Shown: positions 1-52,070 of the stretch, in pieces
Position numbering within the stretch: position 1 is the first letter of the stretch
Layout: each line of letters opens with the position of its first letter
Assembly: GCA_949291125.1 (NCBI GenBank)
Contig: CASEUJ010000029.1
Span: 1-52,070 of the forward strand
DNA length: 52,070 bases
Direction of reading: 5' to 3'
DNA from: an uncultured Ruminococcus sp.
GTDB lineage: Bacteria > Bacillota > Clostridia > Oscillospirales > Ruminococcaceae
Notes under the pieces: model-generated
What the model saw: only the letters and a program-made list of their open reading frames with translations
Databases searched by the model: none
What the model was told of the DNA's origin: nothing
Program-made: the position numbers and the translations under genes

Positions 1-2
1 CT

Positions 3-1385
3 ACTACTACTACTACTACTACTATTACAAGTTCTGCTTCCGACAGTAAAACTACAACATCCGCAATTCCTGAAACATCTTCTACTTCTACATCTGTGAC
101 AACAACTGCGGGTCATGCTACAACAACTTCCACGTCTACATCTGTGGCAACGACGAGCACACATGCAGTAACTTCAACATCTATAAATACGACGACAACA
201 AATACAACGACAACATCTACTGCCAACGTCACAACTTCTGACACAACATCAATATTCACTGCATCAACGACTACAAGTAAATCTTCCGTAACCACAACAG
301 ATACAGCTACGACAACTACGACAGTGACAACTGCCGGAGTGACAACACCTTCTACTACAACGAGCATTGGCACAGAAACAGTATTGACTACAGTTTCTGA
401 TTCTTCTACCACAGTGATAACGACACCTACAACTGCAGGTGTTACAACTCCTGTAACAACTACAACGCCAACAACCGCAGCGTCAACCGCTACAGCTGAA
501 AGCCAAGAAACATCTTCTGCAACAAACACAAGCAGTCCAACTATAACAACAGCAATCACAACAACGCTTACAACTGCAGGTGTAACAACACCTCCTGCTA
601 CAACAAGTATTACTGTAACGAGCATTGACACTGAAACAAAATTTTCTGATTCTTCTACCATAATGACAACGACGCTTACGACTACAGGCGTAACAACGCC
701 ATTTGCAACAACAGAAACAACAGTACAAACCACTACAACAGAAGAAACAGATTATACAGCGACAACAGCAACTTTTTCTACTGCTAATACAACAACATCC
801 ATTTCTACCACAGATATCTCCACCACCACAACATCTACATCGTTGACAACACCAGATCATTCCACAACAGAAGTTAGCATGACAACATCTGTGACAGCGT
901 CCACAACAACTGTTACAACAGTATTTACAATTCCCACAACAATCGATGCAACCACGCAAACGACTATGTCAGACACGACAACACAGACAACAACCACAGC
1001 ATTCACATCAACACGACCTACAACTGATGTCACAATCACAACAACACTCGAAATGACAACAACTTCAATTACCACTTCTGTTGTAATTACCGACCCGACA
1101 GCTCCGGTGGTAACTGGAGTTCGAGGTGATGCAAACTTAGACGGCATCGTTAACATTCATGACGCATTTTCGGCTTTGACGTATTACTGCAACCAAATGG
1201 CAGGCAATACTGACTATCAACTTCACGAAGATGCACAGCTGAATGATATCGCCATTTCACAAGTAGATATCAACAGAGATGGAAAAATTGCAATGTTGGA
1301 TGCATTTACGATCTTGATCTATTATTGTAATCACAGTGCAGGCATTGATATGACTTGGGAAGAAGCTTTACAACTATGGCTTTGA
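3..1385 (+). CDS. Thr-rich dockerin protein, 3' part (5' end outside window)
   Basis: The reading frame is open from the first bases of the window (codons start at position 3), so the gene begins upstream and only its C-terminal part is seen. About 340 residues are an extremely Thr/Ser-rich linker, starting with eight ACT codons. It ends in a type I-like dockerin at about 1125-1350, with two calcium-loop/helix repeats: DANLDGIVNIHDAF followed by LTYYCN, and DINRDGKIAMLDAF followed by LIYYCN. Dockerins bind cohesins and attach enzymes or structural proteins to a cellulosome or amylosome scaffold outside the cell. The Thr-rich linker is probably a glycosylated, extended spacer. The catalytic or binding module, if any, lies outside the window. 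Decayed dockerin-like sequence follows the stop codon, and a hairpin terminator lies at 1546-1604. Confidence 0.88.
   Translation, partial: TTTTTTTITSSASDSKTTTSAIPETSSTSTSVTTTAGHATTTSTSTSVATTSTHAVTSTSINTTTTNTTTTSTANVTTSDTTSIFTASTTTSKSSVTTTDTATTTTTVTTAGVTTPSTTTSIGTETVLTTVSDSSTTVITTPTTAGVTTPVTTTTPTTAASTATAESQETSSATNTSSPTITTAITTTLTTAGVTTPPATTSITVTSIDTETKFSDSSTIMTTTLTTTGVTTPFATTETTVQTTTTEETDYTATTATFSTANTTTSISTTDISTTTTSTSLTTPDHSTTEVSMTTSVTASTTTVTTVFTIPTTIDATTQTTMSDTTTQTTTTAFTSTRPTTDVTITTTLEMTTTSITTSVVITDPTAPVVTGVRGDANLDGIVNIHDAFSALTYYCNQMAGNTDYQLHEDAQLNDIAISQVDINRDGKIAMLDAFTILIYYCNHSAGIDMTWEEALQLWL
327..701 (+). repeat. Imperfect TTAGVTTP-type repeats in Thr-rich linker
   Basis: The eight-residue motif TTAGVTTP (once TTTGVTTP) occurs four times, at about 327, 429, 570 and 678, spaced by 34-47 codons. 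It is followed loosely by Thr-rich tracts, Ser-Ile-x-Thr-Glu and SDSST. This is a degenerate internal amplification within the linker. Confidence 0.7.
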
Positions 1386-1480
1386 TGTATTACTTGCAAC
1401 CGAATAGTACAAGTGGATATCAATATTGGTATTGAGCTGACCTGAAAAGACGCTTTACAAAAAACTATGCTCCCGGTTTC
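1378..1480 (+). pseudogene. Decayed extra dockerin half-repeat after the stop codon
   Basis: Positions 1378-1405 closely copy 1172-1198, the part encoding ALTYYCNQ, with a one-base insertion. Positions 1414-1426 resemble the VDIN codons near 1260. Positions 1430-1470 copy the GIDMTWEEALQ tail at 1343-1377, with a stop in place of the Trp codon. The stretch is therefore a duplicated dockerin end that has lost its frame; the current stop codon of the gene lies inside it. Confidence 0.7.
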
Positions 1481-1545
1481 AGATTTTACTTAAACTAAGC
1501 ATCTAGGTTGTAACCTTATTCAGATTCTTTCTGATAAAAACTGAT

Positions 1546-1604
1546 TCACCCCTCAGGCTGCCAAACCCGACTTATCTGGCAACTCTGAGGGGTGATTTAT
1601 TTTG
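1546..1604 (+). terminator. Rho-independent terminator after dockerin gene
   Basis: An 11-bp stem pairs TCACCCCTCAG (1546-1556) with CTGAGGGGTGA (1585-1595). An inner CTGCCA/TGGCA pairing extends it, and a T-rich tail follows on the plus strand. Confidence 0.85.
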
Positions 1605-1658
1605 AATCAACGCATCCGTAGACTAAACGTGATGCAGCTCTCAGTAAAATGCAGAAAT

Positions 1659-1701
1659 AAAATCCCCACTGTCACCATAGATAGTGATAGTGGGGGATTT
1701 T
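1659..1701. terminator. Bidirectional hairpin terminator
   Basis: AAAATCCCCACTGTCAC (1659-1675) pairs with GTGATAGTGGGGGATTTT (1684-1701) with one bulge and one mismatch. T runs flank both sides, so it can stop transcription from either direction. It is the first good terminator met on the minus strand after hisE. Confidence 0.75.
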
Positions 1702-1747
1702 ATAATTTCATAAAGACGATAAGTTCTAGCCTCGTGCAAGAGTCCTT

Positions 1748-1948
1748 TTATTGGAAAGATGGCGGTCTTACATTGGTTTTAGAGAAAGGATTGTCATGTG
1801 GAGAAGGCTCCGACAAGCTAAAGTACATCTTCGCAGCCTTTAATTCACCGTTTCCGCCGCCAAGTTGTTCTTGCAACAGCGCTGCATACTGCGGATTCGG
1901 CTTTTCCACAGCAACTGGGTGGAACAACATTTTCTCATGTTTGAACAT
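1748..1948 (-). pseudogene. Manganese catalase N-terminal fragment
   Basis: The frame starts at an ATG at 1948 preceded by GGAGG. It encodes MFKHEKMLFHPV, then VEKPNPQYAALLQEQLGGG and NGELKAA, which is the conserved start of non-haem manganese catalases of the CotJC type (normally about 200-290 residues). After about 43 residues the match ends and the remaining 23 residues (up to VRPPSFQ) do not resemble the family, so this is a 5' remnant of a deleted gene. The intact enzyme disproportionates hydrogen peroxide at a di-manganese site, and in spore formers it is often a coat protein. The fragment keeps its ribosome binding site but lacks the metal ligands. Recombination debris is more likely than a working short protein. 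Confidence 0.75.
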
Positions 1949-2004
1949 ACTATCAACCTCCGTTAGGTGATAATGTTCGTATTGTTCCCGTGTTGCAGAA
2001 AAAT

Positions 2005-2160
2005 ATGCACATATTTGACGATTCACGGGAAATACAGATCAAGATCACAAATTCTGAAGATCCTGAGATTCTACATTCTTTCGGCATCAAAATTTTTACC
2101 CTGCCCAAATTCTATGCTTTAGAACCAATCACAGCCACTGGGTCTCGCTATCCTGATTGA
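2005..2160 (+). other. Unassigned short frame, 51 codons, possibly a relic
   Basis: The 367-bp gap between the catalase fragment and hisE holds this plus-strand frame, starting MHIFDDSREIQIKITNSEDP. The same frame is open without a stop back to about 1945 but has no ribosome binding site at either end. The composition is protein-like, yet I do not recognise a family. It may be the 3' remnant of a lost gene. Confidence 0.25.
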
Positions 2161-2322
2161 TGGCTTTCAACTGATCTGATTCTTCCCGCATCGGCTCTTG
2201 ATTTTGTCCTTCTTCCAGTTCTCGTCGCAGTTTCCACGGATTTTTCCTGCGCTTTGCCGTTAAGGAACATGCAGCCGCAATGCATGCCAGATTCTTACAT
2301 ACCTCCGTAGTATCTTTAAGAG
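2129..2322 (-). other. Startless open frame directly after hisE, possible relic
   Basis: Directly after hisE a minus-strand frame is open for about 64 codons but has no ATG, GTG or TTG near its 5' end. It contains KNLACIAAACSLTAK and then a charged stretch (RRELEEGQNQEP), ending in QWL and a stop. GGAGG precedes an ATG at once followed by TAA; removing one T from ATGTAAG would put ATG in this frame. The first part resembles a lipoprotein signal with the lipobox Cys lost. It could be a frameshifted small gene or chance. Confidence 0.25.
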
Positions 2323-2663
2323 TTATGATCTACATTTTTGAATGTCTTCAGATTGCCGATCTTCTGGCTGCGCTCCTCCAATACTTCCTCCACCTCAGAC
2401 CACGGCAGTCCCTGCTGCGCACACAACACCATCAGGTGATACATAAGGTCTGCGATTTCGTTTTTCAGTTCATCATTATCATTGTTCTTTGCGGCAATGA
2501 TCATCTCGGAGCATTCCTCACCGCACTTTTTCAAAATCTTATCTTGTCCCTTTGAAAACAAATAGCAAGTATAAGATTTCTGAGATTCAATATCTACTTT
2601 TCCACTCTCATACAATGCCTTCCGGCTCATGACTACCTCGTATAATTCCTGTAATGCGTTCAT
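2316..2663 (-). CDS. hisE: Phosphoribosyl-ATP pyrophosphatase
   Basis: Hydrolyses phosphoribosyl-ATP to phosphoribosyl-AMP and pyrophosphate, the second step of histidine synthesis. The 115-residue protein has the family helix-bundle motif [11 protein letters not shown] and then [12 protein letters not shown], whose acidic residues bind magnesium. It is a separate gene, not fused to hisI as in enterobacteria. Its ATG overlaps the hisI stop by four bases (ATGA), so translation is probably coupled. It is the last gene of the his operon. Confidence 0.97.
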
Positions 2664-3010
2664 TTCTCTTCGTCCTCTCTATATATTTCATTAAAAAAGC
2701 AACTGAACGATCCGGTGTGACACGCCACGCCAGTCTGCTTCACATTGAGCAGCAGTGTATCATTATCGCAATCACTATAGATCGATACTACTTTTTGCAG
2801 ATGGCCGCTGGTGGCTCCTTTGTTCCAGAGTTCCTGCCGCGAACGACTCCAGTACCAGGTATAGCCGGTTTCCAATGTTTTGCGCAGGCTTTCCTCATTC
2901 ATATACGCCAGCATCAGAACTGTTTTGGTATCCACGTCAAAAGCGATCGCCGGAATCAGCTCAGATTTGGCAAAGTATTTTTCCAGATGGTTGATGTCAA
3001 TTTTGACCAT
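2660..3010 (-). CDS. hisI: Phosphoribosyl-AMP cyclohydrolase
   Basis: Opens the adenine ring of phosphoribosyl-AMP, the third step of histidine synthesis. The start chosen is the ATG at 3010, giving [13 protein letters not shown], with GAGGTG just upstream; the frame extends further 5' but that part is out-of-family. The 116-residue protein has the expected metal-binding motifs: CDNDTLL with the following VACHTG and a third Cys in SFSCFF bind zinc, and [15 protein letters not shown] is the family core. It follows the sdpI-like gene by 10 bases and overlaps hisE by four. Confidence 0.97.
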
Positions 3011-3020
3011 TGATTTCACC

Positions 3021-3398
3021 TCACTTGTCCTTCGGGTTTCCGTTTTCGTCAAACCGCTTTTGCAGCGCACGTTCGGTGGGAAGAATCGTTCCAAGCAGCA
3101 ACAGTATTTGCACAAGCACTGCTACTACCATGATCATACACCGATAGGTGTTTTCCACATAAAGATAGGCAATGCAAACAAGTCCGGAGCCAATCAGAAG
3201 CACTGTGCCCCATGTTATCCAAAGTCTGCCACAAACCTGATGCGCAAAATCCCACGCTGCCTGACTTTGCATCGAACGCTTTGTCCGATAACCGTACCAG
3301 TTGCTAATGTTCTTTGGCGGATGCTTTTTCATCATCCAGCCGGCAAACAACATTACAAGCGGTATCAAAACAGTCATTGCAATAGAATAGACTAACAT
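3021..3398 (-). CDS. SdpI-family membrane protein (immunity-like)
   Basis: A 125-residue protein starting at the ATG at 3398 behind GGAGG. It has three predicted membrane segments, at about residues 3-22, 53-75 and 82-103. Between the first two lies the signature NWYGYRT and SMQSQAAW of the SdpI/YfhL C-terminal domain. In Bacillus subtilis, SdpI protects against the SdpC toxin and signals its presence; short stand-alone members like this one are common and mostly unstudied. It is the third gene of the island between hisF and hisI, co-directional and 26 bases after the macrodomain gene. No toxin gene is visible nearby. The family is clear; an immunity role is inferred. Confidence 0.8.
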
Positions 3399-3424
3399 TT
3401 GATTTTCCTCCGCTTCGATAAAAA

Positions 3425-3865
3425 TCAATCCAAAGAACAGACTACTATTTCCATTTCTGTATTCGCAAAGACACGCTGAATCAAGGGCGAAACCTCTTTC
3501 CAATGCAGTCTGTCCAATCCGCAGCCAATCTTCGGCATAGCTATCTTCGTGATCGAATTCTGTGCTGCAATCTCTGCCATGCTTTGCAGCGATTGTTCCA
3601 GAGAAAGGAGCGTTGGTTTGTTCCGCCAGCCTTTTTTGGTAACCAGATTCAGCACATGATGCAGTACATCCGGAATGCAAAAGCCCGTTCCGCTCCACGC
3701 CGGAAAAGAATCCCGGTTTTCGAACAGAAACCGTTTTTCATCAAATCGTTTCGCAAATTCTTTTGCAATTCCTGCACCCAATGCAAAATCAGCGCTAATG
3801 CAGTGCGCCAGCCAGTGGCTGTCTTTCAGCAAAAATAAGTCACACTTTTCTTCTCGGTACATCAT
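3425..3865 (-). CDS. TARG1-like macrodomain ADP-ribose hydrolase
   Basis: A 146-residue single macrodomain closely resembling human TARG1/OARD1. Conserved segments are LAHCISADFALGAGIAK, LVTKKGWRNKPT and MPKIGCGLDRL. TARG1 removes ADP-ribose from Glu/Asp residues, and related bacterial enzymes act on ADP-ribosylated DNA. Its catalytic Lys84 (in TKK) and Asp125 (in GCGLD) both have counterparts here, so the protein should be active. The start is taken as the ATG at 3865, four bases after the Imm51 stop; an upstream GTG at 3886 would overlap that gene. Placement between an Imm51 gene and an SdpI gene suggests reversal of a toxin's ADP-ribosylation. DarG-type antitoxins have a related domain, but no DarT-like gene is present. 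Confidence 0.85.
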   Translation of the reverse strand: MMYREEKCDLFLLKDSHWLAHCISADFALGAGIAKEFAKRFDEKRFLFENRDSFPAWSGTGFCIPDVLHHVLNLVTKKGWRNKPTLLSLEQSLQSMAEIAAQNSITKIAMPKIGCGLDRLHWKEVSPLIQRVFANTEMEIVVCSLD

Positions 3866-3869
3866 ATTT

Positions 3870-4226
3870 TTATTGTAGTTCCGCACGGGAAAACAAATCT
3901 AAAATCTGTTCTCGATCCTCACACGCTTCCTTGAACGCAGCAGCAAAATCAGCTAATGCTTCTCCATGATCAGAATAGACAACAAACGTATCTGCTTCGG
4001 AATCGAATTCAAATTCTTCCGGATCTCCATCAAATACTTCCTCCAGAAAAACCATCGCCAATGATTCCCAATCATACCCATTGCCTAAAAAGCCCTCTTC
4101 TTCACGGGTTGCAAAAACATCCATCAAATATTCGCCAGCCTGAAGTTGAAGCATATAACTGTCTTCTAACTTCGTAAAGGAAAAAGGAGCAATTTGTTCT
4201 TGAAATAATTCGTTATAAAAATGCAT
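3870..4226 (-). CDS. Imm51-family immunity protein
   Basis: A 118-residue acidic cytoplasmic protein with the family core EGFLGNGYDWESLAMVF, then FDSEADTFVVYS and DFAAAFKEACED, as in immunity protein 51 of bacterial polymorphic toxin systems. Such proteins normally sit beside a secreted toxin and bind its toxic domain; here the gene is an orphan in the his operon. The start chosen is the ATG at 4226 with AAAGGAAA upstream; an ATG at 4241 overlaps the hisF stop and would add five residues. The next gene, a macrodomain, starts four bases after its stop. Confidence 0.8.
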   Translation of the reverse strand: MHFYNELFQEQIAPFSFTKLEDSYMLQLQAGEYLMDVFATREEEGFLGNGYDWESLAMVFLEEVFDGDPEEFEFDSEADTFVVYSDHGEALADFAAAFKEACEDREQILDLFSRAELQ

Positions 4227-4237
4227 ATTGTTTCCTT

Positions 4238-4993
4238 TCATCGCATGGGAATACCCTTCGCCCGACAGTCTGCCTTAACCTCCTGCACGGTCAGTTCCCG
4301 GAAGTGGAAAAGCGATGCCGCCAGCGCCGCACTACACCCGGTTTTCAAAAATGCTTCTGCAAAGTCAGACAGTTTTCCGGCACCGCCGCTGGCAATGACG
4401 GGAATCTGCACCGCATCACAAACCGCCTTCAACATCGGCAAATCAAAGCCGCCGCGCACACCATCGGTGTCAATGGAATTGAGACAGATCTCCCCTGCCC
4501 CAAGCTGTTCGCACTGTTTCACCCAATCGATTAAATCGAGATGCATATCCACTCTCGCACCGTTGATGTACACCGTCCACTTGTTCTCACCGATCTTCTT
4601 TGCATCCACGCCAACGCAGATACACTGACAACCAAAAATGTCTGCGCCGTCTTTAATAAGCTGCGGATTCTGCACCGCCTGGGAATTGACCGACACTTTA
4701 TCTGCCCCGGCGCGCAGCGTTTCCCGGATATCATCCACCGTCTTGATACCGCCACCGACCGTCAGCGGGACAAATACTTTTTTTGCCGTCTCCCGTACCA
4801 CATCCAGCATCACACCTCTGCCCTCATAAGAGGCAGTGATATCGTAGAATACGATTTCATCGGCACCTTGAAGATTATACTCGTAGGCACACTCTACCGG
4901 ATCCCCAACGTCCTTGATTCCCTCAAAATTCACACCCTTGACCACTTTACCGTTCCGTACATCAAGACACGGAATAATTCGTTTTGCCAACAT
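4238..4993 (-). CDS. hisF: Imidazole glycerol phosphate synthase cyclase subunit
   Basis: Uses ammonia from HisH and PRFAR to make imidazole glycerol phosphate and AICAR, joining histidine and purine metabolism. The 251-residue TIM barrel has the catalytic N-terminal strand [15 protein letters not shown], whose Asp is the general acid/base, then phosphate loops [11 protein letters not shown] and [12 protein letters not shown] second catalytic Asp is in LNSIDTDG. It begins one base after hisA ends and is followed, after an 11-base gap, by the Imm51 gene. Confidence 0.98.
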
Positions 4994-4994
4994 A

Positions 4995-5726
4995 TCACTT
5001 CACTCCTTCCGCCAATCGAATCGCTTCCGATAAGTCGAGTGTTCCCTGATAAATCGACTTGCCGCAGATCGTGCCATACAGTCCCAGCTCCTTACAGTTC
5101 CGAATGTCCTCAATGGTATGGACACCACCGCTGGCAATGATATTGCACTTGTCCTGCGCCGCTTCGTGCATTTTTCTGAGCTGGTCTGTATTCACTCCAG
5201 AGAGCGTTCCATCCTTCGAAATATCCGTCACAATAAAATATTTCACACCAATTTTCATCATTTCCAGCATCAGCGTGACTTCATCTACATCTGATTCCTC
5301 CAGCCAGCCCTCTGTGGCAACCATTCCGCTTTTGGAATCAATGCCCACGGCGATATGTGTGCTGCCGAACCTTGCTACGGCATCTTTGACCAACTTTGGA
5401 TTTTTCAGTGCCGCGGAGCCTAAAATCACACGTTCCACGCCGGATTTCAAGTAGGTTTCGATCGTCTCTAAATTCCGGATGCCGCCGCCGACTTCTACTT
5501 TCAGACCGGTGTTGGCAGCAACATCCTCATAGATCTTCTGGTTCACCGGTCTTCCCTCTTTGGCACCGTCTAAGTCCACCATATGAATCCACGATGCACC
5601 AGCTTTTTCAAAGTCCTTTGCTGTTTCCATATAATCTGCAGCAACTTTTTCCACGGTGGAAAAGTCCCCTTTATACAGCCGGACGCAATTTCCGTCTTTG
5701 ATATCAATTGCAGGTAAAATAATCAT
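4995..5726 (-). CDS. hisA: ProFAR isomerase
   Basis: Carries out the Amadori rearrangement of ProFAR to PRFAR, the fourth step of histidine synthesis. The 243-residue TIM barrel begins [22 protein letters not shown], where the Asp in AIDIKDG is catalytic; the second catalytic Asp lies in [10 protein letters not shown]. Phosphate loops EVGGGIRN and ASGGVHT are present. Its ATG overlaps the hisH stop by four bases. Confidence 0.98.
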
Positions 5727-6331
5727 CCGATCAGCCCTCCGAAATTCCGCAGAATCTGTAAGCCGACTTCGCCACTCTTTTCCGGGTGGAACTGAGCGCC
5801 ATACACCGTTTTGCCGTCATAGACCATTGCCGGGATCTTTGCATCGCCGTATTCCACATACGCTGCAAGATACTCATTCGGTGTATGTGCCTGATAAGAG
5901 TGTACAAAGTAAACATATGCCTCATCCGGTAGATTGCGCAGAATCGGACAGTCCAGACGAATTTCCAGCTTATTCCAGCCCATATGCGGAATGACCATAC
6001 CCGGTACAACAATCTTTTCTACGCTGCCCGGAACCAGCCCTAAACCATCGCACTCCTCAAACTCATAGCCCTTCTCAAAGATCAGTTGCATACCAAGGCA
6101 GATACCGAGGAACGGCTTCTTATGGGCTTCCTCCTGAATCACTTCTACCAGTCCGCGGTCTTTCAGCATTTGCATAGCACTGGGAAACGCGCCTACACCT
6201 GGCAAAATCAGTGCATCTGCTTTGCGAATATCCTCCGGATTCGAGGTCAGTTCCCCCGGCAGTCCTAAGTAGTCCAGTGCGTTTTTTACGCTGAAAATAT
6301 TTCCTGCACCATAATCAATAATTGCAATCAT
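5723..6331 (-). CDS. hisH: Imidazole glycerol phosphate synthase glutaminase subunit
   Basis: A class I glutamine amidotransferase that supplies ammonia to HisF. The 202-residue protein has the nucleophile Cys in LGICLGMQL, the oxyanion-strand region LPGVGAF, and the His/Glu pair of the catalytic triad in QFHPEKSG. It starts one base from the hisB stop and overlaps hisA by four bases, as expected for subunits made in equal amounts. Confidence 0.98.
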   Translation of the reverse strand: MIAIIDYGAGNIFSVKNALDYLGLPGELTSNPEDIRKADALILPGVGAFPSAMQMLKDRGLVEVIQEEAHKKPFLGICLGMQLIFEKGYEFEECDGLGLVPGSVEKIVVPGMVIPHMGWNKLEIRLDCPILRNLPDEAYVYFVHSYQAHTPNEYLAAYVEYGDAKIPAMVYDGKTVYGAQFHPEKSGEVGLQILRNFGGLIG

Positions 6332-6913
6332 TCATAACACTCCTTTCGTGGATAATGTCTTTCCGGCTTCTGATGGCATTACCGCCGTTTTTAATGCGTG
6401 GGCAACTGCTTTGAAGGCGGCTTCACATTTATGATGATCGTTGGAACCATACATCATGTTGACATGCAGCGTAATACCGGCGTGAAATGCAAAGGCACGA
6501 AAAAACTCTTCCGTCAAGCAAGTGTCATATTGCCCAATCGTGGCGTTGGTAAATATTCCTTGAAACACCAGAAACGGGCGGTTGCTGATGTCCAGACTGC
6601 AAAACGCTAAGGCTTCATCCATGGGAATATAGGCACTTCCATAGCGTGCGATGCCGGACTTGTCCCCCAGTGCCTGTCCAAGTGCCTGCCCTAAGACAAT
6701 ACCGGTGTCCTCTACCGTGTGATGGCCGTCTACATGGAGATCCCCTTTTACTTGAATCTCCATGCTAATGCCGCTGTGAACAGAAAGAGCAGTGAGCATA
6801 TGGTCAAAAAAGCCGATACCGGTAGAAATGTTTGCTGTTCCCATGTTGTCGAGTTTGACTGTCACCTGAATGTCGGTTTCTTTTGTTGTGCGTGTAAGCT
6901 GCGCTTGCCGCAT
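6332..6913 (-). CDS. hisB: Imidazoleglycerol-phosphate dehydratase
   Basis: Dehydrates imidazole glycerol phosphate to imidazole acetol phosphate. The 193-residue protein is the monofunctional type with no phosphatase domain. It contains the manganese-binding repeats GFFDHML with HVDGHHTVED, and AFHAGITLH with GSNDHHKCEA. The start is the ATG at 6913 (MRQAQLTRTTKETD) with a GGAGG-like site upstream; the longer frame is not family-like. It follows the DUF6440 gene by 20 bases. Confidence 0.97.
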   Translation of the reverse strand: MRQAQLTRTTKETDIQVTVKLDNMGTANISTGIGFFDHMLTALSVHSGISMEIQVKGDLHVDGHHTVEDTGIVLGQALGQALGDKSGIARYGSAYIPMDEALAFCSLDISNRPFLVFQGIFTNATIGQYDTCLTEEFFRAFAFHAGITLHVNMMYGSNDHHKCEAAFKAVAHALKTAVMPSEAGKTLSTKGVL

Positions 6914-6933
6914 GGCTGTACCTCCTTGTGTAG

Positions 6934-7128
6934 TTATTCGTCGCGTTTTGTCACAATCGGCTTGCCTTGCGCATCCAGCAAAGGCGCCAAGCCACCGCAA
7001 TTGCCAGATTTTACCCACAAGTAATTGACACCGGTTTTTCGATCAACAATGACTTGTATCAGACTGGATTCCTTCAGCGTACTTCCTTCTTTTATCGTTA
7101 TTGCAAAACGCTGTTCTTTCTTTTTCAT
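6934..7128 (-). CDS. DUF6440 domain protein
   Basis: A 64-residue protein starting MKKKEQRF at the ATG at 7128 behind AGGAGG. The C-terminal half has the family pattern VDRKTGVNYLWVKSG, then GGLAPLLDAQGKP. DUF6440 has no established function; members are small, and I recall them near prophage- or toxin-associated genes. Here it is the second of two small genes between hisD and hisB. Upstream in-frame codons are probably untranslated. Confidence 0.75.
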   Translation of the reverse strand: MKKKEQRFAITIKEGSTLKESSLIQVIVDRKTGVNYLWVKSGNCGGLAPLLDAQGKPIVTKRDE

Positions 7129-7150
7129 ATCAATATTCCTCCTGAGCATA

Positions 7151-7408
7151 TCAGCTCCATTCCAGTTCAATACACCAATCCTGCTGTTGTCGATACACTT
7201 CAAAATGCTGCATCAATTCTGCCTGTTCCTCTGCCGAAAGAGATTCGTCAGAATTTCTCCACTGCAAACTGTTCTGGTATACAAAATATCCCCAAATGTC
7301 ACTGCCGTTTCCAGCCTTGAACTCTCCACTTCCCAAGATGACATCTCCATTTTCCAGTTGGAAGAAGATTTTATTGGAATTGCCGAGGATTTTGATGATG
7401 GGAGTCAT
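7151..7408 (-). CDS. Small Imm74-like protein
   Basis: An 85-residue protein beginning MTPIIKILGNSNKIFF, with FQLENGDVILGSGEF, YFVYQNSLQWRN and a C-terminal helix. The pattern (short beta strands, then a Tyr-x-x-Ser-x-x-x-Trp-like strand and a helix) resembles immunity protein 74, but I am not certain of the family. It starts six bases after the hisD stop with GAGGA inside the end of hisD, so it is translated as part of the his transcript. If it is an immunity protein, its toxin is not in the window. Confidence 0.55.
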   Translation of the reverse strand: MTPIIKILGNSNKIFFQLENGDVILGSGEFKAGNGSDIWGYFVYQNSLQWRNSDESLSAEEQAELMQHFEVYRQQQDWCIELEWS

Positions 7409-7414
7409 AATTAC

Positions 7415-8716
7415 TTATTCCTCTTCAAATCTTACCATAATCGCATTGGCGTGCGCTGTCAGACCTTCTTTATTGGCAATCCGCACAATATCATCCTTTG
7501 CCGCTGCCAGCGCATCTCGGGTGTAATAGGTAAAGCTCGAACGCTTGGTAAAGCTCTGTACCCCCAGCGGTGAGAAAAACCGTGCTGTACCACTTGTCGG
7601 AAGAACGTGATTCGGACCTGCATAGTAGTCCCCCAGCGGCTCAGACGCATACGGTCCTAAGAAAACCGATCCGGCATTGTCCAGTGCGCCGAGCAGCTCC
7701 ATCGGATTTTCCATCAACACTTCTAAGTGTTCCGGTGCGACCTGATTTGCCAGTGCCACCGCCTCTTCTCTGGTATTGCAGAGTAAAACCGCACCATACT
7801 CATTCATGGACTTTTCAATGATTTCTCTCCGAGAGAGCGTCTGTACTTGGCGATTTACTTCTGCCTGCACCTGCTCTGCCAGCGTCGGACTTGTCGTTAC
7901 CAGAATGGACGAAGCCAGTACATCGTGTTCTGCCTGACTCATGAGATCAGCTGCGACATACTTCGGATCTGCGGTTTCATCCGCCATGACCAATACTTCG
8001 CTTGGCCCCGCGATCATATCAATATCCACTACGCCATATAAGAGCTTCTTTGCCGTTGCCACATAGATATTACCTGGTCCGACGATTTTGTCTACCTTTG
8101 GAATCTCTTCGGTACCGTATGCAAGTGCTGCAATTGCCTGTGCACCGCCGGACAGGAATACACGATCTACGCCGCAAAGTCCGGCTGCCACCATGATATC
8201 AGGATTCGGCGTACCATCTTTACACGGCGGAGTTACCATAATAATTTCTTTTACTCCGGCAATTTTTGCAGGAACTGCATTCATAATCACGCTGGAGGGG
8301 TATGCTGCTGTACCACCCGGGACATAGAGTCCCACACGATCCAGACCGCGAACACGCTGTCCCAAGATCACACCGTTTGGCAAGGCATTTATAAAGCCCT
8401 CCTGCACCTGACGTTGGTGAAAGTCCCTAACGTTTTCAATGGCGTTCAGCATGGCATCCACAAACGCCGGATCTGCCTCTGTCATGGCGTCGTTAATGAC
8501 GTCACGGGGCACCTCATAATATTCCGGCAGACTGCCGTCAAATTTCAGCGTATAATTTTTAACCGCTTCGTAACCGCCGGCTTTTACAGTGCGAATGATT
8601 TCGCTGACAGTTTCTGTGACACGTTGATTTGTCTCGCCGGCGCGTGTTTCAAGGCTGGTGAAAAATGTATCGCGCTGTGCCTTGTCGCTGGCATTGATGG
8701 TTTTTATCGTAATCAT
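7415..8716 (-). CDS. hisD: Histidinol dehydrogenase
   Basis: Oxidises histidinol to histidine in two NAD-dependent steps, the end of the pathway. The 433-residue length is typical. Diagnostic segments are VGPGNIYVATAKKLL, DMIAGPSEVLVMAD, DLMSQAEHD (zinc ligands), HVLPTSGTARF and VRFEE at the end. Its ATG overlaps the hisG stop by four bases. Confidence 0.98.
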   Translation of the reverse strand: MITIKTINASDKAQRDTFFTSLETRAGETNQRVTETVSEIIRTVKAGGYEAVKNYTLKFDGSLPEYYEVPRDVINDAMTEADPAFVDAMLNAIENVRDFHQRQVQEGFINALPNGVILGQRVRGLDRVGLYVPGGTAAYPSSVIMNAVPAKIAGVKEIIMVTPPCKDGTPNPDIMVAAGLCGVDRVFLSGGAQAIAALAYGTEEIPKVDKIVGPGNIYVATAKKLLYGVVDIDMIAGPSEVLVMADETADPKYVAADLMSQAEHDVLASSILVTTSPTLAEQVQAEVNRQVQTLSRREIIEKSMNEYGAVLLCNTREEAVALANQVAPEHLEVLMENPMELLGALDNAGSVFLGPYASEPLGDYYAGPNHVLPTSGTARFFSPLGVQSFTKRSSFTYYTRDALAAAKDDIVRIANKEGLTAHANAIMVRFEEE

Positions 8717-9348
8717 TTCTGCAATACCCCCTCTATTTGTTGTATCAATGTTTCAATTTCATTCTGCCGCATTTTCAAGCTTACCGTATTTGCGATCAGT
8801 CGCGCAGAAATCGGCACAACATCTTCGACAACTTCAAGCCCGTTTTCTCGAAGCGTCACACCGGTTTCGACAATGTCGACAATACCGTCTGCAAGCCCCA
8901 ACAACGGCGCAAGTTCCACCGAACCTTCAATCTTGACAATGTCTACATCCATACCTTTGCTTTCAAAAAAGCGGCGCGCCACATTCGGATATTTGGTTGC
9001 AATGCATTTTACACCAAATCCGCTGTAAAAATCCGTGCCCTTCTTTGCCGCCAGTGCAAATTTGCATCGGCCAAAGCCCAGATCCACCAGTTCAAAAAAC
9101 TTGCCGTTCATCTCAATGATCGTATCTTTTCCCACAACGCCCATATCGCAAACGCCGTGTTCCACATAGGTGATGACATCGTTTGCCTTTGCCAAAACAA
9201 CTTCTAAATTGGCATCCGGGATCGGCAGAATGAGCCGCCGTCCTTTTTCTCGGACAGCCGTACAGTCAAAGCCTAGTTGTTCCAGAAGACCGACTGTATC
9301 TTTTTCCAGTCTGCCTTTTGTCAACGCAATTCTCAGCGGTTTATCCAT
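8713..9348 (-). CDS. hisG: ATP phosphoribosyltransferase, short form catalytic subunit
   Basis: Condenses ATP and PRPP, the committed and usually feedback-controlled step of histidine synthesis. At 211 residues it is the short HisG(S) type, lacking the C-terminal regulatory domain, and needs HisZ, whose gene lies just upstream. Motifs include ALTKGRLEKDT at the N-terminus and the PRPP loop ADGIVDIVETGVTLREN. It begins four bases after hisZ. Confidence 0.97.
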   Translation of the reverse strand: MDKPLRIALTKGRLEKDTVGLLEQLGFDCTAVREKGRRLILPIPDANLEVVLAKANDVITYVEHGVCDMGVVGKDTIIEMNGKFFELVDLGFGRCKFALAAKKGTDFYSGFGVKCIATKYPNVARRFFESKGMDVDIVKIEGSVELAPLLGLADGIVDIVETGVTLRENGLEVVEDVVPISARLIANTVSLKMRQNEIETLIQQIEGVLQK

Positions 9349-9351
9349 TTC

Positions 9352-10548
9352 TCATTCTACCTCCGTAATTTCGTCATCTACTACAACTACCTTGCCAATC
9401 TGCTTTTCTCGGGCATATTCCCGCACCAGATCAATGGAATCAAAGAAGGCAAATTCTACGATTTCTCCCTGATCCCGGAGCTGTTTGGAAACTTCCACAG
9501 CCTTCATCTCATGCCCTGGTGCAGCAAAAATCACGGCGTCTGGAGCCTGGACGGAGACTGCATTATTTTTCAGAAAAACGCTGGCAACTGCATCCACATT
9601 CACCGCAAAGCCCGTTGCCGGAATGTCATAGCCATAGTCAGACAAGAGCTTATTATAGCGTCCACCGGAGAGAACTTCTTCACCATAACCCTCTAAGTAA
9701 CCCTTAATAATTACGCCAGTGTAATAGTCGGCGTTGTTGACCATGCCGAGATCTACGGTCAGTCTGCCTTCACCGATGACTCCAGAAATATCCTGATACA
9801 ATTTACGTAGATCCATCAGAATCTCATCCATACGCTGGTTGGAGTAAAGCTGCGATGCCTTTTCAAACACCTCTTCCCCACCGAACAATGCCGGCAGCTT
9901 TTTCAAAGCACTTGCTACTTTGACATCACCCATGGTGTCCAACACATCATTGAGTGCTGGATAATTCTTGGTTTCGATCAGATAGCGAATATTCTCACGT
10001 TCTTCCGGCGAAGCTTGCAGTTCACGCATCAGTTCCTTGAACACGCCAGCATCCCCTAGCTCTAGCGAAAAGCTAACGCTGCCGCCGCTGCATGCACGCA
10101 GCGCCTCGATGGCTGTGGTAACCATTTCCACATCTGCCAGGTATGATGCCGACCCTAACAACTCAATGCCAGTCTGGGTCAACTCGTCGCTTCTCCCCTT
10201 TAGCGCCGGTTCAAAGCGATAGGCACTTTGATTATAATAGAGCCGCAGTGGAAGCGATGCACTGCGCAGGCGTGTTGCAGCAACACGTGCGATCGGCATG
10301 GTAGATTCTGGTCGTAACACCAGCAGACGTCCCTTGCTGTCTGTCATTTTATAGAGCAGTTCTTGAGGATAATGGCCAGACGGGCACTGAAATACATCAA
10401 AAAATTCCAGTCCAGGCGTCATGAGTTCGCAATATCCTTTACTCTGAAACAGCCGGTGGAGCTTATCTTCCATCTGGCGGCGCGCCAGACACTCTTCGAA
10501 CAAAAAGTCCTTTGTCCCCTCCGGCGTAATTAAGTTGTTCTTCTTCAT
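9352..10548 (-). CDS. hisZ: ATP phosphoribosyltransferase regulatory subunit
   Basis: A 398-residue paralogue of histidyl-tRNA synthetase that forms a complex with short HisG and carries histidine feedback control. It starts with PEGTKDFLFEE and keeps class II motif remnants (PGLEFFDVF; LVLRPESTMPIARV) and the C-terminal SGGRYNKLLSDYG, as in HisZ/HisRS. It lacks the HisRS anticodon-binding domain. It is the first gene of the his operon, about 30 bases after the predicted transcription start, with a GGGAGG ribosome site. No T-box or attenuator fits in so short a leader. Confidence 0.93.
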   Translation of the reverse strand: MKKNNLITPEGTKDFLFEECLARRQMEDKLHRLFQSKGYCELMTPGLEFFDVFQCPSGHYPQELLYKMTDSKGRLLVLRPESTMPIARVAATRLRSASLPLRLYYNQSAYRFEPALKGRSDELTQTGIELLGSASYLADVEMVTTAIEALRACSGGSVSFSLELGDAGVFKELMRELQASPEERENIRYLIETKNYPALNDVLDTMGDVKVASALKKLPALFGGEEVFEKASQLYSNQRMDEILMDLRKLYQDISGVIGEGRLTVDLGMVNNADYYTGVIIKGYLEGYGEEVLSGGRYNKLLSDYGYDIPATGFAVNVDAVASVFLKNNAVSVQAPDAVIFAAPGHEMKAVEVSKQLRDQGEIVEFAFFDSIDLVREYAREKQIGKVVVVDDEITEVE

Positions 10549-10587
10549 AGAAACCTCCCGTTTGCTTTAGTGCGCTACTACGATGTT

Positions 10588-10616
10588 ATAATACCACAAT
10601 AAGTCATTATTGTCAA
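10588..10616 (-). promoter_or_regulatory. Promoter of the his operon
   Basis: On the minus strand, TTGACA (10616-10611), a 17-base spacer and TATTAT (10593-10588) form a near-consensus housekeeping promoter in the short polC-hisZ gap. The predicted leader before hisZ is about 30 bases. Confidence 0.9.
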
Positions 10617-10627
10617 GCATGTTTCAC

Positions 10628-13600
10628 CTAAAACAGAGACATTTGACTGGATTTCGGCAAATCTCCCAAAGCGTTCATTTTCTCTAGCGTTTCAATTATG
10701 GTTTTTGACACGCCGCTTTCCGCCTGAAATTCTTCGATGGAGATAAAATTGCGCTTCTGCGCCGCCTCGTACAGGCTGTGCGCCGCCGCAACACCGATTC
10801 CGGGAATGGCGCTGAACGCGATGCGCACCTTGCCATCTTCCACCAGATAGCGATCAGCGTGGGATTTATAGAGATCAATAGGCAGAAATTCCAAACCACG
10901 GCTGAGCATCTCATTGACAATTAAAAGTGTATCAAGCAGCGCCGTCTCCTTATTGGTGCGCTCGTTTCCCTTCTCCTGCAATTCCTCGATCCTTATCCGA
11001 ACTGCCTTTTTTCCCTGCATGGCCAGAATCGGATCAAAGTCATCTCCACGGGTACTAAAATACACCGCATAGAACGCAACCGGATGATAGAGCTTAAACC
11101 AACCCAGCTTGATCGCTGCCGTAACGTATGCCGCCGCATGAGCCTTCGGGAACATATACTTAATTTTCAGACAGCTGTCGATATACCACTGGGGTACATT
11201 GTGATCCTTGAGCATCTGCACCCGTTCCGGGGTAAAGGTCTTGGGTGCCTTACCCTTACGGGTATCCTCCATAATCTGGAATGCCTGTTTCGGTTCGACA
11301 CCCTTATACAGCAGGTAAGTCATGATGCTGTCACGGGTACCGATCACGTCAGAAATGGTACAGGTGCCATTGTCGATGAGATCCTTTGCATTGCCCAGCC
11401 ACACGTCTGTACCATGAGACAGACCCGATACCTGCAAGAAATCGCTAAACTTTTTTGGTTTGGAGTCAATGAGCATCTGAATGGTAAAGCCCGTCCCCAT
11501 TTCCGGAATGCCAAGGCTTCCAGTACGGCAATAGATCTCTTCAGGTGTCACACCTAAAACAGACGCATCAGTCACCATCTGGATCACCTTTGGATCTGTG
11601 GTAGGCACATTGTGAATCTCTATGCCAGTGGCATCCTCTAAGTGCTTATACATGGTCGGGACAACGTGGCCAAGTTCATCCAGCTTTAAGATCGTATCGT
11701 GGAGTGAATGGAAGTCAAAGTGCGTGGTGAGAATATCCGATTCCGCATCATCCGCCGGATGCTGTACTGGTGTAAAATCGTATACATCATAATCACTCGG
11801 AATGACAACCATGCCGCCAGGGTGCTGGCCCGTGGTACGCTTGATACCCGTGCAGCCGATTGAAAGGCGGTTGATTTCCGTCGGGCTGCACGAAATGCCG
11901 CGTTCTTCGAGGTATTTTTTCACATAGCCATACGCTGTTTTATCCGCGACTGCGGCTATCGTACCGGCTTTAAAGACATTATCCCGACCGAACAGTTCTT
12001 CCGTATATCGATGTGCCGATGACTGGTATTCACTGGAAAAATTGAGGTCAATATCCGGCGCTTTATCGCCATCAAATCCGAGAAATGTTTCAAACGGAAT
12101 GTCGTGACCATCCCGGTTCATCGCTGTGCCACATTCCGGACAATTCTTTGGCGGAAGATCAAATCCAGAGCCAACGCTGCCGTCTGTGATAAACTCGCTG
12201 TGCTTACACTTCGGGCAGACATAGTGTGGCGCAAGCGGATTGACTTCAGAAATCCCTGCCATAGAAGCAACAAATGACGATCCGACAGAACCACGTGAAC
12301 CGACCTGATAGCCGTGCTCTACGCTGTCCCAAACCAGCTTTTGTGCGATGATATACAGAACAGAGAAACCGTGTTTGATAATGGAAGATAGTTCTCGATC
12401 CAACCGCTTTTCCACTAGTTCCGGCATCGGATCTCCATAAATTTCCTTTGCCTTGGTGGTCGTGATGCGCACCAGATCTTCTTCTGCGCCATCAATCGTC
12501 GGGGTAAATGTCCCCTTCGGGAACGGACGAATCCGCTCAATCTGATCAGCAATCGCATTGGTATTCGTCACGACGATCTCATACGCCTTTTCTTCCCCGA
12601 GATATTGAAATTCCTCCAGCATTTCCTCTGTAGTACGCAGATACAACGGCGGCTGATGACCAGCATCGTCATATCCCTGTCCTGCCTGTAGAATTTCACG
12701 ATAGATGGCGTCTTCCGGATCCATAAAATGTACATCACAAGTGGCACAAACCGGAATACCCAATTCATCTCCCAGCGCCACGATTTTTCGATTGTAATCC
12801 TGTAATTGCTCAATACTGGATGCCATACCGGTGCGGATCATGAAGCCGTTGTTCCCCACCGGCTGGATCTCTAAGTAATCGTAAAATTTCGCAAGCTGAA
12901 CCAGTTCCTCATGTGGACGATCTTCCACAAGTGCTTGGAACAATTCTCCGGCTTCACAGGCACTACCGAAAATCAGACCTTCCCGATGCTGCATCAACAC
13001 TGACTTTGGAATCAGCGGTTTACGATAGAAACATTCAATATGTCCATAGGAGATCAGCTTATAGAGATTTTTCAGACCAGTGTTGTTGCGCACCAGAATG
13101 ATCTGGTGATAGGAATGGAGCTTTTTAACATCAATTTCCTGGGTTTTTGTGTTGAGATCGGAAAGGAATTTGGCGTGTTTAGTCTGCACAAGACGGCTGA
13201 CCAGTTCCTTATAAATCTTTGCCAGCATCTGAGCATCGTCAGATGCCCTGTGATGATCAAATTTTCCCAGCTTCAGCGCCTTTGCAACGCCGTCCAGCTT
13301 ATGGCGATACAGATTCGGCAGCATACACTTGCACAGCACCAGCGTATCGAGCGTTGCAAATTCAAATGAGATATGATTGCGCTGACAGACATTGCGAACA
13401 AAAGATGTATCAAAGCGCGCATTGTGCGCCGCCAGAACCGGATTGTTCCCACAGAATTCGATAAATTTACGCATCGCTTCTGCTTCCTTCGGCGCATCCT
13501 TCACCATGGCGTCTGTAATTCCGGTGAGTTCCACAATATTTTGCGGAATCGGACGCTCTGGATTAACCATGATATTAAAGGTGTCCACTACCTGCATACC

Positions 13601-14971
13601 GCGCATCCGTACTGCGCCGATTTCGGTGAGACGATCACGTTTTGGACTAAGACCTGTCGTTTCCACATCGAAAATAATAATTTCATCTTGTAATGTGCGG
13701 TCTCCCGGTTCATCGATAACAGCCTGCCGCACTAAGTCGTTTACCACATACGCCTCACAGCCAAAGATCACTTTAAAGTCCTTGTCCTTGATTCCATCCC
13801 ATGCGGACATGGCATCTGGAAATGCCTGTGCGATCCCGTGGTCGGTAATGGCAATCGCCGGGTGTCCCCATTCATGCGCACGCTGTACCAGCTTAGCGCA
13901 TGGCGTCACTGCGTCCATCTGAGACATATTGGTATGGCAATGCAGTTCGACGCGCTTTTTCGGCGCACAATCCTGCTTTTTCTCCCGTTCTACCATGACG
14001 ATAGATTCCGGCTTTAGCACATCCTCTCGGGCAAACTCATCATAATTGATGCGGCCTAAGATCAACAGGGTTTTGCCCTTTTTGATCTGATCAAAGGAAA
14101 ATTTGGCAATGTTATCTTTAGAGTCAAATACTTTTACCAACACAGAATAGCTGCCGTCGGTGATCTGATAGGTCAGGATCAACCGTTCACCGCGTACTTC
14201 TCTGGACTCCATGGCAAACACATCGCCCATGACTACCACCCGCTGGTTCTGAACATCTACCGCCTCGCGGATGGGCATAGGGACATCCCGAATGGTCTTT
14301 CCCTTGATGAGTACCGCGCTACCAGGCACAATTCCCGGGATCTCATCATTGACATTGACACTCTGTGGAGTTGGCGATGCAGTCTGTTTGGCACTTGGTA
14401 CAGAAGACGACATCCCCGCAGCCGGCTGTTGAAATTGTTCCGCGTGATTCCCAAGTGACTGCTCCGCCTTTTGAATCATAGCATGGAACGCTTCATCCGA
14501 CACACTAATATCTCCGTGGAACACCACACGCAGCTTCCGCGAAAAAGTCTGTTCCAGTAAATTAGAAAAGAAATCTGCCACATGATATTTCTCCAAAATA
14601 TCCAATCCACCATTGTGAAGATGGATCTCAATCTGGTCTCCGTCCTGTGTCACCTCTGCCCCATCAATAAAGCCGTTTACTACTGTCATCTCACGTTTCA
14701 GCAGCAGCACCAAATCGGGGAAATAGTCCATAGAGAGCAGCTCCGGCGCATACTGGGGATGAATCCGCACTGCAGAAATTTCCAGCCGAATCTCCAGCTC
14801 ATGTTCCAGTGCAACCAGATCCTGCACTGGCACCAACACCGGAAATGTCACATAAAATGAAATTTTCGTCAGATTTTCTGAATACGTCATGCGCTTGAGC
14901 ACACCGCCGCGAACCGACTCAGGCATGACAGGCACATATTCTTCCAAAAACGCCGAAAAATTCAAATCCAT
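10628..14971 (-). CDS. polC: DNA polymerase III alpha subunit, PolC type
   Basis: Replicative DNA polymerase of low-GC Gram-positives with a built-in proofreading exonuclease. From the ATG at 14971 (MDLNFSAFLEEY) the protein has 1447 residues. In order: N-terminal domain, OB fold (about 220-330), first PHP part with RVELHCHTNMS, a DnaQ-type exonuclease inserted in PHP (IFDVETTGLSP, about 430-600), the second PHP part, a zinc module with CPKC and CPECG pairs, then the polymerase palm with APDIDLNFS. The start follows GGAG and avoids overlapping ispG; an upstream start would add 18 out-of-family residues. It is the last gene of the pyrH-to-polC run. Confidence 0.97.
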   Translation of the reverse strand: MDLNFSAFLEEYVPVMPESVRGGVLKRMTYSENLTKISFYVTFPVLVPVQDLVALEHELEIRLEISAVRIHPQYAPELLSMDYFPDLVLLLKREMTVVNGFIDGAEVTQDGDQIEIHLHNGGLDILEKYHVADFFSNLLEQTFSRKLRVVFHGDISVSDEAFHAMIQKAEQSLGNHAEQFQQPAAGMSSSVPSAKQTASPTPQSVNVNDEIPGIVPGSAVLIKGKTIRDVPMPIREAVDVQNQRVVVMGDVFAMESREVRGERLILTYQITDGSYSVLVKVFDSKDNIAKFSFDQIKKGKTLLILGRINYDEFAREDVLKPESIVMVEREKKQDCAPKKRVELHCHTNMSQMDAVTPCAKLVQRAHEWGHPAIAITDHGIAQAFPDAMSAWDGIKDKDFKVIFGCEAYVVNDLVRQAVIDEPGDRTLQDEIIIFDVETTGLSPKRDRLTEIGAVRMRGMQVVDTFNIMVNPERPIPQNIVELTGITDAMVKDAPKEAEAMRKFIEFCGNNPVLAAHNARFDTSFVRNVCQRNHISFEFATLDTLVLCKCMLPNLYRHKLDGVAKALKLGKFDHHRASDDAQMLAKIYKELVSRLVQTKHAKFLSDLNTKTQEIDVKKLHSYHQIILVRNNTGLKNLYKLISYGHIECFYRKPLIPKSVLMQHREGLIFGSACEAGELFQALVEDRPHEELVQLAKFYDYLEIQPVGNNGFMIRTGMASSIEQLQDYNRKIVALGDELGIPVCATCDVHFMDPEDAIYREILQAGQGYDDAGHQPPLYLRTTEEMLEEFQYLGEEKAYEIVVTNTNAIADQIERIRPFPKGTFTPTIDGAEEDLVRITTTKAKEIYGDPMPELVEKRLDRELSSIIKHGFSVLYIIAQKLVWDSVEHGYQVGSRGSVGSSFVASMAGISEVNPLAPHYVCPKCKHSEFITDGSVGSGFDLPPKNCPECGTAMNRDGHDIPFETFLGFDGDKAPDIDLNFSSEYQSSAHRYTEELFGRDNVFKAGTIAAVADKTAYGYVKKYLEERGISCSPTEINRLSIGCTGIKRTTGQHPGGMVVIPSDYDVYDFTPVQHPADDAESDILTTHFDFHSLHDTILKLDELGHVVPTMYKHLEDATGIEIHNVPTTDPKVIQMVTDASVLGVTPEEIYCRTGSLGIPEMGTGFTIQMLIDSKPKKFSDFLQVSGLSHGTDVWLGNAKDLIDNGTCTISDVIGTRDSIMTYLLYKGVEPKQAFQIMEDTRKGKAPKTFTPERVQMLKDHNVPQWYIDSCLKIKYMFPKAHAAAYVTAAIKLGWFKLYHPVAFYAVYFSTRGDDFDPILAMQGKKAVRIRIEELQEKGNERTNKETALLDTLLIVNEMLSRGLEFLPIDLYKSHADRYLVEDGKVRIAFSAIPGIGVAAAHSLYEAAQKRNFISIEEFQAESGVSKTIIETLEKMNALGDLPKSSQMSLF

Positions 14972-14987
14972 TGATTCCACTCCACTC

Positions 14988-16028
14988 TTAAAGCTTTTCA
15001 ATCTCTGCCAACAATTCTGGCACAATGTCTGCCTCTGCGACTTTTCGCAGCACTTTTCCCCTCTGGAAAATCACAGCGCATCCTTCGCCTCCGGCAATGC
15101 CGATATCTGCTTCTCTTGCCTCGCCCGGACCATTGACTACACAGCCCATCACAGCAACCTTGATATCCTTCTCCACGCCTTCCAGTGCTGCTTCAACTTC
15201 TTTTGCAGTCTTGACCAGATCAATTCGTGTTCTGCCGCAAGTCGGGCAGGATACCAATTGTACACCGCCGCGTTTGCCAATGCACTTCAGAATATCCTTC
15301 GCCGCACGAATTTCCTTCACCGGATCTTCCGTCAATGACACGCGAATGGTTTCGCCGATACCATCATGCAAAAGCGTGCCGATCCCGATGGAAGATTTGA
15401 TCAATCCCATACGTTCTGTGCCGGCTTCGGTGACGCCAAGATGCAGCGGATAGTCACACTGCTTGGCACAGAGCCGGTAGGCATCGATCATGGTGTTCAC
15501 ATCCGACGATTTCATGGATATGACAATGTCATCAAAGTCACATGCCTCCAGCAATTTTACATGTCCCATAGCACTTTCCACCAGCGCCTCGGCAGTCGGG
15601 GCGCCGTATTTCTCCAAAATCTCTTTTTCCAAAGAACCAGAATTAACGCCGATGCGAATCGGGATATGATTTTCCTGACAAGCGCGCACTACGGCACGCA
15701 CCCGCCCCATATCGCCAATATTGCCAGGATTGATGCGGATCTTATCGATGCCGGCTGCAGCAGCTTCTAAAGCAAGGCGATAATCAAAGTGAATATCCGC
15801 TACCAACGGAATTGATACCTTTTTCTTAATCGCCGGGATCAGAGCAATCGCCGCCTGATCTGGAATTGCCGCACGAATGATCTCACATCCTGCCTGCTCC
15901 AATGCAACAGCCTGTGCCACACTGCCTTCGATATCGTCGGAACGTGTATTCAGCATCGACTGGATATAGATATGCGATCCATCCAGCGTACAGTTCCCAA
16001 TTGAAACGGGTTTTACTTTTCTCATCAT
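14988..16028 (-). CDS. ispG: 4-hydroxy-3-methylbut-2-enyl diphosphate synthase
   Basis: Reductively opens MEcPP to HMBPP in the MEP isoprenoid pathway using a [4Fe-4S] cluster. It contains the TIM-barrel start QSMLNTRSDDI, a central IRINPGNIGD, and the cluster ligands in SCPTCGRT and MGCVVNGPGEA. The start is the ATG at 16028 or the adjacent one at 16025, after GGAG; the longer frame adds six unlikely residues. With dxr two genes upstream, the operon carries two MEP steps. The length of about 346 is normal. Confidence 0.96.
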   Translation of the reverse strand: MMRKVKPVSIGNCTLDGSHIYIQSMLNTRSDDIEGSVAQAVALEQAGCEIIRAAIPDQAAIALIPAIKKKVSIPLVADIHFDYRLALEAAAAGIDKIRINPGNIGDMGRVRAVVRACQENHIPIRIGVNSGSLEKEILEKYGAPTAEALVESAMGHVKLLEACDFDDIVISMKSSDVNTMIDAYRLCAKQCDYPLHLGVTEAGTERMGLIKSSIGIGTLLHDGIGETIRVSLTEDPVKEIRAAKDILKCIGKRGGVQLVSCPTCGRTRIDLVKTAKEVEAALEGVEKDIKVAVMGCVVNGPGEAREADIGIAGGEGCAVIFQRGKVLRKVAEADIVPELLAEIEKL

Positions 16029-16105
16029 TTCCACTCTCCAACACACAAAATTGTGATTTTACATTTATAGCGCATGGCAAGTTTCCCTTTCCTGAAAATG
16101 GGTTT

Positions 16106-17173
16106 TCATCCCAAAAATCGACTGACATCCTGCACTGTCACCAGAATCATCAGCAAAAACAATGCCGCCATGCCAATCAGATGCACCATTGCCTCTCGCT
16201 CTTTGGCAATGGGCTTGCGCCGGATGGCTTCGACGAGCAAAAAGACAAACCGGCTGCCATCGAGTCCGGGAATCGGCAATAGATTGAATACACCGACATT
16301 CACCGTAATAAAAATTGTGAGATTCATCACAGACTGTACCCGTTCCATCACCGTTTCACCAGTCGATGCAGCCTGTTCGATAACACCCACCGTCCCCACC
16401 GGACCGGAGAGATCCTGCAAGCCATACTTGCCGCTGATTAATTCCACTAGCGACATCCAGATCAGCTTTGCAGTTGCCACAGTGTCACGCGCCGCATAAG
16501 AGATCACCGTAATGGCATTTTTCGGTTGTCCCTGAACGGAAAAGTCCAAAAGGCCGTCGGTGTTGTCGTTGTGAAAGGTCACGTCCTCCAGAGTTACACG
16601 CTGGCCATCTCGCTTGACGGTCACGGTAAACGAATCAGTTTCTGTTGTTTGCAACTTATAGATCAGATCGGTCGTAGAAAAGATATGGCTGCCGTCAATG
16701 GCAATAATCTTGTCACCTATTTCAAGCCCACTACGCTCACTTTCCGATGCACTAATGATTTCGCCGGTTTGGGCATCTGTTGTTTCTGCAAAGCCGCCGA
16801 TGATGGTCGTTGGTACTTTTGTCCCGGTACAAATCAGGATCGCAATCAACAAAAATCCCAGCACAATATTCATAAATGCGCCTGCCAAGACTACCGTCAT
16901 GCGCCGCCATACCGGCTTTTTCTCGAAAGAATTGGGACAGTCGCTAGATTCGTCCTCGCCCTCCATAGAACAGAATCCACCGATGGGAAAGAGCCGAAGC
17001 GAATACTCCGTTTCGCCTTTCTGAAAATGCAGAAGACGTGGTCCCATGCCAATCGCAAATTTGTTGACACGGATCTTATGAAGTTTTGCCACAATAAAAT
17101 GCCCAAACTCATGAATGCCGATGATCAGTCCAAAAACCAAAATGGCCACCAAAATTGTAATGATATGCTGCAT
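16106..17173 (-). CDS. rseP: Site-2 intramembrane metalloprotease RseP
   Basis: A zinc protease in the cytoplasmic membrane that cuts transmembrane anti-sigma factors and leftover signal peptides. The 355-residue protein has HEFGH in the first membrane helix (IGIHEFGHFIVA), a PDZ domain around residues 125-215 (SGLEIGDKIIAIDGSH), the second zinc-ligand motif NLLPIPGLDGSR, and final membrane helices. It lies between dxr and ispG as in many Firmicutes. Confidence 0.95.
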   Translation of the reverse strand: MQHIITILVAILVFGLIIGIHEFGHFIVAKLHKIRVNKFAIGMGPRLLHFQKGETEYSLRLFPIGGFCSMEGEDESSDCPNSFEKKPVWRRMTVVLAGAFMNIVLGFLLIAILICTGTKVPTTIIGGFAETTDAQTGEIISASESERSGLEIGDKIIAIDGSHIFSTTDLIYKLQTTETDSFTVTVKRDGQRVTLEDVTFHNDNTDGLLDFSVQGQPKNAITVISYAARDTVATAKLIWMSLVELISGKYGLQDLSGPVGTVGVIEQAASTGETVMERVQSVMNLTIFITVNVGVFNLLPIPGLDGSRFVFLLVEAIRRKPIAKEREAMVHLIGMAALFLLMILVTVQDVSRFLG

Positions 17174-17212
17174 GCAGACACGATTCCTTTCTGAAGTAAG
17201 ATAGAAAGCTTT

Positions 17213-18370
17213 TTACAAGTCGCCTCTTGCGATTGTCTCTCTGACAAATGTGCGTGCCTCCGTATCAGCACGCATCACGTCTTCATAAGAGCGGATCTCG
17301 ATTGCCTCAATTTTTTCCACTGCCTGCTCTGCCAATGTACCAATATCCAAAAAGCCGATCTGACCTTCTAAAAATGCCGCCACTGCAACTTCATTCGCAC
17401 CGTTCATGATGCATGGTGCAGTACCGCCAATTCGAATCGCAGAAATCGCTGTCTTGAGACAGGAAAAGGTTTCCAAATCCGGCTTTTCGAAAGTCAGTGT
17501 CCTATAGTCTGTCAAGGACAGCGGCTTTGTCGGACACGGCAGCCGTTCCGGATAAAGTAACGCATATTGGATCGGGATCTTCATATCTGGCACCCCAAGC
17601 TGAGCAATGACAGCAAGATCTTGAAACTCCACCGCCGAATGAATCACACTCTGACGATGAACCACGATTTCGATCTGTTCCGGCTCCAGATCAAACAACC
17701 ACTTGGCCTCGATAAATTCCAGCCCCTTATTCATCAGCGTTGCCGAATCGATGGTGATCTTATTGCCCATGTCCCAGTTTGGATGCCGCAGGGCATCTGC
17801 CGCCTTCACTGTACGCAGCTGGGCACGAGTCATACCAAAAAAGGGTCCGCCGGATGCCGTCAAAATTATCTTATGCAGCTGACTGCGCTGATTTCCCTGT
17901 AAACACTGGAAAATTGCAGAATGCTCACTGTCTACAGGATAGATCTTTACACCTTGCTGCGCTGCACGTTTCATGACAAGCGATCCACCGGCTACAAGGG
18001 TTTCCTTATTGGCCAGTGCAATATCGATTCCGGCATCAATCGCCGTCAGCGTCGGCAAAAGACCGACCATTCCCACAACAGAATTGAGCAATATATCCGC
18101 ATGGGGATCACCAGCGATCTCGCAGAGCCCCTCCATTCCACACAAAATCTCTACCGGAAGATCGAACAAACGCCGTTTAAGTTCCGGATAACATGCCGTA
18201 TCGAATATACAAATGCGCTTGGGATGAAACTCGCGCGTTTGCTTTTCCAGCAGATCAATATGATGATTTGCTGCCAATGCGTATACACTCAGACCGTGTG
18301 ATCGCACAACATCGAGTGCTTGTGTGCCAATCGAACCGGTCGAGCCTAAGATTGAAATTTGCTTCTCCAT
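17213..18370 (-). CDS. dxr: 1-deoxy-D-xylulose 5-phosphate reductoisomerase
   Basis: Converts DXP to MEP with NADPH, the first committed step of the MEP isoprenoid pathway. The 385-residue protein has the NADPH loop ILGSTGSIGTQALDV, the metal- and substrate-binding PVDSEHSAIFQCL, LTASGGPFFG, and GNKITIDSATLMNKG. The ribosome site AAAGGAAA precedes the ATG. A 100-base gap with a long hairpin separates it from cdsA. Confidence 0.97.
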   Translation of the reverse strand: MEKQISILGSTGSIGTQALDVVRSHGLSVYALAANHHIDLLEKQTREFHPKRICIFDTACYPELKRRLFDLPVEILCGMEGLCEIAGDPHADILLNSVVGMVGLLPTLTAIDAGIDIALANKETLVAGGSLVMKRAAQQGVKIYPVDSEHSAIFQCLQGNQRSQLHKIILTASGGPFFGMTRAQLRTVKAADALRHPNWDMGNKITIDSATLMNKGLEFIEAKWLFDLEPEQIEIVVHRQSVIHSAVEFQDLAVIAQLGVPDMKIPIQYALLYPERLPCPTKPLSLTDYRTLTFEKPDLETFSCLKTAISAIRIGGTAPCIMNGANEVAVAAFLEGQIGFLDIGTLAEQAVEKIEAIEIRSYEDVMRADTEARTFVRETIARGDL

Positions 18371-18418
18371 GTGATCGTTTCCTTTCTGCCGCAGGGCAGC
18401 AATTCCCTACATAACATA

Positions 18419-18454
18419 CACACGATGGAAAGCCTGATCGCTTTTCATCGTGTG
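18419..18454. other. Stem-loop between cdsA and dxr
   Basis: CACACGATG (18419-18427) pairs with CATCGTGTG (18446-18454), and GAAAGC/GCTTTT extends the helix across one mismatch to a six-base loop. There is no T run, so it is not a classic terminator; it may be an mRNA processing or stability element. Confidence 0.5.
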
Positions 18455-18474
18455 CTGCATTTGGTTTCATAAAA

Positions 18475-19290
18475 TTATACAGAAAAGATCGGCATGATGC
18501 ATTCCATCGCATAGAACGCCGGCAATGTAAACAAGACACTGTCAAACCGATCCATGACGCCGCCGTGTCCCGGCATAATATTCCCAAAGTCTTTCATTCC
18601 AAGCTGACGCTTGCACACTGATGCACTCAGATCTCCAAGTACGCCAACCACGGCACACAATACTGCCGTGACGATCAGCCACAAATAGTGCACATACACA
18701 TCTGTGATCAAACTGTAGATCAGAGCAAACATAACCATCACCAGTACATCTGCGACGATACCGCCCAAAAATCCCTCCACAGTTTTTTTAGGACTGATTT
18801 CCGGACAGAGCTTATGCTTGCCGAAAAATGTCCCGGTGAAGTATGCGCCTGTGTCCGAAATCCAAGCCGAACAAAGCGCCAGTATCACATAAGCCAGTCC
18901 GTATGAGCCGACTTGTAACAGTAGATTCATCATATTCAGTGATCCCGTCACAAGAACTGTCACTGCCGCAAGATAGAAAGTTTCCTGATATCGGATGCTG
19001 TTATGCAATAACACCAGTTCCAGAAACATCGCCATCATGCAAAGAATTGTCACCCCGAACGCAATTCCACTTTTCCCATAATATGTGAAAAAAGGAACCA
19101 ATGCCGCGTAAAGAAAGCCTGCACAGATCGAAATGCGGCAATGCAAACATGCCCCAGCACGATACCATTCAAAAAGTGCAAGGCAAGCAAGCGCAACCAC
19201 AGCCGTCGGGAATACAAATGTATCGTAAAGCACCAAAACCAGAACTGCAATCACTGCGCCGATCACACCAGAAATAATTCGTGTTTTCAT
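18475..19290 (-). CDS. cdsA: Phosphatidate cytidylyltransferase
   Basis: Makes CDP-diacylglycerol from phosphatidic acid and CTP, the precursor of membrane phospholipids. The 271-residue polytopic membrane protein ends with the family signature: CKRQLGMKDFGNIMPGHGG then MDRFDS, whose Asp residues bind metal. SDTGAYFTG also fits. The start taken is the ATG at 19290; a TTG three codons earlier would leave only three bases after GGAGG. It follows uppS with a short gap, as in other Firmicutes. Confidence 0.95.
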   Translation of the reverse strand: MKTRIISGVIGAVIAVLVLVLYDTFVFPTAVVALACLALFEWYRAGACLHCRISICAGFLYAALVPFFTYYGKSGIAFGVTILCMMAMFLELVLLHNSIRYQETFYLAAVTVLVTGSLNMMNLLLQVGSYGLAYVILALCSAWISDTGAYFTGTFFGKHKLCPEISPKKTVEGFLGGIVADVLVMVMFALIYSLITDVYVHYLWLIVTAVLCAVVGVLGDLSASVCKRQLGMKDFGNIMPGHGGVMDRFDSVLFTLPAFYAMECIMPIFSV

Positions 19291-19295
19291 GTTAA

Positions 19296-20066
19296 TCAAA
19301 TTCCTCCGAATCGTCTGCCGCGATTAGCAAAGTCGACAAGCGCCTTATTCAGTTCCGTTTTATTAAAATCCGGCCAAAGCACATCTGTAAAATAATATTC
19401 TGCATATGCACACTGCCAAATCATATAATTCGAAAGCCGCAATTCACCGCTCGGGCGAATCAGAAGATCAACATCAGCAAGACCGGCTGTATACAAACGA
19501 TCCGCAATCGTCTGTTCCATAATTGTGTCTGGATCTAGCGTACCGATTTGCACTTCTCTTGCAATCTGCTGCGCTGCATGACGGATCTCATCTCTGCCTC
19601 CATAATTGATTGCCAGAATCAGATTCATCTTTTCGAAATCTTTTGAATCCTCTTCCAACTCCTGCATTCGCTTCTGCAGACGCTCCTGAAGACGACTGCG
19701 GTCACCAATAAAGATCATGCGGATCCGCCGTTCGAGATAATTATCTGCATCGCAGAGATACTCCCAAAACAAATCCATCAGTGCATCGATTTCTTCCTGA
19801 GGCCGTTTCCAGTTCTCTGTCGAAAACACATAGAACGAAGCATTACGAATTCCGATATCACGGCAATACAGGGTAAGATCCTTGAAATTTTTAGCTCCTT
19901 CCCGATGTCCGAATTTCCGCGGCATGCCGCGTTTCGTAGCCCATCTACCATTTCCATCCATAATGAATCCCACATGTTGTGGAAACTGTTCCGGCGGCGG
20001 CAGCAAGATCCCGGAATCGGAAGAAACATCAGGCTTACTGCGTTTCTTAAAAAGTGATAATGCCAT
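19296..20066 (-). CDS. uppS: Undecaprenyl diphosphate synthase
   Basis: A cis-prenyltransferase that makes the C55 lipid carrier for cell-wall synthesis. The 256-residue protein has the catalytic region GFIMDGNGRWATKRG, the helix FGHREGAKNFKDL, the FSTENWKRP loop, and the C-terminal RPSGELRLSNYMIWQ and DVLWPDF. About 25 extra residues (to PPPEQFPQ) precede the core. Confidence 0.97.
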   Translation of the reverse strand: MALSLFKKRSKPDVSSDSGILLPPPEQFPQHVGFIMDGNGRWATKRGMPRKFGHREGAKNFKDLTLYCRDIGIRNASFYVFSTENWKRPQEEIDALMDLFWEYLCDADNYLERRIRMIFIGDRSRLQERLQKRMQELEEDSKDFEKMNLILAINYGGRDEIRHAAQQIAREVQIGTLDPDTIMEQTIADRLYTAGLADVDLLIRPSGELRLSNYMIWQCAYAEYYFTDVLWPDFNKTELNKALVDFANRGRRFGGI

Positions 20067-20090
20067 TGTTGTGTTTACTCCATTCTTCGA

Positions 20091-20645
20091 TCAAATGCTC
20101 ATGATTTCCTGATCTTTTTCCTTCACCATGGTATCAATTAGATCGCAATATTTATCAGTAAGCTTTTGCACCTTCTTTTCGCCGTCCTTTACATCATCTT
20201 CCGTCAGTTCGCCAGCTTTTTTCTTTGCCTTCATTTTTTCGAGGGCATCACGGCGTGCATTACGCACCGCAACCTTTGTTTCTTCGCCAAGCTTCTTAAC
20301 CTCTTTACAAAGTTCCTTACGGCGATCCTCTGTCGGCTGCGGGAATGCCAAACGCAGCACCTTGCCATCATTTGTCGGCGTAATACCGACATCGGAGGCA
20401 AGAATCGCCTTTTCAATCGCTTTGAGCGTAGATACATCCCAAGGCTGGATCACAAGAATACGCGCCTCAGATACGGATACTGCCGCCATCTGTTGGATCG
20501 GTGTCGGAACGCCGTAATAATCCACCTGTACTTTATCCAACACAGCAGGATTTGCACGACCTGCCCGAACGGCAGCAAACTCATGCTCCAAGCGACTGAT
20601 CGCCTTTATCATTTTATCTTCTACAGTATTCATCAAATCTTTCAT
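20091..20645 (-). CDS. frr: Ribosome recycling factor
   Basis: Splits post-termination ribosomes together with EF-G. The 184-residue protein shows the family pattern ISRLEHEFAAVRAGRANP, VDYYGVPTPIQQ, IQPWD and LTEERRKEL-like PTEDRRKELCKEVK. It starts at the ATG at 20645. The only strong Shine-Dalgarno sequence (20670-20676) is separated from it by a small GC-rich hairpin, described separately. pyrH precedes it, the usual pyrH-frr order. Confidence 0.97.
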   Translation of the reverse strand: MKDLMNTVEDKMIKAISRLEHEFAAVRAGRANPAVLDKVQVDYYGVPTPIQQMAAVSVSEARILVIQPWDVSTLKAIEKAILASDVGITPTNDGKVLRLAFPQPTEDRRKELCKEVKKLGEETKVAVRNARRDALEKMKAKKKAGELTEDDVKDGEKKVQKLTDKYCDLIDTMVKEKDQEIMSI

Positions 20646-20676
20646 AGCAATATCCCCGATTTTACGGGGCTCCTTT
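20646..20676 (-). promoter_or_regulatory. Shine-Dalgarno sequence separated from the frr start by a hairpin
   Basis: Reading toward frr: AAAGGAG (20676-20670), then immediately CCCCG-TAAAAT-CGGGG (20669-20654), then eight bases, then ATG. Linear spacing is 24 bases, too far for initiation. If the five-base-pair stem forms, the spacing becomes about eight. GGGG in the stem's 3' arm is a weak alternative site that would need the stem open. Confidence 0.6.
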
Positions 20677-20702
20677 CTGTATTATCAAAATCAAAGGGTA
20701 AC

Positions 20703-21419
20703 TTATTTTGTGGCTTCTGTCACAACTGTACCGACATCCTTACCCATCACAGCATCATAAATGTTTTCCGGACGGCTCAGATCAAACACCAGCATGGGCA
20801 TTGCATTATCGCGGCACATGGAGGCTGCCGTACTATCCATAACCTGCAAAGCGCTGCCCAACACATCGCTGAATGTGAGTCGGTCATAGCGAACTGCATC
20901 CTCATACTTATGTGGATCTTTATTATACACGCCATCCACCATCGTCGCCTTCAGCAGAATATCAGCATCGATCTCCACAGCACGCAGCGTCGCCGCCGTA
21001 TCGGTAGAGAAAAACGGACTTCCAGTGCCACAGCCGAAAATCACAACTCTACCTTTCTTTAGGTGAGAGATTGCACGATTGCGTATATACGGCTCTGCAA
21101 TCTGCTGCATCATGATCGCCGTCTGAACGCGCACTTCCACACCAAGGGATTCCAGCATATCAGCAACCGCCAGTGCGTTCATGGTAGTAGCAAGCATACC
21201 GATATGATCTGCACGAGTACGATCCATATTCTGGCTCGATCTGCCGCGCCAGAAATTTCCGCCGCCAACAACAATTCCAATTTCTACTCCGGCTTCTACA
21301 CACTTCTGAATACTCTGACAAATCGGCAGCATTGTTGCCGTATCCAGTCCTGTTTTCTGCGGACCTGCAAGAGCTTCCCCACTCAGCTTCAAGAGTACAC
21401 GCTTATACTTTGGTTCCAT
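20703..21419 (-). CDS. pyrH: UMP kinase
   Basis: Phosphorylates UMP to UDP for pyrimidine nucleotide supply. The 238-residue bacterial hexameric type has [13 protein letters not shown] at the start, [11 protein letters not shown], the region [15 protein letters not shown] for nucleotide binding, and a final GTVV. The start is the ATG at 21419 with AAAGGAA upstream; nine earlier codons are out-of-family. First gene of the pyrH-polC run, behind its own promoter. Confidence 0.97.
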
Positions 21420-21505
21420 GCTTTTTATTCCTTTCGTTTCTATCACTTTTTACAGAAGCACCGAAAATCATTCGCTTTCCGGCAATCCACACGCTTCCTC
21501 TTTTT

Positions 21506-21534
21506 ATTTTACACTATTTTTCATAAATTGTAAA
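21506..21534 (-). promoter_or_regulatory. Promoter of the pyrH-polC run
   Basis: On the minus strand, TTTACA (21534-21529), 17 bases and TAAAAT (21511-21506). It lies between the tsf terminator and pyrH. Confidence 0.75.
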
Positions 21535-21554
21535 GCGATTTTCGGGAAAAAAAT

Positions 21555-21582
21555 CAAAAAGAGCATGACAATTGCCATGCTC
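21555..21582 (-). terminator. Terminator after tsf
   Basis: GAGCATG and CATGCTC flank a near-palindromic core (GAGCATGGCAATTGTCATGCTC read on the minus strand in two halves). TTTTTGATTTTTTT follows on the minus strand. It ends the rpsB-tsf transcript. Confidence 0.9.
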
Positions 21583-21670
21583 CTCTTTTTTCGTATTTTC
21601 CCGTTATGGAAACATTGTTTCTATAAGCCAAAAACCTAAGAAAGAAAGTATAAACGCGCGTACGCTTCTC

Positions 21671-22594
21671 TTAGTGAATCATATTTGCGATTTCTTCTGC
21701 GAAGTTATCTTCTTTCTTCTCAATGCCTTCGCCACGTTCAAAACGAACAAACTGTGCAATCTCGATTGTAGTGCCAGCAGCCTTTGCAACGCTGTCTACA
21801 TATTCCTTGACAGTCTGCTTATTTTCCTTAACGAACGCCTGTTCCAGCAAACAGTTTTCTCCATAATACTTGTCCACCTTGCCAGTTGCAATCTTTTCCT
21901 TTACCTGATCCGGCTTGTTTGCCATCTTCGGATCTTCTGCCATCTGTGCTAGGATGATCTTCTTTTCTTCTTCCAGCACAGAAGCCGGTACGTCCTCGCG
22001 CTTGAGGTACGGCGGATTCATAGCGGCAACCTGGAGTGCGCAGTCCTTTGCAGCAGCCAGAACTTCTGCAGTTGCACCAGCCGGAGACTCAGCACGAACC
22101 ATAACGCCGATCTTACCGCCGCCATGGATATACGGAACAAGGATACCTTCCAGACGTACAAAACGACGAATCTGAAGGTTCTCTCGAATCTTGAGGAACA
22201 GTTCCTGCAGCGCTTCATCAACAGTCATAGTACCGCCAGAAACTGTGGTTGCCTTCAGTGCATCCAAATCAGCCGGATTCTTTTCAATGATAGTATCCGC
22301 CACCAAGTTCACAAACGTCTTAAATTCATCTGTATTAGCAACGAAATCTGTTTCCGAGTTCACTTCTACAACACAGCCAACAGTATTGTCTGCATTGACC
22401 TTTGCCACAACCATACCTTCTGCTGCAACGCGGCCTGCCTTCTTCGCCTGAGTTGCCAAACCCTTTTCACGCAGAATCTCAATTGCCTTTTCAACGTCAC
22501 CGTCTGCTTCTGTCAACGCTTTCTTGCAGTCCATCATGCCAACACCAGTGGACTTACGCAGTTCATTGACATCTTTTGCTGTAAAATTTGCCAT
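21671..22594 (-). CDS. tsf: Elongation factor Ts
   Basis: Guanine-nucleotide exchange factor for EF-Tu. The 307-residue protein has the UBA-like N-terminal domain with RKSTGVGMMDCKKALTEA, then VNSETDFVA with the conserved TDF, and the coiled-coil plus C-terminal domain ending in FARGEGIEKKEDNFAEE-like sequence. It follows rpsB by 114 bases, with an internal stem-loop between. Confidence 0.98.
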   Translation of the reverse strand: MANFTAKDVNELRKSTGVGMMDCKKALTEADGDVEKAIEILREKGLATQAKKAGRVAAEGMVVAKVNADNTVGCVVEVNSETDFVANTDEFKTFVNLVADTIIEKNPADLDALKATTVSGGTMTVDEALQELFLKIRENLQIRRFVRLEGILVPYIHGGGKIGVMVRAESPAGATAEVLAAAKDCALQVAAMNPPYLKREDVPASVLEEEKKIILAQMAEDPKMANKPDQVKEKIATGKVDKYYGENCLLEQAFVKENKQTVKEYVDSVAKAAGTTIEIAQFVRFERGEGIEKKEDNFAEEIANMIH

Positions 22595-22643
22595 GGATTG
22601 ATCCTCCTATACTGATTACATTCAAAAATATAATTTTCAAAGA

Positions 22644-22685
22644 AACCCGAATATGATTTGAGAATTCCCACAACATATCCGGGTT
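22644..22685 (-). terminator. Stem-loop between rpsB and tsf, possible attenuator
   Basis: AACCCGGATATG and CATATTCGGGTT (minus-strand reading; 22685-22674 with 22655-22644) pair over 12 bases with one mismatch. A weak run, TTTCTTTG, follows. It may terminate part of the transcripts and so lower tsf relative to rpsB. Confidence 0.5.
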
Positions 22686-22708
22686 GTCACTTCTGGTTAC
22701 GACAGAGA

Positions 22709-23449
22709 TTATTCTGCTGCCTCTGTTTGTGCCTCTGCCTCAGCAGCTTCTTCCTTTTCTGCATCTGCGCCTTGACGACCTTCAATGATCGCGTCCGCCA
22801 TAACGCCAGCGATCAGCTTTACTGCGCGAATTGCGTCGTCGTTGCCCGGGATTACATAGTCAATCTCATCCGGATCACAGTTGGTATCAACAATCGCAAC
22901 GATCGGGATATTCAGCTTCTTTGCCTCAGCAACAGCAATGCGCTCTTTTCTCGGGTCTACAATGAAAAGTGCGCCCGGCAGCTTCTTCATTTCCTTGATA
23001 CCGCCCAGGAACTTTTCGAGCTTTTCGATTTCCAGCTGCAATTTACCAACTTCCTTCTTCGGAAGCAGGTCAAATGTGCCGTCGTTCTCCATTTCGTGAA
23101 GCTGTTCCAAGCGTTTGATTCTTCTCTGAATAGTAGTAAAGTTGGTCATCATACCGCCGAGCCAACGTGCATTGACATAATATGCACCTGCACGAGTTGC
23201 CTCTTCCTTGATCGATTCACCAGCCTGCTTCTTTGTACCAACAAAGAGCACTGACTCACCCTGTGCAGATAAGTCACGAACGAACATATAAGCTTCGTCC
23301 AACTTCTTAACCGTCTTCTGCAGGTCGATGATATAGATGCCATTACGTTCAGTGAAGATATACGGAGCCATTTTCGGATTCCATCTTCTGGTTTGGTGAC
23401 CAAAGTGTACGCCAGCTTCCAAGAGCTGTTTCATTGATACTACGCCCAT
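22709..23449 (-). CDS. rpsB: 30S ribosomal protein S2
   Basis: Binds 16S rRNA on the back of the 30S subunit. The 246-residue protein starts at the ATG at 23449 ([19 protein letters not shown]) after AGGAGG. It contains [40 protein letters not shown] and [13 protein letters not shown]. The C-terminal tail is acidic and Ala/Glu-rich. Upstream in-frame codons are part of the leader, not protein. Confidence 0.98.
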
Positions 23450-23490
23450 TGTGTAGTTCCTCCTAATAAGTTGGTTTTGCTTCCTCCGCC

Positions 23491-23545
23491 GCCTTTGCCG
23501 TAAATGCAACTTTTCCTAGTGAAAAGCACCCGCATTTACAAAGGC
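23491..23545 (-). promoter_or_regulatory. Structured leader of rpsB mRNA
   Basis: In the 5' untranslated region, GCCTTTGTAAATGC (23545-23532) pairs with GCATTTACGGCAAAGGC (23507-23491), leaving a three-base bulge. An inner CTTTTC/GAAAAG helix sits at the tip. The AGGAGG site follows about 30 bases later. This is the position of an autoregulatory S2-binding element, but I cannot match it to a known leader family by eye. Confidence 0.5.
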
Positions 23546-23566
23546 AGACGTGCGAACTGCCTTTCT

Positions 23567-23596
23567 ATTATACCAAAAATGCACATTAATGGTCAA
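23567..23596 (-). promoter_or_regulatory. Promoter of rpsB-tsf
   Basis: On the minus strand, TTGACC (23596-23591), an 18-base spacer and a perfect TATAAT (23572-23567). Strong, as expected for a ribosomal protein operon. Confidence 0.9.
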
Positions 23597-23614
23597 GTTT
23601 TTTGGGGTAAAATT

Positions 23615-23902
23615 TTAGCTTTTATTTTCTCTGATTTTTGTGCAATATGTATATCCCCTCGATTCTTCCCCTAAGGAAACTAAAATCGTGTCTTTCCCAA
23701 TCAAGCGAATCTGGCGAAAACGAATCACGCAGTTATCGCGCGGCCCGAATAGTCCAAAAATCCGCGGTCTGCCGTACAACACCAGCGCCGTTACCGCCGC
23801 CGTCTCTGCATCAAGTTCTAAGTCATCGACTCTGCCGAGATTTTCGCCATTCACCACATTGATGACATCCTTGCTGCGGAGCTCTTCTAGCGTACAGACC
23901 AT
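23615..23902 (-). CDS. YlmC/YmxH-family PRC-barrel sporulation protein
   Basis: A 95-residue PRC-barrel protein: MVCTLEELRSKDVINVVNGENLGRVDDL is the family start (shown by its key parts ELRSKDVI and GRVDDL), followed by RIFGLFGPRD and IRLIGKDTILV. In Bacillus the relatives YlmC and YmxH are linked to sporulation, with no known biochemistry. The ribosome site GAGGTG precedes the ATG. It is the last gene before the rpsB promoter. Confidence 0.85.
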   Translation of the reverse strand: MVCTLEELRSKDVINVVNGENLGRVDDLELDAETAAVTALVLYGRPRIFGLFGPRDNCVIRFRQIRLIGKDTILVSLGEESRGYTYCTKIRENKS

Positions 23903-23950
23903 ATTCTATCACCTCTGCAACAGAATATGCGAAAATTCACGAAAACTTGC

Positions 23951-24499
23951 TTATAAAGCCATGGTCAGGATTAGATCCACAACCAACACTGCTGCTGCAA
24001 CGCCGCTCACCCAATTCAGCACCCTCGGGGACATCAAACCCGTCAGCTTGGCAAACAGCGGACGCAGCACATAGAGGAACAGCACACCGCCAATGGCAAA
24101 TCGCACAGATGGCGACAGGGCAATTCGTGCCTGGAAGTTGATGGCATAATCTGCATATGTCTGCCACGGCCAGCTGCCGGTAATCCACTCAAGCAGATAG
24201 CTTGCCACAAGTTCGATCAGCGTCGCCACCAAGCCGCACCCGACAAATATCATAATGGGGCGCAGCCAACAGACGGGCCATTTGAGCTTCATGTCCATCA
24301 GTTTACTGAAGCAAAGCATAAACGCCAATAGTCCTACGCCATAAACCGGACAATAGGGGCCAAACAAGACACCGCGATTGGAGAATCCCCAGCGATACAC
24401 TACAACTTCTAAAAACACTTCATAGCACCATCCGATCATTGCCGCCATGAGAAAATAGAGAAAGAGTTTTTGTATCGTCTCAAGTTTAATCTTTTTCAT
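23951..24499 (-). CDS. CmpB-type putative ABC transporter permease
   Basis: A 182-residue membrane protein with about five hydrophobic helices and the family features GWCYEVFLEVVVYRWGFSNR and GVLFGPYCPVYG of PF06541 (putative ABC transporter CmpB). The start is the ATG at 24499 after GAGGTG; upstream codons are not hydrophobic. The family name implies transport, but no ATPase partner is nearby and the function is unknown. It may share a transcript with the ylmC-like gene, 48 bases on. Confidence 0.8.
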   Translation of the reverse strand: MKKIKLETIQKLFLYFLMAAMIGWCYEVFLEVVVYRWGFSNRGVLFGPYCPVYGVGLLAFMLCFSKLMDMKLKWPVCWLRPIMIFVGCGLVATLIELVASYLLEWITGSWPWQTYADYAINFQARIALSPSVRFAIGGVLFLYVLRPLFAKLTGLMSPRVLNWVSGVAAAVLVVDLILTMAL

Positions 24500-24580
24500 G
24501 TGTAACACCTCATTTGGGACATCACAAAATCCAGAACATTTTGACAAACGTCATCGTTTTTTGAAGTGCCCCTTTGTCAG

Positions 24581-24620
24581 AAACGGCAGACATTTTCGAG
24601 ATGGAAAACGCCTGCCGTTT
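24581..24620. terminator. Hairpin terminator after the GNAT gene
   Basis: AAACGGCAG (24581-24589) pairs with CTGCCGTTT (24612-24620), and CATTTTCG/GGAAAACG extends the helix. T runs on either side are short. It marks the end of the ileS-to-GNAT transcript. Confidence 0.6.
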
Positions 24621-24628
24621 TACAATCG

Positions 24629-25168
24629 TTATGATAAAATTAGCTCTTCTGCAAACAAACCAAATATCATTTGGTCATCCCACAGCGGATTTCCCTGTTC
24701 ATCTTGATAATGACAGCTTTCTTTTCGCAGACAGGCTTCCTGATGCATTCCAAGCCGCTGTGCCAGATGCTGCGATTTCAAGTTGCGCCCATTGATTTCA
24801 GCAATTACTTTCCGCACCGGCAATCTCTGAAATACCTCATGCAAAAAAGCGCTAACACTTTCGCGGGCAAAGCCTTTGCCTTGAAAATTGGCATGAAATG
24901 TCCAACCAATTTCCCATTTTTCGTATTTCCCGCAATCATGAAAATAGATTTTTCCAATCACTCGATCGGTTTCTTTCAGCGCAACTGCATAAAACTCATT
25001 ACTGCTGGAAAAATTAACAGCTTCCTGCAAAGCGAAATCATGAGAAAACGGTTCATACGGCTCAAAGTAAGTGACTTCTGGATCGGTCAAAATCTCTGCC
25101 AATGCTTCGCCGTCAGAGGGACGGAACTGTCGCACGTACAGCCTTTGGGTTTCTAAAAAAACAGACAT
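24629..25168 (-). CDS. GNAT acetyltransferase, RimJ/RimL type
   Basis: A 179-residue N-acetyltransferase starting ETQRLYVRQFRPSDGEAL, with strand VALKETDRVIGKIYF, GWTFHANFQGKGFARES (acetyl-CoA loop with Q-x-x-G-x-A) and EINGRNLKSQHLAQRLGM. RimJ/RimL relatives acetylate ribosomal proteins or small amines; the substrate here cannot be read. It follows the transketolase pair by nine bases. Confidence 0.88.
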   Translation of the reverse strand: MSVFLETQRLYVRQFRPSDGEALAEILTDPEVTYFEPYEPFSHDFALQEAVNFSSSNEFYAVALKETDRVIGKIYFHDCGKYEKWEIGWTFHANFQGKGFARESVSAFLHEVFQRLPVRKVIAEINGRNLKSQHLAQRLGMHQEACLRKESCHYQDEQGNPLWDDQMIFGLFAEELILS

Positions 25169-25177
25169 TGCAACTCC

Positions 25178-26146
25178 TTATTGACAACAGCAACCCTTGT
25201 TTTTCTCCGAAAATGCCTTTTTGGCGACAGCCGCAATATTTGTGCTATCCAGACCAAACTCCTTGAGCAGTTCCGCTGCCGGACCAGAGTGCCCATATTC
25301 GTCATTCACGCCAATGCGTACCACCGGAACCGGACAGCAGGAAGTCACAGTTTCTGCCACTGCGCCTCCCAAACCCCCGATCACGCTGTGTTCTTCCACA
25401 GTGACCAGAAGCCCTGTTTCAGAGGCTGCCTTGCAGATTAGCTCAGTGTCGAGCGGTTTAATGGTATGAATATTGAGTACTCTCGCATGGATGCCCTCAG
25501 CTTCCAGCATTTCTGCCGCCTTAAGGGACTCTGATACCATCAGACCAGTGGCTACGATTGTCAAATCATTGCCTTCGCGCAGCGTCAGTCCCTTACCAAT
25601 CTCGAATTGATATGTTGCCGGATCATTGAAAATCGGCGCAGCCAGTCTGCCGAATCGCAGGTATACTGGTCCTTCGTGCTGGATTGCAGCTTCTACTGCC
25701 GCCTTCGCTTCCACATCATCCGCCGGATTCAAAATCGTCATACCCGGAATCGTGCGCATCAGCGCAATATCTTCGTTACACTGGTGCGTTGCACCATCTT
25801 CACCGACAGAAATGCCGGCATGCGTTGCACCGATCTTTACATTCAGATGTGGATATCCAATCGAATTGCGGACGATCTCATACGCTCTGCCTGCCGCGAA
25901 CATCGCAAATGTGCTGGCGAACGGAATCTTTCCCGTAGTTGCAAGGCCGGCAGCCACGCCCATCATATTCGCCTCGGCAATGCCACAGTCAAAGAACCGT
26001 TCCGGATATGCCTTCTTGAAAATGCCGGTCTTGGTTGCAGCAGCTAGGTCTGCGTCCAATACCACCAATTCCGGATACTTGTCCGCCAGATCGCGGAGTG
26101 CTTCTCCATAGCTTTCTCTTGTCGCTTTTTTCTGCATCTCTGCCAT
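25178..26146 (-). CDS. Transketolase C-terminal subunit
   Basis: The 322-residue second half of a split transketolase: pyrimidine-binding domain (AAGLATTGKIPFASTFAMFA, with SVGEDGATHQ) and C-terminal domain. With the N-subunit it moves two-carbon units between sugar phosphates in the non-oxidative pentose phosphate pathway. The C-terminus has an unusual KGCCCQ ending. The gene begins three bases after the N-subunit stop, so the halves should be made together. Confidence 0.95.
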   Translation of the reverse strand: MAEMQKKATRESYGEALRDLADKYPELVVLDADLAAATKTGIFKKAYPERFFDCGIAEANMMGVAAGLATTGKIPFASTFAMFAAGRAYEIVRNSIGYPHLNVKIGATHAGISVGEDGATHQCNEDIALMRTIPGMTILNPADDVEAKAAVEAAIQHEGPVYLRFGRLAAPIFNDPATYQFEIGKGLTLREGNDLTIVATGLMVSESLKAAEMLEAEGIHARVLNIHTIKPLDTELICKAASETGLLVTVEEHSVIGGLGGAVAETVTSCCPVPVVRIGVNDEYGHSGPAAELLKEFGLDSTNIAAVAKKAFSEKNKGCCCQ

Positions 26147-26149
26147 CGT

Positions 26150-26989
26150 TTAGCCCTCCAGTTCTTTCAGCTGGGCAGAAAGCTCTGCCATTGCCTGCTT
26201 ATATTCTGCATCATTCGGTGCCTTGCCGTGCCAGCCAACCTGATTTTCCATGAAGGAAACGCCCTTGCCCTTCGTGCTTTCCTGGATGATCGCAACCGGC
26301 TTTCCGACAATGGTCTCTGCCTCTTGGAATGCCTTTTCAATCGAATCGAAGTCATGCGCATCCATGCGAATCACATGCCAACCGAATGCTTCAAACTTCT
26401 CTGGAATCGGCTCAGGCGAGCAGACTTCAGCGATCTTTCCATCAATCTGCAACCCATTATGATCCACAATAGCAATGAGCGAATCAAGGCGATAATGCGC
26501 CGCGAACATGGCTGCTTCCCAGACCTGTCCCTCTTCAATCTCGCCGTCACCTAAAATGGCGTACACTTTGTATGCAGCATTGTCCATTTTGGCAGCAAGC
26601 GCCATGCCACATGCTGCAGAAATTCCCTGTCCGAGCGAGCCACTCGACATATCCACGCCCGGAATATGAATGCACGGATGTCCCTGAAGCAGTGCACCGA
26701 TATGGCGCAAAGACTTCAATTCTTCCTTCGGGAAAAAGCCGCGCTCCGCCAATGCAGAATAGAGTGCCGGAGCGCAGTGACCTTTCGACAGCACCAGACG
26801 ATCCCGGTCTGCCATATCCGGATTCTGCGGATCCACATGCATCTTTGCAAAATACAGATAGGTCAACGTATCGCAGATCGAAAGCGATCCACCCGGATGA
26901 CCGGATTTTGCATGATAGGTCCCCTCAATCACTCCCATTCTCACGCGACAGGCAGTCGCCTGCAGTTGCTTCTTTGTCATTTCATCCAT
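26150..26989 (-). CDS. Transketolase N-terminal subunit
   Basis: The 279-residue thiamine diphosphate-binding half of a split transketolase. It has GTYHAKSGHPGGSLS, the ThDP motif GDGEIEEGQVWEAAMFA through IVDHNGLQIDG, and the substrate region VDMSSGSLGQGISAA. Split transketolases are common in Clostridia. It follows the HAD gene by about 18 bases. Confidence 0.95.
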   Translation of the reverse strand: MDEMTKKQLQATACRVRMGVIEGTYHAKSGHPGGSLSICDTLTYLYFAKMHVDPQNPDMADRDRLVLSKGHCAPALYSALAERGFFPKEELKSLRHIGALLQGHPCIHIPGVDMSSGSLGQGISAACGMALAAKMDNAAYKVYAILGDGEIEEGQVWEAAMFAAHYRLDSLIAIVDHNGLQIDGKIAEVCSPEPIPEKFEAFGWHVIRMDAHDFDSIEKAFQEAETIVGKPVAIIQESTKGKGVSFMENQVGWHGKAPNDAEYKQAMAELSAQLKELEG

Positions 26990-27007
26990 GCTCTAAACCT
27001 CCAAATT

Positions 27008-27823
27008 CTAAGTTTCATCCGCCATGATCCGATCAATCAACTCAGCAATTGCGTGCGTATCGCACGAATTTACAAGCTGTATATCTGCCACTTCCTTGAC
27101 ACAGGGCTGTGCATTGGAAGGACATGCACTAATGTCAGCCTCTTCCAGCATTTCCAGATCGTTGTCAAAATCGCCAGCTGCCACAATCCGCCAGCCTTCC
27201 ATACTGCAAAGCTTCCGGTATTTTTGCAGCGCACTGCCCTTGGTAGCACCCTTTGGCAGAGCCTCATAAAAATGTGCCTCGGACTGAACAAAATCCGCAC
27301 AATCCCACGCCTGTTTCTGGAAAAATGCAATCAGATTTGGCATCTGATCTGCCGCAATCGCAAACAACACTTTTAACCAATCCCCCTTTGGGATCTCCTC
27401 TGGTTCCATCAGAATCGGCTCTACTTTGCAAATGTCGAGATGCATCTGTTCATACTCTGTCATCCGTGAAACATATGTCTGCGTCGGGCGCAAAATCTCT
27501 GCCGAAACCTCTGGAAATGCATCCAGTACCGACCGTGTAATCTGTATCGCTTCATCAGGCAGCGCCGTCATGTCCAGCATTTTTTTTGCGGCAATATCAT
27601 ATATCACTGCGCCATTGAACAGGATACACGGCGCATCCGGGTGGAGCAATCCCAGATACTGCTGTGCCGCCTGTAACGTACGCCCGGTTGCAATGGTAAA
27701 CGTTCCACCTGATGCACGAAATCGTGCAATTGCTTCCACATCCTCCGGTGCAAGGCACTTATTCGATGGTAAAAGCGTACCATCGAGATCAGTGACCAAC
27801 AGGGTATGTTCTAAAGATTTCAT
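27008..27823 (-). CDS. HAD-family (Cof-type) phosphatase
   Basis: A 271-residue haloacid dehalogenase-type hydrolase with motif I LVTDLDGTLLPSN (nucleophile Asp), motif II TIATGR, the Lys of motif III in KGATKGSAL, and motif IV AAGDFDNDLEML, with a type IIB cap between. Cof-type enzymes dephosphorylate sugar phosphates, cofactors or FMN; the substrate is not evident. It overlaps the rluD-type gene by four bases. Confidence 0.9.
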   Translation of the reverse strand: MKSLEHTLLVTDLDGTLLPSNKCLAPEDVEAIARFRASGGTFTIATGRTLQAAQQYLGLLHPDAPCILFNGAVIYDIAAKKMLDMTALPDEAIQITRSVLDAFPEVSAEILRPTQTYVSRMTEYEQMHLDICKVEPILMEPEEIPKGDWLKVLFAIAADQMPNLIAFFQKQAWDCADFVQSEAHFYEALPKGATKGSALQKYRKLCSMEGWRIVAAGDFDNDLEMLEEADISACPSNAQPCVKEVADIQLVNSCDTHAIAELIDRIMADET

Positions 27824-28752
27824 CCTACCCCTCCTATTTCTGCGCCAAGTCCGCGCAACACCTTTGTGAAATAATCCGGCAGTGGACTTTCAAATTCGAG
27901 ATACGCACCTGTTGTCGGATGTACAAATCCGATCTTTGCTGCGTGCAAACATTGCCCTGTGATACCAGGATATGCCTTTCCATATACAGAATCACCCAGC
28001 ACCGGATGGCCCAAGTACGCCAGATGTACTCGAATCTGGTGCGTGCGTCCTGTTTCCAACCGTAGCCGCAGATAAGATGCCTTTTGATATGCAGCAAGCA
28101 CCTCATAGTGTGTCACTGCCGGTTTTGAATTTTTTTCTGTAACGCACATTTTCTTACGGTCAACAGGATGTCGACCGATCGGCGCAGAGATCGTCCCAGT
28201 TTGCGCTTTGAAATATCCCATTGCAGCTGCCCGATACTCCCGCGTAAAAGAATGCGCCTGAATTTGCGCGGAGAGTGACTGATGTGCCCGGTCATTTTTG
28301 GCGACCATAAGCAATCCACTGGTATCCCGATCAATGCGATGCACAATACCCGGTCGGATCGTACCATTGATCCCGGAAAGCCGGTCACCACAGTGATAAA
28401 GTAGTGCATGCACCAGCGTCCCTGTAGCATGTCCCGGAGCAGGATGTACTACCATTCCTTTCGGCTTATTCACCACCAGCAGGTCATCATCCTCATAAAC
28501 AATGTCCAAGGGTATATTTTCCGGGATGAGTTCTAATGGTTCCGGGTCTGGTAATATCACCTGTATCATTTCGCCACCGCGTAGCCGGTAATTTTTCGCA
28601 ACTGGCTTTGCATTCACCAACACATCACCCTGTTCCATCCGCGTTTGCAGCGCAGAACGCGTGAGTTCCAATGTGTCCTGTGAAACAAGCCACTTATCAA
28701 GACGCTGTCCTGCCGCCGTCTCCGGAACTTGAAAAAACATCGGTTCAGGCAT
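27820..28752 (-). CDS. rluD: RluD-family 23S rRNA pseudouridine synthase
   Basis: Isomerises uridines in 23S rRNA. From the ATG at 28752 (MPEPMFFQVPETAAGQRLDK) it is 310 residues: an N-terminal S4 RNA-binding domain (RLDKWLVSQ to VNAKPVAKNYRL), then the catalytic domain with VVNKPKGMVVHPAPG, the catalytic Asp in HRIDRDTSGLL, and GRTHQIRVH. It overlaps the lspA end by eight bases. RluD is the best guess; RluA/RluB relatives cannot be ruled out. Confidence 0.93.
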   Translation of the reverse strand: MPEPMFFQVPETAAGQRLDKWLVSQDTLELTRSALQTRMEQGDVLVNAKPVAKNYRLRGGEMIQVILPDPEPLELIPENIPLDIVYEDDDLLVVNKPKGMVVHPAPGHATGTLVHALLYHCGDRLSGINGTIRPGIVHRIDRDTSGLLMVAKNDRAHQSLSAQIQAHSFTREYRAAAMGYFKAQTGTISAPIGRHPVDRKKMCVTEKNSKPAVTHYEVLAAYQKASYLRLRLETGRTHQIRVHLAYLGHPVLGDSVYGKAYPGITGQCLHAAKIGFVHPTTGAYLEFESPLPDYFTKVLRGLGAEIGGVG

Positions 28753-29290
28753 CGATCGAATCTCCCATTTCTTTGTTTTCAGGATCTTTAGATTTCGGTG
28801 CAGCATCATGCTTCTTCTCTGGCAAGAAGAAATAGAGCGCCAAAAGCGCCACGCCGATTACAACGCAGCAATCCGCAAAATTGAACACTGCAAATCGGAA
28901 CAGCCGCACTTCGAGATAATCCACCACCAATCCGCCGCGGAACAGTCGATCAATCAGATTGCCGATACCACCTGCGATCACAAGTGTCAATCCCGAAATC
29001 AACAGCTTTGAATGCATCGCATGACGGATCAGATAATAAATGCAAAATGCGATCATGATTGATGTTGAACCGACCAGCACCCAACGCATGCCGGAAAAAC
29101 TGCTGAACACAGCGCCGTCATTTTCCAGATAATGCAGTCCTAAAATATCCAGATCACCAAATTTGATCAAGTCCATCGATTCCACCGGCTGTAAACTGCG
29201 TACCGCCCAAATTTTTAGGAGCTGATCGACCCCAACTAGTAATGCAGATACAACCAGTGCCACAATCCAACCAAATTTATTCCTTCGCAT
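28745..29290 (-). CDS. lspA: Lipoprotein signal peptidase
   Basis: Membrane aspartyl protease that removes signal peptides from lipoproteins. The 181-residue protein starts at the ATG at 29290, one base into the ileS stop. It has four membrane helices and the catalytic pair in GGIGNLIDRLFRG and VFNFADCC; LENDGAVFS is the conserved N-x-G-A-x-F motif. A charged C-terminal tail of about 35 residues is added. Co-transcription with ileS is classic. Confidence 0.96.
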   Translation of the reverse strand: MRRNKFGWIVALVVSALLVGVDQLLKIWAVRSLQPVESMDLIKFGDLDILGLHYLENDGAVFSSFSGMRWVLVGSTSIMIAFCIYYLIRHAMHSKLLISGLTLVIAGGIGNLIDRLFRGGLVVDYLEVRLFRFAVFNFADCCVVIGVALLALYFFLPEKKHDAAPKSKDPENKEMGDSIDA

Positions 29291-32106
29291 CAGCCTTCTG
29301 ATACAACTTTCGCACAGCGCGCGCAAAGTGTCGGATGCGCGGCGTTTTTGCCGACAGAGTCAAGATACATCCAGCAGCGCTCACACTTTTCTCCGGAAGC
29401 ACGTGTTACTGTATAGGTTGTTTCGCCGCCCTCCGCCTTTTCAACATGCACTTCTGAAACAATCAGCACCTTTGCCAATGTATCCGCCGCTTCAGACAGA
29501 ATTGCATACTGTGCTACATCGCCGACAAAAATGGTCACACAAGCTTCAAGCGACTTACCGATCAACTTTTCGCTGCGCTTGAGTTCGAGCTCCTTATTAG
29601 CATCCAGACGAGTCTGATAAATCAGTTCCCACTTTGCCATAAAGCTGTCATCTGCTGCGATACCACTTACCTGTGGCATTTCGTTGAGGAACACGCTCTG
29701 TGCATCATCTGCGGCTGCATGCGGCAGGTACTTCCAAATTTCTTCTGCAGTAAACGAGAGGATCGGTGCGATCAACCGTGTTACCGCACTCAAAATACGA
29801 TACATCGTGGTCTGCGCTGCACGGCGTTCTACTGAATCTTCCTTCTCGCAGTACAGACGATCTTTGATGATATCCAGATAGAAGTTGGAGAGATCTGTTG
29901 TGCAGAAGTTGTGAATAGCATGAAATACCACATGGAAATCAAATGCATCGTAACCGGCATAGACTTTTTCTATGACGCGATCCAAGCGCATCAGTGCCCA
30001 GCGATCCAACTCTAACAGCTGGTCATCCTCTATGCTGTCACGTTCTGGATCAAAGCCATTGCCATTTCCGAGATTCCCCAAAATATAGCGCGCAGTGTTA
30101 CGGATTTTCTTATAGGCATCGGAAAGCTGACCTAAAATTTCCTTCGAAATGCGAATATCCGAATGATAGTCCGAATACGCCACCCAAAGACGAAGGATAT
30201 CTGCGCCATATTTCTGGATAATTTCATCCGGCATCATGCCGTTTCCAAGAGATTTAGACATCTTTCTGCCCTCGCCGTCTACAACCCAGCCATGTGTGCA
30301 GACTGCCTTATATGGTGCTGCTCCCTTATAGACAACCGATGTCAGAAGCGATGACTGAAACCAACCGCGATATTGGTCTGCGCCCTCTAAATAGAGGTCT
30401 GCCGGCCACCGGAGACAATCATATTGTTCCATCACCGCCGAGTGAGAAACGCCACTGTCGAACCAGACATCCATAATGTCATATTCCTTCGTAAATTCCC
30501 GACAGCCGCATTCACACTGTACTTCTGGCGAGAGGAATTCCGACAGTTCCTTTGTCCACCACGCATCTGAACCCTCTTTGCGGAAGAGTGTTGCAATATC
30601 ACGGATGGTCGTATCATTGATAATCGGCTTTTTACAATCTTTACAATAGATAATCGGGATTGGCACACCCCAAGTGCGCTGACGAGAAATGCACCAGTCA
30701 CTGCGGTCGCGTACCATGCCCTTGATGCGATCTTCGCCCCATTCTGGAATCCATTTTACCTGTTCAATGGCTTTGATTGCCTCGTCTTTAAAGCCCTTTA
30801 CGGAGCAGAACCATTGCTCCGTAGCGCGATAGATGATTGGGCTGTGGCAACGCCAACAGTGCGGATACTGGTGGACAATCTTCTGAGTTGCCAGCATTGC
30901 GCCGATTTCAGTAAGTTTTGCTGCAATCGCGCGGTTTGCCTCTGCAGTGTCCATACCAGCAAATTCACCAGCTTCTTCCGTTTGGCATCCCTTTTCATCA
31001 ACGCAAACTAGGATGCCGATATCGTCATAATTCTTGCAGACTTCAAAGTCCTCGACACCATAACCAGGTGCCGTGTGTACGCAGCCAGTACCGCTTTCCA
31101 AGGTAACATGATCGCCCAAAATCACCGGAGACAGACGATCATATAGCGGATGCTTGGTCTGAATGTGTTCCAGTTCACTGCCAAGAAATGTGCCGACAGT
31201 TTCATACTCGCTGATACCGGCAGTCTTCATGGTGTCTGTCACAAGCTGGGTAGCCATGCAGTAGTATTCATCAGCTACCTTCACCAGGGTGTACTCATAC
31301 GCTGGACCAACACAAATCGCCAAGTTGCCAGGAATGGTCCATGTGGTAGTGGTCCAGATAACGAAGTAGACCTGTTCTTTGGCGATACCAAGCTTTTTGA
31401 ACACACCCTTGTCGTCAATTACCTGGAACTTGACATAGATGGAATCGCAGGGATCGTTTTCATATTCGATCTCTGCCTCCGCAAGGGCAGTGTTACAATC
31501 CGGACACCAATAAACCGGTTTCAATCCCTTGTACATGTAGCCGCGCTTTGCCATCTCGCCGAAAATCTCGATCTGACGTGCCTCGTACTCCGGCTTGAGT
31601 GTCAGGTACGGGTCACAATAATGTCCCAAGCTGCCTAGCCGCTTGAACTGTGCCATCTGATTCTTGACATGTTTCATGGCAAAATCCTTACAGTGGCGAC
31701 GCAACTCTACCGGAGAAATGGCGCCATTTTCCACACCGATCGACTTCATTGCCTTTAACTCGATCGGCAGTCCGTGTGTATCCCAACCCGGCACATACGG
31801 TGCACAAAAGCCTGTCATATTCTTATACTTGATGATAAAATCCTTGAGTACCTTATTAAGTGCTGTACCCAGGTGAATCTCGCCGTTGGCGTAAGGCGGA
31901 CCATCGTGAAGAATATACCTCGGCTTGCCGTCGTTTTTCTTCACCATCTGTTCATACAGATCTTCTTCTTCCCATTTTTGCAGAAATTCCGGTTCCCGTT
32001 TCGGCAGATTGCCGCGCATCGGGAAATCGGTTTTTGGCAAATTCAGAGTAGTATTATAATCCTGTGACATATCGCGTCCCGGTTCTGTCGCTGCATTTTT
32101 CGACAA
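29290..32106 (-). CDS. ileS: Isoleucyl-tRNA synthetase
   Basis: Charges tRNA-Ile. The 938-residue class I enzyme has the HIGH-type motif PYANGEIHLGTAL, the editing (CP1) domain, the KMSKS loop GRKMSKSLGNG, and a C-terminal zinc module with CERCWMY and LCARC. The start is given as a TTG at 32106, which has AAAGGAG at good spacing; the ATG at 32070 (MSQDYNTTLNLP) fits many homologues but has a poor ribosome site. No T-box leader could be recognised in the 120-base gap upstream. Confidence 0.96.
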   Translation of the reverse strand: MSKNAATEPGRDMSQDYNTTLNLPKTDFPMRGNLPKREPEFLQKWEEEDLYEQMVKKNDGKPRYILHDGPPYANGEIHLGTALNKVLKDFIIKYKNMTGFCAPYVPGWDTHGLPIELKAMKSIGVENGAISPVELRRHCKDFAMKHVKNQMAQFKRLGSLGHYCDPYLTLKPEYEARQIEIFGEMAKRGYMYKGLKPVYWCPDCNTALAEAEIEYENDPCDSIYVKFQVIDDKGVFKKLGIAKEQVYFVIWTTTTWTIPGNLAICVGPAYEYTLVKVADEYYCMATQLVTDTMKTAGISEYETVGTFLGSELEHIQTKHPLYDRLSPVILGDHVTLESGTGCVHTAPGYGVEDFEVCKNYDDIGILVCVDEKGCQTEEAGEFAGMDTAEANRAIAAKLTEIGAMLATQKIVHQYPHCWRCHSPIIYRATEQWFCSVKGFKDEAIKAIEQVKWIPEWGEDRIKGMVRDRSDWCISRQRTWGVPIPIIYCKDCKKPIINDTTIRDIATLFRKEGSDAWWTKELSEFLSPEVQCECGCREFTKEYDIMDVWFDSGVSHSAVMEQYDCLRWPADLYLEGADQYRGWFQSSLLTSVVYKGAAPYKAVCTHGWVVDGEGRKMSKSLGNGMMPDEIIQKYGADILRLWVAYSDYHSDIRISKEILGQLSDAYKKIRNTARYILGNLGNGNGFDPERDSIEDDQLLELDRWALMRLDRVIEKVYAGYDAFDFHVVFHAIHNFCTTDLSNFYLDIIKDRLYCEKEDSVERRAAQTTMYRILSAVTRLIAPILSFTAEEIWKYLPHAAADDAQSVFLNEMPQVSGIAADDSFMAKWELIYQTRLDANKELELKRSEKLIGKSLEACVTIFVGDVAQYAILSEAADTLAKVLIVSEVHVEKAEGGETTYTVTRASGEKCERCWMYLDSVGKNAAHPTLCARCAKVVSEG

Positions 32107-32169
32107 AACCGCTCCTTTCCTCGAAATAATCTAAGAGCCTATCCGATGCGGCAGACTCCACCTCTTGAA

Positions 32170-32199
32170 ATAAGGGCACAGAAAATTCTCTGCCCTTAT
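32170..32199. terminator. Stem-loop between divIVA and ileS
   Basis: ATAAGGGCA (32170-32178) pairs with TGCCCTTAT (32191-32199), continued by CAGA/TCTC-type pairing. The T run on the minus strand is short (ATTTC), so termination is probably partial. Confidence 0.5.
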
Positions 32200-32225
32200 C
32201 CGCTTTCACAATATTGATTTATTGC

Positions 32226-32855
32226 TCATTCCTTGTCATCCGTATCTTGGAGATCTCCGAACCGCGAATCGTAAGCTCCCTGGATCGCCTTCGCCGAAAA
32301 CTGTGAAGAACCAAGCGAATCCAAAGCCGGCGCACTTTCATCAGCATCAGACGCAGCTACGCCAAATGTATCGTCATCCTCTTCCGGCATCTCTGAAAGC
32401 ATATTCAAGTGATCCTTATACATATCGAACAGAGCCTTCTTAAAATCTGCAACCTGTTTCTTCGCGGCTGCAAGCTTTTCGTGCTCCGCCTCAATTTCCG
32501 CCTCATTTTTCTCAATCAGAGCGTCATGCTGCACCGTCACTTCATCGATCATTGCATCTGCCTTTTCCTTTGCCTTTGCAATGATTTCTTCTGCGCGGTC
32601 ATTGGCATCGTTGATGATACGATGCGCTTCCTTTTGTGCGCCAAGCAGCGCATCCTTGAGCGCATCTTCATCACGCATATATTCGCGCACTTTGTCCGCT
32701 AAGACCTGAATCTTATTATTGCTGTCCTCCAGCTCGCGCTGTGCCAGTTCGACTTCTTCTTCAAGCTTATTCAGAAATTCGTCAATGTCCTCCTGCTTAT
32801 AACCAAACGCCGCCTTTTCAAACCGGAGTTCATGGATCTCACTTGCACTAATCAT
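32226..32855 (-). CDS. divIVA: DivIVA-family cell division protein
   Basis: Coiled-coil protein that binds curved membrane at septa and poles. The 209-residue protein starts at the ATG at 32855 after GAGGAG: ISASEIHELRFEKAAFGYKQ is the lipid-binding N-terminal domain with the FGYK and EDIDEFL pattern. A long coiled coil follows (about 35-160), then a disordered acidic tail. It closes the sepF-ylmH-divIVA division cluster. Confidence 0.94.
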   Translation of the reverse strand: MISASEIHELRFEKAAFGYKQEDIDEFLNKLEEEVELAQRELEDSNNKIQVLADKVREYMRDEDALKDALLGAQKEAHRIINDANDRAEEIIAKAKEKADAMIDEVTVQHDALIEKNEAEIEAEHEKLAAAKKQVADFKKALFDMYKDHLNMLSEMPEEDDDTFGVAASDADESAPALDSLGSSQFSAKAIQGAYDSRFGDLQDTDDKE

Positions 32856-32869
32856 GTGAAAATCTCCTC

Positions 32870-33631
32870 TCATTGATATTTTTGGATCGTGATATGATAT
32901 CTCCCTTTTCGGGTCGTACCGTCTATCGCGTCGAGCCGGAATTTACCGTAGCCGCGAATCGAAAACACGTCCCCGATCTGCATCGAAGCAGAAGGAGTCT
33001 CCACCGTTTCATGTGCGCGCACTAGTTTTCCCTGTCGGATCAGCTGAGATGCTTTTTCACGGCTCAGGTGCGTGACAAATGCGGTCACAGCATCTGCGCG
33101 CAAAGATGCTACTGTACCGCTGTATGCAATCAGATTCTGCTGTGCAGCGAGGCAGACCGGCTGATCATCCGCCACTGAAACACCGACACGTCCAATCTGA
33201 CTAAGTTCTTGCAAAAGAATTGGTACAATATGACTGCACACAAAGATCTGCACGAGCTTTGGCGCAATCAAAATATCGCCGATTAGATCACGCCTGATAT
33301 CACATGCCATCAATGCCCCGAGCACATCCCGATGTCTGAGCATACTTGTCCCACGATGTGAAATAGTCAGACAAGTAATCGGGAAACGTTCCGGCACAGC
33401 AAATGTGGAATCAGGTGCGAAACACAGCATGACACGCGCCGTGTTTTCAGTACCACCCCACGCCATACACACAACGCCGTTTTCCGCCGCAATTTTCTTT
33501 GCCGGAATCTCGTCCTCTTGCGGCAGAAAGTCTGTGAAATACGGACGATTATCTCGATAACTCCGACGCGCCAGATCATGCCAGTGCTGAATCAAAAGCT
33601 GGTGGGCTTTTCGATCTGTTTCACCGTGCAT
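32870..33631 (-). CDS. ylmH: YlmH S4-domain RNA-binding protein
   Basis: A 253-residue YlmH-type protein; the family acts in rescue of stalled ribosomal complexes and sits with sepF and divIVA in Firmicutes. The N-terminal part has YFTDFLPQEDE and AWGGTENTARVMLCFAP. The C-terminal S4 domain runs from REKASQLIRQGKLVRAH to IRGYGKFRLD. It starts six bases after sepF and ends 14 bases before divIVA. Confidence 0.92.
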   Translation of the reverse strand: MHGETDRKAHQLLIQHWHDLARRSYRDNRPYFTDFLPQEDEIPAKKIAAENGVVCMAWGGTENTARVMLCFAPDSTFAVPERFPITCLTISHRGTSMLRHRDVLGALMACDIRRDLIGDILIAPKLVQIFVCSHIVPILLQELSQIGRVGVSVADDQPVCLAAQQNLIAYSGTVASLRADAVTAFVTHLSREKASQLIRQGKLVRAHETVETPSASMQIGDVFSIRGYGKFRLDAIDGTTRKGRYHITIQKYQ

Positions 33632-33637
33632 ATACTG

Positions 33638-34126
33638 TTATACCAAGCCACTGTCCTGTAATTCTCCGACGATATCGTCGCCGTCAAAGCCGACATTCTG
33701 CGGAATGATCAGGAATGTCTGGTTAGCGATCGGACGGATTCTGCCATGCATCGCATAAGCTGCGCCGACCACAAAGTCAATAATTCTACGCTTTTCCTCT
33801 TTGTCGATCGCTTCGAGATTGAGAACAACTGTTTTATTCTGCATCAAAAAATCTGCAACTTTCTTCGAATCCGCCGCATAAGTCGTCGCCTTGACCAAAA
33901 CAACCTGAAACTGCGCCGTTGCCTTGATAGTGGCATAGCGCTCGCTGCGCTTCTCACGATTTCCTTCTTCATAGGAAGACGACGATCTGCTATATCCACT
34001 TGCAGCATTCTCCGAAGATGCTGAAGTTCCAGCCGGCTCTGATTCAGATGCAGTAGTATTCGGTGTCTCCATATCGTCTTCTTCTGCCGGCATAAAGAAA
34101 TTCTTCAAACTATCCATTACGTTCAT
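33638..34126 (-). CDS. sepF: Cell division protein SepF
   Basis: Membrane-associated protein that aligns FtsZ filaments at the septum. The 162-residue protein starts MNVMDSLKNFFMP at the ATG at 34126 behind GGAG, giving the amphipathic membrane-binding helix. A Ser/Glu-rich linker follows, then the core VVLVKATTYAADSKKVADFL to FVVGAAYAMHGRIRPIANQ. Next in line are ylmH and divIVA. Confidence 0.95.
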   Translation of the reverse strand: MNVMDSLKNFFMPAEEDDMETPNTTASESEPAGTSASSENAASGYSRSSSSYEEGNREKRSERYATIKATAQFQVVLVKATTYAADSKKVADFLMQNKTVVLNLEAIDKEEKRRIIDFVVGAAYAMHGRIRPIANQTFLIIPQNVGFDGDDIVGELQDSGLV

Positions 34127-34294
34127 GATTTGCTCCATTCTCCGCACTTGTTAAATATATTGATACGGAATTACGCGTTTTCATTTCATCTGGCATTGCG
34201 AAATCCATACCAGGCCACATCGCGGATAACGTGCGGTGCACGATACGGCCGACTGCATCTACGCCACCTGTGAAAAAGCGGTCAGGATGCCAAT

Positions 34295-34996
34295 TTACAC
34301 ATATTTTCTTGCACCGAACAGCGCGGTGCCAATCCGGACCATTGTCGAGCCATAGCGAATGGCGGCGGCAAAATCACCGGACATTCCCATCGACAAAATC
34401 TCCATATCTATATTATCCATTTTTTTGGATGAAATGTCAAGATAAATTTTCTGCATTTGGAAAAGAAATTTTTCATCGCCCTCAATCGGCGGTATTGTCA
34501 TGAGCCCTTTTACGTGAATATGCGACATCTGACTTATTTCCAACAGCAATTCCTCCAATGCATCGGGGGCAACGCCGCTTTTCGACGCTTCACCGCCAAC
34601 ATTCACTTCTACTAGGACATTCTGTACTTTTCCAATGCGTGTCGCCTGCTTATCGATCTCTGCGGCAAGCCGCACACTATCTACAGAATGGATCAGTTCC
34701 ATATCCTCAACAATATACTTTACCTTGTTGGTCTGCAGATGCCCAATAAAGTGCATCTGCGCATTTGGCAAATAAAACTGTTTTTTCGAAAGATATTCCT
34801 GTACACGATTTTCGCCGAGCACGCGAATTCCGCACTCAATGGCATGATTCACTGCTTCCGGCGCCACAGTTTTGGTCACAGCCATAAATGTGATCTCATC
34901 ATCAGGTTTCCGGTATTTCGCCTTTGCCTCTTCCATTTCATAGAGAATGCGTTTGTAATTTTCATCAATATAAGCAAAGCTAGTTTCCATTTGCAT
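34295..34996 (-). CDS. YggS-family pyridoxal phosphate homeostasis protein
   Basis: A 233-residue fold-III PLP protein (YlmE in Bacillus) that buffers pyridoxal phosphate. PLP is bound by the Lys in FMAVTKTV; other family marks are LGENRVQEYLSKK, HFIGHLQTNKVK and SMGMSGDF. The start is the ATG at 34996 with AGAAGGG upstream, overlapping the previous gene by 17 bases; the ATG at 34990 is also possible. The gap of about 170 bases to sepF holds no gene. Confidence 0.92.
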   Translation of the reverse strand: MQMETSFAYIDENYKRILYEMEEAKAKYRKPDDEITFMAVTKTVAPEAVNHAIECGIRVLGENRVQEYLSKKQFYLPNAQMHFIGHLQTNKVKYIVEDMELIHSVDSVRLAAEIDKQATRIGKVQNVLVEVNVGGEASKSGVAPDALEELLLEISQMSHIHVKGLMTIPPIEGDEKFLFQMQKIYLDISSKKMDNIDMEILSMGMSGDFAAAIRYGSTMVRIGTALFGARKYV

Positions 34997-36245
34997 CAAT
35001 CCCTTCTACGATAATGGAATCATATAACTTGAGGTATCCCTCGCCGGCATTGAGATTAGAAAGGACATAGTCATTGCCTTCATAGATAACATCCAACCGC
35101 CGGAATACCACTTCTTCACCGTCCTCAATCAATACGCCGCGGCAATTTTCCACTTCACCAGTTTCTTCGCCAGTTTCTTCATCCACGACCGGCACATCCT
35201 GAAATCGAATCGCCTCGCGCGGCACCTTGATTCCCTCGTATTCTCCCAATACCATTTCCACATGTTCACAGCGATTTTGCACAAAATCAGATGTCATATT
35301 TTCGCTGTGTAGCACAACCATCACTTCATCTGTTCCTTCCACTGTCCGAATTTCTTCAATCGTTGCCTGTGCCTGTGCAGAAGATGTCAGAATCCGAAGC
35401 GTCACCGTATCTCCGACCTGATATTTCAGATCCTGGTTATCAATCATGCCGACCATATACCAGTCATATGCAGCGATCATCTTTCCGATCGCACCGTTTC
35501 CCTCAGTGTTTTCTGTATCATTCGCGATCACCTGGGCGATCAGTTGCGGCGTGATATCATCTATTCCATCCACGGTCAGAACAGACTCATAGCCATCCAC
35601 ATGGCTCACAAAATATGATGCGCTTTCTGCTTTGATTTCATCAATCGGAGCACTTGACTGCGCATTCAAAGATGCGATTTCAGCAGTTAATTCCGTAATC
35701 TGATCTGAAAATGAAACCTCGCCGCCGCTGATTACAATCTGAAAAGTGCTGTACGCTTCAAGGAAGCTTTGCTCGTCTTCCGAAACAGCACTAAAATCCC
35801 CCTGATCTTTATGGAATACGATATCTTTATAATATTCCGTAAACTGCCGCGACAATGTTTCTGGCTGTGCCTGTTCTAATGTACCAACATTTGAAATACG
35901 CTCCAACACTGCCAGTTTTTTCTCAAGCTCCTCAATCTGCTGATGTGTTTCGATTGCAGTTTCATCAGCATAGATCTGCGCAATTGCATCGCCGACCGCA
36001 GCCTTTCCACCGTCTGGGATCTGATAGATAACTGCACCATCTCCGGTATAAGACACAACGGTTTCATCCCGAACATAGACACCATCAAAGATCTGTGATT
36101 CATCCGCCGTTGCGCGGATCGCCGTTTCTGTTTCATAGCTTGTATCTACAAAATGGTACATAATTGTACACACAGTTGCAAGCACAGACGCAGAGAGCAG
36201 AACCAACAGTACATTGGTCATCTTACTACCGGAATTCATTGCCAT
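34980..36245 (-). CDS. HlyD-like membrane-anchored adaptor protein
   Basis: A 421-residue protein with one N-terminal membrane helix (about 10-31, VLLVLLSASVLATVC), then an extracellular part. A short lipoyl-like segment (GAVIYQIPDGGKAAVGDAIA) precedes a coiled coil (IETHQQIEELEKKLAVLE). Beta-barrel segments near the end include VGDTVTLRI and GYLKLYDSIIVEG. This is the layout of HlyD/RND periplasmic adaptors, but no ABC or RND transporter is adjacent. Its place between hfq and yggS-sepF suggests an envelope role tied to division. Function unknown. Confidence 0.75.
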   Translation of the reverse strand: MAMNSGSKMTNVLLVLLSASVLATVCTIMYHFVDTSYETETAIRATADESQIFDGVYVRDETVVSYTGDGAVIYQIPDGGKAAVGDAIAQIYADETAIETHQQIEELEKKLAVLERISNVGTLEQAQPETLSRQFTEYYKDIVFHKDQGDFSAVSEDEQSFLEAYSTFQIVISGGEVSFSDQITELTAEIASLNAQSSAPIDEIKAESASYFVSHVDGYESVLTVDGIDDITPQLIAQVIANDTENTEGNGAIGKMIAAYDWYMVGMIDNQDLKYQVGDTVTLRILTSSAQAQATIEEIRTVEGTDEVMVVLHSENMTSDFVQNRCEHVEMVLGEYEGIKVPREAIRFQDVPVVDEETGEETGEVENCRGVLIEDGEEVVFRRLDVIYEGNDYVLSNLNAGEGYLKLYDSIIVEGIDANGN

Positions 36246-36264
36246 AATTGCATCACCTTAAATA

Positions 36265-36543
36265 TTACGCTTCATTGACATCGGTTAAATTGGTTGCATC
36301 CGCCTGTGCAAATTCTTCGATATTGTCCAGAAGGGGCACAGCGTGCGCCGGGACAATCGTAGAAATCGCATGCTTATATACAAGCTGCTGTTTTCCGTCA
36401 CAAGACAAGATAACAACATAATTATCAAAGCCTTTTACAAAGCCCTTAAACTGGTACCCATTTGTTAAAAAAAATGTTGCACTGATTTTCTCTTTCCTCG
36501 CTTGATTCAAAAATACATCCTGCAAGTTTAAAGACTTGTTCAT
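36265..36543 (-). CDS. hfq: RNA chaperone Hfq
   Basis: Sm-like hexameric protein that helps small RNAs pair with targets. The 92-residue protein starts at the ATG at 36543 after AGGGAG. The Sm1 motif is in [20 protein letters not shown] with [13 protein letters not shown], and Sm2 is [12 protein letters not shown]. An acidic tail follows. miaA-hfq order is conserved widely. Confidence 0.96.
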
Positions 36544-36598
36544 AGTGAAATCTCCCTTTCTCAATCATAAACGAACTTTCTAATTTTCATACAAAAGC

Positions 36599-37564
36599 TC
36601 AATCTATATTATAACACATGAATTTGGTTTTGGCTATAATTTTTTGACATTTTTCCATGATTTCAGTTTTCTTGTCGAATCTGCTTAGAATTATCCACTG
36701 AATCTGGTCATTTTTACGAAACCATGTCAATTGTCGTTTGGCATAATGCCGCGTTTCCTGCTTGATTTTGTTGATACATGCGGTCAAAGAAGCTTTGTTT
36801 TCGAAATACGGGATCAGTTCCTTATATCCGATTGCATGATAAGCGGTGCGGATCGATGCGTTCTGATAAACCGCATATGCCTCTTCCACCAAACCATTTT
36901 GCACCATTTCATCGACACGTGCATTGATACGCTCATATAATACGGCGCGGTCTTCATACATCAATCCAATCACAAGTGAACGATAATTGCTTGGGACAAG
37001 ATGACTCTCAGCCTTACACGCAGTAAATGTCTTTCCGGAACTCATACACACTTCCAGTGCACGGATCACGCGCACCAGATTATTTGGATGAATTTCTTCT
37101 GCTGCCTGTGGATCGAGTGCCGCAAGGCGGCGATGAAGCGCATCATTTCCATTTTCTTTTGCATACGCCGCAAGTTCCTGCCGCAATGCAAGATCTTGTC
37201 GGGTCTCAGCAAGCTGCACATTTGAGAGTAAAGACGAAACATAAAGCCCTGTTCCACCTACTAGAATTGGCAGCTTCCCGCGTGCATAGATGTCTACGAT
37301 TACCGACTTTGCCAATTGCAGGTAATCCGCCACACTAAAAGAAGCGTCCATCGGCACGCAGCCGATCAAGTGATGCACAATCCCCTGACGTTCTGCTTCA
37401 GTCGGTTTGGCAGTGGCAATATCCAATCCGGTATAGATCTGCATTGAATCTGCTGAAACCACTTCGCCCTGATACTTCTGTGCCAACATCACACCAAGCG
37501 ACGTCTTTCCGGATGCCGTCGGACCTACGACAGCGATCAGTGGTATTTTCTCTGTTTCTGTCAT
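36599..37564 (-). CDS. miaA: tRNA dimethylallyltransferase
   Basis: Adds an isoprenyl group to A37 of tRNAs that read UNN codons; MiaB, encoded upstream, then adds the methylthio group. The 321-residue protein from the ATG at 37564 has the P-loop VVGPTASGKTSL, SADSMQIYTGLDIATAK, LVGGTGLYVSSLL and RQLTWFRKND. The mutL stop is four bases upstream. Confidence 0.96.
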   Translation of the reverse strand: MTETEKIPLIAVVGPTASGKTSLGVMLAQKYQGEVVSADSMQIYTGLDIATAKPTEAERQGIVHHLIGCVPMDASFSVADYLQLAKSVIVDIYARGKLPILVGGTGLYVSSLLSNVQLAETRQDLALRQELAAYAKENGNDALHRRLAALDPQAAEEIHPNNLVRVIRALEVCMSSGKTFTACKAESHLVPSNYRSLVIGLMYEDRAVLYERINARVDEMVQNGLVEEAYAVYQNASIRTAYHAIGYKELIPYFENKASLTACINKIKQETRHYAKRQLTWFRKNDQIQWIILSRFDKKTEIMEKCQKIIAKTKFMCYNID

Positions 37565-37568
37565 AGTT

Positions 37569-39599
37569 TTACGTCCTCCGAAATTGTTTTTCAAGATCTG
37601 CTTTTCGGATCACAAACATCACCGGCCGTCCATGCGGACAATGCCGCACATTTTCGTTTTCCCAGACTTCTTGTGCCAGTTTTTGCAATTCCGGCAAGCT
37701 TGTCTGATCACCAGCGCGTATTGCCGATTTACATGCGATCGTATGGAGCATATTCTGAAAAGAATGCAGCTGGGGATCCGCCTTGCCGAGCATCAAATTG
37801 TGGGCGATCTCAGAGATCACCTCATCCATATTCATCTCCAAAACAAAGGATGGAACCGCCTTTGTATAGAGCCGCGGCGGTGCAGAACAGTCGAAGCAAA
37901 AGCCCATTTCCTCCAGTCGTTCCTGGTTTTCTTCTACAGCAGAAAATTCATCCATAGACAAAAGCGTTTCGACTGGTTTCAGAAGCATCTGACTTGTCTG
38001 TTTCGATGCGCCGGATCGAAGCTTTTCAAAGATCACACGCTCGTGGGCGGCATGCTTATCAAAAATCAAGAGTTCCTGAGGATCATCACACTCTGCCAAG
38101 ATATAATTCTGGAAGATTTCTCCAAGTACTCGCAGCTTTCCCGACGTCTTTTTCTGCGACGATACCACCAGTTCAGACACTGCTTCCACTTTTGGCTTCT
38201 GGACGAATGCGCTCTGCCGCAAAAAGCGGAATTCTCCCGGAATATTATCCCATATTTCTCGCTGTTGCGGCGTTTCCGATGTCGTTGCCGATGGCTGCTT
38301 TTTCTCTACCGGATTCAGTTGTGGTATTTTTGAAACAGTGATGTCCTGCGAATGTTCTTCCGATCCCGCTTGTGCAAAAGATGCGATTTTATTTTCAGTC
38401 AGTTGATCCTGTCCGACTGAAAACGATGTCTGTGCAGATACAAGCGGCGCTACTATTTCGCGGCGTATCGTCGACACTTCTTTTGGCACAGATGCCGTCG
38501 GCTGCTGTGAAGTTTGCGGCAGTTCCGGCTGTACAAACTGCGGCTGCGGGTCCTCCTGCGCTGTCCAGTCACGCTGCGGGACACGTTCCATCTGAAAATC
38601 ATAGATCAGACCATTTTGCATCAACGCATTTTTTACCGCAAAGAATAGACAGTCCATGACTGCCTTTTCCTGTGAAAACCGCACCTCTGCCTTCGTTGGA
38701 TGAATATTAACATCCACCTGTTGCGGTGGCGCATCAAGCATTAGGACACATGTCGGAAATTTTCCGACCATAATCAGATTCTGATAAGCGTTCTCCAATG
38801 CCACGCTGCACTGCCGCGACCGGACATATCTGCCATTGACAAAAAAATTCTGAAATGTTCGGTTTGCGCGGGAATAAAGCGGTTTTCCCACATATCCTCG
38901 GATGCGATATACATCATTCTGGTAATCGACCGGGATCATATCATGCGCAAATTCCCGACCACAAACCGCATAAATCGCCGCAAAGAGATCACCGTTTCCA
39001 TCCGTACGAAATTCCGTGCGGTTATCGCGAATCATGCGAAAAACAATCTCCGGGTGAGAAAGAGCGATCTTCTGCACGATCTGACTGACGGCATTTGCCT
39101 CTGTCACATCTCGCTTCATAAACTTCTGCCGAACCGGAACGTTATAGAACAAATCACGAATCACAAGCGTTGTGCCATCCGGGCATCCTGTCTGCTGAAC
39201 TACTCCGGGGACGCTTGCTTCGATCGAAAAGCTTGTACCATAGGTATCTTCGCGACGTTTTGTCAGAACAGTGACCTTAGAAACTGCTGCCACGGATGCA
39301 AGTGCTTCACCGCGAAAGCCCAATGTAAAAATTTGATTCAAATCTTCTTTTTCTGAGATTTTACTGGTCGCATGACGCAAAAATGCCGTTGCGACCTCAT
39401 CCGGCGCCATGCCACAGCCATCATCTACAATTCGCATATAAGCAACGCCGCCGCGTTTGATCTCCACTGTAATATGCTTTGCGCCGGCATCGATCGAATT
39501 TTCTACCAGTTCCTTTACGACTGATGCCGGACGTTCGATCACTTCACCGGCAGCGATCAGCTCTGAAATTTCCTTGCGCAGCACAGAAATATGCGGCAC
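37569..39599 (-). CDS. mutL: DNA mismatch repair protein MutL
   Basis: GHKL ATPase linking mismatch recognition to strand cutting. From a GTG at 39599 (VPHISVLRKEISELIAAGEV) it is 676 residues; AAGGTGAG precedes it, and the longer frame starting with TTG overlaps mutS. ATPase motifs are ELVENSIDAGA, DDGCGM and GFRGEALAS. A variable linker follows. The C-terminal endonuclease motif is DKHAAHERVIFE, the DQHA-x2-E-x4-E type with Gln changed to Lys, so it should nick DNA. Confidence 0.95.
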   Translation of the reverse strand: MPHISVLRKEISELIAAGEVIERPASVVKELVENSIDAGAKHITVEIKRGGVAYMRIVDDGCGMAPDEVATAFLRHATSKISEKEDLNQIFTLGFRGEALASVAAVSKVTVLTKRREDTYGTSFSIEASVPGVVQQTGCPDGTTLVIRDLFYNVPVRQKFMKRDVTEANAVSQIVQKIALSHPEIVFRMIRDNRTEFRTDGNGDLFAAIYAVCGREFAHDMIPVDYQNDVYRIRGYVGKPLYSRANRTFQNFFVNGRYVRSRQCSVALENAYQNLIMVGKFPTCVLMLDAPPQQVDVNIHPTKAEVRFSQEKAVMDCLFFAVKNALMQNGLIYDFQMERVPQRDWTAQEDPQPQFVQPELPQTSQQPTASVPKEVSTIRREIVAPLVSAQTSFSVGQDQLTENKIASFAQAGSEEHSQDITVSKIPQLNPVEKKQPSATTSETPQQREIWDNIPGEFRFLRQSAFVQKPKVEAVSELVVSSQKKTSGKLRVLGEIFQNYILAECDDPQELLIFDKHAAHERVIFEKLRSGASKQTSQMLLKPVETLLSMDEFSAVEENQERLEEMGFCFDCSAPPRLYTKAVPSFVLEMNMDEVISEIAHNLMLGKADPQLHSFQNMLHTIACKSAIRAGDQTSLPELQKLAQEVWENENVRHCPHGRPVMFVIRKADLEKQFRRT

Positions 39600-39633
39600 A
39601 TCTCTCACCTTCTTTCTCCCGTTTTCCAGCCAC

Positions 39634-42255
39634 TCATCCAAGCATACCGATCAGATCTGTCAGAAGTTCACGACACTCCGCATCGCTGAGCTCTGCCGGA
39701 TTTGTCTTTTGCAGCGACGAAATGACACGTTCCTGCTGCATCTGGGCAAAGCTGATCTGGGTTTCTTTCGCACGATCCGTTGTCTTCTTTTCGTCCACCT
39801 GTTCTTCCAGTTCAGACAGGATCTGTTTTGCACGCTTTGTCACTTGATCCGGCAATCCGGCAAGTCTTGCCACAGCAATGCCATAGCTGTCGTCCACACC
39901 ACCCGGTACGATCTTGCGTAGAAAGCGGATGGAATCACCATGCTTTTTGACGGCAATACTGAAGTTTTTGATCCCCTCCTGCTTTTCCTCCATATCAAGC
40001 AGTTCATGATAATGCGTTGCAAATAATGTCTTACAGCCGATTTTTTTGCTGCTGATATATTCTGCTACCGCACGAGCAATGCTGACGCCATCGAGCGTCG
40101 ATGTGCCGCGTCCAACCTCATCCAAAATTACAAGGCTGTTTTTTGTTGCATAGCGCAGAATATCAGAAACTTCCTTCATCTCAACCATAAATGTGCTCTC
40201 CCCGGCCGTAAGATCATCCGACGCGCCGATCCGGGTGAAGATCTTATCCACTACAGAGATTCTCGCATATTCCGCCGGCACAAACGATCCAATCTGTGCC
40301 ATCAGTGTGATCAGAGCAACCTGACGCATATATGTCGATTTACCAGACATATTCGGTCCTGTGATCATCATCATACGCTGCGCCTTACTGTCGAGATATG
40401 TATCATTCGGCACAAATGTCTCTTCCGTCAGCATCTGTTCCACGACCGGATGACGACCGGCAGTGATCTGAATGCTGCCATCGATCGCGATCTCCGGCTT
40501 GGTATAGTCGTTCGTAATTGCCACATTCGCAAAAGATGAGAGCACATCCACCTGTGCAACAGCTGCCGCCGTTTCCTGCACACTTCGCAGCATCGCAGCA
40601 AGACACTCGCGCACCTCTGCAAAAATTGCTTCTTCCAAACGAAGCGCGCGATCTTTTGCTCCGACAATCTCGTTTTCTACATTTCTGAGTTCTTCCGTGA
40701 CGAACCGTTCGCTGTTTGTGAGCGTCTGCTTCCGAATATAATCAGCCGGAATCAGATCATAATAAGAACGCGTCACCTCCAGATAATACCCATACACGCG
40801 GTTATTGCCGATCTTCAAGCCCTTAATACCGGTACGTTCACGCTCGCGCTGTAAAATATCATCCAAAATCTGCGTGCCGCCGTTCAGGATGCTGCGCTGG
40901 TGATCAAGTTCTTCATGAAATCCGTCCCGGATCACCCCGCCGTCTTTCAGTGTCTGCGGCGGATCATCCACAATGGCGTTTTCCACCAATGCTGCCGCGC
41001 GGGACAGATCTGAGATCTGTTGTTCGAGTGCAGCAAGAAGACGGGAAGAGGAAAGTTTTTTCAGCTCTTCCTTCAACGCTGGAAGCTGTTGTGCAGTCAT
41101 AGACAATGCCTTTAAGTCACGCGGCGATGCCTTCTGAAAAATCACACGAGTCATCAGCCGCTCTAAATCATAGACATGATCCAAAAGCGCGCGCACTTCC
41201 ATCAGAACAACGCTGTTTTTCACGAAAATATCAACTGCATCCAGACGCGCCATGATCTTTACCGGCTGAACTAACGGCTGTTCAATCCAGCATTTCAACA
41301 TACGTTTTCCCATTGCTGTTTTGGTATCATCCAGAAGCCAAAGCAGTGAGCCCTTTCGTTCTTTATGACGCAGCGTTTCAGCCAATTCCAGATTACGCCT
41401 TGCGTTGAGGTCCAGCCCCATCGCAGCACTGCTGTCAGTCAGATCGATCGAAACAAAGCGTGCAATACTGCTTTTCTGTGTTTCACGGATATAATCAAGC
41501 ATACCTCCGACCGCACAGATTCCGACGCTGTCTTCCGTAACGCCAAGCATTTCAGGCGAATCCACACCAAACTGCTGGCAAACAAGTAAAACCGCCTGTT
41601 CTCTGGCAAAGCATGCATCTTCACACTGTGTCACTGTACACTGCATCCGTACCTTGATAAAATCCATAACCGGTCTGTTTTCCATCGCTTTTGCATTCAG
41701 GATCAGTTCCACCGGCATATAGCGAGAAAACAGATCGAGGATCTCGCCGGTCAGATCTGTAACATTTTTTGGTACAGACAATACCATCTCTCCTGTAGAA
41801 AGATCAGCAAACACCAGCGCATAAGCTCCGTCATCGCCGCAATACATACAACAGATATAATTATTGGCATCGTCATCTAGAAGTGTACTTTCAATCAGCG
41901 TTCCCGGCGTCACAATGCGAATGACATCACGTTCCACAAGTCCTTTGCTGAGCGCCGGATCGGTCAATTGTTCGCAAATTGCAATCTTATATCCACGGTC
42001 AACAAGCCGTTTCAGATAGAGATCCACACTGTGATACGGTACGCCGCACATTGGTGCACGTTCTTCCAGACCACATTCTTTTCCAGTCAACGTCAATTCC
42101 AGTTCCCTGGAAACTAGAATCGCATCTTCGAAAAACATTTCATAAAAATCGCCAAGCCGGAAAAACAAGATACAATCACTGTACTTTTCTTTCATCTCCG
42201 CATACTGTCGCATTCCCGGCGACAATTTTTCCTTTGGAATATCTGCGAGATTCAT
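39634..42255 (-). CDS. mutS: DNA mismatch repair protein MutS
   Basis: Recognises mismatches. The 873-residue protein starts at the ATG at 42255 after GGAGGTGA. The mismatch-binding Phe and Glu are in FRLGDFYEMFFEDA. The connector, lever and clamp domains follow, then Walker A TGPNMSGKSTYMRQ, Walker B LVILDEVGRGTSTLDG and the C-terminal helix-turn-helix region. It is followed by mutL with overlapping frames. Confidence 0.97.
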   Translation of the reverse strand: MNLADIPKEKLSPGMRQYAEMKEKYSDCILFFRLGDFYEMFFEDAILVSRELELTLTGKECGLEERAPMCGVPYHSVDLYLKRLVDRGYKIAICEQLTDPALSKGLVERDVIRIVTPGTLIESTLLDDDANNYICCMYCGDDGAYALVFADLSTGEMVLSVPKNVTDLTGEILDLFSRYMPVELILNAKAMENRPVMDFIKVRMQCTVTQCEDACFAREQAVLLVCQQFGVDSPEMLGVTEDSVGICAVGGMLDYIRETQKSSIARFVSIDLTDSSAAMGLDLNARRNLELAETLRHKERKGSLLWLLDDTKTAMGKRMLKCWIEQPLVQPVKIMARLDAVDIFVKNSVVLMEVRALLDHVYDLERLMTRVIFQKASPRDLKALSMTAQQLPALKEELKKLSSSRLLAALEQQISDLSRAAALVENAIVDDPPQTLKDGGVIRDGFHEELDHQRSILNGGTQILDDILQRERERTGIKGLKIGNNRVYGYYLEVTRSYYDLIPADYIRKQTLTNSERFVTEELRNVENEIVGAKDRALRLEEAIFAEVRECLAAMLRSVQETAAAVAQVDVLSSFANVAITNDYTKPEIAIDGSIQITAGRHPVVEQMLTEETFVPNDTYLDSKAQRMMMITGPNMSGKSTYMRQVALITLMAQIGSFVPAEYARISVVDKIFTRIGASDDLTAGESTFMVEMKEVSDILRYATKNSLVILDEVGRGTSTLDGVSIARAVAEYISSKKIGCKTLFATHYHELLDMEEKQEGIKNFSIAVKKHGDSIRFLRKIVPGGVDDSYGIAVARLAGLPDQVTKRAKQILSELEEQVDEKKTTDRAKETQISFAQMQQERVISSLQKTNPAELSDAECRELLTDLIGMLG

Positions 42256-42287
42256 AGGACTCACCTCCATCTGTTTCTATCAATTCA

Positions 42288-42722
42288 TTACACAATTTCT
42301 GCATTCGTACCGCATCCGCCACAGCTGTGACAGTTTCCAGAACAAGCGGAGGAATCCGGTGTACAGGTATCTGGGTCTTCTCCATTCACACAAAGATGCA
42401 GAATTGTCTGTGTCCTCTTTATCATGTCGTCCAGTTGCCGTTTTGCAGCATCAAATGTCTGCATGTGGGGATTTTGGACAATGATGGCATACTCTCGCTG
42501 TACCTCTTGTGCAAGCTGTTGCAGTTCTGGATCATTCGGATTTTCTTCTGAGCGCTGCAATTCCTGTTGGTAGGTGAGCTCTTTTTGCTGATATGATGCG
42601 ATTGCCGCCTGAAGCGCAACATCTGCGTCGTTTGCGGCTTTTGCTTCATGAAATGCCTGATAGCGCGGATCTGCTTGAATCGCATGTCCCAATGCACGAA
42701 CGGCCTGTTCTACCTTATCCAT
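42288..42722 (-). CDS. YlbF/YmcA-family protein with Cys-rich tail
   Basis: A 144-residue helical protein of the Com_YlbF family: VRALGHAIQADPRYQAFHEAK, then a long helical hairpin. The last 30 residues hold seven Cys (CVNG, CTPDSSAC, CHSCGGC). In Bacillus, YlbF, YmcA and YaaT form a [4Fe-4S] complex that affects RNase Y maturation, and ymcA sits next to miaB (ymcB) near mutS-mutL, the same order as here. It may therefore be the YmcA counterpart. The Cys tail is a plausible cluster site. Confidence 0.8.
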   Translation of the reverse strand: MDKVEQAVRALGHAIQADPRYQAFHEAKAANDADVALQAAIASYQQKELTYQQELQRSEENPNDPELQQLAQEVQREYAIIVQNPHMQTFDAAKRQLDDMIKRTQTILHLCVNGEDPDTCTPDSSACSGNCHSCGGCGTNAEIV

Positions 42723-42763
42723 CTGCTTGTCTCCTTTTTTCGATTTGCAAAGGCACTACACAA

Positions 42764-44176
42764 TCATTCTTCAATCCGCTGTGCCTCCACCGCCCAGTTA
42801 TGCGTTTTTGTCACGCGCACCCGGACAAACTTCCCGATCAAAGACGGGGAGCCCGGGAACTCTGCAATAATAAATGCCGGATCTTTTCCGATCAGATAAC
42901 CCGACCGCTTACTCTCACGCTCGACCAACACGCGCATGGTACGCCCCTGAAAGCGCTGATAATGCTTTGTCGCCACATTACGCTGTAATTGCAACAAACG
43001 TTCCATACGAACGCGTTTTTCCGCATCCGACACATGATCCTCAATCTCCGCCGCTTTGGTACCACGGCGCTTCGAGTAAATAAACGTATAGAGGTTATCA
43101 TACTGCACGCGCTCAACAAGCGTAAGCGTTTTTTCAAAATCCTCCGGAGATTCGTTGGGGAAACCAACGATCAGGTCACTGGTGAGAGAAAAATCTGGAT
43201 CGCGGCTACGAAGATAGTCCACAATTTCTAGATACTGATCCGCTGTATATCGCCGATTCATTGCACGCAAGATCACATTGCTACCGCTTTGCACCGGAAG
43301 ATGAAGATGACGTCCGATCTTCTTTCCCTGCAAGATGGTATCAAGCAGCTCCCGCGTTGCATCTTTCGGATGAGAGGATAGAAAGCGGATGACAAAATCA
43401 CCGGGGATCTCATCGATCTGCTGCAACAGCCATGCAAACGATACTGGACGCTGCAGATCGCGTCCATAAGAGTTGACATTCTGACCAAGGAGCATGATCT
43501 CTTTATAACCGCTTTGCACAAGACCGCGTACTTCTTCTATGATCTGTTCCGGTTCACGGCTGCGTTCCCTGCCGCGCACATAGGGTACAATACAGTATGT
43601 ACAGAAATTGTTACAACCAAACATCACCGGAACACGCGCCTGAAAACGACCTTCGCGTGAAGGATGCAGGCTTTCATACATGGTGCGGAATTCATCTGCC
43701 TCATACTCACTGGTATCACAGGCGAATTTTTTTCCTTCAAAATGTTCAAGCAGCAATGCAGGGAGTTTATCAAGCGCCGATGTTCCGAAGACAATATCGA
43801 CATATGGATAGTGTGTGCGAACATATTCCGCCGTATGCTCTTCCGACGCCATACAGCCGCACAACACGATGATCAGATCCGGATTTCGGGTCTTATAATG
43901 CTTGATATTTCCCAAAATACCGTACAACCTGTCTTCTGCACTGCCGCGAACGGCACATGTATTCAACACGATCAGATCTGCATCTTCATACTGATCTGTC
44001 AATGTAAAGCCAATCTGTTCAAGAACGCCACGGATCCGTTCGCCATCTGAAACATTCTGCTGACAGCCAAAACTATGAACATGCGCACGCACCACACTGC
44101 GTCCAGCAAATAAGTATGCCTGAAGACGCTGTTGCAATTGTAAGTTATCAGAAGTTTGACGATTGCGACTTATCAT
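42764..44176 (-). CDS. miaB: tRNA-2-methylthio-N6-dimethylallyladenosine synthase
   Basis: Radical SAM methylthiotransferase that completes ms2i6A37 in tRNA. The protein has about 470 residues from the ATG at 44176 (GAGGA upstream). The N-terminal cluster domain has HSFGCQQNVSD, NTCAVRG and LCGCMASEE. The radical SAM Cys triad is in FGCNNFCTYCIVPYV, and a TRAM domain ends the protein. First gene of the long minus-strand run, behind its own promoter. Confidence 0.96.
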   Translation of the reverse strand: MISRNRQTSDNLQLQQRLQAYLFAGRSVVRAHVHSFGCQQNVSDGERIRGVLEQIGFTLTDQYEDADLIVLNTCAVRGSAEDRLYGILGNIKHYKTRNPDLIIVLCGCMASEEHTAEYVRTHYPYVDIVFGTSALDKLPALLLEHFEGKKFACDTSEYEADEFRTMYESLHPSREGRFQARVPVMFGCNNFCTYCIVPYVRGRERSREPEQIIEEVRGLVQSGYKEIMLLGQNVNSYGRDLQRPVSFAWLLQQIDEIPGDFVIRFLSSHPKDATRELLDTILQGKKIGRHLHLPVQSGSNVILRAMNRRYTADQYLEIVDYLRSRDPDFSLTSDLIVGFPNESPEDFEKTLTLVERVQYDNLYTFIYSKRRGTKAAEIEDHVSDAEKRVRMERLLQLQRNVATKHYQRFQGRTMRVLVERESKRSGYLIGKDPAFIIAEFPGSPSLIGKFVRVRVTKTHNWAVEAQRIEE

Positions 44177-44204
44177 AAACAAAGTCCTCATTTCTCCATT
44201 CAAA

Positions 44205-44233
44205 TTTGCATGTCTGTCAATCCGACATGCAAA
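44205..44233. promoter_or_regulatory. Perfect inverted repeat in the miaB leader
   Basis: TTTGCATGTC (44205-44214) and GACATGCAAA (44224-44233) are exact complements with a nine-base loop. The repeat lies just downstream of the miaB promoter and about 30 bases before the start codon. It could be an operator or an RNA hairpin. Confidence 0.6.
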
Positions 44234-44250
44234 AAGACACCGTATGTTTT

Positions 44251-44279
44251 ATTATAACACAAAGCCCGTTTCTTTGCAA
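44251..44279 (-). promoter_or_regulatory. Promoter of miaB
   Basis: On the minus strand, TTGCAA (44279-44274), 17 bases and a perfect TATAAT (44256-44251). Confidence 0.8.
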
Positions 44280-44363
44280 GAATTTTTTTGATACTCCATT
44301 CATACGCAAAGCGCCGACACGCTTTATTTTGTGTTGCCTTATCCCGATTTCAGAAAGATCACC

Positions 44364-44392
44364 TGTAGATATGGAACAGACAACACTATACT
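44364..44392 (+). promoter_or_regulatory. Weak candidate promoter of the Cu/Zn SOD gene
   Basis: TGTAGA, 17 bases and TATACT, about 80 bases before the start codon. The -10 is good but the -35 matches consensus at only three positions. Confidence 0.3.
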
Positions 44393-44470
44393 CCATAGCC
44401 GCACAATCGATTTTCACATACAGAAAAGCAGAAAGAACGTGGAATGCATATATTAAATCGAGGTGATTTA

Positions 44471-45004
44471 ATGCATAGAAACATTCGAGATTATGCAGTT
44501 TTACTCATGCGGCCTTACAACGCATTGGCCGTGATAAACGGAAGCCCAGCGTATCCTAACATTCATGGAATTGTACAATTCTATCGCACCAGAAATGGCG
44601 TACTAGTTGCGGCAGAAATACAAGGGCTGCCGCATTCCAGTGAAAGTTGTCAAACATCCATTTTCGGATTCCATATTCATGACGGAATACACTGTGAGGG
44701 CGATATGCATGATCCTTTTTCGAAAGCAATGTCCCATTACAATCCTACCAACTGCATCCATCCGTTCCATGCAGGTGATTTACCGCCACTGTTTGGAAAT
44801 CATGGGTATGCATTTATGGTGGTTCTGACGAATCGCTTCCCCCTGTCAGAGGTGATCGGCAAAACTGTGATCATTCACGGAAATCCCGATGATTTCACTA
44901 CTCAGCCTTCGGGAAATGCAGGTGAAAAAATCGCCTGTGGAGTGATTCAAAGTGAAGAAGAGCCCACTTCTAAACTTCCCAATATCCATCATTTTCGTTT
45001 TTAG
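44471..45004 (+). CDS. Cu/Zn superoxide dismutase family protein
   Basis: Dismutates superoxide to oxygen and hydrogen peroxide. The 177-residue protein starts at the ATG at 44471 after GAGGTG and has no signal peptide. All seven metal ligands are visible: copper H68, H70 (FGFHIHDG), H89 (SHYNP) and H136 (VIIHGN); zinc H89, H97, H100 and D103 (HAGDLPP). The GNAGEKIACGV motif carries Lys153 where eukaryotic enzymes have the active-site Arg143; I recall Lys in other gut Firmicutes homologues, so this may be a subfamily trait. It is convergent with the DUF2935 genes and close to a multicopper oxidase. Confidence 0.88.
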   Translation: MHRNIRDYAVLLMRPYNALAVINGSPAYPNIHGIVQFYRTRNGVLVAAEIQGLPHSSESCQTSIFGFHIHDGIHCEGDMHDPFSKAMSHYNPTNCIHPFHAGDLPPLFGNHGYAFMVVLTNRFPLSEVIGKTVIIHGNPDDFTTQPSGNAGEKIACGVIQSEEEPTSKLPNIHHFRF

Positions 45005-45062
45005 AAAACTGTGAGAACTGTTGGAATATTAGGGGTGCGGTAAATTAAGAAAACATTGAAAC

Positions 45063-45098
45063 AAGGAACGGTATAGCCAAACAGCTATGCCGTTCTTT
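45063..45098 (+). terminator. Terminator after the Cu/Zn SOD gene
   Basis: AAGGAACGGTATAGC pairs with GCTATGCCGTTCTT over a six-base loop, and several T-rich stretches follow. The 423-base gap 45005-45427 holds this, the opposing terminator below and no recognisable gene. Confidence 0.75.
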
Positions 45099-45205
45099 GC
45101 TGTTTTTCAGTTGTTTTTTGGCTTTTTCCCTAGCCAATTAAAATCAAATTGCCGATGAAGTGATAGACAATCGTGATTTCCCTTGTCTTGGACTCTTTTC
45201 AATAA

Positions 45206-45241
45206 AAAACAAAACTGACTCCATCTGAATATGAAGTCAGT
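45206..45241 (-). terminator. Terminator after the DUF2935 genes
   Basis: On the minus strand ACTGACT (45241-45235) pairs with AGTCAGT (45220-45214), followed by TTTGTTTTTT. It lies about 190 bases past the last gene. Confidence 0.7.
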
Positions 45242-45427
45242 ATGTTACTTAAAATTTAATAGTACACTATAGAAAGACGTTTTTTGTTCTGCCCATACAT
45301 TTGGCGCAGTGCACAGCTCTACTGGAATCATCTAGAAATTCCGTGGGGTGAACTTTAGGATTTATGTGCTTTCAAGTAAAATACTTCTTTCTGGCAACTA
45401 CAAAATGTGAACACGATCTAAACCAAA

Positions 45428-45856
45428 TCAATTCTCCAAAATCCTGATAAAATGATTGGCTTCTCGAAGAACATGATCAGCAAGCAAAGGAAGTATCAGT
45501 GAACGAATCTGGCAACTTTCTATCCCCTTTACTCCTTCTGTTTTAAAGTCTCTGAATTTTCTAGTTTCTGTCATAGAATCAACAGCTAATGTTCTGTTTC
45601 GCGCATTATGGCAGCTATTTAACAAAGCAGCATAATCTGCCGCAAACGCATCAGCAGAATTTATCAACTCCGTTTCTGACGGATCCAGCAGCCCTCTTAT
45701 AAAGAGAGCATGTTCCATCATAATTTGATCCCAGAAACATTCACTATTATTCATATATTGAACATATATATTACCATTATTTTCTAATAATTGCACATAT
45801 TTTTGGTACAGCTTTGCTTCTCTCAAAATATGCTCAATCAGCAACGGATAATTCAT
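45428..45856 (-). pseudogene. DUF2935 protein, C-terminal half (split gene)
   Basis: A 142-residue frame starting MNYPLLIEHILREAKLY, with WDQIMMEHALFIRGLLDP and a closing LADHVLREANHFIRIL. This is the second half of DUF2935 proteins, which normally run about 270-300 residues as two four-helix bundles with His/Glu-rich helices that may bind metal. Its ATG overlaps the TGA of the first half (ATGA). The break is a 5-bp tandem duplication, described in the findings. The half might still be made by translational coupling. Confidence 0.8.
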
Positions 45857-46320
45857 TGCATTGTAAACATCTGACAGCCAAGTACTCTATCAAGAATCTC
45901 TTTTTTCAATGCAGTCAAGCCGTTAAGCAGTCTAAGAGCCGTTTGATTCAAAGTTTTAACCTGAACATATCTGTTTACAATGTCATGACAGTTACAACTG
46001 CTCAAATTTAATTCCCTTTTGGTAATATTACTATTGATCGGAATTCCTGTCAATTTTTCAGTCTGTCTTTCTGCATTAAAAGTAAATTCTGTCACAATTT
46101 CACCGGAGTCCAGAACTTTTCTGCTAATTCTTCCATCACTAAGAGCTACTGTATGACTCAGCAGCTTTTCAAATTCATTTTTATAATATTCCGCTTTTTC
46201 AGAAAAACTTACATTAACTGGAGTAAATCCTGCTTTTAGAAATAACGAATGCTCTTTCATGATACGCCCAAAAAACAGGTGAAGCTCCAGAGATTTCGAA
46301 ATATAATTTTCAGTATTCAT
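45853..46320 (-). pseudogene. DUF2935 protein, N-terminal half (split gene)
   Basis: A 155-residue frame from the ATG at 46320 behind GGAGG. It contains SLELHLFFGRIMKEHSLFLK, GEIVTEFTFNAERQTEKLTG and a final RVLGCQMFTMQ. In intact family members the last part continues directly as FTxNYPLLIDHIL. Here a frameshift stops the frame after MFTMQ and the rest lies in the next frame. It is 83 bases downstream of the multicopper oxidase gene with no obvious promoter, so the two are probably one transcript. Confidence 0.82.
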
Positions 46321-46403
46321 ATATTCCTCCACATATCATAATCACCAACATAATATTAAAAAAAGATTACCTAACTTGAGCCGAAAATCCCTCTGTGTTT
46401 CCA

Positions 46404-49400
46404 TTACTCATACTTATCATACCATTTCTTTTCCCACCAATTTCCGAATATTCGGCATGCACATTCGCAGCAATACTTGATACCTTTTTTCATAACCCTG
46501 AATATCCCCCACATTCCCGATTCTACATCCCATCTCAAAGAACCGGAACGATAAAGATAATCACCAGGATACTCAGACGCCCCGTTTTCCAGCTCAATAT
46601 TATAAACACCACCGATGCTTACTGCACCTTGTATAGAATTTCTTCTTGAAAACGGATCATCAGGCTGTGAAAGCCAGTTATGCCCATGCACTGCAAAGCT
46701 GATATTTCTCGGTTTATCTGCCGGCATAAGATAACGGATTATGACACGCTCTCCTGCATACGCTTCAAATAGAGGTGTTGCCGGGTCTCCGTGTACTTTT
46801 GAACTGAAAATCTTACTAATCATTGAATTGCGTTTGAGTCGGTTGAAAAAGCGTTCAGAACGATAATTGAAACCCTTCTCTCCTGTATCTTCATGATCGA
46901 CACCTCCGTGTCCAGTATCCTCTCCTTGCTTAGATGTTTTAATCAAATTTCCGTCCTTATCAATCATGCGAATACCATTATGTGCAAACAGTACAAATTC
47001 TCGGAACGATTTCACTCCAGGAGCAGTAATGACTGCCTGTTCATTGAAATTTTCCTTTTGGAAGGAAAAGTTACTATAATACTGTGCAGCAGGTGGCTCA
47101 ATGATAATTGCTCCAAACAAACCATGGTATCTATGATTACGCAAATCTCCAAATGAGCTAAGCATGCAGGTTCCGTATTCCTTGTCAGCATGCCATAAAT
47201 ATCTAATGCATTCACCTGGTGCTGCAGTCTGTTCTGGTTTATTAAAACCTACATTGACTCCTGCGGAACATGCAGCATGCTTTAAAAACTGCGGACTAAG
47301 AGAAACTCTATTTGATGGTTCGTGACACATATCAAGTGGAACAGAGGGATAATCATGATACAATACCGGTTTGTTAAACAAATTATACAGCGTAATTTCG
47401 ATCCAATCCCCGGCATTTGCACGCAAGATTAAAGGTATCGGCTTTTTCTTACCACACTTGACATCTTCTACATATTCTAAAGGAACGAAGAGCATTCCCT
47501 CAGGGTCATGATCACCGTAGCGGTTATATGCAATATCCGTTTGAATGGCCGCAATTTTAAATTTGCGTATTGTTGCTCCTTCTGGTGGACAAATCGGAAA
47601 TGGCAGAGGTTTGTTCTGATTACAAAGCGGAAGAAGATGCTTCTGATGGCTGCCATAAGCTCGTATGATTCCCCACAGACCGAGCCATACATCGTCTATA
47701 CCGCCAAAATAATACAAATAGTCTCCTTCTCCATAATATTCGTCAATTCGAATATTAAAAGCTTCTGATATACCAATCGTCTGCTCTGCAACTAAGGGAG
47801 AAACAGGATCAGTAATTTCCTTTCGCCATTCCATTCCGTTTATATTAAAAGCATGCTGTTCTTCATGTGCACCATCAAGCAAACGAATTACCATCGGGTC
47901 TCCTGGGTAAGTTTCCAAAATCGGCGTTGCAGGGTCTCCATATTTACGAGAACTAAATATATGCGACGGATCATTTTTCTTTTTCAGACGTTCTCTCATA
48001 GGTTCGCATCGGTAACTGATACCCATAACACCGGGGTCATCATCAGAACCCGGATGCTCCGGCGGATTGAGTGGTTCTCCATCTTTATCAAACAAAAGCG
48101 CAAAGTCATGGACGAATATCGCAAACTCACGATAGGATTCTCCATTTGCTTTTCGAATAACAGCATTTGCCCCGCTTTTCATTGGCCTGCCATTTTTAGG
48201 ATTCAGAAAAACTGAACCTGCTGGTTCAATCAACAACGCGCCAAACATGCCGTGCTGCTGATGAGAATTAGCAAAAAGGTGGTCATGAAAAAATACCGTA
48301 TTCAGCTCTTCATTGGCAAAAAATCGCTCTATCAGTGTTTCATATTTTCTTGCACCGGCAATATTACTCCAGCCATTAGCAGCACCGTCCGATACGATAG
48401 TATCAAACTTCACAAGATGAATATGAAAACCAATCATATCAGTTAATGTTTTCAACTGAAAAGGACTTTCCTCTATAAATTCCGGCAGTAAATTTGTTAG
48501 TCTTATTTCAATACAATCACCTGCGTTTGCACGGATGACCAGCGGTTCTGGTCTAATTTTACCACTGTTGACTTTATCAAGATATTTATCGAGCGTTCCA
48601 TACCGTTGTACATCTTCTTTCAGAACAAAAAATCTGCCCTGTGGATCGTGCCAGCCATAGCGATTATAAACAATTTTCGCCTGCACAATAGCAATCTCAA
48701 ACACTTTAAGATTTTTTGGACATTTACATGGACAAGTCTGGGAATACAATGATCCCGGCACAAAATTCCGCACAAAATTTGATGCTTCCAACGAAGTTGG
48801 AAAAATTTTGTTATTACAATTTTTATCTAGAATCCCCAATGGTGGCTGAAGAGGTCTCTCTCCAAATTTTCCATTAATGAAATTCGGATAGCCGGGATGA
48901 TGCGAATTCTTTTTCGGCGGACATGGTCTATCTTTCAGCGGCATAAGCTGCTCTATAGGCGTGTAATCTGGATATATTCCTGTTCCATCCTCCAATCTGT
49001 CAAAAATTCTCCAGAGCGTCCACATTCCCTCATGAAAATGTGGATACAGATGGCAATGAAAAATAGCGTCGCCAATTGTTTTAGTCAAACTACCTGCACC
49101 ATATAGAATATCAAGTGTATAACACTCCTGAGGACTGATGGAAATAGAATCAATAATTGTAGACTTCGGATCAGCGGAATCAAGTCTCCATTGATGATTG
49201 TGAAGATGAAAAACATGGGTTTCTTTTATGCCGCCATGAATTAGCCTTATTTTAGCTGGATCACCAACATAAGCTCTCAGAATCGGCGGTGCAGGGTCAC
49301 CATATGCCCATGAGCTCATTGAAATATCCTCGTCTGTTACAACATGATGCATTTCATTCAGAGGCAGCCTGTTACGCATCGGTTCGGAACGATAGCTGAT

Positions 49401-50084
49401 GCCTGTTGTTCCGTTTGGAAGGCCTGTATGCGGATCCACGGGCTGGTCACCGTCCTTATTTTTTATTTCCAGTTCATCATGAAAGAAAACTGCGTATTCA
49501 CGAAAAGCAGGATTGGTCGGATGATAGATATCTGCAAATAATCCGCTTTCAATTTCCTCGCCAGTTATAGGATCAAACCACTTTGACTGCGGCTTTTCAA
49601 CAATTATCGCACCGAAAAGTCCGTGTACGTTCGTACCATCCTCGCTCCCTCGTGCATCACCCAGATCTGAGAACAGGTAAATACCCTCTTTTTCCGCATA
49701 CCACACATACTGTATAAAGTTTTCTGTAGTGGTATCTGGATTATTTCCTACATTTGCTCCGTCTGAAGTCAAAACGTCATATCGCAGTCCCTGCACATGC
49801 ATAGATACATTTCTTTTCAATTTGTTATAGAAGTTTATCCGAATTTCATCGCCTACATTCGCCCTTATAACAAGCGGCTGTACCTCCTTATAAGGCTGCG
49901 GAGGACTCATCGCAAAATTTTCCCTTGCTTTCTGCTGAATTCTTCCAGAATCTTTTTTCAGCACATAAAGCATTCCATTTGGGTCATTGTCACCGTATTT
50001 ATTATAAACGATGGGAAGAGATATTGCTTCTATATCAAAAGTTCTGACAAAAGTACTACTCGGATAATCTGATAAATTTGTCAT
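46404..50084 (-). CDS. MnxG-like six-cupredoxin multicopper oxidase
   Basis: A 1226-residue multicopper oxidase, the size of the Bacillus manganese oxidase MnxG (about 1200 residues, six cupredoxin domains). Three tandem segments each start with IVYNRYG/IAYNRYG-type sequence and repeat VIRANAGD and HGLFGAIIVE. All four copper motifs are seen: HVFHLH (about 291-296), HCHLYPHFHEGM with the type 1 ligands (344-355), FHIH (554-557) and FHDH (600-603). The order is C, D, A, B rather than the laccase order. No signal peptide or membrane helix is present; Cys clusters occur at CPCKCP and at the C-terminus. MnxG relatives oxidise Mn(II) on the spore surface. The ATG at 50084 is chosen; a GTG lies one codon upstream. 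Confidence 0.9.
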   Translation of the reverse strand: MTNLSDYPSSTFVRTFDIEAISLPIVYNKYGDNDPNGMLYVLKKDSGRIQQKARENFAMSPPQPYKEVQPLVIRANVGDEIRINFYNKLKRNVSMHVQGLRYDVLTSDGANVGNNPDTTTENFIQYVWYAEKEGIYLFSDLGDARGSEDGTNVHGLFGAIIVEKPQSKWFDPITGEEIESGLFADIYHPTNPAFREYAVFFHDELEIKNKDGDQPVDPHTGLPNGTTGISYRSEPMRNRLPLNEMHHVVTDEDISMSSWAYGDPAPPILRAYVGDPAKIRLIHGGIKETHVFHLHNHQWRLDSADPKSTIIDSISISPQECYTLDILYGAGSLTKTIGDAIFHCHLYPHFHEGMWTLWRIFDRLEDGTGIYPDYTPIEQLMPLKDRPCPPKKNSHHPGYPNFINGKFGERPLQPPLGILDKNCNNKIFPTSLEASNFVRNFVPGSLYSQTCPCKCPKNLKVFEIAIVQAKIVYNRYGWHDPQGRFFVLKEDVQRYGTLDKYLDKVNSGKIRPEPLVIRANAGDCIEIRLTNLLPEFIEESPFQLKTLTDMIGFHIHLVKFDTIVSDGAANGWSNIAGARKYETLIERFFANEELNTVFFHDHLFANSHQQHGMFGALLIEPAGSVFLNPKNGRPMKSGANAVIRKANGESYREFAIFVHDFALLFDKDGEPLNPPEHPGSDDDPGVMGISYRCEPMRERLKKKNDPSHIFSSRKYGDPATPILETYPGDPMVIRLLDGAHEEQHAFNINGMEWRKEITDPVSPLVAEQTIGISEAFNIRIDEYYGEGDYLYYFGGIDDVWLGLWGIIRAYGSHQKHLLPLCNQNKPLPFPICPPEGATIRKFKIAAIQTDIAYNRYGDHDPEGMLFVPLEYVEDVKCGKKKPIPLILRANAGDWIEITLYNLFNKPVLYHDYPSVPLDMCHEPSNRVSLSPQFLKHAACSAGVNVGFNKPEQTAAPGECIRYLWHADKEYGTCMLSSFGDLRNHRYHGLFGAIIIEPPAAQYYSNFSFQKENFNEQAVITAPGVKSFREFVLFAHNGIRMIDKDGNLIKTSKQGEDTGHGGVDHEDTGEKGFNYRSERFFNRLKRNSMISKIFSSKVHGDPATPLFEAYAGERVIIRYLMPADKPRNISFAVHGHNWLSQPDDPFSRRNSIQGAVSIGGVYNIELENGASEYPGDYLYRSGSLRWDVESGMWGIFRVMKKGIKYCCECACRIFGNWWEKKWYDKYE

Positions 50085-50133
50085 CACCCAAAGCGCCCTT
50101 TCAATTAAATTTGAAATATATAATATCTCAATC

Positions 50134-50161
50134 TAATATATGCTGAAGTTATTCAATCGGT
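50134..50161 (-). promoter_or_regulatory. Sigma-K-like promoter of the multicopper oxidase gene
   Basis: On the minus strand AC (50161-50160), 17 bases and CATATATTA (50142-50134) fit the sigma-K pattern AC-N16/17-CATAnnnTA. The leader would be about 40 bases. sigK itself is the next gene on the other side. The motif is short and could occur by chance in this AT-rich gap. Confidence 0.5.
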
Positions 50162-50456
50162 TAGACTTCTATAGCACCCATTGATTAACCTTTAAGTATA
50201 CTTTCCATTATGATTAAAGAAAAGAGACTGAAATCAATTTTTAATGTACCTAATTATATAAACAAGATTATATAAACAATTGAAAAAGAAATCAAAGCTA
50301 TTGTTTCAGTTTCGAACGACATATAAAAGCAGTCTTATGATCCAGAGAAAATATTTCGCACAAAACGTCCTTTCCCTTTTCAGCAAACTTCCCACTGATT
50401 TTCACGTCATACACACACAACCCCGGTATACTAAAATTATGGTTCATTCGGAGTCA

Positions 50457-50791
50457 TCGTTCTCGTAAAATAAGATCCCCTCCCTGAATTTCAGAGAACG
50501 AAGTTCCGCGTATGTATAATCATAATATGATCATCAGATGTGAAAAGCCGTTTGGACTTGGATAAAACGGAACTATGTTTCAAACAACGTGCATAAGTTC
50601 CAAAAATTCTTACCGCTTCTTTGTAAGAAGCGGACCAACAACCTCGTATAGAAGATTTCTCCATTCATTTACTGACCATCCGCACAGCTGAGGAATCTTC
50701 AATACGTTTCCATACATACTGAAGTCTTTGGTATCCAGAACAAAGACTTCGCACAAACCGGTGGGTCTCCTCTCCTTTCCCACCGGTTTTT
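50457..50791 (+). ncRNA. Candidate structured RNA ending in a terminator
   Basis: The 908-base gap 50085-50992 holds no convincing gene but a run of helices on the plus strand. They are TCGTTCTC/GAGAACGA (50457-50501), CCGTTT/AAACGG (50548-50570), GGAACTATG/CATAAGTTCC (50569-50601), CCGCTTCTT/AAGAAGCGG (about 50613-50632), a 17-bp helix CGTATAGAAGATTTCTC with GAGGAATCTTCAATACG (50645-50661, 50690-50706), GAAGTCTTTG/CAAAGACTTC (50721-50750) and a terminator. A TATAAT at 50515-50520 could start a transcript of about 265 bases. I cannot assign it to 6S, tmRNA, RNase P, T-box or a known riboswitch. Confidence 0.5.
50756..50791 (+). terminator. Strong terminator upstream of sigK
   Basis: AAACCGGTGGG and CCCACCGGTTT pair over 11 bases, followed by TTCTG on the plus strand. 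The minus side has no T run. Confidence 0.85.
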
Positions 50792-50948
50792 CTGTCTGTT
50801 CATGTTTTTTATAAGCTTACTTTCAACCTGCTAATCCCAGAATTCATGGTAACGCTGCATAATGAAATCGTCCTGTATTATCATACGCCTCAAATTCCTT
50901 CTGTCTGCATATCCATGATACTGCTTTGCCTTGCTACTTTTTCAGGAC

Positions 50949-50976
50949 ATATCAAACAAGCAGCATCGCATATGCT
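50949..50976 (+). promoter_or_regulatory. Possible sigma-E-like promoter of sigK
   Basis: ATA (50949-50951), 17 bases and CATATGCT (50969-50976) resemble a sigma-E promoter, which drives sigK in Bacillus. The leader would be very short, so this is tentative. Confidence 0.25.
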
Positions 50977-50992
50977 GATCTGAGGTGATTCG

Positions 50993-51667
50993 ATGTTCTT
51001 ACAATTTTTTCAGCAGATTCTCTTTTTTTTTCTACATGTGGGCGAAGCCGGATCGTTTCGAAAGCCACTCGGAAAGCAAGAAGAAGCCGCCTGTTTTAAT
51101 GCAATGGCACGAGGTGATACCAAAGCACGGGAAAAGCTGATTTTACACAATATGCGCCTTGTGGCACATCTGACCAAAAAATATGCCGCTTCACCGGCAG
51201 AACAAGAAGAGCTGATCTCTATCGGCACCATCGGTCTTGTAAAGGCAGTTGATTCCTTTGATAATAGCAAAGGCGCTAGGTTTGCGACTTATGCGTCAAG
51301 ATGTATTGAAAATGAAATACTCATGAACTTTCGTGCCCAGAAAAAACACGCTGATCAGATCTATATGGGGGAACCGATCGAAACAGACGGCGACGGCAAT
51401 CAACTAACACTAATGGATATTATTGATGATGGTACCGATCTGCCAGAACAGGTAGATATGCAAATCCAATCTAAGCAGCTCTATGAGTATCTACAATCTG
51501 TTTTAGAACCACGGGAAACAGAGATCCTTGTCTATCGTTATGGATTATACGGATCGTCCCCGCTGACACAAAAAGAAGTATCGAAAAAATTAGGGATCTC
51601 AAGATCGTATGTATCACGACTGGAAAAACATGCAATTGAAAAACTCCGCAGTAAATATGGCGCATGA
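50993..51667 (+). CDS. sigK: Sporulation sigma factor SigK
   Basis: Late mother-cell sigma factor that directs coat and spore-release genes. The 224-residue protein starts at the ATG at 50993 behind GAGGTG. A hydrophobic pro-sequence-like N-terminus (FLQFFQQILFFFLHVG) is followed by region 2 (ARGDTKAREKLILHNMRLVAH, EELISIGTIGLVKAVDSFD, FATYASRCIENEIL), then region 4 (TEILVYRYGLYG, LTQKEVSKKLGISRSYVSRLEK). The gene is continuous, not split by a skin-type element. The hydrophobic start suggests an inactive precursor that must be cleaved, as in Bacillus. Confidence 0.93.
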   Translation: MFLQFFQQILFFFLHVGEAGSFRKPLGKQEEAACFNAMARGDTKAREKLILHNMRLVAHLTKKYAASPAEQEELISIGTIGLVKAVDSFDNSKGARFATYASRCIENEILMNFRAQKKHADQIYMGEPIETDGDGNQLTLMDIIDDGTDLPEQVDMQIQSKQLYEYLQSVLEPRETEILVYRYGLYGSSPLTQKEVSKKLGISRSYVSRLEKHAIEKLRSKYGA

Positions 51668-51762
51668 ATCGCCAAAAAAGCATTGCACTTTGTATCAAGT
51701 AAGCAAATATAAAATGAAATTGTAAATATTACTTGACACATTTTGATGTTGTACAATAAAAC

Positions 51763-51791
51763 TTGACACCATAAGCACAAAGAAATAAAAT
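51763..51791 (+). promoter_or_regulatory. Promoter within the IS element
   Basis: TTGACA, 17 bases and TAAAAT, about 30 bases before the orfA start. Confidence 0.7.
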
Positions 51792-51822
51792 AGGAAAAAA
51801 GAGAAAACGGAGGGAAAAAAGA

Positions 51823-52070
51823 ATGTCAGAGAATCGAGAATATGAAAAATAATACAAAGTGCAAGCGGTAAAGCTTGCGAAACAGATCGGATCGACAAAA
51901 GCTGCCGAGGAATTGCAAATACCGGTCAATACGCTGTACGGATGGATGAGAAAAGCAAAATTTGGAGAATTGGATATCGGATGCGGAGAACGCAGTACGG
52001 AGGAATCTTTGAATATTGCGGAAGAAAATCAGCAGTTGCGAAAACGAATCAAGGCATTGGAAAAAGAAAA
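51823..52070 (+). pseudogene. IS3-family transposase OrfA with early stop
   Basis: The ATG at 51823 follows GGAGGG. Codons read MSENREYEK, then TAA (51850-51852), then continue in the same frame as YKVQAVKLAKQIGSTKAAE, LQIPVNTLYGWMRKAK and a coiled coil (AEENQQLRKRIKALEKE). The helix-turn-helix and leucine-zipper pattern is that of IS3 OrfA. A Gln codon at position 10, one base from TAA, would restore it. The copy is probably inactive unless the stop is read through. It is truncated by the window end. Confidence 0.8.

Follow-up and report, generated by a model that had tools for sequence, protein, structure and literature searches.

The passage of strict gut anaerobes through air is usually ascribed to the passive resistance of their spores, and a gene for a large multicopper oxidase in an uncultured Ruminococcus sp. 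raises the question of whether such spores may also carry an enzyme that acts on oxygen. We analysed the 52,070-nucleotide stretch of contig CASEUJ010000029.1 (assembly GCA_949291125.1; hereafter the window) in which this gene lies, together with its relatives in other genomes, and asked what the oxidase is, what accompanies it and how it might be expressed.

The oxidase and its relation to MnxG

The oxidase gene (46404..50084, minus strand; open reading frame (ORF) 46404-50087, ATG at 50084) encodes a 1226-residue, MnxG-like multicopper oxidase of the six-domain type, as judged from the ORF list, Pfam, alignment and a PDB match. A probable ribosome-binding site, GAAAGGG (50096..50102, minus strand, read from the sequence), stands 11 bases before the ATG, and the longer span of 46404-50161 first assigned to the feature comprises the gene and an upstream promoter site. 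Pfam matches are confined to Cu-oxidase_3 and Cu-oxidase_2 (PF07732, 71.2 bits against a gathering score of 21; PF07731, 39.3 against 20.4). The four copper motifs, in the C-D-A-B order that the initial annotation had reported for a protein of this length, supply 12 of 12 ligands: H290, H293 and H295 in motif C; H343, C344, H345, H349 and M354 in motif D; H554 and H556 in motif A; and H600 and H602 in motif B, that is, ten histidines and one cysteine for the T1 and trinuclear centres plus an axial methionine. A search for lost ligands in an alignment of 12 oxidase sequences found every one invariant. Across the wider family, ORFs reach 900 aa or more in 85 members, of which all but L095 and L121 (83 of 85) retain the full set of 12. 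Judged by these features, the protein is a MnxG-like member of the multicopper oxidase superfamily with intact copper sites.

Its kinship to MnxG runs through the whole length, the PDB MnxG (9bxa) matching residues 13-1201 with 1133 bits and the next entry reaching 44 bits. The score against the NCBIfam MnxG model NF041487 (E 1.9e-101, 340 bits) stays below the cut-off of 3100, a model that does not discriminate here because a Bacillaceae-type relative close to 9bxa (1623 bits) fails it too, with 319.5 bits. In a tree of 82 rows of at least 1000 aa, built by a quick method with long branches flagged, the oxidase falls in a gut clade apart from the MnxE/F-bearing MnxG-like proteins. Of the MnxG-type assignment made initially, the kinship to MnxG stands, whereas a grouping with the MnxE/F-bearing proteins gives way to a separate clade with a different partner, DUF2935.

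In Bacillaceae-type relatives, a MnxE/F-like pair stands ahead of the oxidase gene; MnxE/F-like genes were found in none of the 12 gut-clade genomes searched, the host genome included (matches occurred in 5 of 23 genomes overall, three of the five having supplied the profiles). For marine Bacillus, passages of PMC5622069 give mnxE, mnxF and mnxG together as the minimum for activity and, because of this joint requirement and the separate DUF2935-associated clade, manganese as substrate is not simply transferable to the gut enzymes. The Mnx complex (9bxa) resembles the system described here in its whole-length match, C-D-A-B layout and sporulation-linked setting, whereas the gut system instead has a clade of its own, a DUF2935 partner and strict-anaerobe hosts. 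MnxG homologues of Clostridium (C. methylpentosum and C. perfringens) are already in print in PMC3600357, whose passages on phylogeny and copper sites yielded neither the partner nor the promoter; the C. methylpentosum protein (L092) belongs to the gut clade and is 76% identical to the oxidase here. Culturable carriers of a full-length oxidase include C. methylpentosum (DSM 5476), Velocimicrobium porci and Diplocloster modestus.

DUF2935 as the companion of the oxidase

The companion, overlooked in the initial annotation, is by sequence a DUF2935 metalloprotein associated with the oxidase clade. In the window it is encoded in two pieces on the minus strand, an N-terminal one that follows the oxidase after 72 bp (45853..46332; PF11155, 79.9 bits) and a C-terminal one that overlaps it in another frame (45428..45856; PF11155, 122.1 bits), both exceeding the Pfam gathering score of 24.4. 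The same gene is a single ORF in L042 and L043, the former with an oxidase 91% identical to ours and an intact DUF2935 at the same place (86-91% oxidase identity across L042-L045). With its frame split, the partner may be impaired here; a restart or an assembly error could account for the split. The DUF2935 fold, examined in the unbroken protein of C. methylpentosum, is that of the B. cereus metalloproteins 3d19 (TM 0.73-0.75 by query length, identity about 26-27%) and 3dby (identity 17-18%), which to our knowledge were solved without a stated function and have no known oxidase link. Each half of the protein bears EH and HxxRE motifs, which do not vary in 52 of 52 sequences.

Four arrangements place DUF2935 next to the oxidase, together accounting for 54 of 89 loci; among the 66 loci flanked by 1200 bp or more on each side, the count is 41. 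Of the loci, 80 are the best of at least 570, and the sample is therefore biased to close kin. Among gut-clade carriers without an adjacent copy, 17 of 19 tested encode DUF2935 elsewhere in the genome. By comparison, it was found in 2 of 26 family members that lack the oxidase (Fisher 2e-8; these controls were the first entries listed in the family sample, not a random draw) and in 0 of 11 genomes whose MnxG-like genes or fragments, at E 1e-100 or better, are of other kinds (Fisher 1e-6). The 19 carriers are a chosen set that left out L056 (DUF2935 1.6 kb away), L089, L090, L095, L100, L116, L118 and L120, and includes three whose contigs end less than 700 bp upstream (L045, L048 and L050) and three with split oxidase ORFs (L069, L110 and L119). 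The two carriers in which no DUF2935 was found are G1072 and G619, the latter the genome of L096 at 71% completeness. As to mobile spread, relatives of the oxidase were present in 18 of 72,556 plasmid records, all below 60% identity, and no gut clostridium was among the 10 plasmid matches listed.

The promoter and neighbouring genes

Upstream of the oxidase is a candidate sigma-K-type promoter, AC-N17-CATATATTA (50134..50161, minus strand; -10 box 50134-50142, -35 AC 50160-50161), recognized by its motif and by comparison with relatives. Taken alone, the motif does not exceed chance in the window (10 such sites over the two strands, where the Markov mean is 8.0, and 4 where it is 3.3 with the strict TA end); what counts is position and conservation in relatives. 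Upstream of the oxidase transcription units, AC-N15..17-CATANNNTR occurs in 41 of 80, against 5 of 262 control genes, in a sample of 80 of the 89 loci (L057, L058, L074, L076, L084, L090, L095, L116 and L118 unscored) that carries the same close-kin bias and in which promoters inside one operon have common descent. The strict form is missing in the other 39 units, and of the 8 units that lie outside the gut clade a single one has the motif. The sigma-K-like promoter proposed initially is thus upheld as a site shared with relatives, but not on the strength of the motif alone.

Spacing is fixed where DUF2935 comes first in the operon, where 41 operons have 44 sites, 37 of them between -46 and -39 (anchored base counts cover 41 of 42 and 22 of 38 units; in L045 the anchor fell on a downstream site). 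Passages of PMC3789822 give AC at -35 as the sigma-K form and ATA as the sigma-E form in C. difficile; the AC -35, CATA-type -10 and conserved spacing seen here are those of a sigma-K regulon and point to sigma-K use. Unlinked DUF2935 genes have the same promoter type in 11 of 19 scored cases (20 fetched) and in 8 of 15 gut-clade carriers, the set including two genes from oxidase-negative genomes (L132 and L141) and two from genomes with a broken or remnant oxidase only (L123 and L126); before the unlinked genes of the close Ruminococcus relatives L127 and L129 the motif is absent. The oxidase-negative genomes G010 and G038 combine DUF2935 with the same motif, so this promoter type may go with DUF2935 in its own right. 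The gene dpaA makes only a weak positive control, since its match in the host genome (173.9 bits) lies below the model cut-off (319.65) and the same search matches in all 14 control genomes.

Two further lines of support for a spore role were set aside. The divergent neighbour sigK (50993..51667, plus strand; NF004471, 270.7 bits against a cut-off of 252), 908 bp from the oxidase start, had been taken to favour such a role, but the linkage occurs in only 1 of 89 loci and is lacking in L044 and L119, both 87% identical over the best segment and with 8 kb upstream available; sigK lies outside the conserved unit and its adjacency is incidental. SpoIVA is present in 57 of 60 carriers (18 genomes from a genome search, some of which contain no more than oxidase fragments, plus 42 of the 80 loci; missing in G187, G619 and G800), which says little because 249 of 297 family members have it anyway. 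A Cu/Zn SOD-like gene (ORF 44444-45004) was also rejected as part of the module, being linked in 1 of 89 loci; an exact CATATATTA stands just ahead of its likely ATG (44471), very near the start and with no AC at the right distance. Of the cellulosome that the initial annotation ascribed to the host, the sign seen in the window is a dockerin-like repeat at the end of ORF 96-1385.

A possible oxygen-using system on gut spores

Taken together, the intact copper sites, the DUF2935 association, the conserved promoter and the lack of a MnxE/F-like match in 12 gut-clade genomes make it probable, in our judgement, that the gene encodes a sigma-K-expressed metal oxidase of the spore surface that would use O2 when spores meet air, with DUF2935 replacing MnxE/F. 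We infer that the mother cell would make the oxidase late in sporulation under sigma-K and that the enzyme would be laid on the spore surface, idle until oxygen appears. O2 would then be its four-electron acceptor, reduced to water, and the metal ion it oxidizes would most likely be Mn(II) or Fe(II). DUF2935, a two-domain helical metalloprotein that would take the position held by MnxE/MnxF in marine Bacillus, may contact the oxidase and bind metal or hand it on. Gut anaerobes could in this way clear O2 locally, coat their spores with metal oxide or a cross-linked layer, or do both. A wider version, which we advance as possible rather than probable, is that MnxG-clade oxidase and DUF2935 form a two-component spore system across gut Clostridia (Ruminococcus, many Lachnospiraceae and some Clostridium), in which DUF2935 replaces MnxE/F and spores exposed to air consume O2 and oxidize metal at their surface.

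The same promoter and partner evidence would fit an enzyme that works as CotA does, oxidizing phenols or protein groups so that the coat is cross-linked or pigmented, with DUF2935 doing no more than handle copper for it. CotA-type spore-coat laccases resemble the oxidase here in spore setting and multicopper oxidase chemistry but differ in their three-domain architecture and substrates, and the whole-length kinship to the metal oxidase MnxG (1133 bits, where the best laccase scores 44) makes such a role unlikely. We regard as quite improbable a vegetative or general defence against copper or oxygen, for which the CATA-type site would be a coincidence of the host genome: a motif no more frequent in the window than chance allows, and missing in its strict form from nearly half the units, would suit it, whereas the excess over control genes, the fixed spacing in DUF2935-first operons and the promoter type common to unlinked DUF2935 genes argue against it. 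Decay is seen in the family, since more than one oxidase ORF occurs in 13 of 89 loci, broken oxidase genes thus being frequent, and G092, G254 and G289 hold only remnants or broken genes; with DUF2935 split here, the surviving oxidase could be a relic of a defunct pair in this strain. That, too, we hold to be very doubtful, given a full-length oxidase with all its ligands, the intact DUF2935 in the same place in L042 and a split that a restart or assembly error could explain.

The partner swap and the promoter conservation were not found in the open-access literature searched. If gut spore formers do have an O2-using oxidase under sigma-K control and with its own dedicated partner, as the preferred reading holds, the idea that spores deal with oxygen actively would become open to direct test. 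DUF2935, a family without a function, gains a concrete partner and a hypothesis, and what MnxG needs from MnxE/F could, the findings suggest, be supplied by an unrelated protein. Anaerobes may, in this way, equip their spores with a metal oxidase that consumes oxygen.

Copper sites and distribution of an MnxG-like oxidase

The minus-strand ORF at 46404–50084 encodes an MnxG-like multicopper oxidase of 1226 residues, in which the copper motifs C (H290, H293, H295), D (H343, C344, H345, H349, M354), A (H554, H556) and B (H600, H602) follow one another in the order C-D-A-B. Residues 13–1201 match MnxG (PDB 9bxa) at 1133 bits, the second-best match reaching 44 bits. No ligand was lost on alignment: all are invariant across 12 aligned sequences, and of the 85 family members whose ORF reaches 900 aa or more, 83 keep all twelve, so that the initial annotation of an MnxG-type oxidase with four complete copper motifs proved right. 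The score to the NCBIfam MnxG model lies far under its cut-off, which does not discriminate here because a Bacillaceae-type MnxG-like protein (1623 bits to 9bxa) also falls far below it.

The oxidase is single copy in its own genome; counting that genome, matches occur in 6 of 297 genomes sampled from the family, 2 of 391 from the class and 12 of 398 from the phylum, with three of the six family matches (G092, G254 and G289) being remnants or broken genes only. Scanned genome contigs yielded at least 570 relatives, and the best 80 of these, which were retained for study, come largely from gut Ruminococcus and Lachnospiraceae, with a few from Clostridium and Peptostreptococcaceae. A 2013 paper (PMC3600357) pointed to MnxG-like proteins in C. 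methylpentosum and C. perfringens. The oxidase gene is often broken, with more than one oxidase ORF in 13 of 89 loci (L109, L118, L119, L027 and others), some cases perhaps reflecting assembly errors. A contig labelled Methanosarcina sp. Ant1 (L100), perhaps a contaminant, carries an oxidase of the same gut clade (71% identical in the best segment).

DUF2935 and the MnxE/MnxF-like genes

Clustering of flanking ORFs revealed one dominant neighbour, DUF2935, a partner that is new relative to the initial annotation. It lies within 600 bp of the oxidase in 54/89 loci and is adjacent in 41 of the 66 loci having at least 1,200 bp on both sides, mostly upstream on the same strand (largely Lachnospiraceae), but also downstream on the same strand (the window, L042, L043), upstream and divergent (L046, L047, L092) or downstream and convergent (L106). 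Nineteen gut-clade carriers in which no adjacent copy is visible were examined; in three of them the contig ends less than 700 bp upstream of the oxidase, which could hide one. Of the nineteen, 17 encode a DUF2935 of the same subfamily elsewhere (E of 1e-100 or better); it is missing at this threshold in G1072 and G619, the latter genome being 71% complete. This compares with 2 of 26 oxidase-negative genomes of the family (G010, G038; Fisher 2e-8) and none of 11 genomes that carry MnxG-like genes of other kinds or fragments (1e-6), although three of these genomes (G714, G769, G938) have distant DUF2935 matches.

The DUF2935 protein of C. methylpentosum, which is intact, was modelled with AlphaFold2 (mean pLDDT 90.8), and its fold resembles that of the metalloproteins 3d19 and 3dby from B. 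cereus; in this structure search Dps and bacterioferritin came up only below significance. One pair of EH and HxxRE motifs per DUF2935 half is invariant in 52/52 sequences. In the window, DUF2935 is divided at about 45854–45863 between two overlapping minus-strand ORFs (45853–46332 and 45428–45856) by a short frame-shifting repeat; L042 and L043 lack the repeat and have a single frame. The window's frame may be broken, restarted or mis-assembled.

The oxidase is preceded by two small proteins (81–123 aa) in L033, L037 and L038, by the same pair in two Priestia megaterium plasmid operons and by one fused 234-aa protein in L035. From place and size, these proteins are probably MnxE/MnxF, whose E3F3 hexamer is 70.7 kDa (PMC5622069). 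Profiles of the two proteins gave matches in 5 of 23 genomes, all outside the gut clade, and only G949 and G1021 are independent finds because the other three had supplied the profiles; neither the 12 gut-clade genomes searched, the window's own included, nor six further genomes gave a match. In a quick-method tree with long branches flagged, the four MnxEF-like rows and the 74 gut-clade rows form separate groups (SH-aLRT 100% each). Kinship to MnxG, matched along nearly its full length, holds. The proposed likeness to the manganese oxidase of marine Bacillus, which has MnxE/F, is weakened by their absence from the gut-clade genomes searched. Activity in Bacillus requires at least mnxE, mnxF and mnxG (PMC5622069); the one consistent candidate found for the MnxE/F role here is DUF2935.

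Promoter and neighbouring genes

The sigma-K-like site proposed upstream of the oxidase is present (AC-N17-CATATATTA, 50161–50134, minus strand). Within the window, sites of this type are weak evidence taken alone (10 versus 8.0 in shuffles). Across the family the evidence is strong: 41 of 80 transcription units have the strict form AC-N15..17-CATANNNTR no more than 150 bp from their start, compared with 5 of 262 other genes in these loci and an average of 1.0 under the Markov model (maximum 5, 200 rounds). This form is found in 40/72 gut-clade units and 1/8 outside, and is absent from 39/80. At −35, C. difficile sigma-K promoters have AC and sigma-E promoters ATA (PMC3789822). The form CATANNNT precedes 42/42 DUF2935-first operons and 66/80 units overall (controls, 49/262). 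In 41 DUF2935-first operons, 20 of 44 such sites are at exactly −43 from the start codon and 37 at −46 to −39. Weaker checks are AC-N17-CATACAATA 132 bp before the ATG of the window genome's best dpaA match, itself below model cut-off, and AC-N16-CATAAAAT(A/G) before the mnxE-like gene of the Priestia operons.

The AC-CATA type also precedes 11/19 physically unlinked DUF2935 genes (8/15 in gut-clade carriers), which is not easily accounted for by inheritance of a single operon promoter, although the unlinked genes of L127 and L129, both close relatives, are without it. Its occurrence at DUF2935 of the two oxidase-negative genomes means that the promoter may belong to DUF2935 as such.

The gene sigK (50993–51667) is indeed a divergent neighbour, 908 bp from the oxidase, but this linkage occurs in 1/89 loci, and we reject it as evidence. 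Beside sigK, an apparent IS3-type transposase helix-turn-helix frame begins (51823–52070, plus strand), cut by the window end. A Cu/Zn superoxide dismutase-like gene (44444–45004, plus strand, likely start 44471; Pfam Sod_Cu, 85.9 bits) lies beside the DUF2935 pieces in this presumed anaerobe; its linkage too occurs in 1/89 loci, and it was rejected as part of an oxidase module. At 96–1385 (plus strand), a threonine-rich protein with a dockerin-like repeat at its end is the likely basis of an earlier cellulosome remark.

A possible role on the spore

The sporulation idea is strengthened because the promoter is conserved across the family, not because of sigK linkage. SpoIVA, present in 57/60 carriers, adds little given its family base rate (249/297). 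Read by eye, the oxidase N-terminus has no evident signal sequence. The enzyme would be made in the mother cell under sigma-K and, by analogy with MnxG of marine Bacillus, which lies on the outside of the spore (exosporium work cited in PMC5622069), could be placed on the spore exterior. Such an oxidase would need no metabolism. When spores met air, its T1 copper would take electrons from a metal ion and O2 would be reduced to water at the trinuclear centre, steps that are established multicopper oxidase chemistry. DUF2935, possibly in contact with the oxidase, would supply, bind or store the metal, whichever ion that may be, and the benefit to the spore would presumably be O2 removal or a metal layer.
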